DNA of 34,674 nt. Origin: Patescibacteria group bacterium. Lineage in GTDB: Bacteria > Patescibacteriota > Minisyncoccia > Phycocordibacterales > SIBU01. The stretch lies in contig JAZJZC010000001.1 in NCBI GenBank assembly GCA_040390045.1, forward strand, positions 1 to 34,674. Direction: 5' to 3'. Under the pieces are notes generated by a model that saw only the letters and a list, made by a program, of their open reading frames with translations, did no database searches and was not told the DNA's origin. Positions 1 through 34,674 of the stretch are shown piece after piece; position 1 is the first letter of the stretch; the number at the start of each line of letters is the position of its first letter. Both the position numbers and the translations under genes were made by a program.

Positions 1-34
1 CTGAAAGCCCGATGCGCGATGCTTCGCTCGAATG

Positions 35-63
35 AGCGCCTGCGGCGCTGGGGGTTTTGTTTT
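35..63 (+). terminator. Possible terminator of an upstream plus-strand transcript
   Basis: The 6-bp stem AGCGCC/GGCGCT (35-40 with 44-49, loop TGC) is followed by a G-run and a T-rich tail. It would end a plus-strand transcript entering from outside the window. The preceding bases 1-34 hold no gene that I can support. Confidence 0.35.
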
Positions 64-76
64 GTGGATATCCTAA

Positions 77-361
77 TTATTTTTTCTTGCCAACTACACT
101 TACAGTCTTCTTAACCTTCGTCGTATTATCAAAACCTCGTTTTCGTGTGTGGCCATATGCAACAACTCCTTCCTTGAGAGCAAAGAGGGTGTGATCCTTT
201 CCCAAACCAACGTTTTGACCCGCAAGAATACGAGTGCCACGCTGACGAACAATTACAGAACCAATCTGAGCAGATTCGCCTCCATAAAGCTTAATACCAA
301 GGTATTTTGGATTTACATCGGTAAGGTTTTTCGCTGTTCCGCCGGCCTTCTTTGTTGCCAT
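77..361 (-). CDS. rpmA: 50S ribosomal protein L27 (bL27)
   Basis: This is a 94-residue protein of the usual L27 length. The N-terminus [12 protein letters not shown] and the segments [21 protein letters not shown] and [14 protein letters not shown] are characteristic of the family. L27 sits at the peptidyl-transferase side of the large subunit, where its basic N-terminal tail reaches the active site. There is no N-terminal extension of the Firmicute type that needs proteolysis. The partner gene rplU (L21) is not next to it here: the upstream neighbour is a divergent membrane protein gene starting 50 bases away. The start ATG is the only reasonable one. The 3' side lacks an obvious terminator in this orientation. 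Confidence 0.97.
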
Positions 362-373
362 ATAATAGTATTA

Positions 374-402
374 AAGACAAAATTGAATAATATCGATATA
401 AT
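374..402 (+). promoter_or_regulatory. Sigma70-type promoter of the 412-834 gene, probably giving a leaderless mRNA
   Basis: AAGACA (374-379) and a perfect TATAAT (397-402) are separated by 17 bases. The ATG at 412 is only 9 bases beyond the -10 box, so transcription should start at or within a few bases of the start codon. No Shine-Dalgarno sequence is present. Confidence 0.6.
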
Positions 403-411
403 TTAAGTGCC

Positions 412-834
412 ATGAGTATAAAGGATTATTGGGAAAAAATCAAGTTTAGCAGCTGGCTTTCAGAGGGCAGCCAAAGGTATTACACGACAATCCTAATTAT
501 CCTTGTAGGGCTTAGTTCTTTTGGTCTGGGACGACTTTCCGTAGCGAATACTAGCCGTGAGCCCATTACCATTGAGCAGGGAAGTGAAGCAATCAAGAAT
601 ATCGATACCACAAAACTACAGGCCACAGCCATTCAAAGCCTTGCGCCAACCCAACCGGCGGGAACGGCAAAAGCTGGTGGAATTGTTGCCTCAAAAAATG
701 GCACCAAATATTATTTCCCGTGGTGTGGATCGGCAAACAACATTGCTGAAAAAAATAAAGTTTGGTTTAATTCGGAAGCCGAAGCGAGAGCCAAGGGTTA
801 CGAGCCGGCATCAAACTGTAAAGGATTAAAATAG
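412..834 (+). CDS. Membrane-anchored protein with an Ada-like metal-binding domain
   Basis: This is a 140-residue protein. Residues about 25-45 (TTILIILVGLSSFGLGRL) form a single membrane segment, followed by a linker rich in T, A and Q. The C-terminal ~50 residues (ASKNGTKYYFPWCGSA, then NKVWFNSEAEARAKGYEPASNC) match the pattern of the Ada zinc-binding family: K-Y-Y-x-P-x-C, VWF-x-S-x-x-E-A-x-x-x-GY-x-P, then a last Cys. That domain occurs alone in many small anchored proteins, including nuclease-associated ones, and here has no methyltransferase part. Only two cysteines are visible where Ada itself uses four, so metal binding is uncertain. The role is unknown. The gene has its own promoter just upstream and is followed by tRNA-Val. 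Confidence 0.75.
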   Translation: MSIKDYWEKIKFSSWLSEGSQRYYTTILIILVGLSSFGLGRLSVANTSREPITIEQGSEAIKNIDTTKLQATAIQSLAPTQPAGTAKAGGIVASKNGTKYYFPWCGSANNIAEKNKVWFNSEAEARAKGYEPASNCKGLK

Positions 835-850
835 ACAAATACGCATATTT

Positions 851-925
851 GCGTCTTTAGCTCAGTGGTAGAGCGTTCCGTTCACATCGGAAAGGCCGTA
901 AGTTCGATCCTTACAAGACGCACCA
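851..925 (+). tRNA. tRNA-Val (anticodon CAC)
   Basis: A full cloverleaf folds. The acceptor is GCGTCTT/AAGACGC (851-857 with 915-921), the D-stem GCTC/GAGC, and the anticodon stem TTCCG/CGGAA (876-880 with 888-892) with loop TTCACAT, so the anticodon is CAC at 883-885 (codon GTG). The T-stem is GTAAG/CTTAC with loop TTCGATC. Discriminator A922 is followed by an encoded CCA (923-925). Confidence 0.97.
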
Positions 926-971
926 ATTTAATTTCTACTTGTAAAAAAATCTCATTTGGATAATACTAAAT

Positions 972-1158
972 ATCCGCGATGGAGTGGCAATCGCGTCTGT
1001 GACTGTGTACTGGAGTTACACCAACACAGAGGCGCCGAGTGTGCGTTGGATTTTACTCCAAAATCTACAAGGAGGTATATCCACGCTCGGCGCTAACCCT
1101 TTTCTGGATGTTCTTTTTCTTGAATCCAAACCGCGAAAACTATTCGCGGTTTTCTTTT
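972..1158 (+). ncRNA. Candidate structured non-coding RNA with complementary hairpin loops (no known family recognised)
   Basis: This RNA of about 186 nt lies between two tRNA genes. A plausible promoter is TTGTAA (939-944), 16 bases, TAATAC (961-966). Hairpin 1 (975-995) is CGCGAT/ATCGCG with loop GGAGTGGCA. Hairpin 2 (997-1029) is CTGTG/CACAG enclosing GTGTA/TACAC with loop CTGGAGT. Hairpin 3 is a 12-bp stem (1032-1043 with 1082-1093, one G-T pair) that encloses GATTTT/AAAATC with loop ACTCC (1055-1059) and the unpaired AAGGAGGT. A terminator ends the unit. The reading frames across it look non-coding. It does not match signature motifs of RNase P RNA, tmRNA or SRP RNA, and its separate hairpins differ from the rod shape of 6S RNA. 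Folding was done by eye. Confidence 0.6.
1128..1158 (+). terminator. Intrinsic terminator of the intergenic RNA
   Basis: A perfect 10-bp stem AAACCGCGAA/TTCGCGGTTT (1128-1137 with 1143-1152, loop AACTA) is followed by TCTTTT. Confidence 0.85.
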
Positions 1159-1216
1159 ACCCAAAATTTGCCGACTTTAATAAATCTGTTACTATTCTCG
1201 TTGAAACAACGGGTTA

Positions 1217-1287
1217 CGGAGTGTAGTATAACGGTAGTATGTACGATTCGGGTTCGTACGATCCGGGTTCAAATCCCGGCACTCCGA
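1217..1287 (+). tRNA. tRNA-Pro (anticodon CGG), CCA not encoded
   Basis: The acceptor is CGGAGTG/CACTCCG (1217-1223 with 1280-1286). The anticodon stem TACGA/TCGTA (1242-1246 with 1254-1258) carries loop TTCGGGT, so the anticodon is CGG at 1249-1251 with G37. The T-arm is CCGGG/CCCGG with loop TTCAAAT. After the discriminator A1287 the DNA reads CAA rather than CCA, so the tail must be added by a nucleotidyltransferase, unlike the other two tRNAs here. Confidence 0.95.
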
Positions 1288-1329
1288 CAATAAATCAGAC
1301 CTCTGATCCAGGGACTTTTAAAAAACCTA

Positions 1330-1338
1330 TGCTATTAT
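1330..1338 (+). promoter_or_regulatory. Extended -10 promoter of the AI-2E family gene
   Basis: TGC followed by TATTAT (1333-1338) is an extended -10 element. The -35 region is weak. The gene begins 32 bases downstream, without a clear Shine-Dalgarno sequence. Confidence 0.5.
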
Positions 1339-1370
1339 ATATAGTGTTGTTTTAATAATTTCAGCTCGAA

Positions 1371-2402
1371 ATGTATACCAACAAACTAGGTTACTATTTT
1401 TTAATTTTTTTAATAACCGCCATCTTCGGACTTTCTGCTTTTATTTTCTGGCCATTTTTTGGCGCCTGTGTACTCGCCGTAGTTTTTGGAGTCATTTTCC
1501 AACCCGTTCACAACAAGATTCTTCAATACACCAAAAACAGCCGGATGTTTTCGGCTCTTTTGACAACCATCATTATTATATTGGTCGTCATCACCCCAAT
1601 TTTCTTTTTAGGAATGCAGATTTTTCAGGAAGCCCAAAACCTTAATCTCTCAACGGACTCTCAGGGCGGTAGCAACATCGTGTCGACCATCACAGCATTC
1701 ACCTCGAAAATCGAGAGTACTTTTCCTTTTTTAAAAAATATTACGATTGATATCAACCAATATCTCAGAGGTATTTTAGGTTCTTTGACCCAGCACTTTG
1801 GAGACATTTTTTCCAGTTTTGCCAAACTCTTCGCCAACATATTTATCTTTCTTTTCACGTTGTATTACATTTTGAAAGATGGCGCGGAAATTAGAAAATT
1901 CGTAGTCAAATTAAGCCCATTACCTGACAGAGACGACAACATTATTCTGAACAAGCTGGCGCTCGCCATTCACTCCGTCGTAATCGGCAGCTTACTTGTT
2001 GCCGTTATTCAAGGAGGGGTGGCCTCGATTGGATTTTTAATTTTCGGCTTGCCAAACGTCATCTTGTGGGGAATCGTAGCAACATTTTCCGCCCTTATCC
2101 CTGGCGTTGGCACTTCCTTGGTTCTTATTCCCGCTATAGCATTTCTGTTCTTCACCGGACACACTGTGCAGGCGATTGGCTTATTTATTTGGGCGGCACT
2201 CGCAGTTGGTCTCATCGACAATTTTCTCAGCCCGAAACTACTCAGCCGCGGAATGGAATTGCACCCTCAAATTGTTCTTATCTCAGTCTTAGGCGGACTG
2301 ATGCTATTTGGACCGCTTGGATTTCTAATCGGACCACTAACATTAAATTTACTTTTTGCTCTGCTTGATATTTATTCGCACGTGACCAAGCCGACAAACT
2401 AA
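1371..2402 (+). CDS. AI-2E family transporter (PerM/YdiK-type permease)
   Basis: This 343-residue polytopic membrane protein is of the usual family length. There are paired N-terminal membrane segments (residues about 8-42 and 60-82), a soluble loop rich in S/T (about 85-145), then five or so further segments. The family signature is visible in the C-terminal half (GLPNVILWGIVATFSALIPG and LIDNFLSPKLLSRGMELHP). Members were named for autoinducer-2 export in E. coli, but most homologues have no proven substrate and some act in sodium/proton exchange, so the substrate here is open. The gene stands between tRNA-Pro and an exonuclease gene on the same strand and has its own extended -10 promoter. 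Confidence 0.9.
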   Translation: MYTNKLGYYFLIFLITAIFGLSAFIFWPFFGACVLAVVFGVIFQPVHNKILQYTKNSRMFSALLTTIIIILVVITPIFFLGMQIFQEAQNLNLSTDSQGGSNIVSTITAFTSKIESTFPFLKNITIDINQYLRGILGSLTQHFGDIFSSFAKLFANIFIFLFTLYYILKDGAEIRKFVVKLSPLPDRDDNIILNKLALAIHSVVIGSLLVAVIQGGVASIGFLIFGLPNVILWGIVATFSALIPGVGTSLVLIPAIAFLFFTGHTVQAIGLFIWAALAVGLIDNFLSPKLLSRGMELHPQIVLISVLGGLMLFGPLGFLIGPLTLNLLFALLDIYSHVTKPTN

Positions 2403-2427
2403 TCGCACACCGCGTTTTACCATCTCA

Positions 2428-3009
2428 ATGATTATTATTGATGTTGAAGCCTCTGGAGTAAGCCCCGAAAAAGATTCGCTGGTCAGTGTAGCCGCGATTG
2501 ATTTTACCAACCCAGAAAATCGCTTTTATGAGGAATGTCGAATTTGGGATGGCGCGCACATTGAGGAGGATGCAATGGCAGTAAACGGATTTAGCCGAGA
2601 AGAAATTACAGATCCAAACAAAAAAACCGATAGGGAAGTGGTGATTGATTTTTTAGCGTGGCTTGAAAAAATCGAAGAAAAAACTATTGCAGGACACAAC
2701 CCCTCATTCGACCGAGACTTTCTGCAAGCCACCGCTTTTCGAAATCACTTGAATTGGCCACTGGCCCATCGCACGATTGACCTCCATTCAATCTGCTACT
2801 TCGACATGATCAAAAAGGGAATTGAGGTTCCTATAATCCACGGCCACTCAGCGTTAAATTCCGATGCGGTTTTTAAATATGTCGGGCTACCTGAGGAACC
2901 GAAACCACACAACGCACTGACTGGTGCACTCATGGAAGCTGAGGCCTTCGGAAGATTATTTTACGGAAAACCTTTCATGGAAGATTTTGCAAAATATCCT
3001 CTATTGTGA
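2428..3009 (+). CDS. DEDDh-type 3'-5' exonuclease-like protein lacking the last catalytic Asp
   Basis: This 193-residue single-domain protein belongs to the RNase T / DNA polymerase III epsilon superfamily. Motif I is IIIDVEASG (D5, E7). Motif II is AGHNPSFDRDF (D95). Motif III begins at H161 in PHNALTGALMEAEAF. In canonical DEDDh enzymes an Asp follows five residues after that His; here the position is G166, with only Glu nearby (E170, E172). Either a Glu replaces it or activity is altered. No polymerase or helicase domain is attached. Proofreading, RNA processing and single-strand DNA trimming are all possible. It begins 25 bases after the permease gene, has no visible Shine-Dalgarno sequence, and ends in TGA. 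Confidence 0.85.
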   Translation: MIIIDVEASGVSPEKDSLVSVAAIDFTNPENRFYEECRIWDGAHIEEDAMAVNGFSREEITDPNKKTDREVVIDFLAWLEKIEEKTIAGHNPSFDRDFLQATAFRNHLNWPLAHRTIDLHSICYFDMIKKGIEVPIIHGHSALNSDAVFKYVGLPEEPKPHNALTGALMEAEAFGRLFYGKPFMEDFAKYPLL

Positions 3010-3038
3010 AAGAATACTTCCTTAGCTTTTAAATAGTA

Positions 3039-3680
3039 ATGAAAGAGGGTGGAACTACAACTATATACCTTCTCCGACATGCCCAAACGGAACACAATGA
3101 AAAACAGATTTTTCAGGGACATTTTGATGGAAAAGGTACTCATGTAACTGAACAAGGAAAAAGGGATTTAGAGGGATATCTGAAGCGCTTCGAAAAGGTC
3201 TCTTTCTCAGCTATTTTTTGTTCAGACCTAACTCGCTCTCGGCAAACCGCAGAAATTTTTTCCAAAAAATTTGGCCTACCCGTACTTGCAACGCCTCTAT
3301 TGCGTGGAAAGCGCATGGGTCACTATGAAGGAACGTTTGTATCAGACTATCGTATCAAAAACAAAGAAGTCCTTGGCAAAATGCACACGCTCTCGGAACA
3401 GGAACAATGGGATCACAAAATGTCCAAAGAAATGGAAAGTAACGCGGAAGTATTACGACGCCTTATGATTTTTTTGCGAAATGCTACTGCAACCTACCCT
3501 GGTAAAAATATTCTAGCCATAACTCACGGCGGAGTGATCCGAAACCTGCTTTTCTATCTTACATGGGCTAAACAACACGAAATGCGAGCTGGAAGTGTCA
3601 ATAATGGCGGCTACGTTAAGCTAATTTTTGACGGAACCACGTTTAAAGCAGAGGAATTATTCGGAATTGCGAAAAATTAG
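3039..3680 (+). CDS. Histidine phosphatase family protein (phosphoglycerate mutase-like)
   Basis: This 213-residue protein carries the RHG-type motif as LLRHAQTEHN (phospho-accepting His at residue 14) near the N-terminus and the second catalytic His in AITHGGVIRNLL in the C-terminal third. SDLTRSRQTAEIF is the conserved substrate-loop region of this superfamily. Members include cofactor-dependent phosphoglycerate mutase, broad-range sugar phosphatases and cobalamin-pathway phosphatases. The length and divergence favour a general phosphatase, but the substrate cannot be read from the sequence. It starts 29 bases after the exonuclease gene and probably shares its transcript. Only a weak terminator-like hairpin follows. 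Confidence 0.9.
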   Translation: MKEGGTTTIYLLRHAQTEHNEKQIFQGHFDGKGTHVTEQGKRDLEGYLKRFEKVSFSAIFCSDLTRSRQTAEIFSKKFGLPVLATPLLRGKRMGHYEGTFVSDYRIKNKEVLGKMHTLSEQEQWDHKMSKEMESNAEVLRRLMIFLRNATATYPGKNILAITHGGVIRNLLFYLTWAKQHEMRAGSVNNGGYVKLIFDGTTFKAEELFGIAKN

Positions 3681-3764
3681 GTGAATTTTTGGTAACCAAC
3701 CGATCAACCTACCCAAATCGGTTAAAAGTGGTCTAAAGTATTTTGCCTGAAAATCCTAAAATAT

Positions 3765-3787
3765 GGCCTTAAATAAGGTTATTTTTT
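3765..3787 (+). terminator. Weak terminator-like hairpin after the phosphatase gene
   Basis: CCTT/AAGG (3767-3770 with 3775-3778) with loop AAAT is followed by TTATTTTTT. The stem is short, so its efficiency is doubtful. The rest of the gap 3681-3820 holds nothing else I can support. Confidence 0.4.
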
Positions 3788-3820
3788 GCCTTGGATACTA
3801 CGGCAAAACTCTAAAAAGTC

Positions 3821-3849
3821 TTGACAAACTAATCCATAAATGCTAATAT
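3821..3849 (+). promoter_or_regulatory. Strong consensus promoter of the transglycosylase-like gene
   Basis: A perfect -35 TTGACA (3821-3826) and TAATAT (3844-3849) lie 17 bases apart, with TGC directly before the -10 making it extended. This is the best promoter in the window. The predicted start is near 3856. Confidence 0.85.
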
Positions 3850-3856
3850 GTTAGTA

Positions 3857-3877
3857 CATCAGACCTAAAGTCTGGTG
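3857..3877 (+). promoter_or_regulatory. Hairpin at the 5' end of the transglycosylase-like mRNA
   Basis: CATCAGAC/GTCTGGTG (3857-3864 with 3870-3877, one T-G pair, loop CTAAA) is followed by TTTTAATTT. It starts almost at the predicted transcription start, so it could stabilise the 5' end or act as an attenuator. A second weaker pairing, TCTCGAC with GTTGAGA, spans about 3897-3929 and would cover the GAGAG purine stretch before the start codon. Confidence 0.45.
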
Positions 3878-3933
3878 TTTTAATTTATCAGGCGAATCTC
3901 GACCACGAATGTTAACTATCCCGTTGAGAGAGT

Positions 3934-4428
3934 TTGGTAAACAAAATTATGATAGAACTTACTACAAGCGCTTTCATGATCTTCTCAATGCTGTATAGTT
4001 CTGTATCGCCTACTGTACAAAACAACGTAGACTACAAGACCTATAAGCAAACTGAGGACATCACTATCGTTGACGGAGTGGCTCTTGAGTCAGCTCCAGT
4101 GAGCGCTAAAAATAACGTAGAAATCATTGTGCGTGAATATTTTGAGGATACGCCGATCTTGGCGGAAATCGCGAAATGTGAATCACAATTTCGACAGATT
4201 GGTTCAAGTGGTAACATTATTCGAGGTAAGGTAAACAAAAGTGATATTGGGGTGATGCAAATCAACACCTACTATCACGCTAAACAGGCTGAGAAGCTTG
4301 GGCTTGACCTAAACACCCTTCTAGGAAACATGGCCTATGGAAAAGTTCTGTATGAAAAAGAGGGAACTGCTCCATGGATTTCATCTTCACCATGTTGGAA
4401 TAAATATGTTGCGATGAATCGAAAATAA
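3934..4428 (+). CDS. Small secreted lytic-transglycosylase-like protein
   Basis: This protein has 164 residues from a TTG start, or 159 from the ATG at 3949. The TTG start adds a Lys before the hydrophobic stretch IELTTSAFMIFSMLYSS, which suits a signal peptide, and GAGAG lies just before it; the choice is not secure. The C-terminal half resembles the goose-lysozyme/SLT fold: PILAEIAKCESQF carries the likely catalytic Glu, followed by DIGVMQINTYYH, an N-x-x-YG segment and GTAPWISSSPCW. Such proteins cleave or remodel peptidoglycan outside the membrane. A consensus promoter and a structured leader of about 90 bases precede it and a strong terminator follows, so it is monocistronic. Confidence 0.75.
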   Translation: MVNKIMIELTTSAFMIFSMLYSSVSPTVQNNVDYKTYKQTEDITIVDGVALESAPVSAKNNVEIIVREYFEDTPILAEIAKCESQFRQIGSSGNIIRGKVNKSDIGVMQINTYYHAKQAEKLGLDLNTLLGNMAYGKVLYEKEGTAPWISSSPCWNKYVAMNRK

Positions 4429-4431
4429 AAT

Positions 4432-4469
4432 AAAAGCCCGGCGACATGGTCGCCGGGCTTTTATTTTTT
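4432..4469. terminator. Strong bidirectional terminator
   Basis: A 14-bp stem (4432-4445 with 4449-4462, loop ATG) is rich in G+C. T-runs follow on the plus strand and T-rich DNA follows on the minus strand. It closes the transglycosylase-like gene and the long minus-strand cell-wall operon that ends at 4720. Confidence 0.9.
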
Positions 4470-4719
4470 TAAATTTTATTTGATTGAGAAGAGGGAGAAA
4501 TAAATTTTAATTTTTAAAATCTAACGGTGTCTGTGTGCAGAGTAGAAAAAGATATCGTGCTAAAAGGGGACTAATGCCATTCCAATTCGCTCACGCTCAT
4601 AGGAACTGCGTGTCGCACAATATATCTTTGCGACCACATACTACCTACAAGCCCCGAGACTTGGTGGCCGAAATCTCTAGGAGATCTTACCTACTTCAAC
4701 CTGATCATTATAAATTAGC
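4470..4719. other. 250-base gap with clustered hairpins, no clear gene
   Basis: A reading frame (GTG at 4535 to 4723, 62 codons) crosses it but has no ribosome binding site or recognisable family and reads like chance coding. In RNA form two stems of equal size abut: CACGC/GCGTG (4592-4596 with 4608-4612) and TCGCA/TGCGA (4613-4617 with 4629-4633), both with 11-base loops. A third hairpin follows, CCAC/GTGG around CAAG/CTTG (4634-4667), whose loop CCCC could pair with GGGG at 4566-4569. It may be a structured RNA on either strand or the 3' region of the minus-strand operon. Confidence 0.3.
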
Positions 4720-4974
4720 CTAAAATAAATTGAGAATTTTTTCCCAAATAGATACTAGAAATTCGACGCTCTTTCCCCACGCCAAGATCGCAGGTTGAAT
4801 TACAAAATCATTAAAAAAAGTTACGAATAAATTCCAACCGTACGCTAAATTTTCTTTGACAACTGGCAACGTCACAATTTTCTCAAAATTGAGTCCAAAA
4901 TATCCTAAAATAATCAAAATCGCCACAATCAGAATGATGAGCTTGATGAATCCTCGATTAGGGTTGGTTTGCAT
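4720..4974 (-). CDS. Small membrane protein of unknown function
   Basis: This protein has 84 residues. After a short basic-polar start (MQTNPNRGF) comes one strongly hydrophobic segment, residues about 10-27 (IKLIILIVAILIILGYFG). The rest is amphipathic and aromatic-rich and may contain a second, weaker membrane helix (residues about 48-68). I recognise no family. It is the last gene of the minus-strand run, 27 bases after the M23 peptidase gene, and the strong terminator at 4432-4469 lies beyond it. Its position at the end of a cell-envelope operon suggests, but does not show, a role at the envelope. Confidence 0.65.
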   Translation of the reverse strand: MQTNPNRGFIKLIILIVAILIILGYFGLNFEKIVTLPVVKENLAYGWNLFVTFFNDFVIQPAILAWGKSVEFLVSIWEKILNLF

Positions 4975-5001
4975 CGCGGGTGATAAATTTATTGCTAAAA
5001 A

Positions 5002-6285
5002 TTAAAGATATAACAAAGGGTTTAAATAGGCGTTCAAACTACCAACGGGCATGATGTATGTAGCGTTGCAACTCTTACTTGGCCTGCTTACAATCTCTAC
5101 ACCTTGACTCGCGTACACCGTAAAATGTAGATGTGGGCCGGTGGCGTATCCGGTTTCGCCGCTGTATCCTATTATTTCACCAGTTTGAACCTCCTGACCG
5201 GCAGAAACTTTAATGACCGAAAGATGCGCATAGAGCGTCGTCAGACCGTTGTGGTGATCTATGAGTACCCATTTGCCATAGGACGCATTTGGACAGGCCG
5301 TATCAGTGTTGCCAGTACCCAAAACTTTGCCTGACAGGGCCGATTTAACGGGTGTGCCGATAGATGCGGCAAGATCAATACCGTTATGCCCACGACCATT
5401 ATAAGCCTGGACATGACTGCGAGCAAAATCGGTATCCCCAAATTGCTGCGTAATTCTTACCTTATCAAGCGGCCATTTTAGAACTCCTGAGCCAGTTTGA
5501 GGCAAACTCGATGGATCAATGGCAAACTTAAGCTGGGACTCGAAGCTCAGTAATTCTTTTTCAAACGAATCTCTGAGAGCCTGTTTCTGTGCTAAAATTT
5601 TTCTATAGGCCTCCTCCTGGCTCTTTGTTTGCACAAGTAGTTTGTTTGTCTGGGTTTTATTATATTCCGCCACTTTTTTCTTATCAGTGAGACTATCCGC
5701 CAGAGTAACCAAACTATCACGGGCTTTTTGGGACTGGAGCTTGCTATCCTCCAACTGTGACTTCAAAGTTTTTAGCTTAGCAAGCTCGCTGTTTAAACTT
5801 TCATTGAGCTGACCGAGCGTTTCAACACGATCAAGGAAACTAGAAATACTTTTGTAGGTCAAAAGCGTCTCAACAAGTGAGGTTGATTCTTCCTCGTCAG
5901 TTTCTGCCAAGGTATTCGAAATAGATTGAACAGATTTTTTTATTGAAGTTTCAGAATCAGAAATCTGAATATTGAGTTTCTGTATTGAAAGATTAGCGGA
6001 TGCAATCTTGTTTTCAAGCGAGGAAATTTCAGCAGAAAGCTTCTTTCGAGTTAGTTCAAGCGCAGCGATTTTACTTTTAAGCGTCTTCCCTTCCGTGCTC
6101 GTTTTTTCAACTTGGGACTGGTACTGAGCAATCTCAACTTCCAAATCTTTTATAACCTTGTTTCGTTCGTCAATTTTACTTTTGAGATCCTCAATAAGAT
6201 CAGCATGAACCCGTGGCACAGAAAAAATCGACAGGAAAAACAATCCGAGCAGGAATACGCAAATTAATTTTAAAAACTTGTGCAT
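5002..6285 (-). CDS. Secreted M23 family metallopeptidase with coiled coil (EnvC/NlpD-like)
   Basis: This is a 427-residue protein. A signal peptide or anchor occupies residues 1-28 (LICVFLLGLFFLSIF, then VHADL). Residues about 30-260 are a long heptad-rich coiled coil, as in EnvC and other murein hydrolase activators. The C-terminal ~150 residues form the LytM/M23 domain with zinc motifs GHNGIDLAA (H-x-x-x-D) and GPHLHFTVY (H-x-H). With these ligands intact it could be an active glycyl/D,D-endopeptidase, whereas EnvC of E. coli has lost its zinc site and only activates amidases. It acts outside the membrane, probably at division. It lies 4 bases after gltX and is co-transcribed with the cell-wall genes upstream. 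Confidence 0.9.
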   Translation of the reverse strand: MHKFLKLICVFLLGLFFLSIFSVPRVHADLIEDLKSKIDERNKVIKDLEVEIAQYQSQVEKTSTEGKTLKSKIAALELTRKKLSAEISSLENKIASANLSIQKLNIQISDSETSIKKSVQSISNTLAETDEEESTSLVETLLTYKSISSFLDRVETLGQLNESLNSELAKLKTLKSQLEDSKLQSQKARDSLVTLADSLTDKKKVAEYNKTQTNKLLVQTKSQEEAYRKILAQKQALRDSFEKELLSFESQLKFAIDPSSLPQTGSGVLKWPLDKVRITQQFGDTDFARSHVQAYNGRGHNGIDLAASIGTPVKSALSGKVLGTGNTDTACPNASYGKWVLIDHHNGLTTLYAHLSVIKVSAGQEVQTGEIIGYSGETGYATGPHLHFTVYASQGVEIVSRPSKSCNATYIMPVGSLNAYLNPLLYL

Positions 6286-6289
6286 TCCT

Positions 6290-7636
6290 CTATGATAGCA
6301 AATTTATGGCTTGAATGATTCGTTGTGCGGTTTCTTCCTTACCTAAAAGTTCAGAAAGTACAAAGGGGTCAGGTGATTTTTCCTTGCCGGAAAGACTCAT
6401 CCGGAGAGGCCATAAGACCTCTCCCCTGCCCTCTTTTTCCGCATATGGCCACAAAACTTCTTTTGTTGTCAAACGATTAAATGATTCGGTTGGAATATTT
6501 TTCAATAACTCTAAAACTTCTGATAGACGAGTTTTGGTTTTTACCAAATCCCCTATCCCTTTCCACAAGAGGGCATTTTTTTCGAATGTTGGTTTTCCAA
6601 AAAAATAATTATAATCACCGGTCGCAATTGAATCCGCCAATTCTTTGAAATTAGAAATCCGTTCGGACATGACCTCGATTAATTGAGGTTTTTGTTCCAA
6701 AGTTTTTATTTGGTCATCTGATACTCTTTGTGTGAGATTGGCAATCTTCTCTTTTGGGGAAAGTTTTTGAATGTAGTGTCTATTAAACCAATTAAGTTTC
6801 TCGACGTTGAAAATTGCACCTCCTTTTTGAACTTTTGAAAGATCAAACACTCTGACCAATTCTTCCAGAGAAAAAACCTCTCGGTCATCTCCAGGGTTCC
6901 ATCCTAAAAGTGCCATAAAATTAACAACAGGTTCAGAAAGATAGCCGAGCTTACGATAATATTCAAGCGCTACGATTTCGCCATGCTTGCGTTTTGATAA
7001 TTTGGTTCGGTCTGGTGCAAGCACAAGGGGAAGATGGGCAAAAATTGGCACCGGTGCGCCAATAGCCTCGAATATAAGGATGTGGCGGGGGGTATTTGAA
7101 ATGTGATCCTCACCACGGATAACGTGAGTAATACCCATCTCATAGTCATCCACCGCAACAGCGAGATGAAAAATTGGCTCGTCGAGTGATTTTGCAATCA
7201 CAAAATCACCGAGCTCAGTCGTATCAAATTCGATCGGACCACGGATCATGTCGACAAATGTAACTACCTTGTTCGGATTTTTAAACCTAATAACTTCGGC
7301 ACGTCCGCCCTCCACAACAACCTCTTCCTTTGAAACAAAAGCTTTTCCTTCTGTAATAAGCTTCTCAATGTGTTTTCGGTAGATCGCGCTACGCTCCGAC
7401 TGCCGATAGATCTCGTCATACTCGAGGTGAAGCCAACTCATTGCTTCTAAAATTGCATCATCAAATTCTTTTTTTGAACGCTCTCTATCGGTGTCTTCAA
7501 TACGTAAAATAAATTTTCCATTATGCTGCCGTGCGAATAGATAGGCAAAAAGCACTGTCCGCACACTTCCCATATGCATATATCCCGTCGGTGACGGCGC
7601 GAATCTGGTTATTACTTTTTTATCTGTTGTATCCAT
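6290..7636 (-). CDS. gltX: Glutamate--tRNA ligase
   Basis: This 448-residue class I synthetase attaches Glu to tRNA. The ATP-binding signature is RFAPSPTGYMHMGS (residues 11-24, HMGS in the HIGH position). The second signature KLSKRKHG follows LVLAPDRT near residue 237, in place of KMSKS. The catalytic Rossmann fold is followed by an anticodon-binding helical domain; the protein is slightly shorter than the usual 465-490 residues. Many bacteria of this type lack GlnRS and use a non-discriminating GltX with GatCAB amidotransferase, but that cannot be judged here. The gene sits between murG and the M23 peptidase gene, so translation and cell-wall genes share a transcript. Confidence 0.96.
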   Translation of the reverse strand: MDTTDKKVITRFAPSPTGYMHMGSVRTVLFAYLFARQHNGKFILRIEDTDRERSKKEFDDAILEAMSWLHLEYDEIYRQSERSAIYRKHIEKLITEGKAFVSKEEVVVEGGRAEVIRFKNPNKVVTFVDMIRGPIEFDTTELGDFVIAKSLDEPIFHLAVAVDDYEMGITHVIRGEDHISNTPRHILIFEAIGAPVPIFAHLPLVLAPDRTKLSKRKHGEIVALEYYRKLGYLSEPVVNFMALLGWNPGDDREVFSLEELVRVFDLSKVQKGGAIFNVEKLNWFNRHYIQKLSPKEKIANLTQRVSDDQIKTLEQKPQLIEVMSERISNFKELADSIATGDYNYFFGKPTFEKNALLWKGIGDLVKTKTRLSEVLELLKNIPTESFNRLTTKEVLWPYAEKEGRGEVLWPLRMSLSGKEKSPDPFVLSELLGKEETAQRIIQAINLLS

Positions 7637-7638
7637 CT

Positions 7639-7675
7639 TAATTCGTATATTCGCACGGATTCGTTATTAGTAGTA
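7639..7675. repeat. Partial copy of the ACTAATA/ACGAAT palindromic repeat
   Basis: Between murG and gltX the minus strand reads ACTACTAATAACGAAT and later ATATACGAATTAAG. The same words form the two full-length copies at 26175-26275 and 30970-31069. Confidence 0.5.
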
Positions 7676-7676
7676 T

Positions 7677-8804
7677 CTATACTTCGTGCGACAGTCCAAT
7701 TTCAAGCAATTTAAGCGCAATGATATCTGCCGCATCAACGCGAGCAAATTTTGTTGCACTCTCCCGCATCTTGGCAATTAAATTTACGTCAGAAAGAACT
7801 CTCTCAATTTCATGCAAAAGAATATGTGGTGTTAAGTTCGTTTCCTCAATGACCACAGCGGCTCCGCTTCGTGCGTAATTAAACGCGTTGCTGGTCTGGT
7901 CGTGGCTGACTGCTTCATTCAGTGGAATAATAATTGACGGCACTCCCCATGCTGCAATTTCAAACAAGGTTGAACCACCACGAGAAATTACCAAATCGGC
8001 AACGCCCGCGGATCTTCGTAAGGTCATTTCGTTAAGATATTCGAACGGTTTATATCTGGTCTTAAGCGGTGTCTTTTCCAAAATAACTGACGTGGTGCCT
8101 GACACCTCCGCGTAATTATTTTTCCCAGTCTGATGAATAATTTGAAATTTTTCAACCAACTCTGGAAGAATTTTAATTAAGGTTTCATTTATTAATCGTG
8201 AACCTTGAGAGCCGCCGAGAATTAAAATGATCGGGATATTTTTTTCAAGCTGTAGAAATTCATGAGCTCCAGTACTAGAAACACTTATAATATCGGTCCG
8301 AATAGGATTGCCGGTATAGGCAGTTTTTTCTTGTGGAAAATAATGGGCTGCTTCAGGAAAAGAAACGGCGATATCCTGAGCAAATTTCCCAGCCCACAAA
8401 TTTACTTTGCCAGGAATACTATCTGACTCGTGAATGACGATTGGAATGCGAAAAATTCGGCCAGCAAAAAGCGCAGGAAAACTGGCGTATCCACCTTTAC
8501 CAAAAATAACGTCTGGATAAATTTCAAAAACTTTCCAAAGCGATTTGATGACACCAAAAAAAGTTCTTACGAGATCAACTACATTTTTCAGTGAAAAATA
8601 ACGGCGTAATTTACCGGCGGGCATCTTTACAAAATTTATATTATTATCAAAAAGAGCTCGACTATCGTACGGTTCATTGGCCATGTAGTACAATGCCGGC
8701 GGTAAAAGTCGTTTTTCTTTAACGGTTTTGTTTATGGATTGAGCAACCGCGATAATTGGGTAAAAATGCCCTCCCGTCCCTCCGCCTGTAAATAAAATTT
8801 TCAT
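7677..8804 (-). CDS. murG: UDP-GlcNAc:lipid I N-acetylglucosaminyltransferase MurG
   Basis: This is a 375-residue GT-B glycosyltransferase that makes lipid II from lipid I at the inner face of the membrane. The N-terminal G-loop GGGTGGH (residues 7-13) is diagnostic. HESDSIPGKVN, then GGSQGSRLINE (the second G-loop) and the donor-binding segment VISRGGSTLFEIAAWGVPSI all match MurG. Length is typical. It lies 14 bases after ftsW and 40 bases before gltX on the same strand, giving the order mraY-ftsW-murG found in classical dcw clusters, here detached from the mraZ-ftsI part at 30-34 kb. Confidence 0.97.
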   Translation of the reverse strand: MKILFTGGGTGGHFYPIIAVAQSINKTVKEKRLLPPALYYMANEPYDSRALFDNNINFVKMPAGKLRRYFSLKNVVDLVRTFFGVIKSLWKVFEIYPDVIFGKGGYASFPALFAGRIFRIPIVIHESDSIPGKVNLWAGKFAQDIAVSFPEAAHYFPQEKTAYTGNPIRTDIISVSSTGAHEFLQLEKNIPIILILGGSQGSRLINETLIKILPELVEKFQIIHQTGKNNYAEVSGTTSVILEKTPLKTRYKPFEYLNEMTLRRSAGVADLVISRGGSTLFEIAAWGVPSIIIPLNEAVSHDQTSNAFNYARSGAAVVIEETNLTPHILLHEIERVLSDVNLIAKMRESATKFARVDAADIIALKLLEIGLSHEV

Positions 8805-8818
8805 TCGTGTTGGTGACG

Positions 8819-9916
8819 TTAATTTTTTCTAAACCGTGAAATATTGAGAATAATTCCCACTTCAACGAGAGCCATGATCATAGCTGATCCACCGTGGCTA
8901 ACAAAGAGAAGCGGCAGGCCAGATAGGGGCATCACCCCAAGCATTGAGGCAATGTTCATAAAGGAAGCCGACACGATAAGTATAACAATCCCAACAACCA
9001 AAAGTCCACTAAACGTGTCGGGGGCTTTTGTGGCAATTCGAAGTGATCTCAGTGTAAAAAATAAGAACAATAAAATTAGAAAAACTCCGCCAAAAAATCC
9101 GAATTCTTCAGCGGCAACTGCAAAAATCGAATCGCCTATCGGTTCTGGGAGATAGGCAAATTTTTGAATACTTTGGCCAAAACCTCTACCGAAATATTCC
9201 CCCGAACCAATCGCAATGAGTGACTGCTGAATCTGATAACCGGCGCCAAGTGGGTCGGATGCGGGATTTAAAAAGGTTTGAAATCGGCTCATAAGATATG
9301 GCCGTGTATAGACCAAAAGCGCTAAACCCAAAATTGAGCAAAACCCAAGTAACGCCAGATGCCTGAACCGCCCGCCAGCGACAATAAACATACCAATCGT
9401 TGCAAGGAAGATACTAATAAAAGTATCAGTATCCGGTTGTTTTAAAAGAATAGCTCCAACCAACGCCAACAAAATTATAATGGGGAGAATCCCCTCCTTG
9501 AAAGAGGTGACGGCATCCTTGGTTCTTGCGAGCCACGCGGCCATATATATAACAAAACCGATTTTAAGAAATTCCGCAGGCTGAAATGAAGCTGGGCCAA
9601 TCGCGATCCAACGACTACCTCCTCCGTATGCTCGTCCAATGCCGGGAACAAAAACCAAAATAGTTAGAAAAATTGAAAATAAAAAAATATAAAAAGAATA
9701 GCGCCTCCAAAAATTGTAATGAACTCTTGAAAAAACAAAGGCAAACACGACGCCAATACCAACCGCCAATAATTGTTTTGAAGCTACAGAAAAAAAACTG
9801 GCACCGTTGCGGGCCAAAAGTCCAAGTGAGGCGGAGGAAAAGATCAGCAAACCAAAAACAATAAGAACTGCAACTATACTTAAAAATATTTTATCAACTG
9901 GTTTAGATTTGGCCAT
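8819..9916 (-). CDS. ftsW: SEDS-family peptidoglycan polymerase FtsW (or RodA)
   Basis: This protein of 365 residues starts at the ATG at 9916 (MAKSKPVDKIF). The frame stays open upstream into the end of mraY, but that extension is made partly of a dispersed repeat and is unlikely to be translated. There are about ten membrane segments. SEDS signatures are PAEFLKIGFVIYMAAWLA in the middle and SGLPLLFVSHGGSAM near the end. SEDS proteins polymerise glycan strands from lipid II together with a class B penicillin-binding protein. The FtsW assignment rests on its place between mraY and murG; RodA is the alternative. FtsI, its likely partner, is encoded at 31070-32785. Confidence 0.93.
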   Translation of the reverse strand: MAKSKPVDKIFLSIVAVLIVFGLLIFSSASLGLLARNGASFFSVASKQLLAVGIGVVFAFVFSRVHYNFWRRYSFYIFLFSIFLTILVFVPGIGRAYGGGSRWIAIGPASFQPAEFLKIGFVIYMAAWLARTKDAVTSFKEGILPIIILLALVGAILLKQPDTDTFISIFLATIGMFIVAGGRFRHLALLGFCSILGLALLVYTRPYLMSRFQTFLNPASDPLGAGYQIQQSLIAIGSGEYFGRGFGQSIQKFAYLPEPIGDSIFAVAAEEFGFFGGVFLILLFLFFTLRSLRIATKAPDTFSGLLVVGIVILIVSASFMNIASMLGVMPLSGLPLLFVSHGGSAMIMALVEVGIILNISRFRKN

Positions 9917-9984
9917 ATACCGCAAACGAACAAAATTTTCGCTTGCGATTATTGTAACACGCAAAAATACATTTCTACATTTCC

Positions 9985-10020
9985 GAAAGCTATCAGCTGT
10001 AAGCTTCAAGCTTGCAGCTT
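9985..10020. repeat. Dispersed AGCTATCAGCTGTAAGC repeat, copy 1
   Basis: The 21 bases at 9985-10005 (beginning GAAAGCTATCAGCTG) recur exactly, in inverted orientation, at 23320-23340. The following AAGCTTCAAGCTTGCAGCTT continues the AGCT-rich word pattern. It lies in the gap between mraY and the true start of ftsW. Confidence 0.7.
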
Positions 10021-10022
10021 CT

Positions 10023-11096
10023 TTAGCCAATCATAACCACGATAAGTCCGATTGCGGCGCAGATCACACCGATGACCCAGTACCGCATCGTAACTTTTGA
10101 GCCAGGCCAGCCGATGGCTTCAAAATGATGGTGAAGTGGGGCAACTTGAAAGACTTTTTTACCATTGCGAAATTTTTTAGATGTAACTTGGATGATATTC
10201 GACAACGTCGTAGCGACGAGCGGAAGTGCAATAATCGGCAACACCGCAATTCCCTTCCCTTCTCCGAGCGAATCGGTCATAAAGGCCACAATGGCGAGCG
10301 TAATAGTAAGTGACATGCTACCAGTTTCCGACATATAAAAACGAGCGGGAGGAATATTGAACCAAAGAAAAGCGAGCAACCCGCCAACAATTACCGCGCA
10401 AAAAGCCGCAAGATCAAATTGCTGTTGATAGAAAGCGATCACCCCGTAGGTACTAAAAATAATTGAAAAAATTCCTCCCGCTAATCCGTCGATGCCATCA
10501 ATGACGCCGCCTGAGTAAATGGCTACAGTTACTAAAATAAAAAATGGAATAAATAGCCAACCTAATTGGACATCACCTAAAAACGGCATCGTGGCACTCG
10601 ATACATCGAGCTTGAAATAAAACCAAAATGAAGCAAGAAGGGCGACGCCAGCCACAACTAGTAAGCGCTTCCGTAAAGACAAACCGCCGGCAGCCCATCC
10701 TTTAATCTCGTGAATTTCCATATAGTCATCAATGAGACCCACGAAAGCACCGACGAGGAGTGCGACAAGTGGAATCCACGTCTGACCTCGACTCATAAAA
10801 TCAAATTTACGAACCGCATCGGTTGGAAAAATTTTTGCAAGCGACCAAATTACAAACATGGTAACTGTTGCAGAAAACCAAATTACTACACCACCCATCC
10901 GTGGAGTTCCGACTTCTTTGTTTTTGTGCAACGCATTAAAAATTGGAGTACCACGGCCATCAATAGCAATGGTCTTAGCTTTCTTTTTCCACATCGAATG
11001 CTTGTACAAAAAATCTGTAAAAAAAGGCGTCACGGCAATACCGAGAAAAAATGATGCGGTGAGGGGTAAAAAAACTTTTACAACATTGGTAAGCAT
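10023..11096 (-). CDS. mraY: Phospho-N-acetylmuramoyl-pentapeptide-transferase MraY
   Basis: This is a 357-residue integral membrane enzyme with about ten helices. It transfers phospho-MurNAc-pentapeptide to undecaprenyl phosphate to form lipid I. Catalytic aspartates are visible in LIDDYMEIH (D123, D124) and in GGVIDGIDGLAGG. The family HHH motif is in APLHHHFEAIGW near the C-terminus. FNALHKNKEVGTPRMGG is the cytoplasmic loop 1 signature. Length is typical. It is followed by ftsW and murG and preceded, 43 bases away, by the D,D-carboxypeptidase gene of the same operon. Confidence 0.97.
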   Translation of the reverse strand: MLTNVVKVFLPLTASFFLGIAVTPFFTDFLYKHSMWKKKAKTIAIDGRGTPIFNALHKNKEVGTPRMGGVVIWFSATVTMFVIWSLAKIFPTDAVRKFDFMSRGQTWIPLVALLVGAFVGLIDDYMEIHEIKGWAAGGLSLRKRLLVVAGVALLASFWFYFKLDVSSATMPFLGDVQLGWLFIPFFILVTVAIYSGGVIDGIDGLAGGIFSIIFSTYGVIAFYQQQFDLAAFCAVIVGGLLAFLWFNIPPARFYMSETGSMSLTITLAIVAFMTDSLGEGKGIAVLPIIALPLVATTLSNIIQVTSKKFRNGKKVFQVAPLHHHFEAIGWPGSKVTMRYWVIGVICAAIGLIVVMIG

Positions 11097-11139
11097 AATG
11101 AGGGAAGTATACGATATAAAGGAGTAAGAATAAAATATT

Positions 11140-12096
11140 TTAATTCTGGTTCAAATAATCCAACGTAGCATACACCAACTTTTCAACATCAAGAAATCTT
11201 CCCTCTTCAGTAGAGCCTAACACAGACACAACGATAGGGTGATCAATTCCCGCATCAAAAACAATGGTTAGATTTCCTCCAGCCAAATCAGTAAATCCAG
11301 TTTTCGAGGCTAGGAGTGACGGAATTTTTGAAACAGAAACATTGGTGTTGTGAACATCGTGCATCTGGGAATCCAGTGAGCTAATCTGCTGTGTAATTTT
11401 ACGAGTCGAGTCTAAAAGAGTTGGGTAGGTTTTCACTGCGTAAGCAAAAAGTGTTGTCATGTCTTTTGCCGAACCATAGCCTCCAGAAACTGAAGGACTT
11501 TGGTCGAGTCCGGTGGGATTTAAAAAATAAGCCTGAGTCATACCAATTTTCTTGGCGGTCTCATTCATGGCCTTGATAAACTCTTCAGTGCCTAAACTAT
11601 CTGGCACCCCATGACGCTTCACTGCGCCAGCTACCGAGGCGATGGCACTGGCGCCATCATTTGAAGATTCAAGGAGGGTCAAATCTAAAAGATTTTTAAG
11701 ACTAAAACGCTCATTTTCAAGCAACCCGCTATCCCCTTCTGTGTTAAGAAATTCTGAATGTATGGTCACGATAGCGTTTTCGGGCAACAAAGATAGCGCA
11801 GTAACAGCCATCATCACTTTCGTTAATGAAGCCAAAGGTAACTGAGCGTCTCCATTAAGACTATACAATGCTCGATTTTCTTTTACATCATAGACATAGA
11901 CGGCTTTAGCCTCCAATGCGAGTTTTTCGAATACTGAAGCAACGGGAAGTATGGGAGCAATCTGCTGTTCCCCGTGTATTTGAAAATATCTGGTATAGAC
12001 AATCAAGGCAATTATCAATATCAAACAAAAAAACCCAATCGTAAATTTGGGATCAATGATTTTGAAAAGTTTTAAAAAACGTTTAACCTTCTTCAT
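11140..12096 (-). CDS. D-alanyl-D-alanine carboxypeptidase (peptidase S11, PBP5-like)
   Basis: This is a 318-residue membrane-anchored enzyme. An N-terminal membrane helix (residues 18-36) leads to the transpeptidase fold with the three motifs SLTK (90-93), SSN (144-146) and KTG (265-267). It trims the terminal D-Ala of peptidoglycan pentapeptides outside the membrane. Unlike E. coli PBP5 it has no C-terminal amphipathic anchor domain, and anchoring is N-terminal. The start ATG overlaps the scpB stop in an ATGA junction, so the two are translationally coupled. Confidence 0.92.
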   Translation of the reverse strand: MKKVKRFLKLFKIIDPKFTIGFFCLILIIALIVYTRYFQIHGEQQIAPILPVASVFEKLALEAKAVYVYDVKENRALYSLNGDAQLPLASLTKVMMAVTALSLLPENAIVTIHSEFLNTEGDSGLLENERFSLKNLLDLTLLESSNDGASAIASVAGAVKRHGVPDSLGTEEFIKAMNETAKKIGMTQAYFLNPTGLDQSPSVSGGYGSAKDMTTLFAYAVKTYPTLLDSTRKITQQISSLDSQMHDVHNTNVSVSKIPSLLASKTGFTDLAGGNLTIVFDAGIDHPIVVSVLGSTEEGRFLDVEKLVYATLDYLNQN

Positions 12097-12659
12097 GAGA
12101 TGAGAGCTTCGGGGTTGTGGACCTCGCTTTCCTTGACCGCTTCGGAAAAGAGCTCAATTTCTTTTTTTACAGTACCATATTCTGGCAAATCTTCAATCTT
12201 TGCGATGCCGAGGTGCGACAACAGATCAAAGGTTGGTTTATATAAGAATGATCGCAAATCCTTGGGGTTTTCTACTTTTTCCACCAGGCCCCTGATCAAG
12301 AGATTTCTTAAAATAAAGTTGGAATTAACTCCGCGAACATAATCGATCTCTCTGCGCGAAATAGGACCTTGGTATAAAATAATTGAAAGGGTTTCAAGAC
12401 CAGCTTTTCCAAGATCGCGAACTAATTCTTCCTTTGCCAACGTTTCAATAAATTCTGACGAAGCTGGAGCGGTTCGCAAAGCCACTTCATCTTCCTTACG
12501 CATGAGCACCACCCCCCTATTTTGAAATTTTTCCTCTAAGATGGTCAATGCGTTTTTAATTTCCTCCTCAGTCACTGAAAAAATCTTTGCGATTTTCGCA
12601 ATTGCGATCGGTTCGGCTTTCCAAAAAAGTAGTGATTCAATTTTTGCGTCAAGATTCAT
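12093..12659 (-). CDS. scpB: SMC-associated segregation protein ScpB
   Basis: This is a 188-residue winged-helix kleisin partner. It starts NLDAKIESLLFWKAEPIAIAKIAK, the usual ScpB opening, and includes GLETLSIILYQGPISRREIDYVRGVNS, the best conserved part of the family. ScpB dimers bind the middle of ScpA in the SMC-ScpAB condensin that organises and segregates the chromosome. The gene follows scpA after a 79-base gap and overlaps the carboxypeptidase gene by 4 bases. Confidence 0.95.
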   Translation of the reverse strand: MNLDAKIESLLFWKAEPIAIAKIAKIFSVTEEEIKNALTILEEKFQNRGVVLMRKEDEVALRTAPASSEFIETLAKEELVRDLGKAGLETLSIILYQGPISRREIDYVRGVNSNFILRNLLIRGLVEKVENPKDLRSFLYKPTFDLLSHLGIAKIEDLPEYGTVKKEIELFSEAVKESEVHNPEALIS

Positions 12660-12738
12660 GTTTTTAAAAAAAGAGGCGACAACAGTGTACCATTTATTTC
12701 GTAATTTTACATTTACATACCAGTGGATAAAGATTTAT

Positions 12739-13470
12739 TTAATGACTGCCATAATCCGGAATTGAAATTTTGTCCGTTTCCATCAAAATGTCATCACCAT
12801 GCCGTTCCTGAGTGACAGAAATTACACCTTGCTTGACCAATTCGAGCATCGCTAAGAAACTGACAATCACATGAACTTTGTTTGCCTTATCTGATTTAGA
12901 AAATTCCTTGAAACTCATGCGCAAACTATCGCTAACGCGCTTGGTCAAATGAGTAATCATTTCTTCGAGACTCATGACCTTTTGAACCAAAACCTTTGGC
13001 AAGGTTTCAACCTTTGGAAAATTTTTCAAAACGTCTTTAATGGCCGCAAAAAAAGAAGCGGTCGTCATAGAAGCGTCTGGAGAAAATATCGGTTCAACTT
13101 TACGAGGTTCCGGTGAAAAAGAAACTTCTTTGCCAAAACGTTCTCGAATACCCGCTGTCAGTTCTTTAATTCTTTTATAGATTTTGAGACGTCGTTCCAA
13201 ATCCTTAATATCACCTTGTTCGTCAGTTGTTAATTCAAGCGTAGGCAGAAGGGATTTTGATTTTATCAAAACCAAAGTGGATGCGATCAAAACAAAATTG
13301 GCGCTGTCGGCAATGGGAAAATTCTGCAATGATTTTACATGTTCTAAATAATCATCCGCTACTTTTGCCAGCGAAATATCATTGATAAAAAGCTTCCTCT
13401 TTTCAATGAGGTCTAAAAGAACGTCGAGTGGTCCTTCAAAACTTTTCTGTTTTACTGTAAAGGCGTTCAT
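12739..13470 (-). CDS. scpA: SMC kleisin subunit ScpA
   Basis: This protein has 243 residues. The N-terminal FEGPLDVLLDLIEKRKLFINDISLAKVADDYL is the ScpA signature that contacts the SMC neck. DSANFVLIASTLVLIKSKSLLP and the C-terminal winged helix (KVHVIVSFLAMLELVKQGVISVTQE) complete the kleisin layout. It is the first gene of the minus-strand run 13470-4720. A perfect TATAAT on this strand lies about 50 bases upstream. Confidence 0.95.
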   Translation of the reverse strand: MNAFTVKQKSFEGPLDVLLDLIEKRKLFINDISLAKVADDYLEHVKSLQNFPIADSANFVLIASTLVLIKSKSLLPTLELTTDEQGDIKDLERRLKIYKRIKELTAGIRERFGKEVSFSPEPRKVEPIFSPDASMTTASFFAAIKDVLKNFPKVETLPKVLVQKVMSLEEMITHLTKRVSDSLRMSFKEFSKSDKANKVHVIVSFLAMLELVKQGVISVTQERHGDDILMETDKISIPDYGSH

Positions 13471-13494
13471 CTTATCCGTTGGCTCTACGACACC

Positions 13495-13550
13495 TTACTA
13501 TCATACACGACATATAGTAGAATTATACAAATAAATCACGCTGTAATCCA
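13495..13550. promoter_or_regulatory. Divergent promoters of scpA (minus) and the 13550 gene (plus)
   Basis: On the plus strand, TTACTA (13495-13500), 17 bases, then TAGAAT (13518-13523). On the minus strand, TGGATT (13545-13550), 17 bases, then TATAAT (13522-13527). The two -10 boxes overlap by two bases, so the promoters should compete. Neither -35 is strong. Confidence 0.5.
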
Positions 13551-14179
13551 TGCAACTTAAAAAATATCGATCAACTTTTTTAATAATCGCCTTTATACTA
13601 AATCTAGCTACAGTTTTTTTGACTTTCACAAATTCCGGTAAAACCAACATCAACCCGAATCAATATAAATTTCTAGCCTTTCCCACAAAAGAAATTGATG
13701 TTTATAAAACACCGGCACTGAATGAAAAAATGGACACTTTGTATCGCGCCGTTACGATTGATTACGCCGAAAAAGATGCCACTCATCTATCTGTGATAAT
13801 CGGTGAAAAGGATGGTTTTATATCAACTAAGGATTTACGATATATACCAACCACAGATAAAGATTTACTAATTTCAAAATGGAATGATGTACTTCCACTT
13901 ATGGGCTATACCCGAGGTGTTTGGCAGTCAACGAGAAGCGGCCTAGAAACCCGAGTTAGTCTTGAGTTGGTTGATTCCAATCACGCACGATCCCGCATAT
14001 ATGAGTACACTACTGATGGTAGCAAAATTATTTCTCTAGGTTCAACCCAAACGCGAAGCGGTATTCTTTACGGCGCAATCGTGATTCAGTTTATCTTTTT
14101 CACCTTTCTTATTCTCCTCATCGCCTTTGTAGTCTTCAGAAATTTTAGAGAAAAAACTGAACCTACTTTTCGAGCTTAA
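13550..14179 (+). CDS. Two-helix membrane protein of unknown function
   Basis: This protein has 209 residues. It has an N-terminal membrane segment (residues about 8-26), an external or periplasm-like domain of ~140 residues, and a second membrane segment (about 171-195, IVIQFIFFTFLILLIAFVVF) with a short basic tail. The middle part is beta-like, with EIDVYKTPALNEKMDTLYRAVTI and EKDGFISTKDLRYIP recalling an SH3-type wall-associated fold, but this is only an impression. I recognise no family. It overlaps the 3' end of the convergent aspS gene by 17 bases. Confidence 0.75.
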   Translation: MQLKKYRSTFLIIAFILNLATVFLTFTNSGKTNINPNQYKFLAFPTKEIDVYKTPALNEKMDTLYRAVTIDYAEKDATHLSVIIGEKDGFISTKDLRYIPTTDKDLLISKWNDVLPLMGYTRGVWQSTRSGLETRVSLELVDSNHARSRIYEYTTDGSKIISLGSTQTRSGILYGAIVIQFIFFTFLILLIAFVVFRNFREKTEPTFRA

Positions 14180-15560
14180 TCCCAAGCTCCTTAAGTTGCT
14201 TTGAACTGACCTCTGAAGGAGTGTTCATCATGAGATCTCTTCCCTCTCCAGTTTTTGGAAAGGCGATCACCTCGCGAATGTTTGGCTCGTTGGCCAAAAG
14301 CATAACCAATCGATCAATTCCTGGAGCAATTCCACCGTGGGGCGGCGCACCGAATGAAAGCGCATCGAGCATGTGACCAAAAGATCCAGCAATTTGCTCG
14401 GGAGTCTGACCAATTATTTCCAAAACTTTTCGAAGCATTTCTGGTTTGTGATTACGAATACTGCCGCCACCAACTTCGCTGCCGTTAAGCACAATGTCAT
14501 ACTGCGTTGTTAAAATTTCTCCAATGTTTTCTTTGTTGGCAAGCATCTGCTCGTGTTCTGGTTTGGCGCTCGAAAAAGGATTGTGGGTAAAAGTCCAACC
14601 ACCCTCATCAGTTTTTTCAAAAAATGGAAAATCGAGAACCCAACAAAACGCCAAGAGGTTTGGATCATTTTTATCTGCGCGTAAGTCGGGTTTGTCTGAT
14701 CCGTATTTTTCCATGGCTTCCTTGTATGTCAGTCTTGGAAAAGGAACTGTTTGAATTTTTTTGTGCGGCGTTACTTCTGTAATCATTTCGATATACATTT
14801 TTTCGGTATGGCGAAGAACATCCTCTTGTTCAACAAAAGACATTTCAAGATCAAGTTGCGTAAATTCTGGCTGGCGATCGCCACGGGAATCTTCATCACG
14901 GAAACATTTAGCAATTTGAAAATATTTTTCCAAACCGGCAACCATCAAAAGTTGTTTGTACTGCTGGGGTGATTGCGGTAGCCCGTAAAATTTTCCTTTA
15001 TACAAACGTGAAGGCACAACGTAATTTCTGGCGCCGGTCTCAACGTTTGCTTTACTCACAATCGGTGTTTCAATTTCGACAAAACCGTCGTTAGAATAAT
15101 ATTTACGAATGAACCTGATTACTTCATGACGCAACCTCATGTTTGAGGTCATGCGCTTGCGGCGAAGATCGAGATAGCGATACTTAAGCCGTGCTTCCTC
15201 GCTGATGTCGGTTCCCTCTCCCCTGACGTCAAATGGAGGCGTTTGGGCTTCGTTTAGAACAGTAATTGAAAGAATTTCCAGCTCAACAGTGCCGTTTGGT
15301 TCGTCTTTGTTGACCATTCTTTCTGGGCGCTGATTGACCTTACCAGAAACAGAAACAACCCACTCAGAGCGGAGTGTGGTCGCCGTGGCGTGTGCTTCGG
15401 CATGACTCGGCAGTGCTACCATTTGGACTTTTCCAGACATGTCTCGCAGGTCAATGAAAATAAGTTTGCCGTGATCGCGACGAACATCTACCCAACCGGC
15501 GATGGTCACTTCCTGTCCAACTTTCTGCGGGAGTTCTTTAATGTATGTTCGATTTTGCAT
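14163..15560 (-). CDS. aspS: Aspartate--tRNA ligase lacking the GAD insertion
   Basis: This is a 465-residue class II synthetase. The N-terminal OB fold (VTIAGWVDVRRDHGKLIFIDLRD) binds the anticodon. Motif 2 lies around AKCFRDEDSRGDRQPEFTQL and motif 3 is GGIAPGIDRLVMLL. The flexible-loop and active-site segment SPQQYKQLLM is intact. Standard bacterial AspRS has about 590 residues with a GAD domain between motifs 2 and 3; here YGSDKPDLR runs within about 15 residues into the segment VLDFPFFEK, so that domain is missing. Whether it charges only tRNA-Asp or also tRNA-Asn cannot be told. The mRNA appears leaderless. Confidence 0.96.
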   Translation of the reverse strand: MQNRTYIKELPQKVGQEVTIAGWVDVRRDHGKLIFIDLRDMSGKVQMVALPSHAEAHATATTLRSEWVVSVSGKVNQRPERMVNKDEPNGTVELEILSITVLNEAQTPPFDVRGEGTDISEEARLKYRYLDLRRKRMTSNMRLRHEVIRFIRKYYSNDGFVEIETPIVSKANVETGARNYVVPSRLYKGKFYGLPQSPQQYKQLLMVAGLEKYFQIAKCFRDEDSRGDRQPEFTQLDLEMSFVEQEDVLRHTEKMYIEMITEVTPHKKIQTVPFPRLTYKEAMEKYGSDKPDLRADKNDPNLLAFCWVLDFPFFEKTDEGGWTFTHNPFSSAKPEHEQMLANKENIGEILTTQYDIVLNGSEVGGGSIRNHKPEMLRKVLEIIGQTPEQIAGSFGHMLDALSFGAPPHGGIAPGIDRLVMLLANEPNIREVIAFPKTGEGRDLMMNTPSEVSSKQLKELGIKLEK

Positions 15561-15567
15561 AGGGAAA

Positions 15568-15576
15568 ATAGTAGCA
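15568..15576 (-). promoter_or_regulatory. Extended -10 of aspS, leaderless start
   Basis: On the minus strand TGC is followed by TACTAT (15573-15568), then seven bases and the aspS ATG at 15560. Transcription should therefore begin at or next to the start codon. A clear -35 is not seen. Confidence 0.6.
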
Positions 15577-15619
15577 AAAATAGAGCTTTGTGTATATCAA
15601 AACGGATCATTTAAAAAAC

Positions 15620-15647
15620 TTGACAAAAATATATTTTATGTAAATAT
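15620..15647 (+). promoter_or_regulatory. Promoter of the leader ORF and the 15789 gene
   Basis: A perfect TTGACA (15620-15625) is followed after 15-16 bases by TAAATA/AAATAT, with an upstream TG (15639-15640) that fits an extended -10. The predicted leader is about 85-90 bases to the short ORF at 15740. Confidence 0.6.
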
Positions 15648-15739
15648 TCGAACCGGAACAGTCTCCGATTGACCAGGTTTGTCCTGTTCATTGTCATAAT
15701 TGTATGAGCCTCTAAAAAACTTGTCGAGACAAGGAGTTA

Positions 15740-15787
15740 ATGAGCGCTGTTCTGAAAAGGCAACATGAAGTATTGCGTATACTATAG
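15740..15787 (+). CDS. Putative 15-residue leader peptide
   Basis: ATG at 15740 follows one of the few strong Shine-Dalgarno sequences here (AAGGAG, 15731-15736). The peptide is MSAVLKRQHEVLRIL and ends at TAG 15785-15787. One base later the ATG (15789) of the next frame begins, a stop-start arrangement typical of translational coupling. Just before, CTTGT/ACAAG (loop CGAG) forms a hairpin that would cover the first bases of the Shine-Dalgarno sequence. Expression is inferred. Confidence 0.45.
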   Translation: MSAVLKRQHEVLRIL

Positions 15788-15788
15788 G

Positions 15789-16238
15789 ATGTACTATTCG
15801 AGCCGTCAGGGAACCGGGCGGAAATTTGGGCTTGAGTTCCAAGTGACCCTAAACGGGAATACAATCCCCCGAATCGGCGAGGGTATGATGTTTCCTTCAA
15901 TTATTCCCGCTCAAAACAGGCCGGTGGAAGACACCGCGATGTGGTCCTACTGGCATCGCTGGGATTGCCTTCTTTGGTTAGGCGGGAGCAAACTTTCACC
16001 AGGGAGAGTGGTGGACGTCCAGCATGGTCCATCGTCTGAAACTCAGACCTCTAGCACTTTTTTCTCGTTTTTTGATCCCGTGCTTCATCCGGCTGTTACT
16101 GTCGTCGTTCGTGACGAGGAGTACTTCTTAACTGACGAGCTGGCGGCCACGTACCGATCCAGGCTAAACCAAGCGCTTGGGCGCCAAGCTGCCATATCTT
16201 TTCGAAGCGAGCGTGAATTGCCAATCAGGCAACCCTAA
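15789..16238 (+). CDS. Protein of unknown function behind a leader ORF
   Basis: This protein has 149 residues from the ATG at 15789; an upstream in-frame ATG at 15765 would add eight. I prefer 15789 because it lies one base after the leader ORF stop. The protein is soluble, without a signal peptide or membrane helix. It has an aromatic stretch (MWSYWHRWDCLLWLGG, residues about 50-66), a beta-like middle (PAVTVVVRDEEYFLTDELAATY) and an Arg-rich end. I recognise no family. Its own promoter, leader and terminator support it as a true single-gene unit. It has an even base composition and more G+C than its neighbours, possibly a sign of transfer. Confidence 0.65.
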   Translation: MYYSSRQGTGRKFGLEFQVTLNGNTIPRIGEGMMFPSIIPAQNRPVEDTAMWSYWHRWDCLLWLGGSKLSPGRVVDVQHGPSSETQTSSTFFSFFDPVLHPAVTVVVRDEEYFLTDELAATYRSRLNQALGRQAAISFRSERELPIRQP

Positions 16239-16247
16239 GAATTTCGT

Positions 16248-16281
16248 AAACCACCTACCCCAAAGGTTTGGTGGTTTTTTT
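16248..16281 (+). terminator. Intrinsic terminator of the 15789 gene
   Basis: AAACCACC/GGTGGTTT (16248-16255 with 16270-16277) runs into a T-run to 16281, nine bases after the stop codon. trpS ends at 16280 on the other strand; the minus-strand T-tail is poor. Confidence 0.8.
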
Positions 16282-17239
16282 AATATAATTTAACGCCAAT
16301 TTTTTCCTGAACGATTTTCATTTTGGTTTCCGCGGCCGCGGAAGCTTTTTCTCCGCCAGTTTTTAGAATTTTTAAAACTGAAACAGGATCTTTGGCCAAG
16401 GCTTCGCGTTTTTCGCGCAGAGGTTTAATAAAATTTTTAATATCGTCAATTAAAGCAACTTTTAAATCTTTGTACTTCCCCGCTTTTTCTCTATACAAAA
16501 TTTCCAGCTCGGCTTCTGTGCGAAATAGCTTGTGAATCTCATAAACATTTTTTGGAACACCACCGGAAGAATCGGTCACAATACCCATCACGGCTTTTTC
16601 AATTTCCGCATCGGTAGCAAACAAAGAAATAGTATTACCGTAACTTTTACTCATCTTTCTGCCATCGGTTCCTGGGACAATCGCTACCGCCTGTACAATC
16701 ATCGCCTCAGGCAATCTGAAGGTCTCACCATACACACGGTTAAATTTTTCTGCGGTGTCGCGAGTGATTTCAACATGCTGTTTCTGATCAGCTCCCACAG
16801 GCACTACCGCCGTGTCATACAGCAAAATATCCGCCGCCATAAGCATCGGGTAATTGAAAGTTCCTACACTGATTTCTTTATTTTTCGCTTCTGCATCTTT
16901 GTATGCGTGCGCGCGCTCGAGAAATGGCACGGTCGTGATCGTATCAAAAATCCATGCAAGCTCGGTGTGCTCTGAGACATCGGATTGCTTGAAAATAACC
17001 GCTTCGTTTGGATCAAGCCCAATAGCAAGATAATCGAACACAAGATCGAGAATATTTTGTCGCATTTCTTTTGCGTTTTGTAGGAAATTTAAAGCATGAT
17101 AGTCAGCAATCATGAAATAGCAATTGTGCGCTTTTTGGAGATCAACAAATTGCTTCATGGCACCGAAATAGTTGCCAATATGTGGGCGGCCGGTGGGTTG
17201 AATACCAGAAAGTAGGGTTTTTTTGGAATTTTTTTCCAT
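16280..17239 (-). CDS. trpS: Tryptophan--tRNA ligase
   Basis: This is a 319-residue class I synthetase of typical TrpRS length. GIQPTGRPHIGNYFGAM holds the HIGH-type motif (HIGN) and DGRKMSKSYGNTI holds KMSKS. An upstream in-frame ATG at 17260 would add seven residues (MPFFTNG), but those codons belong to the 3' arm of an inverted-repeat leader element. The related element before infA joins its gene at the same GGGATGGA junction, so I choose 17239. There is no T-box leader. Translation is likely influenced by the hairpin that contains the start codon. Confidence 0.95.
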   Translation of the reverse strand: MEKNSKKTLLSGIQPTGRPHIGNYFGAMKQFVDLQKAHNCYFMIADYHALNFLQNAKEMRQNILDLVFDYLAIGLDPNEAVIFKQSDVSEHTELAWIFDTITTVPFLERAHAYKDAEAKNKEISVGTFNYPMLMAADILLYDTAVVPVGADQKQHVEITRDTAEKFNRVYGETFRLPEAMIVQAVAIVPGTDGRKMSKSYGNTISLFATDAEIEKAVMGIVTDSSGGVPKNVYEIHKLFRTEAELEILYREKAGKYKDLKVALIDDIKNFIKPLREKREALAKDPVSVLKILKTGGEKASAAAETKMKIVQEKIGVKLY

Positions 17240-17383
17240 CCCGTTAGTGAAAAATGGCATCGTTTGCTGTTCAGCTCACTTCACCATATTTAATTAAACT
17301 AAGTCTTGTAATTCAAACTTTCGCGATACATTTAAAATCTCGCTGTAGCAAACAGCAATGCCATTTTCTACTACGGGATCCAT
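17239..17383 (-). promoter_or_regulatory. Inverted-repeat leader element of trpS with an MDPVVE mini-ORF
   Basis: The arms 17238-17260 and 17361-17380 are inverted repeats (ATCCCGTAGTAGAAAATGG against a near-identical partner), leaving a loop of about 100 bases. More AGCAAAC/GTTTGCT pairing lies just inside. The 5' arm opens a 29-codon frame (ATG at 17383, stop at 17294) starting MDPVVENG. The 3' arm contains the trpS start codon. The same layout precedes infA at 29456-29590, and smaller relatives precede tRNA-Arg and dnaJ. Confidence 0.6.
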
Positions 17384-17390
17384 ATGGGAA

Positions 17391-17417
17391 ATCATAGCAG
17401 AAAGGAAGGTTTTGTAA
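17391..17417 (-). promoter_or_regulatory. Promoter of trpS
   Basis: On the minus strand, TTACAA (17417-17412), 15 bases ending in TGC, then TATGAT (17396-17391). The predicted start is within a few bases of the MDPVVE ATG at 17383. Confidence 0.6.
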
Positions 17418-17467
17418 TAGGGTGTATTTTCTTTCGCCTGAATAAGGTGAATTGGTTTAAACCTAGG

Positions 17468-18052
17468 CTAGTTTGACCTGAACAAAGTACGTAAAGCTTC
17501 CATTTTTTCAGGATACAATTTCGCTTCTAGAAATTTAGGAAGCATATCGATACCTCTAAAATTAGGATCACTGCCTATCGTCATAAATTCATCAAAGCTT
17601 ACGGGATACGGATCGATTTTTTCGCCGGGGTCAAGATTCATTTCTGAAACCTTTTTCAAACCCTTGGCGACAAGAACGTACACCGCCCACTCCACTTTTG
17701 ACACAGGCTGGTGAGCTTCCCACAAAATAAATTCATTTGCTTCGTAACCGGTCTCTTCAAGTAATTCTCTTTTGGCGGCTGTCAAAACATCTTCATCTTT
17801 TTCAATTCTACCACCGGGTGCGCTGATAAACTTCTGCTTACTCGGCTGTTCCTCATTAATTAACAAAATTTTTCCGTCGGGAAGCACAGGAAAAACCACG
17901 ACGGTATCAGGCCGTTTTACTTTTTCAAAAATAGCTTTACTGCCGTCAAACACTTCTTGCTCCCATTGGTATACATCAAACATAATACCCTCAAAAACTT
18001 TTCGCGCTGTTTCGGGAATGGGTTGACTTGATATTGGTCGAGGAATTTTCAT
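17468..18052 (-). CDS. NUDIX hydrolase (ADP-ribose pyrophosphatase-like)
   Basis: This 194-residue protein carries a complete Nudix box. The Gly-Gly-Arg start, then E-x7-REL-x-EET-GYE, reads GGRIEKDEDVLTAAKRELLE and then ETGYEA, residues about 89-114. An N-terminal beta-rich part (VYQWEQEVFDGSKAIFEKVKR) and the upstream strand TVVVFPVLPDGKILLINEEQ resemble ADP-ribose/NDP-sugar hydrolases. Such enzymes split nucleoside diphosphates linked to another moiety using Mg2+. The substrate is not certain. The gene is alone on the minus strand, downstream of a hairpin array and ahead of trpS. Confidence 0.92.
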   Translation of the reverse strand: MKIPRPISSQPIPETARKVFEGIMFDVYQWEQEVFDGSKAIFEKVKRPDTVVVFPVLPDGKILLINEEQPSKQKFISAPGGRIEKDEDVLTAAKRELLEETGYEANEFILWEAHQPVSKVEWAVYVLVAKGLKKVSEMNLDPGEKIDPYPVSFDEFMTIGSDPNFRGIDMLPKFLEAKLYPEKMEALRTLFRSN

Positions 18053-18113
18053 AATCGCTACATTTTAACATACTAGATAGAATGGTGCTCTCGGCAGGAC
18101 GCTTCGCTATCGA

Positions 18114-18275
18114 ACTCCTTGGAAAAATTTTTGCAGGAGTATCTCCCTCGGCTAAAACTTTTCCGTCGAAAAGTTTTGCCTGGGCACCGGCTCGAAAAAT
18201 TTTCTGCTGAAAATTTTATACTCCGCCGTTCGATTCCTGACGTAAGCTCGTTTAGAGCTTACGTCAGGAATCGAA
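18114..18275. repeat. Hairpin array upstream of the NUDIX gene
   Basis: Four consecutive palindromes: ACTCCT/AGGAGT around AAAAATTTTT (18114-18140); AAAACTTTTC/GAAAAGTTTT with loop CGTC (18154-18177), extended by GGC/GCC over a bulged T; AAAATTTTC/GAAAATTTT with loop TGCT (18196-18217); and a perfect 21-bp palindrome (18229-18249 with 18255-18275, loop GTTTA). The last contains the tRNA T-arm sequence GGTTCGATTCCTG in both orientations. No gene lies in this part of the gap 18053-18317. Confidence 0.65.
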
Positions 18276-18293
18276 CCTGCATCATTCCCTTCG
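18265..18293 (-). pseudogene. Fragment of a tRNA-Arg 3' half
   Basis: The 29 bases match 18330-18358 of the intact tRNA-Arg at 26 positions, all three differences being transitions. They cover the anticodon-arm 3' side, variable region and T-arm. No acceptor stem or D-arm accompanies it, so it cannot be a functional tRNA. Confidence 0.65.
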
Positions 18294-18317
18294 CCCCAGT
18301 AAAATGTCCTTACAAAT

Positions 18318-18392
18318 TGGTGTCCCTAGCAGGAATCGAACCTGCACCACTTCCTTCGGAGGGAAGTATTCTATCCATTAGACTATAGGGAC
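18318..18392 (-). tRNA. tRNA-Arg (anticodon CCG)
   Basis: On the minus strand the acceptor is GTCCCTA/TAGGGAC. The anticodon stem CTTCC/GGAAG has loop CTCCGAA, so the anticodon is CCG (codon CGG). The T-arm is GCAGG/CCTGC with loop TTCGATT. The discriminator is A and CCA is encoded (18320-18318). Confidence 0.96.
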
Positions 18393-18424
18393 ATTTACGG
18401 GGCAAGGAGTGCATATCCTACCTG

Positions 18425-18463
18425 CCCCGTAGCGAACTAGTCTTCGACGTTCTGCTACTGGGG
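18425..18463 (-). promoter_or_regulatory. Bulged-A hairpin in the 5' leader of tRNA-Arg
   Basis: Minus strand: CCCC, bulged A, GTAGC, bulged A, GAAC, an 11-base loop, then GTTC, GCTAC, GGGG. It is preceded by ATGGA exactly like the trpS and infA elements. The 3' arm can instead pair with downstream TGCCCCGTA (TACGGGGCA, 9 bp), so two exclusive structures exist between the promoter and the tRNA. Confidence 0.6.
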
Positions 18464-18494
18464 TCCATTGAACGACGAGAGCATAGGTGCCAAA

Positions 18495-18503
18495 AGATTA
18501 GCA
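18495..18503 (-). promoter_or_regulatory. Extended -10 promoter of tRNA-Arg
   Basis: Minus strand TGC then TAATCT, preceded by AAAAATTA. The same AAAATTATGCTAA block forms the grpE promoter at 24108-24120. No good -35 is visible. The predicted leader is about 95 bases. Confidence 0.45.
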
Positions 18504-18522
18504 TAATTTTTGACGTTGGACA

Positions 18523-18576
18523 CACCTACATTGATTGTACACGGCCGTGGTCAATCGATGTAGGTGGAGGTTTTTT
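18523..18576 (+). terminator. Long terminator-like hairpin without an assigned gene
   Basis: A 15-bp stem, CACCTACATTGATTG with CAATCGATGTAGGTG (18523-18537 with 18552-18566, one T-G pair), has the palindrome CACGGCCGTG in its loop and a run of six T (18571-18576) after it. It faces the plus strand, where I see no gene to terminate. The rest of 18464-18634 holds only the tRNA promoter. Confidence 0.6.
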
Positions 18577-18634
18577 GTTGATAGCTAGGTTTTTGATAAT
18601 TTTAATAAATTGTAAATAGGTAAACAGAAAATAC

Positions 18635-18675
18635 AAAACTCCCCGGCCGCGCTTTTTGCGCGGCCGGGGAGTTTT
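18635..18675 (-). terminator. Strong terminator of dnaJ
   Basis: A perfect 18-bp stem (18635-18652 with 18658-18675, loop of five T on the plus strand) is very G+C rich, with T-rich DNA beyond on the minus strand. Between it and the dnaJ stop lies a T/A-rich stretch with repeated AACTTT words. Confidence 0.9.
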
Positions 18676-18718
18676 CCTTAACTTTCCAACTTTATAACTT
18701 TTAAACTTTCAACTTATT

Positions 18719-19828
18719 TTATATTCCTTCGCGGCGAAGCTCCTCCACCAATTTCCTCCCCTCCTTCGAAAGTTTATGCGGTAATTTAATTTGCAGATGA
18801 ATAAGCAGGTCTCCGCGACGTCCTTTTTCGTATGGCACACCTTTTCCTTTCACTCGCAGAATTTCACCATGAGAAACTCCCTCGGGAATTTTTAGTTTAA
18901 TTTCCCCATCAAGTGTGTCGAGTGCGTATTCTTCACCGAGAAGCGCGCTGGAAAGTTTCAGTGACAAATCCATCGTCAAATCAATATTCTCCTTTCTAAA
19001 CACTGGATGCTTTTTAACATGTACCTTTATATAGAGATCGCCTGTGGTTCCTCCCTGCACACTTTCCCCCATACCAGTCAATCGAATCATTTCGCCGTTA
19101 TCAATTCCTGAAGGAATTTCGACAGCAATTTCCTGCTCTTTTTTTACCACCCCTGCACCGTAACATTCCGGACATTTTTCTTTTGGAACTTTTCCCGCGC
19201 CATTACATTCAGTACACGCGAGAACGGTAGAAAAATTGCCCAACATTGATCTTTTTGTTTCGTGAATTTTTCCTTTGCCGTTACAGGTTTTACACGTATG
19301 CATTTCTGTACCACGTTTTGCGCCACTACCCTTACACTCGGTACAGGTTGAAGTTTTGTTGAGAAGGATTTTTCGCTCAGTACCAAAGATTGATTCTGAG
19401 AAAGACAGTTCAACATCAATTGAGATGTCTCGGCCACGTTTTACTTTTTGACGTCCACCGCCGCCGCCAAAAATATCTCCGAAGATATCTCCTAAATCAA
19501 ACTCAAATCCATTCTGCGAGAAATCAAATCCGCCATTCTGACCGCCGAATCCGGAAAAGTCGAAACCACCGAAGCCTTGCGATGCTCCTTGTGAAGGTCC
19601 GGCGCCACCAGCAAAAGTTTGACCGTAGGTATCGTACTCTGCGCGTTTTTTGTCATCGGAAAGCACCGAGTATGCCTCGCTGGCATCTTTAAATTTCTGA
19701 GAAGCAGCAGCATCTCCCTTGGTTTTATCAGGATGATACTGATGCGCCAATTTGCGGAAAGCTTTTTTGATTTCATCCGAAGATGAACTTTTGTTTATTC
19801 CCAAGATGTTGTAGTAATCCTTTGCCAT
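18719..19828 (-). CDS. dnaJ: Chaperone DnaJ (Hsp40)
   Basis: This 369-residue protein is of standard length and has all type I domains. The J-domain (residues 1-70) carries HPD at 32-34. A Gly/Phe region (about 72-125) follows, including GGFDFSGFGG. Next comes the zinc centre with four CxxCxGxG repeats (CTECKGSG, CKTCNGKG, CTECNGAG, CPECYGAG), then the C-terminal substrate-binding domains. It stimulates DnaK ATP hydrolysis and delivers unfolded proteins. A TATAAT nine bases before the ATG predicts a leaderless mRNA; a second promoter farther upstream would give a leader of ~140 bases with a bulged-A hairpin. Confidence 0.98.
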   Translation of the reverse strand: MAKDYYNILGINKSSSSDEIKKAFRKLAHQYHPDKTKGDAAASQKFKDASEAYSVLSDDKKRAEYDTYGQTFAGGAGPSQGASQGFGGFDFSGFGGQNGGFDFSQNGFEFDLGDIFGDIFGGGGGRQKVKRGRDISIDVELSFSESIFGTERKILLNKTSTCTECKGSGAKRGTEMHTCKTCNGKGKIHETKRSMLGNFSTVLACTECNGAGKVPKEKCPECYGAGVVKKEQEIAVEIPSGIDNGEMIRLTGMGESVQGGTTGDLYIKVHVKKHPVFRKENIDLTMDLSLKLSSALLGEEYALDTLDGEIKLKIPEGVSHGEILRVKGKGVPYEKGRRGDLLIHLQIKLPHKLSKEGRKLVEELRREGI

Positions 19829-19837
19829 AATAATTTA

Positions 19838-19843
19838 ATTATA
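19838..19843 (-). promoter_or_regulatory. Proximal -10 box of dnaJ
   Basis: A perfect TATAAT on the minus strand, nine bases before the ATG at 19828. Its -35 region is not recognisable. Confidence 0.5.
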
Positions 19844-19867
19844 CATTACCGAATTAAATGTCGCGCG

Positions 19868-19907
19868 CCCCGTACTGAATCGAGTCATCGAGATTCTAGT
19901 ACTGGGG
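19868..19907 (-). promoter_or_regulatory. Bulged-A hairpin upstream of dnaJ
   Basis: Minus strand: CCCC, bulged A, GTACT, bulged A, GAATC, a 10-base loop, then GATTC, AGTAC, GGGG. It shares both bulges and the outer G-C pairs with the tRNA-Arg hairpin at 18425-18463, while the paired bases GTACT/AGTAC and GTAGC/GCTAC differ in a compensating way. Confidence 0.6.
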
Positions 19908-19976
19908 TAATAATTTTTGGCCATGGGTTAGTTGTGAGATTTAAGATTAAAGATTTAAGTTGGAGAGTCGAAGATA

Positions 19977-20003
19977 AGTATAGGGCAGCATTCAAGATTG
20001 CAA
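19977..20003 (-). promoter_or_regulatory. Possible distal promoter of dnaJ
   Basis: Minus strand TTGCAA (20003-19998), 15 bases, TATACT (19982-19977). The interval to dnaJ also holds ATTTAAGATTAAAG words (about 19939-19960) and an ACTTGACAAGT palindrome lies just upstream. Confidence 0.4.
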
Positions 20004-20026
20004 CACTTGACAAGTGCTTGTTTGAT

Positions 20027-20398
20027 CTAAGCTGTTTTTGTTGTGTCACTACTCTTTTCGGTCTTTTCCATCATTGCCTTTTGTCTTTCTTTATATTCCT
20101 CTTCAGTAACACACCTTTCCTCATACAAACTCTGATATAAAGCAAACGCTGAAGCGTGGACTGCCCATATTGCATTACACACATCATTTGTTGAATGATA
20201 TCTACCCGACAGATTATCAGATACAATTCGACTCAAGGCTTGACTCAGTCCGCTTGCATCTTGCATCCACACTTTTACCTGTGACTTGGTTTTCTCTTCT
20301 TGATTTTGGGCCTTTGAGTATTGCCATACCGAAGCGCAAAGCAGAATAACACTCAATATAGTCGACACTACTGACCACCAAAAAATAAATTCATTCAT
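20027..20398 (-). CDS. Small membrane protein between dnaK and dnaJ, unknown function
   Basis: This protein has 123 residues. One N-terminal membrane segment (residues about 5-25, WWSVVSTILSVILLCASVW) is followed by a charged helical cytoplasmic part with a C-terminal stretch of K, E and T (EEYKERQKAMMEKTEKSSD). I recognise no family. It starts 12 bases after dnaK ends, so it is probably co-transcribed with dnaK. The position suggests a condition shared with heat shock, not a function. Confidence 0.7.
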   Translation of the reverse strand: MNEFIFWWSVVSTILSVILLCASVWQYSKAQNQEEKTKSQVKVWMQDASGLSQALSRIVSDNLSGRYHSTNDVCNAIWAVHASAFALYQSLYEERCVTEEEYKERQKAMMEKTEKSSDTTKTA

Positions 20399-20410
20399 TG
20401 TATTGGTGGA

Positions 20411-22312
20411 TTATTTCTTATCTCCTTCCTTGAACTCCGCGTCCCTCACATTCCCATCCCCACCCTTATCGTCGGAAGGCTTTTGTTCTGCCGAGGCCGA
20501 CTGTTCCTGCGCAGCCTTCGCCATTATTTCACCAATTTTTTGCAATTCACTTGAAAGCGCTTCAGTTGCAGTTTTGATAGCGGCGATATCTGTTCCAGAT
20601 TTTGCCGTTTTTAATTCTGCAATTTTATCTTCAATGGTTTTCGCTACATCTGCCGGCACTTTATCTTTATTATCCTTCAAAGCTTTTTCTGAAGTGTAAA
20701 TTAATTGCTCTGCAGAATTTTTAATTTCCACTTCTTCGCGCTTTTTCTTATCATCGGCATCATGCGTTTCCGCATCTTTTTTCATCTTTTCAACTTCTTC
20801 TTTGGTCAAACCGCCACGCGCTTCGATGCGAATTGAATTGGCTTTTCCTGTTGCTTTGTCTTTGGCAGTAACATTGAGAATGCCGTTGGCATCAATATCA
20901 AACGTCACTTCAATCTGGGGTAAACCCCTTGGTGCTGGCGGAATTCCTCCAAGATTAAACTGTCCGAGAGATTTGTTGTCTCCCGCCATCGCTCGCTCGC
21001 CTTGGACCACATGTACTGTCACATCAGTTTGATTGTCAGCTGCTGTTGAGAAAGTTTGCGAACGCGATGTTGGAATGGTGGTATTTTTTTCAATGAGTTT
21101 AGTAGCCACACCTCCCATAGTTTCAATTCCGAAAGAAAGTGGAATAACGTCGAGAAGCAAAATATCTTTGACATCTCCGCGCAAAATTCCCCCTTGAATG
21201 GCCGCACCAATTGCCACCACTTCATCTGGATTGACTCCCATGTGCAATTCTTTGCCGAAATAATCCTTAACCGCTTTTTGCATCGCTGGCATGCGAGTCT
21301 GACCTCCAACCAAAATTACTTCATTAATCTGATCTTTTTTGAATGGTGATGCTTCCATAGCACGCTTGGTAATTTCCATCGCGCGATCAAGAAATTCCTG
21401 AGTTAACTCTTCAAGTTTCGCCCGGGTCATGTTAATCAAAAGGTGTTTTGGACCTTCTGCGCCGGAAGTAATGAAGGGAATGTTAACCTCAGTCGAAACT
21501 GCTGTTGAGAGCTCAATTTTGGCCTTTTCAGCGGCTTCATCGAGTCGCTGGAGAGCTAGGGCATCTTTACGCACATCAATTCCCTCTTGCTTTTTAAACT
21601 CATCAGCAAGCCAGTTGATAATTTTCTGGTCGATATCTTTTCCTCCGAGGTGGGCATCACCATCAGTTGATTTTACTTCTACAACATCATCACCGACTTC
21701 AAGAACGGAAATATCAAAGGTTCCGCCTCCGAAGTCGAAAACGACAATTTTTTCATCCTTCTTTTTGTTAAATCCGTACGCAAGCGCCGCGGCTGTTGGT
21801 TCATTGATAATTCTTTTAACATCAAGTCCTGCAATTTTTCCGGCATCTTTCGTAGCCTGACGTTGACTGTCATTAAAGTACGCAGGTACGGTAATGACCG
21901 CCTCAGTTATTTTTTCTCCGAGTCGAGCTTCAGCGTCATTCTTCAATTTTGTTAGAATCATCGCTGAAATTTCTTCCGGTCGGTACCACTTGTCTGACAT
22001 TTTCACTTCAATACCACCGTTGTCAGATTTTCGTAATTCAAATGGTACTGAAGCTTTATCTTTTTGCACTGCCGGTTCGTCAAACGTGTGTCCAATGAAG
22101 CGCTTGATCTGATAAATAGTATTTTTCGGATTGGTCACACCTTGGCGCTTCGCCAAAAGTCCTACCAGCCGCTCACCAGTTTTTGATTGTGCCAGAATAG
22201 ATGGTGTGGTGCGCGCGCCTTCTGCGTTTTCTAAGATTTTTGGTTCCCCCGCTTCCATAACCGCAACGGCGGAATTGGTGGTACCAAGATCGATTCCAAT
22301 TATTTTACTCAT
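20411..22312 (-). CDS. dnaK: Chaperone DnaK (Hsp70)
   Basis: This protein has 633 residues, the usual length. The ATPase domain is clear, with [19 protein letters not shown] at the start, the second phosphate motif [18 protein letters not shown], and the adenosine motif [15 protein letters not shown]. The substrate-binding domain includes [18 protein letters not shown]. The helical lid ends in a tail of charged residues ([21 protein letters not shown]) instead of the exact EEVD-like end. It binds exposed hydrophobic peptide segments in an ATP cycle driven by DnaJ and GrpE. A small anchored protein gene precedes it by 10 bases. No CIRCE operator is seen. Confidence 0.98.
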
Positions 22313-22322
22313 ATGTTTTTAG

Positions 22323-22838
22323 TTAATTTTTAATATCTGTGCTAAGTTTAATGTCAAATTTGCTCGGCTCCTGACTCAATAAGAAATTTGACATAAGATT
22401 TCCTGAAGGATTTTCAATACACGCATCATAACCATTATATCCACTTGATACCGAGGCAGCTCCTGTCTCTCCAACGTTTATGATGACTTTTTTTGATTCT
22501 GGCCTCTTGTCTACATCAGTGTTTATTTTCAAACACAAAATTCTAGGTAAATTAGTACTTTTATTTGCTAATATACTAATTGTAGCTTTATATGGCCAGT
22601 CGGTATTATTGTTCTTTTCTAGAATATACGTTGATGTATAAACTGCAGGTGTATCAACAAATTGATTTAGTGTAGAATTTGGGGAAGAAACTACGTTCTG
22701 TTGTAATGTCAGGTTACCTGTTCCACTAGTTTGAGTTTGCGGGGAACTTGCAGAAGAACCTGAATACTGCCACCATCCAATAACCGCAATAATGACAGCT
22801 ACTAAAATCTCTGCAATTTGAGGTGTGGTTAATTTCAT
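22323..22838 (-). CDS. Anchored extracytoplasmic protein of unknown function, upstream of dnaK
   Basis: This protein has 171 residues. An N-terminal membrane anchor (residues about 8-24, AEILVAVIIAVIGWWQY) is followed by a Ser/Thr/Gln-rich linker (residues 25-45) and a beta-like domain with two cysteines (in LCLKINTDVD and DACIENPSG) that could form a disulfide. I recognise no family. It ends 10 bases before dnaK, so the two are probably co-transcribed. It is divergent from the small gene at 22904. Confidence 0.7.
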   Translation of the reverse strand: MKLTTPQIAEILVAVIIAVIGWWQYSGSSASSPQTQTSGTGNLTLQQNVVSSPNSTLNQFVDTPAVYTSTYILEKNNNTDWPYKATISILANKSTNLPRILCLKINTDVDKRPESKKVIINVGETGAASVSSGYNGYDACIENPSGNLMSNFLLSQEPSKFDIKLSTDIKN

Positions 22839-22850
22839 ATTTCTATCTAC

Positions 22851-22879
22851 TTGTATTGACTAATTATTTTTTATCTAAT
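22851..22879 (+). promoter_or_regulatory. Possible promoter of the 22904 gene
   Basis: TTGTAT (22851-22856), 17 bases, TCTAAT (22874-22879). An alternative -35 TTGACT overlaps it at 22856-22861 with a short spacer. Confidence 0.4.
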
Positions 22880-22903
22880 AAGGTGACTAGAGATATCGCT
22901 ACT

Positions 22904-23155
22904 ATGAAATTAATTATAACCTGTGATTTGTTAGTACCTGACCCTGCCACAATCGGCAAACCTCTGATTGGTCACAACCTGATCCCAGCCGGTACCCATG
23001 AGGTGGAAAGAGTTCCAAACCCCTGGCCAGCGGCAGTAGACACATTTATTGTTCTCAAGGGAACTCAAATCGGCGCTGGAGAACAATACCTGAGATCTCT
23101 TGAGGGTAAAGATTCTGCAGGTGTGACCTACAAACTGTGCGAGCTTAAAGGCTAG
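22904..23155 (+). CDS. Small soluble protein of unknown function
   Basis: This protein has 83 residues from the ATG at 22904 (MKLIITCDLLVPDPATIG). Upstream in-frame codons include a GTG at 22886, but they have a poor start context. It has no membrane helix. The sequence looks like a compact alpha/beta domain, ending GVTYKLCELKG. I recognise no family. It lies on the opposite strand inside the grpE-dnaK region, so a transcript from grpE to dnaK would run antisense through it. A weak hairpin with a T-run (23159-23167) follows. Confidence 0.6.
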   Translation: MKLIITCDLLVPDPATIGKPLIGHNLIPAGTHEVERVPNPWPAAVDTFIVLKGTQIGAGEQYLRSLEGKDSAGVTYKLCELKG

Positions 23156-23165
23156 CGCAGTTTTT

Positions 23166-23486
23166 TTATCGAGATGGAGCGCGCGTTGGTTGGCTTACAA
23201 AAAATTCTAGAGTATTGAAAAAAGGAGAAACGGCATTATAAAAAGCCTTCTTGTAGGAAATAATTGCTGGCGATTTTAGGGAATTTCCAGATAAACAATG
23301 AGAAAAGCTGGTAGCTGATAGCTTACAGCTGATAGCTTTCTGAGAAGAGATAGGACTAACAGAAAGCAGATGAACTTTAAATTCACCGTCGGATTCAACC
23401 ACAAGAAACATAGCGCGAACCTGCTCGCCAGTTTTGGTGGTAAGTATTCTTTGGACAATTTTCTGTTGTGATTTGATTGCGAGCAT
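23166..23486 (-). CDS. Small protein downstream of grpE containing a dispersed repeat
   Basis: This protein has 106 residues. The ATG follows the grpE stop directly (TAAATG), so translation is probably coupled. The first ~48 residues (QQKIVQRILTTKTGEQVRAM and FLVVESDGEFKVHLLSV) look like a normal small domain. Residues about 49-62 (KAISCKLSATSFSH) are encoded by the AGCTGATAGC repeat that also occurs between ftsW and mraY. The tail (FFNTLEFFVSQPTRAPSR) follows. Function is unknown. The repeat may be an in-frame insertion, or the frame may be partly fortuitous. Confidence 0.55.
   Translation of the reverse strand: MLAIKSQQKIVQRILTTKTGEQVRAMFLVVESDGEFKVHLLSVSPISSQKAISCKLSATSFSHCLSGNSLKSPAIISYKKAFYNAVSPFFNTLEFFVSQPTRAPSR
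23305..23340. repeat. Dispersed AGCTGATAGCTTACAGC repeat, copy 2
   Basis: It contains the exact inverse of 9985-10005 at 23320-23340 plus a second tandem AGCTGATAGC word. It lies inside the reading frame at 23166-23486. Confidence 0.7.
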
Positions 23487-24074
23487 TTATTTTTTACTCT
23501 CTCCTACAACAACTTTTGGAGCCTTAATTACTCTTCCATTGAACGAATACCCAACGTTGTTGACCGCCACAATTTTCTGATTTTGTTTTTCTTCAGTAAC
23601 TTCCTTAAATTCTACTGCTTCATGAAGGGTCGGGTCAAACGTATCGCCTAGCGGGTTTAATTCTTTGAGACCATTACCTTCCAAAATTCCTTTAAGTTGG
23701 CTGGCTATGTATTCAACTCCAACTCTCCAGTTCTTATCAACCTTCTCCCAGGCTTCTTTGTTACTAAAAGCCATATTAAAACTTTCAAGAACCGGTAAAA
23801 TTTCGGTAATTAAATTTTCCGCAGCATATTTTCTGAAACGATCATTGTCTTCTTGATCGCGCTTGCGGGCATTTTGAAATTCGGCGGTTCCGCGTTGCCA
23901 CTTGTCGAGATATTCTTGTTTTTCTTTCAAAGCGACAGCCAATTTCTCTTTCAAATCAGCAACAACTTCAGATTCTGACTTACCGAAGCCAGCTTTTTTT
24001 GGTGCAGCATTTTCCGCTCCTTCCGGATCGGTTTCGTACTTAATATCGTCTTCGTTTTGAGGTTCGTTTGACAT
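23487..24074 (-). CDS. grpE: Nucleotide exchange factor GrpE
   Basis: This protein has 195 residues. A disordered acidic N-terminus (about 1-38) leads to the long dimerisation helix (ELKEKL-type heptads, KQEYLDKWQRGTAEFQNARK) and then to the compact beta domain with GDTFDPTLHEAVE and the C-terminal GYSFNGRVIKAPKVVVGE, all typical GrpE. It exchanges ADP on DnaK. It has its own extended -10 promoter, which overlaps the divergent promoter of the 24159 gene. No CIRCE repeat is seen. Confidence 0.97.
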   Translation of the reverse strand: MSNEPQNEDDIKYETDPEGAENAAPKKAGFGKSESEVVADLKEKLAVALKEKQEYLDKWQRGTAEFQNARKRDQEDNDRFRKYAAENLITEILPVLESFNMAFSNKEAWEKVDKNWRVGVEYIASQLKGILEGNGLKELNPLGDTFDPTLHEAVEFKEVTEEKQNQKIVAVNNVGYSFNGRVIKAPKVVVGESKK

Positions 24075-24086
24075 AAAATCGTGAAT

Positions 24087-24134
24087 TTGACCGATTACAA
24101 CAATGATGTTAGCATAATTTTAGATCGTTTGCAA
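24087..24134. promoter_or_regulatory. Overlapping divergent promoters of grpE (minus) and the 24159 gene (plus)
   Basis: Minus: TTGCAA (24134-24129), 17 bases ending TGC, TAACAT (24111-24106). Plus: TTGACC (24087-24092), 17 bases with TG before the -10, TAGCAT (24110-24115). The two -10 boxes share two bases, so simultaneous open complexes are unlikely and the genes may be reciprocally expressed. Confidence 0.65.
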
Positions 24135-24158
24135 GAAAAAGACTGAAAGATCCACGAC

Positions 24159-24644
24159 ATGAAAAGCAAAACGCTTAGATGGAGCCTTGCCCTGATCCTG
24201 ATGGCGAGTTTTGTTGCCGTAACCAGTTTGCCAGGATGGTTTGATGTTCCCTACTGGCCATTTGGGATTGTTGGAACGTTCGTTGCCCTAGGAGTATTGG
24301 TGCTTTGGAGCGCTATTCCAAATGGAGCGTCGCGACCGGAAAGTGAACTACCCGTCGGAAAAGTTCTCAACGTCTTTATGAGTATGAGAAGTGGCTCCCA
24401 CCACTATGTGGGTTTATACCACTTATCAGCTATTGGTATTTTCCATGAATTTTGGCATTTCGGGCATCTTCCAGTTGACGTAGTGGCTGGAAGCAAAATC
24501 GTATACCTTGACGACCCTCACCTATACCTCAAAGACTGGGCCGACCAGAAGGTGGTCATGATCCTCTCTGAAAAGGGGCGAGCGAGAGCAAAAGAGGAAA
24601 CTGCTACCGTAGATGGACGGAAAATTTCAAGGCTGGCAACTTAA
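24159..24644 (+). CDS. Two-helix membrane protein of unknown function
   Basis: This protein has 161 residues. Two N-terminal membrane segments (residues about 7-24 and 33-51, with WFDVPYWPFG between them) are followed by a soluble domain containing RSGSHHYVGLYHLSAIGIFH, FWHFGH and a basic, charged C-terminus. The several His residues (SHHY, IFHEFWHFGH) might bind metal, but no known motif is met. It is a single-gene unit with its own promoter and a strong terminator 13 bases after the stop, divergent from grpE. Confidence 0.7.
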   Translation: MKSKTLRWSLALILMASFVAVTSLPGWFDVPYWPFGIVGTFVALGVLVLWSAIPNGASRPESELPVGKVLNVFMSMRSGSHHYVGLYHLSAIGIFHEFWHFGHLPVDVVAGSKIVYLDDPHLYLKDWADQKVVMILSEKGRARAKEETATVDGRKISRLAT

Positions 24645-24656
24645 GTTACGTTTCTC

Positions 24657-24688
24657 AACCGCGAGCAGTCTCCTGCTCGCGGTTTTTT
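24657..24688 (+). terminator. Intrinsic terminator of the 24159 gene
   Basis: A perfect 12-bp stem AACCGCGAGCAG/CTGCTCGCGGTT (24657-24668 with 24673-24684, loop TCTC) is followed by TTTT. Confidence 0.9.
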
Positions 24689-24744
24689 ATTTATCGCTTA
24701 GTCCATTTTCGACGCTCCGCTCCTTGGAAACCTCGTCTACAGAT

Positions 24745-24974
24745 GCCTATCACGACCGATAGGCCAGGTTTTCCAACAATCTGCCTGTCACTGATCTTTT
24801 CCTGCTGGAAAAGTCAGCGACCCCTCCTCGCGCCGCCGCGCTCCGGCCTTGCATATGTGCCCCGCACATATTCACTCCACGGGAAAACCGGAGTTTTCCT
24901 TACAGGAACTGTACACCTTTCACATTCTGCAGACAGAACGTTCAAGGTCTTGCAGAAGCGAAAACTTTCGCTTC
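24745..24974. repeat. Hairpin array between convergent transcripts
   Basis: Successive stems: GCCTATC/GATAGGC (24745-24764); CTTTTCC/GGAAAAG with loop TGCT (24791-24817 with outer CTGA/TCAG); ATATGTGC/GCACATAT (24853-24871); GGAAAA/TTTTCC (24882-24899); TACAG/CTGTA (24901-24913); TTCTGCAGAC with GTCTTGCAGAA (24925-24957, one bulge); GAAGCGAAA/TTTCGCTTC (24955-24974). The 384-base gap 24660-25043 holds no gene I can support and is more G+C rich than its surroundings. Confidence 0.6.
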
Positions 24975-25014
24975 TTCACCCGACCCCTTTCTCACTCCTC
25001 AGTGAAGCAAGCAG

Positions 25015-25042
25015 AAAAAAATCCCCAAAAGGGGATTTTTTT
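25015..25042 (-). terminator. Terminator of the infA-rpsI operon
   Basis: A 12-bp stem, AAAAAAATCCCC with GGGGATTTTTTT (loop AAAA), is symmetrical enough to work in both directions. It lies immediately after the rpsI stop codon. Confidence 0.9.
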
Positions 25043-25043
25043 C

Positions 25044-25451
25044 TTATCGCTTGCTCCACTGAGGAGCCTTTCTTGCTTTCTTAAGACCGAATTTGCGGCG
25101 TTCTTTCATGCGAGGATCTCGTTTGAGGAAACCAGCGCGTTTTACTTGCTTTCGGAGTTCCGCATCGTAGATGATAAGCGCGCGAGCAACACCGTGGCGA
25201 AGCGCCTCGGCTTGGCCGTTGATACCTCCACCGATAATTTTTGCTGTAACTTTAAATTTTTGAACGAGCTTTGTTTCAGTAAAGGCTTCAACAGCAACGT
25301 GTCGAAGTTGAGCGGTTGTAAAATAAACATCAACATCCTTGTCGTTTACGACACAAGAACTTTTTGCGGCTGGAGTAATGCGAACACGCGCGATCGCGGT
25401 TTTGCGTCGTCCGACAGTTTCTATGTATCTCTGTTTTTCTTCCGTAACCAT
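25044..25451 (-). CDS. rpsI: 30S ribosomal protein S9 (uS9)
   Basis: This 135-residue protein is the normal length. YIETVGRRKTAIARVRI near the N-terminus and the C-terminal DPRMKERRKFGLKKARKAPQWSKR are diagnostic; the basic tail ends in SKR, which reaches P-site tRNA in the ribosome. It is the last gene of the ribosomal operon, 10 bases after rplM. Confidence 0.98.
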   Translation of the reverse strand: MVTEEKQRYIETVGRRKTAIARVRITPAAKSSCVVNDKDVDVYFTTAQLRHVAVEAFTETKLVQKFKVTAKIIGGGINGQAEALRHGVARALIIYDAELRKQVKRAGFLKRDPRMKERRKFGLKKARKAPQWSKR

Positions 25452-25461
25452 AATTGTATGT

Positions 25462-25806
25462 TTACTCTTTGACTGTTAAATTCTTCATGATAATCGGTCG
25501 CAATTTGTTCGAAGGAATCATTCCGTACACTGCAAGTTTGAAAATTTCTGCGTACCCTTTTTGCTCAATGACATTTTTCATTGATGGAGCCTTGAGACCA
25601 CCTGGGTATCCAGAATATCTGACGTACTTCTTTTGCAATAATCGCTTTTCGTTAATATCAGCTTTTGATGCGTTAACGATTTCTACCGTACCTCCTGAAA
25701 CTTTATTGCGAACAAACTCAGGATTATTTTTCCCAATAAGATAGATGGCCGCCTCGCTGGCAACTCGTCCCAATTTTTTTCCTTTTGCGTCGATTGTGTA
25801 ATTCAT
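25462..25806 (-). CDS. rplM: 50S ribosomal protein L13 (uL13)
   Basis: This protein has 114 residues from the ATG at 25806 (MNYTIDAKGKKLGRVASEAA). An upstream in-frame ATG would add seven residues (MNLFNIF) but would overlap the end of rplQ and lacks support. It is shorter than the ~142 residues of E. coli L13 at both ends, yet contains the core segments YVRYSGYPGGLKAPSM and AVYGMIPSNKLRP. It pairs with rpsI as usual. Confidence 0.95.
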   Translation of the reverse strand: MNYTIDAKGKKLGRVASEAAIYLIGKNNPEFVRNKVSGGTVEIVNASKADINEKRLLQKKYVRYSGYPGGLKAPSMKNVIEQKGYAEIFKLAVYGMIPSNKLRPIIMKNLTVKE

Positions 25807-25813
25807 AAAAATA

Positions 25814-26164
25814 TTAAACAAATTCAATTACGGCCATCGCTGCTCCATCACTCAATCGGCGAGGCAACTTTATGATTCGGGTATACCCTCCTGCGCGCTT
25901 TTCGTATTTTGGTGCCAAGTTTTTCATCAATTCCTCTGCTCCTCGTTCAACTCCCAATCGAGAAATCAAAAGTCGGTGAGAAGCAGGAGTTTTCATTTTT
26001 GCTTTTGTGACCAATTTTTCAACAAACGGTCGAATTTCCTTAGCTTTGGCTTCGGTGGTGGTAATTTTTTTCTTCATCACAAGAGAAAGAGCGAGCGATT
26101 TAATGAGCGCGCTTCGCTTGCCTGTTTTTAGTCCGAATGTTCTTCCTGCTTTGTGGTGTTTCAT
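25814..26164 (-). CDS. rplQ: 50S ribosomal protein L17 (bL17)
   Basis: This 116-residue protein has the family opening MKHHKAGRTFGLKTGKRSAL and the core ITTTEAKAKEIRPFVEKLVT. It is the typical small bacterial form, ending without the long tail some bacteria have. It follows rpoA across a gap of 116 bases that is filled by a palindromic repeat, and precedes rplM by 7 bases. Confidence 0.97.
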   Translation of the reverse strand: MKHHKAGRTFGLKTGKRSALIKSLALSLVMKKKITTTEAKAKEIRPFVEKLVTKAKMKTPASHRLLISRLGVERGAEELMKNLAPKYEKRAGGYTRIIKLPRRLSDGAAMAVIEFV

Positions 26165-26174
26165 AAGATTTATA

Positions 26175-26275
26175 TACTAATCAGCGAATTTATACGAATC
26201 TACTAATAACTACTAATTCTTGGATTGTAACATTCGCAGTTATTCGTAGCATTAGTATCATTCGCATATTGGTAT
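26175..26275. repeat. ACTAATA/ACGAAT palindromic element, copy 1 (rpoA-rplQ gap)
   Basis: An imperfect ~100-base inverted repeat made of ACTAAT, ACGAAT and their complements ATTAGT, ATTCG. The 22 bases at 26193-26214 (start ATACGAATC) are the exact reverse complement of bases in the 3' half of copy 2 (31031-31052). Both copies end ATTAGTAT..ATTGGTAT. Confidence 0.75.
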
Positions 26276-26280
26276 GAGAA

Positions 26281-27249
26281 TTACTTCAGAGTAATTCCAA
26301 AATTACCCAACACTTTCTTGATCTCCTGAACGCCCTTGCTTCCGAGTCCATCGATGTCAAGAATGTCTTCTTCTTTCTTGCGGGCCAAACCTCCAAGAGT
26401 TCGAATGTTGGCGTTGGCCAAGGCGTTTGCAGTTCGAGGAGAAAGATTCAAAGTCTCTACACGAGTTTTCAAAAATTCAGGATCAACATCTTTCTTTCCA
26501 CCCATTTCAGATTCCATTTTGTCAGAATCTTCGCTTCCAGATTTCAGATCGATTTCCTCTTCCTTAAAACCGACAATGGCTTTAAGTTGTGAGATCATAG
26601 TTTGAATTGATTTCTCCAAAGCTTCTTTAGGAAGAATGGTTCCATCAGTTTCAATGAAAATTTGCAAACGATTGAAATCAGTTCGGTTACCTACGCGCAT
26701 GTTTTCCACTTCGTAATTAACGCGTCGAATTGGAGTGAACACGGCATCAAGAGAAATTTCGCCGATGTTAACGCGTTCCTTCTGGATAATTTCTTTTGGA
26801 ACATATCCTAAACCTTTCTCAACACGAATCTCAATATCGAGTTCAGTATTTTTGTCAGTGATGCTGGCAATGTGAAGATCAGAATTTAAAATTGTTGCTT
26901 GGCCTGGGCATTCAATGTCAGCCGCGGTTACTTCCTTGATACCTTTGACTTTCAATCTCAAAGTTTGAGGTTCATCTGTCGTCAATGAAATTCTTACTTT
27001 CTTCAAGTTAAGAATCATCATAATGACATCTTCCTTGATGCCAGCGATAGTAGAAAATTCATGACTAACACCCGCGATTTTAACTCCGGTGATTGCGGCG
27101 CCAGGCAATGAGGAAAGAATAATTCTTCGCAAAGAGTTACCCAACGTGTGGCCGTAGCCAGGATAGAGACCATCAATTTCGTAAATTCCCGTGAAGTTTT
27201 CTTCGGAAACTATTTTTGGCTTCGATGGCAATACAATTGAATTTTCCAT
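26281..27249 (-). CDS. rpoA: DNA-directed RNA polymerase subunit alpha
   Basis: This protein has 322 residues. The N-terminal assembly domain contains GYGHTLGNSLRRIILSSLPG, the invariant alpha signature. The C-terminal domain (residues about 255-322: LNLSPRTANALANANI, then DIDGLGSKGVQEIKKVL) carries the helix-hairpin-helix that binds UP elements and activators. The linker contains a stretch of charged and small residues (SGSEDSDKMESEMGGKKD). It stands in its usual place between rpsD and rplQ. Confidence 0.98.
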   Translation of the reverse strand: MENSIVLPSKPKIVSEENFTGIYEIDGLYPGYGHTLGNSLRRIILSSLPGAAITGVKIAGVSHEFSTIAGIKEDVIMMILNLKKVRISLTTDEPQTLRLKVKGIKEVTAADIECPGQATILNSDLHIASITDKNTELDIEIRVEKGLGYVPKEIIQKERVNIGEISLDAVFTPIRRVNYEVENMRVGNRTDFNRLQIFIETDGTILPKEALEKSIQTMISQLKAIVGFKEEEIDLKSGSEDSDKMESEMGGKKDVDPEFLKTRVETLNLSPRTANALANANIRTLGGLARKKEEDILDIDGLGSKGVQEIKKVLGNFGITLK

Positions 27250-27340
27250 GATATTTATTATGTGTTAGACCTAGTGGTATTTAATAAATTACAAAGCAAA
27301 ACTATACATTATTTTTAATAAAAAAGCAAATTTTAGTTGG

Positions 27341-27949
27341 TTATCTGCGGTAAAATTCCAAAACGGTCGCGATGTCAAACAAAAGTTCAGATTTTACAAG
27401 CTTTGGCTTTCCCTGGACGGTTCCAGACATCTTTTCAACATTAAATGAGAGCCATGATGGGGTTGTTGCGTCTTTCATTTTTTCTGCGAGGTTCGCAAAA
27501 AGAGCTTTCTTGGCACTTCCCTCTCGAATCTTTATAACATCACCGACTTTGACACTATATGAAGGGATGGTGATGCGGAAATCTTTTATAACAATATGAC
27601 CGTGAGATACCATTTGTCGTGCAGCCTGGCGAGTAGGGGCAAGGTGCATTCGGTACACAACATTGTCCAATCGAGTCTCGAGTTTTTCGTACAAAAGTTC
27701 GTCAGTTTTTACATCTTTCTTTTTCAAAACTTCTTCAGCGTATTTTGCAAATTGTCGTTCGCCAACGCCGTAGTTGTATCGAGCTTTTTGCTTTTCCAAA
27801 AGTTGAATTCCGAATTCACTTCGCGCGCGAGGACGAGTTTTAACTTGAACTCGGCGTCCTTCACGTAGGGCAAATTTCTGGGTCTGTGTTTTTTCAAACA
27901 GGCCAGTTCCCAGTCGACGTGCTAATTTATACTTTGGTTTGTTTATCAT
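27341..27949 (-). CDS. rpsD: 30S ribosomal protein S4 (uS4)
   Basis: This protein has 202 residues. The S4 RNA-binding domain is clear (ETRLDNVVYRMHLAPTRQAA and QMVSHGHIVI, residues about 92-125). The N-terminal part has no cysteines, so it is the zinc-free form. S4 is a primary binder of 16S rRNA and an assembly initiator, and in many bacteria represses its own operon. It follows rpsK after an 87-base gap filled by a telomere-like palindrome. Confidence 0.97.
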   Translation of the reverse strand: MINKPKYKLARRLGTGLFEKTQTQKFALREGRRVQVKTRPRARSEFGIQLLEKQKARYNYGVGERQFAKYAEEVLKKKDVKTDELLYEKLETRLDNVVYRMHLAPTRQAARQMVSHGHIVIKDFRITIPSYSVKVGDVIKIREGSAKKALFANLAEKMKDATTPSWLSFNVEKMSGTVQGKPKLVKSELLFDIATVLEFYRR

Positions 27950-27961
27950 AAATTTAAATTC

Positions 27962-28030
27962 AGGGTTTAGGGTAGAGGGTTTAGAAAAATAATTTTGATT
28001 TTCTGACTATACCCTAACCCCTTTACCCTT
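27962..28030. repeat. GGGTTTAGGGTA palindromic word repeat (rpsD-rpsK gap)
   Basis: AGGGTTTAGGGTAGAGGGTT on the left is answered on the right by TACCCTAACCCCTTTACCC, with AGAAAA/TTTTCT inside. The local word GGGTTTAG is not used by the other gaps. Confidence 0.65.
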
Positions 28031-28036
28031 CTTGTT

Positions 28037-28468
28037 TTATACTCTCCTTGGTTTTGGTGGTCTTGGGCCATTGTGTGGCACAGGGGTTGTATCTTTAACT
28101 CCCAAAAGATTGATACCTTTTGAAATAAACCCGCGGATTGAAGATTCTCGTCCAGAACCAACTCCTCGGACAACAACTGAGACTTCTTTCATACCCATGG
28201 TTGCGGCCTTGAGAGCCAAAGTTTCTCCTACTTTTGCGGCGGCAAAAGGAGTTCCTTTTTTTGCACCCTTAAATCCGAGAGATCCACTTGAAGACCATGC
28301 GAGCGCATCGCCTTTTGGACTGGTGAGAAGTAGCAAAGTGTTATTGAAAGTTGATTGCACGTACAAAATACCGGACTCAACCTTTTTCTTAGAAGAGGCT
28401 TGAGCCGCAGGAGCTGCTTCTCCCTCTTTCTTTTTTTCATCAGTTTTTACGATGCGTTTTTTTCCCAT
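28037..28468 (-). CDS. rpsK: 30S ribosomal protein S11 (uS11)
   Basis: This protein has 143 residues. A lysine- and alanine-rich N-terminal extension (residues 1-32) precedes the conserved core GILYVQSTFNNTLLLLTSPKG. The C-terminal part with VVVRGVGSGRESSIRGF and VKDTTPVPHNGPRPPKPRRV is diagnostic. S11 lines the platform near the E-site and mRNA exit. The ~15-residue extra N-terminus is unusual compared with E. coli (129 residues). Confidence 0.97.
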   Translation of the reverse strand: MGKKRIVKTDEKKKEGEAAPAAQASSKKKVESGILYVQSTFNNTLLLLTSPKGDALAWSSSGSLGFKGAKKGTPFAAAKVGETLALKAATMGMKEVSVVVRGVGSGRESSIRGFISKGINLLGVKDTTPVPHNGPRPPKPRRV

Positions 28469-28475
28469 GTAAGTT

Positions 28476-28559
28476 TAGTTGTAAGTTGTCAGATTTAAGA
28501 TTTAAGGAAGAGGATTTTTTAATTTTTCTTACTTTAATCTTTCAACTTAAATCTTTAAT
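28476..28559. repeat. TTTAAGATT palindromic word repeat (rpsK-rpsM gap)
   Basis: CAGATTTAAGATTTAAGG on the left is answered by CTTTAATCTTTCAACTTAAATCT-type words on the right, with a T-rich centre. The same word occurs upstream of dnaJ (about 19939-19960). Confidence 0.65.
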
Positions 28560-28940
28560 CTATTTTTTGTCTACCGCTCTTCGTCCGGTTCCCATGGTTT
28601 TTCGTGTGTTTCCACGTCGGGTGCGGGAATTGGTCTTGGTTCGCTGACCTCTTGAAGGTAACCCTCGGAGATGTCGGATGCCGCGGTAGGCTTTGATATC
28701 TTTCAATCGTTTGATATTACCGGAAACCTGGCGTTTCAAATCGCCTTCAATTTTGTAGGCTTCAACAATTTTTCGAATAGCATTTTCCTCCTCCACGCTC
28801 AATTCTTTAGGCTTTCGGCCAATATCAATTGAGGTTTTATTCAAAATTTCAATCGCGCGAGAGCGACCAATACCGTATAGGCAGGTTAGTGCAACTTCGA
28901 GTCTTTTATTGTCTGGAATGGTGATACCTAAAATTCGCAT
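28560..28940 (-). CDS. rpsM: 30S ribosomal protein S13 (uS13)
   Basis: This protein has 126 residues and opens MRILGITIPDNKRLEVALTC. The conserved segment is YRGIRHLRGLPSRGQRTKTN with the basic tail TRRGNTRKTMGTGRRAVDKK. S13 sits in the head of the small subunit and contacts P-site tRNA and the large subunit. It lies between rpmJ and rpsK in the order common to bacteria. Confidence 0.98.
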   Translation of the reverse strand: MRILGITIPDNKRLEVALTCLYGIGRSRAIEILNKTSIDIGRKPKELSVEEENAIRKIVEAYKIEGDLKRQVSGNIKRLKDIKAYRGIRHLRGLPSRGQRTKTNSRTRRGNTRKTMGTGRRAVDKK

Positions 28941-29009
28941 GTGATGCTTTGGTTTTTAAACAAACAGTGCAGAGTAGCGTATCAAATTGGGGTTAAAATG
29001 TAAAGGAGA

Positions 29010-29100
29010 TGGGCACGTAACATGGAACATGTAGCCTGGAGCAGAAGACGGAGACTATTTCCGCCATGTTTCGTGTTCCATGCTTTATGCTCCATGCTCT
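29010..29100. repeat. CATGGAACATG palindromic word repeat (rpmJ-rpsM gap)
   Basis: AACATGGAACATGTAG (plus strand, about 29020-29036) is answered by CCATGTTTCGTGTTCCATGC and TTATGCTCCATGCTC (29063-29098). The words differ from those in the neighbouring gaps, but the architecture is the same. Confidence 0.65.
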
Positions 29101-29217
29101 CTAGCCTTGTCTCTGCTTATGGCGAGGATTGGCAGTACACACAACATACACATGTCCCTTGCGGCGGACAGTTTTACATTTTGGACATATTTTTTTTACC
29201 GAGGCTTTGACGTGCAT
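29101..29217 (-). CDS. rpmJ: 50S ribosomal protein L36 (bL36)
   Basis: This 38-residue protein is [20 protein letters not shown] followed by [18 protein letters not shown]. The zinc ligands C-x2-C (11, 14), C27 and H33 fit the zinc-binding C+ type of L36. It lies in the standard place directly after infA (17-base gap). A common variant begins MKVRSSVK; this one begins MHVKASVK. Confidence 0.96.
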
Positions 29218-29234
29218 AGTATTTAAAACAGTTT

Positions 29235-29456
29235 TTACAATCTTTTAATAATTCTGCCCTTTCCTCCATACGGCTCAAGTTCAACGGTGACTTTGTCGCC
29301 AACCAAAACTCTGATTCGGTGAAGTCTCATTTTTCCGGCAAGATAACATAGTAATTCTTCTTCTACGTTATCAAGTTTAACTTTAAAGAACGTATTTGGT
29401 AGAGCTTCTACTACGACTCCAAATACTGCTACCGGTTTTTTTTGTTGATTATCCAT
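29235..29456 (-). CDS. infA: Translation initiation factor IF-1
   Basis: This protein has 73 residues from the ATG at 29456 ([15 protein letters not shown]). An in-frame ATG at 29474 would add MKFHYG, but those codons belong to the leader element. The single OB-fold shows [35 protein letters not shown] and the closing [11 protein letters not shown]. The usual opening MAKKE-x-I-E-x-x-G is replaced. IF-1 blocks the A-site during initiation. The start codon lies inside the 3' arm of the upstream hairpin. Confidence 0.96.
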
Positions 29457-29590
29457 CCCGTAGTGAAATTTCAAATTGTTCCTTCGAACAATTGAAAAAA
29501 TTTTATACTGCGTTACTTACCTAATAAAAACCTTTAAACCTGAACGGTAGAAGCCGCTTCGGCGATCTGAAATTCTACTACGGGATCCAT
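29456..29590 (-). promoter_or_regulatory. Inverted-repeat leader element of infA with an MDPVVE mini-ORF
   Basis: The arms are 29455-29472 and 29568-29586 (ATCCCGTAGTAGAATTTC on the minus strand, one bulged A). Inside, an 8-bp hairpin AATTGTTC/GAACAATT (29474-29493) also forms. An 18-codon frame starts at 29590 (MDPVVEFQIAEAASTVQV, stop at 29534). The ATG at the 3' end (GGGATGGA) is the infA start. It is arranged just like the trpS element. Confidence 0.6.
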
Positions 29591-29605
29591 CCGTTTAGTT
29601 TGTGC

Positions 29606-29635
29606 AGTATAGCAGAAATATGCCTACCCAGTCAA
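29606..29635 (-). promoter_or_regulatory. Promoter of the infA ribosomal operon
   Basis: Minus strand TTGACT (29635-29630), 18 bases ending TGC, TATACT (29611-29606). The transcript would begin about 9-10 bases before the MDPVVE ATG. TTTCTGCTAT here is shared with the trpS promoter. Confidence 0.7.
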
Positions 29636-29648
29636 CCTGTCCGAGCGC

Positions 29649-30962
29649 TTAGCGATTCCTCCATTCTTTATCCTGGCGAACTAGCAAATCATCTTTAAGC
29701 TGCGGTTCCGCCATAATTTCTTCGACAATTTTTTCCATCCGTATTCCTTGCGAGCCCTTTACTAACACCAAATCAGCCTCGCTTAAAATGTCCTGAATAT
29801 ATTTCCCCGCCTCTGCAGATTCATCAAATTGAAAAATGTTCTTTTCGTCCATGCCATTGTTGAGCGCACCATTGGCAATATCTCGCGCCTTGAGACCCAC
29901 AGTTATTAAAGTATCTGCGATACCAACAGCTTCTTTTCCGGCCTTCTCGTGAGCTTTGACTGAATACTTTCCAAGATCGAGCATATCTCCTAAAACCACA
30001 ATTTTTTTGCCTGGTGTTTTAATATCGTTAAGAGCCCGGAGAGCTTCGGAGACAGCCACTGGTGAGGAATTATACGTATCATCAATAATAAGACTTCCCT
30101 TGATACCGGAAAGAACGCGCATTCGGCCTGGAGGCAATATGCGGCCCTCGAGACCAGAAATCATTTCGACCAAATTGAGTCCCAAACTTTGACCAACAGC
30201 GAGCGCCGCCAATACTGGATAAACGTGCTGTTTACCTAAAGCTCCAGAAACCTTGATTGGCACACAACTACCGTTGTGATTTACCTTAAATGTCATACCG
30301 GAGATTTTTTTATCGTGACTATTTTTTTCATAGGCTAATTCTATATTTGAAGCCTGAAAATCACTTGGCAAGTCAATACTAAAAGTGATCAACTTCACAT
30401 GACGTTTGATCTCTCGCATCGCTAACACGTCTTCATCATCGGCATTGAGAAACAGTGTGCCACTGTCCTTTACAGCCTGCACCAGAAAAGATTTTTCGCG
30501 TGCCACATCTTTCGGCGAGTTAAAAAATTCAACATGCACGGGCACATCACTCAATTTCGTAACAACGACAAGGTCAGGCTTCAACCACTTGGTGAGATTT
30601 CTGATGTCACCCGGATGATCCGCTCCAACCTCAAGAATAAGCCACTTGGGAAAACTACTGGTTAAACGAAAGCATGAAAAAAATCCACGGAAAAGATTGA
30701 CGCACCAAAGAAACGGATTACTCCATCCGTTCGGCAATCCAAGAATAGTCAGCGGCACCCCGAGGTCACTGTTAAAACTTTTTTCACTTTTGCGGACGTG
30801 AAATTCTCCCGACAAAACTGCGTAGATGGCATCCTTGGTACTGGTTTTCCCAACACTTCCCGTAATCGCAATAATTTTGGGACGATACCGCCAGAGCGTT
30901 GCGCGGGCTTCGAGGGTCAAAAGAGTTACGATAATTTTTTTAAATACAAATTTCATTTTCAA
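29649..30962 (-). CDS. murF: Mur ligase, MurF-type, without the N-terminal domain
   Basis: This 437-residue protein would add D-Ala-D-Ala to UDP-MurNAc-tripeptide. The P-loop is IAITGSVGKTSTK (residues about 31-43), followed by FNSDLGVPLTILGLP, the MurF-type motif, and LILEVGADHPGDI. The C-terminal ligase domain has IDDTYNSSPVAVSEAL and VVLGDMLDLG. In canonical MurF the P-loop lies at about residue 107 after a UDP-substrate domain; here only ~30 residues precede it, so that domain is absent and a basic hydrophobic helix takes its place. MurF fits best, but substrate specificity should not be assumed. It follows ftsI in the cluster. Confidence 0.85.
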   Translation of the reverse strand: MKMKFVFKKIIVTLLTLEARATLWRYRPKIIAITGSVGKTSTKDAIYAVLSGEFHVRKSEKSFNSDLGVPLTILGLPNGWSNPFLWCVNLFRGFFSCFRLTSSFPKWLILEVGADHPGDIRNLTKWLKPDLVVVTKLSDVPVHVEFFNSPKDVAREKSFLVQAVKDSGTLFLNADDEDVLAMREIKRHVKLITFSIDLPSDFQASNIELAYEKNSHDKKISGMTFKVNHNGSCVPIKVSGALGKQHVYPVLAALAVGQSLGLNLVEMISGLEGRILPPGRMRVLSGIKGSLIIDDTYNSSPVAVSEALRALNDIKTPGKKIVVLGDMLDLGKYSVKAHEKAGKEAVGIADTLITVGLKARDIANGALNNGMDEKNIFQFDESAEAGKYIQDILSEADLVLVKGSQGIRMEKIVEEIMAEPQLKDDLLVRQDKEWRNR

Positions 30963-30969
30963 TTTATGA

Positions 30970-31069
30970 TACTAATCTACGAATTATGCTAATACCACGA
31001 ATAACTACTAATTCTGAATATACACATTTGTAGTTATTAGTAGATTCGTATCCATTAGTATATTGGTAT
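30970..31069. repeat. ACTAATA/ACGAAT palindromic element, copy 2 (ftsI-murF gap)
   Basis: It has the same word set, length and orientation as copy 1 at 26175-26275, and fills nearly the whole gap between the ftsI stop and murF. Confidence 0.75.
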
Positions 31070-32785
31070 TTATCTATCCGGTGGCACCTTATAATAATTG
31101 ATCAGGAATTTTACAATTTCCATAAATGGCGCGGTCAAGGTATGAGAAGCAAAATCCCCTCCTACTCCTTTGGGTTCAATAGTATACAGAAAAACGATGA
31201 ATTTGGGATTATAGGCAGGAAAATAGCCAAAAAACGAGTGCAAGTACCGGTCTCCATAATAGCCTCCACCGGTTGTTTTCGCAATCTGGGCGGTACCAGT
31301 TTTCGCGGCAACGCTATAGTTTGGAATTTTCACACTTCCACCAAGCAGAGCCTTATCAACCACCGTAACAAGCATCCGAGAAATGGTTTCGGAAGTTTCA
31401 GGCTTCAAAACTTGCGCGCCCTTATCGTAAGAAATTTTTTTGCTGACGCCCAAGGAATAGTCAATTCGCTTTACCAAATGTGGAGTTACCAGATAACCCC
31501 CGTTGGCAAGCGACGCCAGCGCTCGCACGGTGCTAATCGGGCTCATGGCGATACCCTGGCCGTAGGAAGCTGTGGCATGTTCAATGTCTCGCGGACTTTC
31601 AAGGTTTTTAATGAGACCTGGAGTTTCGTTGGGTAAATCAATTCCAGTTTCTTCGCCCAGACCAAAATTTTTAAAATACTGCGTGAAAAGTTTATTTCCC
31701 ATTTTGCCGGCAATGTATGCCGCGCCAGTGTTTAGTGAATCATTTAAAATTACCTGCATCTCAACCAAGCCACGACCCTTACCGTCAAAGTTTGAAATTT
31801 TTGATCCGTTGAGCGTTAAAAATCCTTTGTCTGTATAAGTACTGGCTGTGGTAATAGTTCCAGAATCAAGCCCAGCCGCCATGGTTAGTGGCTTAACAAT
31901 CGATCCCATTTCAAAAACATGTTCAACACTTGGGTTACTGAAAATTCCGGGATCGGTTTCGTTTTGCAGGGCATTGGGATCGAAAGTGGGATAATTGGCC
32001 ATGGCAAAAATTTCTCCAGTTTTCGGATCCATAATAATTCCGCCGGAGGTTTTTGAACCCCACTTATCCTCAATGGCAATTAATTGCTTTTGCAGAAAAT
32101 CCTGAGCGTTTGGTTCAATCGTGGTAACAATATCACCCTCAAATTTTGACTGCGGATCAACACTTTTTTTGATGCTGGAAAAAATTTCTGCAAAAAAATT
32201 TGAATACAAACTCGACGTATCTCGTGACAGAGTGTCGTCGTAATAACTCTCAAGTCCGTACCTCCCCGCAAAAATATCTCCTTTATACCCCACGAGACCC
32301 AAAACGTTTGACCCTAAGTTTCCCGATGGATAGTATCGATAGCGATCTTTGTAAATCATAATGCCAGGAAGTTCCAAAGCCTCGATTTTGTCCGCCTCCT
32401 CTTCTTCGGTTTTTTTAGCAACTATGGCGTAGGAGCTGTTTTTTTGTTTGGCGTGCTCAAAAAAAGACTCCTTGTCAATTGGGGTAATAGCATTGATTTT
32501 CTCGAATGCTACTTGAGCGTCCTCCAACACTTTGGGATTCATGCCGATAGTGTAACCGGTCTTTAAGGTTGCGGCGCTAAAAAGTGTGCCATCTTTGTTT
32601 TGGAAAAAAATCTTACCGCGATCATAAATCGTATCGTTCGGACGAAGATACTGTCGTTCGGCTTTCATTCTGAAAGATTCACCTGAAATAATTTGCAGAG
32701 AATATAATTTGCCGATGAGAATAACGGCTACCACGACAACACAGAGAGACAGAATACGAATTCGAGTAAACGAATTAGATTTCAT
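31070..32785 (-). CDS. ftsI: Class B penicillin-binding protein (FtsI/PBP2-type transpeptidase)
   Basis: This protein has 571 residues. A membrane anchor (residues about 8-28) is followed by the pedestal/dimerisation domain and the transpeptidase domain with SIVK (295-298), SLN (350-352) and KTG (495-497). ASYGQGIAMSPISTVRALAS is a typical class B segment. There is no PASTA domain. It cross-links peptidoglycan outside the membrane, probably with the SEDS protein encoded at 8819-9916. The location in the dcw cluster after the FtsL-like gene favours FtsI. The start overlaps that gene by 11 bases. Confidence 0.94.
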   Translation of the reverse strand: MKSNSFTRIRILSLCVVVVAVILIGKLYSLQIISGESFRMKAERQYLRPNDTIYDRGKIFFQNKDGTLFSAATLKTGYTIGMNPKVLEDAQVAFEKINAITPIDKESFFEHAKQKNSSYAIVAKKTEEEEADKIEALELPGIMIYKDRYRYYPSGNLGSNVLGLVGYKGDIFAGRYGLESYYDDTLSRDTSSLYSNFFAEIFSSIKKSVDPQSKFEGDIVTTIEPNAQDFLQKQLIAIEDKWGSKTSGGIIMDPKTGEIFAMANYPTFDPNALQNETDPGIFSNPSVEHVFEMGSIVKPLTMAAGLDSGTITTASTYTDKGFLTLNGSKISNFDGKGRGLVEMQVILNDSLNTGAAYIAGKMGNKLFTQYFKNFGLGEETGIDLPNETPGLIKNLESPRDIEHATASYGQGIAMSPISTVRALASLANGGYLVTPHLVKRIDYSLGVSKKISYDKGAQVLKPETSETISRMLVTVVDKALLGGSVKIPNYSVAAKTGTAQIAKTTGGGYYGDRYLHSFFGYFPAYNPKFIVFLYTIEPKGVGGDFASHTLTAPFMEIVKFLINYYKVPPDR

Positions 32786-33095
32786 TGTTTAAGGTCAATC
32801 CCTTAGCCACTGGTGATCGTGAAATATAGGTTGCTGGGGCAATAGCGGTAAAGCCTTTAGAAATTGCCAGGTCGGAGGTCACGTGAGATTTTAATGTGAA
32901 ATACTTTGTCTCAAGCTTTTCAACATCTCTGCTCAGTGAGCTGATTGATTTTTCAACATTTTGTCGCGCTACGACAGTGAAAATAGTATGGCCCAAAAAA
33001 TAGATGTACATGCCAAAAAACAGCGCAATACTCCCAATCATAAACCAGAAGATGTTTCTCTTATCCTGTATTTCGTTTTTCATTCTTTCCACCAT
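32775..33095 (-). CDS. FtsL-like small division protein
   Basis: This 106-residue bitopic protein has a short charged cytoplasmic N-terminus (MVERMKNEIQDKRN), one membrane helix (residues about 15-35, FWFMIGSIALFFGMYIYFLG) and a heptad-like coiled coil (VEKSISSLSRDVEKLETKYF), then a short tail. Sequence similarity to FtsL is generally too weak to see, so this rests on topology and on its place between rsmH and ftsI, where ftsL lies in most bacteria. FtsL/DivIC proteins scaffold the SEDS-PBP pair at the septum. It begins 5 bases after rsmH. Confidence 0.75.
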   Translation of the reverse strand: MVERMKNEIQDKRNIFWFMIGSIALFFGMYIYFLGHTIFTVVARQNVEKSISSLSRDVEKLETKYFTLKSHVTSDLAISKGFTAIAPATYISRSPVAKGLTLNNEI

Positions 33096-33100
33096 GGATT

Positions 33101-33997
33101 TTATTTAATTGCTTCAATAATTCGTAATTTGGCGCTTCTTGATCGTGGATTTTCTGCTACCTCTTCTTCGCTCGGTGTAATGGGTTTTTTGGTGATTAAT
33201 CTAACTTCCCCTTCTGACGCCATCTTTTTAAAATAATTTTTAACAATCCGATCTTCAATGCTATGAAAAGAAATGACTGCGAACCTTCCCTCTTTTTTCA
33301 AATGTTGTACCCCTTTTTCCAAACCTTCTTTAAGCGCCCCTATCTCATCGTTCACCGTAATTCGTAAAGCCTGAAATGTTTTGGTGGCCGGGTGAATTCT
33401 TTTATTTTGAAATCTTTTCGGAATGGCCTCTCCTATAACTCGTACTAAATCGGTTGTGGTTTTTATTTCTCCTGACTGTCTGGTAAAAACAATGGCGTGG
33501 GCAATTTTTTGTGCAAATCTTTCTTCACCGTAGCTTTCAATAATCTGTGCGATGTTTTCTTCTTGCCAGGTATTTACGATTTCGTAGGCAGTCAAATCTT
33601 TCGCTTCGGGAGAATCTTTGAAGGTCATCGACAACGGTTCGTCTTTTTGAAATGAAAATCCCCTACCCGAATCTTCAAATTGATTTGAGCTGAGTCCAAG
33701 GTCGAGCAAAATTTTATCAACGGCCTCAATTTTCAAATCTGCTAACACGGCATCTAAATTTCTGAAACTTGATTGCTTGAGAATAATTTTTGCTTTAGCA
33801 TCTTTAAGACGATCTTTGGCTCTTGCCAATGCATCGCCATCAAGATCAGTGCCAATAATCATTCCTTCTGCACTCAAAATTTTTGAAACGGCTTCGCTAT
33901 GCCCTCCTCCATTTATCGTGCCGTCCAAAAAGACGTCGTTACGTTTGATGTCGAGTCCGGCTATCACTTCTTGTAAAAGAACACTCTTGTGGATCAT
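33101..33997 (-). CDS. rsmH: 16S rRNA (cytosine(1402)-N(4))-methyltransferase RsmH
   Basis: This protein has 298 residues from the ATG at 33997 (MIHKSVLLQEVIAGL). An upstream GTG at 34012 is in frame but overlaps mraZ. The SAM-binding signature DGTINGGGHSEAVSK is near the N-terminus, with LLDLGLSSNQFEDSGRGFSF and the C-terminal FHSIEDRIVKNYFK and NPRSRSAKLRIIE. It methylates C1402 of 16S rRNA near the P-site. The start codon lies 4 bases after the mraZ stop in the classical dcw order. Confidence 0.97.
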   Translation of the reverse strand: MIHKSVLLQEVIAGLDIKRNDVFLDGTINGGGHSEAVSKILSAEGMIIGTDLDGDALARAKDRLKDAKAKIILKQSSFRNLDAVLADLKIEAVDKILLDLGLSSNQFEDSGRGFSFQKDEPLSMTFKDSPEAKDLTAYEIVNTWQEENIAQIIESYGEERFAQKIAHAIVFTRQSGEIKTTTDLVRVIGEAIPKRFQNKRIHPATKTFQALRITVNDEIGALKEGLEKGVQHLKKEGRFAVISFHSIEDRIVKNYFKKMASEGEVRLITKKPITPSEEEVAENPRSRSAKLRIIEAIK

Positions 33998-34001
33998 GGT
34001 T

Positions 34002-34436
34002 TTACAGGACACCTACTTGCCCCAATTTTTCTGCCAGGGTATCTGCCTGCTTTTCCACCACCTTTTTGTACTCAATCCACGTCTTCTCGTTCCAAATTTC
34101 CACTCGGCTCTGAACACCAATCACGACGACCTTACTCTTAAGTCCCGCGCGATCGCGCAGGAAGTCTGGAACCAAAATTCGTCCGATTGAATCAATCTCT
34201 GCCTCAACTGCACCTCCAAACATAAAACGGTTAAATCCTCGGTTGTCAGCTTGCAACATTGAGGACTGCGATAACTTTTCTGAAATATTTTTCCACTCGT
34301 TTAAGGTAAATAGAAAAAGACAGTTATCAAGTCCGGGTGTAATCACTACTTTCTTTCCCATTTCCTGTCGGAACTTCACCGGCAATGACAGTCGGTTTTT
34401 TTCATCTATTGCATGTGTGTATTCACCTATCAGCAT
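34002..34436 (-). CDS. mraZ: Transcriptional regulator MraZ
   Basis: This protein has 144 residues with two SpoVT/AbrB-like MraZ repeats: GEYTHAIDEKNRLSLPVKFR (residues 4-23) and GAVEAEIDSIGRILVPDFLR (residues about 75-94), each with the D-x-x-R/GR core. MraZ is the first gene of dcw clusters, forms rings and binds tandem repeats upstream of itself to repress the cluster. I do not see clear TGGGN-type repeats upstream; the nearest G-rich match is AAAGTGTGGCGGG at about 34612-34624. Confidence 0.96.
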   Translation of the reverse strand: MLIGEYTHAIDEKNRLSLPVKFRQEMGKKVVITPGLDNCLFLFTLNEWKNISEKLSQSSMLQADNRGFNRFMFGGAVEAEIDSIGRILVPDFLRDRAGLKSKVVVIGVQSRVEIWNEKTWIEYKKVVEKQADTLAEKLGQVGVL

Positions 34437-34674
34437 TTTCCGTATTCAAAAATTATGATTGTTTTTTCACTCTTGCTACCAAAACTTTCTTTCGTATTGA
34501 AACATTTTTTGAAACATAAAAAGAAAACAAATAAGATTTGTTTTTAACTATCACAGTGTATGTTCTTTTTTCGACTTTCATTTTTCGTTAACTTATTACA
34601 CGGCTCACTATTTTTACCCGCCACACTTTTTAAAATATGCTTGTCAGATGAATACATCTGCCTGGCTATTTTAC
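34437..34674 (-). other. Upstream region of the dcw cluster
   Basis: This A+T-rich stretch shows no gene. The 9-bp hairpin AAAACAAAT/ATTTGTTTT (34524-34532 with 34536-34544) followed on the minus strand by CTTTTT looks like a terminator of an upstream gene or an attenuator of mraZ. CATAAT about 14 bases before the mraZ ATG may be its -10 box. CAGATG/CATCTG (34645-34660) is a further small hairpin. Confidence 0.4.

Follow-up and report, generated by a model that had tools for sequence, protein, structure and literature searches.

The window, by which we mean the whole stretch of DNA analysed, covers bases 1 to 34,674 of contig C1 from a genome of 952,680 bases (8 contigs, 99.93% complete). This genome is Patescibacteria-like: it is small, and the sole relative found in a public collection for its transporter gene is labelled Candidatus Parcubacteria. 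Near the beginning of the window, flanked by tRNA-Val and tRNA-Pro just as the initial annotation had described, is a segment from which a small folded RNA is very probably made. The features of the locus are:

851-925, plus strand: tRNA-Val (CAC), CCA encoded; the first terminator after it lies at 1128-1152
959-964, plus strand: weak −10-like box GATAAT without a good −35, read from the sequence; it would start the RNA near 970-972
969-975, plus strand: AAUAUCC, 5′ strand of a possible closing stem P1 (partner 1106-1112), probable only in the 968-1113 core
976-994, plus strand: hairpin P2, stem GCGAU/AUCGC, loop GGAGUGGCA (981-989) with GGAGU at 981-985
996-1030, plus strand: hairpin P3, stems UCUGUG/CACAGA and GUGUA/UACAC, loop CUGGAGU (1010-1016) with GGAGU at 1012-1016
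1031-1094, plus strand: arm P4, a 13-bp stem (1031-1043/1082-1094) whose apex joins CUCC (1056-1059) with GGAG (1071-1074)
1106-1112, plus strand: GGAUGUU, 3′ strand of P1, pairing with 969-975
1128-1158, plus strand: intrinsic terminator from the terminator scan, stem AAACCGCGAA/TTCGCGGTTT with a T-rich tail
1168-1195, plus strand: probable own promoter of tRNA-Pro (TTGCCG, 16 nt, TACTAT), from sequence and comparison with the locus L066 of congener G002
1217-1288, plus strand: tRNA-Pro (CGG), the downstream flank of the RNA region

The anatomy of the locus and its terminator are directly visible. The latter is as strong as first proposed, with a 10-bp stem at 1128-1152 followed by the T-rich tail; if a weak overlap within P4 is disregarded, it is the sole plus-strand terminator after tRNA-Val, and the terminator scan returned none between this tRNA and the RNA. 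Of the promoter that had also been proposed, only the weak GATAAT stands, since a consensus promoter scan found none on the plus strand upstream of the RNA and GATAAT alone resembles a −10 box. The probable promoter of tRNA-Pro has its −10 region, CTG(T/C)TACTATTC, in common with G002, so that tRNA-Pro could be expressed independently of the transcript that carries the RNA. Because no terminator separates the RNA from tRNA-Val, the free-standing RNA originally envisaged is no more likely than a 3′ trailer of the tRNA-Val transcript.

Three G-U pairs on the plus strand (971-1110, 1031-1094 and 1040-1085), which become A-C mismatches on the minus strand, together with the T-tract identify the plus strand as the RNA strand. 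A coding reading was rejected: ORFs here are either short or continue past the terminator into tRNA-Pro, and no Shine-Dalgarno (SD)-start arrangement was found for the ORFs over the RNA region.

Predicted fold and its chance background

Arms P2, P3 and P4 follow one another almost without spacer, and the predicted fold beats its dinucleotide shuffles (z = −5.35; none of 200 as good), which with the terminator scan bears out a terminated, strongly folded RNA. The prediction comes from one known sequence, so covariation cannot be drawn on to prove it. GGAGT at 981-985 and 1012-1016 and ACTCC at 1055-1059 lie where they had been reported, and the first two of the three hairpins described are real and perfect; the third, however, is the 13-bp arm with a paired apex. 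Its CUCC pairs with GGAG at a probability of 0.97-0.99 in five differently cut transcripts, and neither the free ACTCC loop of the initial annotation nor its unpaired AAGGAGGT (1069-1076), which contains that GGAG, survives. In loop 2 the GGAGU is predicted to be open at 0.96-1.00 in its first three positions and at about 0.50 and 0.75 in the last two, and pairing probabilities leave the GGAGU of loop 1 partly open. The closing stem P1 reaches a probability of 0.79-0.99 in the 968-1113 core and about 0.1-0.3 with flanks or terminator.

The suggestion that ACUCC kisses loop 1 or loop 2 keeps its footing insofar as these are exact 5-nt complements, but such contacts are not favoured. Presenting ACUCC as a 5-nt loop gives −26.3 instead of −31.3 kcal/mol, that is, 5.0 worse, and the isolated loop duplexes with ACUCC are worth −5.4 (loop 2) and −6.1 kcal/mol (loop 1) before any loop-joining penalty; kissing is therefore break-even at best, bearing in mind that the pairing probabilities come from nested folds, which cannot score it. 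In this model ACUCC and GGAGG would be the two strands of the third arm, and their complementarity is most simply explained as serving intramolecular folding.

By chance, two loops of 9 and 7 nt would have a 5-mer in common with a frequency of 1.6%, and the probability that a random 5-nt loop complements both is 2e-5, a joint figure that takes loop 3 as given. This coincidence is suggestive; genome-wide it is not significant, because the third 'loop' is not favoured and structured spacers are very many. Among 1202 intergenic windows of the same genome (both strands; mean z −2.25, sd 2.8), the candidate ranks 146th (minus strand) and 167th (plus strand). With structured spacers this common, stability by itself is no proof of function.

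Search for relatives and the locus in congeners

Only the three tRNAs of the window match Rfam. Under lax thresholds the best sub-threshold match of the candidate is STnc180 (15.9 of 50 bits) and the best E-value, 0.59, is at chance level; nothing reaches a gathering cut-off, in agreement with the earlier view that no known family fits. The Rfam scan of the genome took in all but about 90 kb. Searches by blastn returned no homolog in 98 relatives and nothing useful in phages. A single-sequence covariance model (R1), of a kind that would miss strongly diverged relatives, recovered only the candidate itself in 297 and 397 genomes of the order (overlapping samples) and no homolog in 384 genomes of the class and 39 relatives under permissive filters, so the comparison with related genomes yielded no believable relative. 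Individual R1 matches were rejected as chance: one in G239 (E 7.6e-4) falls on the strand opposite a proline-rich ORF, one in G630 lies within an enolase-like gene and one in G303 inside a membrane-protein gene. A pattern scan of IMG/VR gave 45 chance matches to a 15-mer, without R1 support, and zero to an 18-mer, and the genome itself holds no paralogs beyond chance-level 11-18-mers. A link to the acceptor stem of tRNA-Pro (CGGAGTG/CACTCCG, which has GGAGT/ACTCC) was also dismissed, its alignment (score 7) not rising above background.

The neighbourhood in congener G002 equals that of the window, with rpmA, a 149-aa protein homologous to the 140-aa protein found here, tRNA-Val and tRNA-Pro (gene names at the G002 locus were assigned by reading translations). 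There the place of the RNA between the two tRNAs is taken by a 291-aa methyltransferase-like gene, and the transcribed content behind tRNA-Val thus changes between congeners. This ORF (L066, 624-1499, minus strand) starts 1-2 bases behind tRNA-Val(CAC), so that 3′ processing of the tRNA could leave a leaderless mRNA. Congener G001 has tRNA-Pro close to the transporter gene, and the RNA is absent there. From these two loci and the searches above, the RNA is species-specific as far as can be seen.

Structured RNAs behind tRNA genes

Two unannotated structured RNA families with strong covariation, neither recognised by Rfam, are located immediately downstream of many tRNA genes. Type A is a structured RNA of about 125 nt, typically found 30-75 nt behind many tRNA genes. 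It is present in 67 of the 98 genomes of the order searched (this one included), and compensatory changes affect 27 of the 36 pairs in an alignment of 11 copies; of the 19 best type A loci in other genomes, most have a same-strand tRNA shortly upstream, typically at 30-75 bases. Type B, of about 93 nt, carries a conserved GTACTG-(stem)-CTGTAAG-(stem) block, a covarying long stem and an anti-T-arm start. Its alignment of 9 copies has 22 pairs, 15 of them with compensatory changes; 9 strong copies sit behind tRNA genes and weaker ones elsewhere. Examples of both types are:

18120-18244 of the window, minus strand: type A, behind tRNA-Arg(CCG) (18318-18392, minus strand)
L019:11768-11893 and L039:9061-9186: type A
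L048:14738-14862 and L055:7446-7572, minus strand: type A
L019:103-195 and L025:3264-3356, minus strand: type B
L018:12851-12943, L049:5586-5678, L056:6974-7067 and L019:12757-12849: type B, among others

In both types the start is the reverse complement of the T-arm/acceptor of the same preceding tRNA, and where the element ends, the tRNA end is often partly repeated in direct orientation. The element's own tRNA is matched better than any other isotype in 17 of 39 elements, against a chance expectation of about 1. As with the tRNAs, the tmRNA (G000:C2:84088-84489, minus strand) is followed at +68..91 by a strong match to the reverse complement of its 3′ end, with a score of 21 against 8 in the control.

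Competing readings and proposed biogenesis

The candidate resembles types A and B in lying behind a tRNA gene, in size and in strong folding: it starts about 45-50 nt behind the tRNA, falls within 100-190 nt and shares GTGTACTG with type B. It differs, however, in having neither the anti-T-arm segment nor the conserved blocks. No profile match to either type appears even at E 1000 (nhmmer), nor with the models R2 and R3, and the candidate has no segment reverse-complementary to the 3′ end of tRNA-Val, the feature that marks both types (score 7 against 7.6 in the control). That it is a diverged member of either is largely refuted, and we regard it as most unlikely. Extremely unlikely, too, is a diverged housekeeping RNA (SRP RNA, 6S, RNase P or tmRNA), a reading that is mostly refuted. 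It gains some appeal from the fact that SRP RNA (RF00169) is recognised neither in this genome nor in 60 related ones, and that RNase P RNA falls below the Rfam gathering cut-off here. Against it, the tmRNA is located elsewhere, as is the RNase P RNA core GAGGAAAGTCCGAACACT (G000:C4, about 18966, minus strand; L032), and an RNA of this kind should not be missing in congeners. Neither Ffh nor FtsY was found in the genome by tblastn with E. coli queries, which did find the controls trmD, rplS and ftsE; the SRP pathway seems lost, so an SRP RNA is not needed, and the candidate lacks the AGCA of the helix 8 motif (GNRA loop plus AGCA). The identity with 6S was tested via Rfam only. As for an RNA that titrates CsrA/RsmA, or one that acts on SD pairing as a decoy or in trans, both analogies had been drawn from GGA in two loops, with ANGGA in loop 1, and from the likeness of AAGGAGGU and ACUCC to SD and anti-SD sequences. 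CsrB/RsmZ RNAs likewise carry GGA in hairpin loops, but the candidate has only two such loops and no Rfam match: ANGGA occurs in a loop at loop 1 alone, loop 2 reads CUGGA, and the third GGA is paired (p about 0.98-1.0), as is the GGAG of AAGGAGGU. A search for csrA (PF02599) at E 0.001 found none in this genome or three congeners and matched its positive controls (E. coli, B. subtilis, T. maritima and the relative G005). The 16S 3′ end (G000:C1, about 323350-323382, minus strand; L030), covered by the Rfam SSU match up to the end of the model, reads ...GCTGCTCGTGGAGTATTTCAATTG / ...AACAAGGCACGGGTAGCGGAAGCTGCTCGTGGAGTATTTCAATTG without CCTCC, and GGAGG occurs at −20..−5 before 0.4% of 520 ATG-start genes (background 0.2%). 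Without CCTCC in 16S or SD sequences before genes, GGAG and ACUCC cannot be read as SD and anti-SD signals; that some candidate phyla have lost the anti-SD was already known (PMC10783764). For this genome both analogies are refuted unless csrA sits in an unassembled gap, and we find such a role barely conceivable. A −10 box was also seen within 20 bases of many starts, as leaderless mRNAs would have.

A conformational switch, in which ACUCC would leave GGAG, kiss the GGAGU of loop 1 or 2 and expose AAGGAGGU upon a ligand, protein or partner RNA, draws on the exact complementarity to both loops, on its low joint chance and on an opening cost close to what the duplexes return. The nested structure nonetheless wins at the probabilities given above, within folds that cannot score kissing; there is no gene downstream for an exposed AAGGAGGU to control, and no homologs were found. 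We judge this switch improbable. Guanidine-II (mini-ykkC) riboswitches are kissing-loop RNAs with adjacent hairpins that carry the same loop motif, ACGR. The candidate also has two adjacent hairpins with an identical loop motif, but that motif is GGAGU, no regulated gene lies downstream and Rfam reports no match. Very doubtful, in our opinion, is a lineage-specific RNA switch, in a bacterium without SD translation, whose ACUCC would pair either with the GGAGG of its own arm or with one of two identical kissing loops. The main rival is plainer: a hairpin-rich, neutral palindromic spacer with no function beyond terminating the tRNA-Val transcript. It agrees with the strongly folded intergenic background, where about 150 of the 1202 windows outscore the candidate, with conservation found nowhere by blastn or R1 and with the protein gene that replaces the RNA in G002. 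The perfect arms, the plus-strand G-U pairs, the clean terminator and the recurrence of TGGAGT in the loops, on the other hand, suggest some selection, and we hold a neutral spacer to be possible, if rather unlikely.

The reading we put forward, to which we give about an even chance, is a species-specific structured non-coding RNA of about 190 nt (about 970-1158), arising as a 3′ trailer of tRNA-Val or as the product of a weak promoter; its transcription, processing and function are what we infer. The missing terminator behind tRNA-Val, the poor promoter of the RNA and the apparent own promoter of tRNA-Pro argue for the trailer. Most likely, the tRNA-Val transcript would run on to 1158 and end at the RNA's terminator, and tRNA-Val maturation would release the 3′ trailer as the RNA; a weak promoter of its own would be the alternative route. 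The three adjacent hairpin arms would then form, with the GGAGU of loops 1 and 2 staying largely open. A further trans-acting role may be imagined, for instance as a tRNA-trailer sponge RNA. In E. coli, 3′ETS-leuZ, a tRNA 3′ external transcribed spacer of 53 nt, serves as a sponge for RyhB and RybB (PMC8166272). Like it, the candidate lies directly behind a tRNA with no terminator between and would be freed by tRNA maturation; unlike it, the candidate is about 190 nt long, highly folded, predicted from sequence and carried by a Patescibacteria-like host.

By itself, the candidate is one more orphan structured RNA, and resemblances such as 'GGA in loops' or 'anti-SD' are meaningless in an organism without CsrA and without SD/anti-SD pairing. 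The region behind tRNA genes in such reduced genomes is also especially rich in unannotated structured RNAs, among which type A may represent a widespread undescribed RNA family or a tRNA-targeting element.
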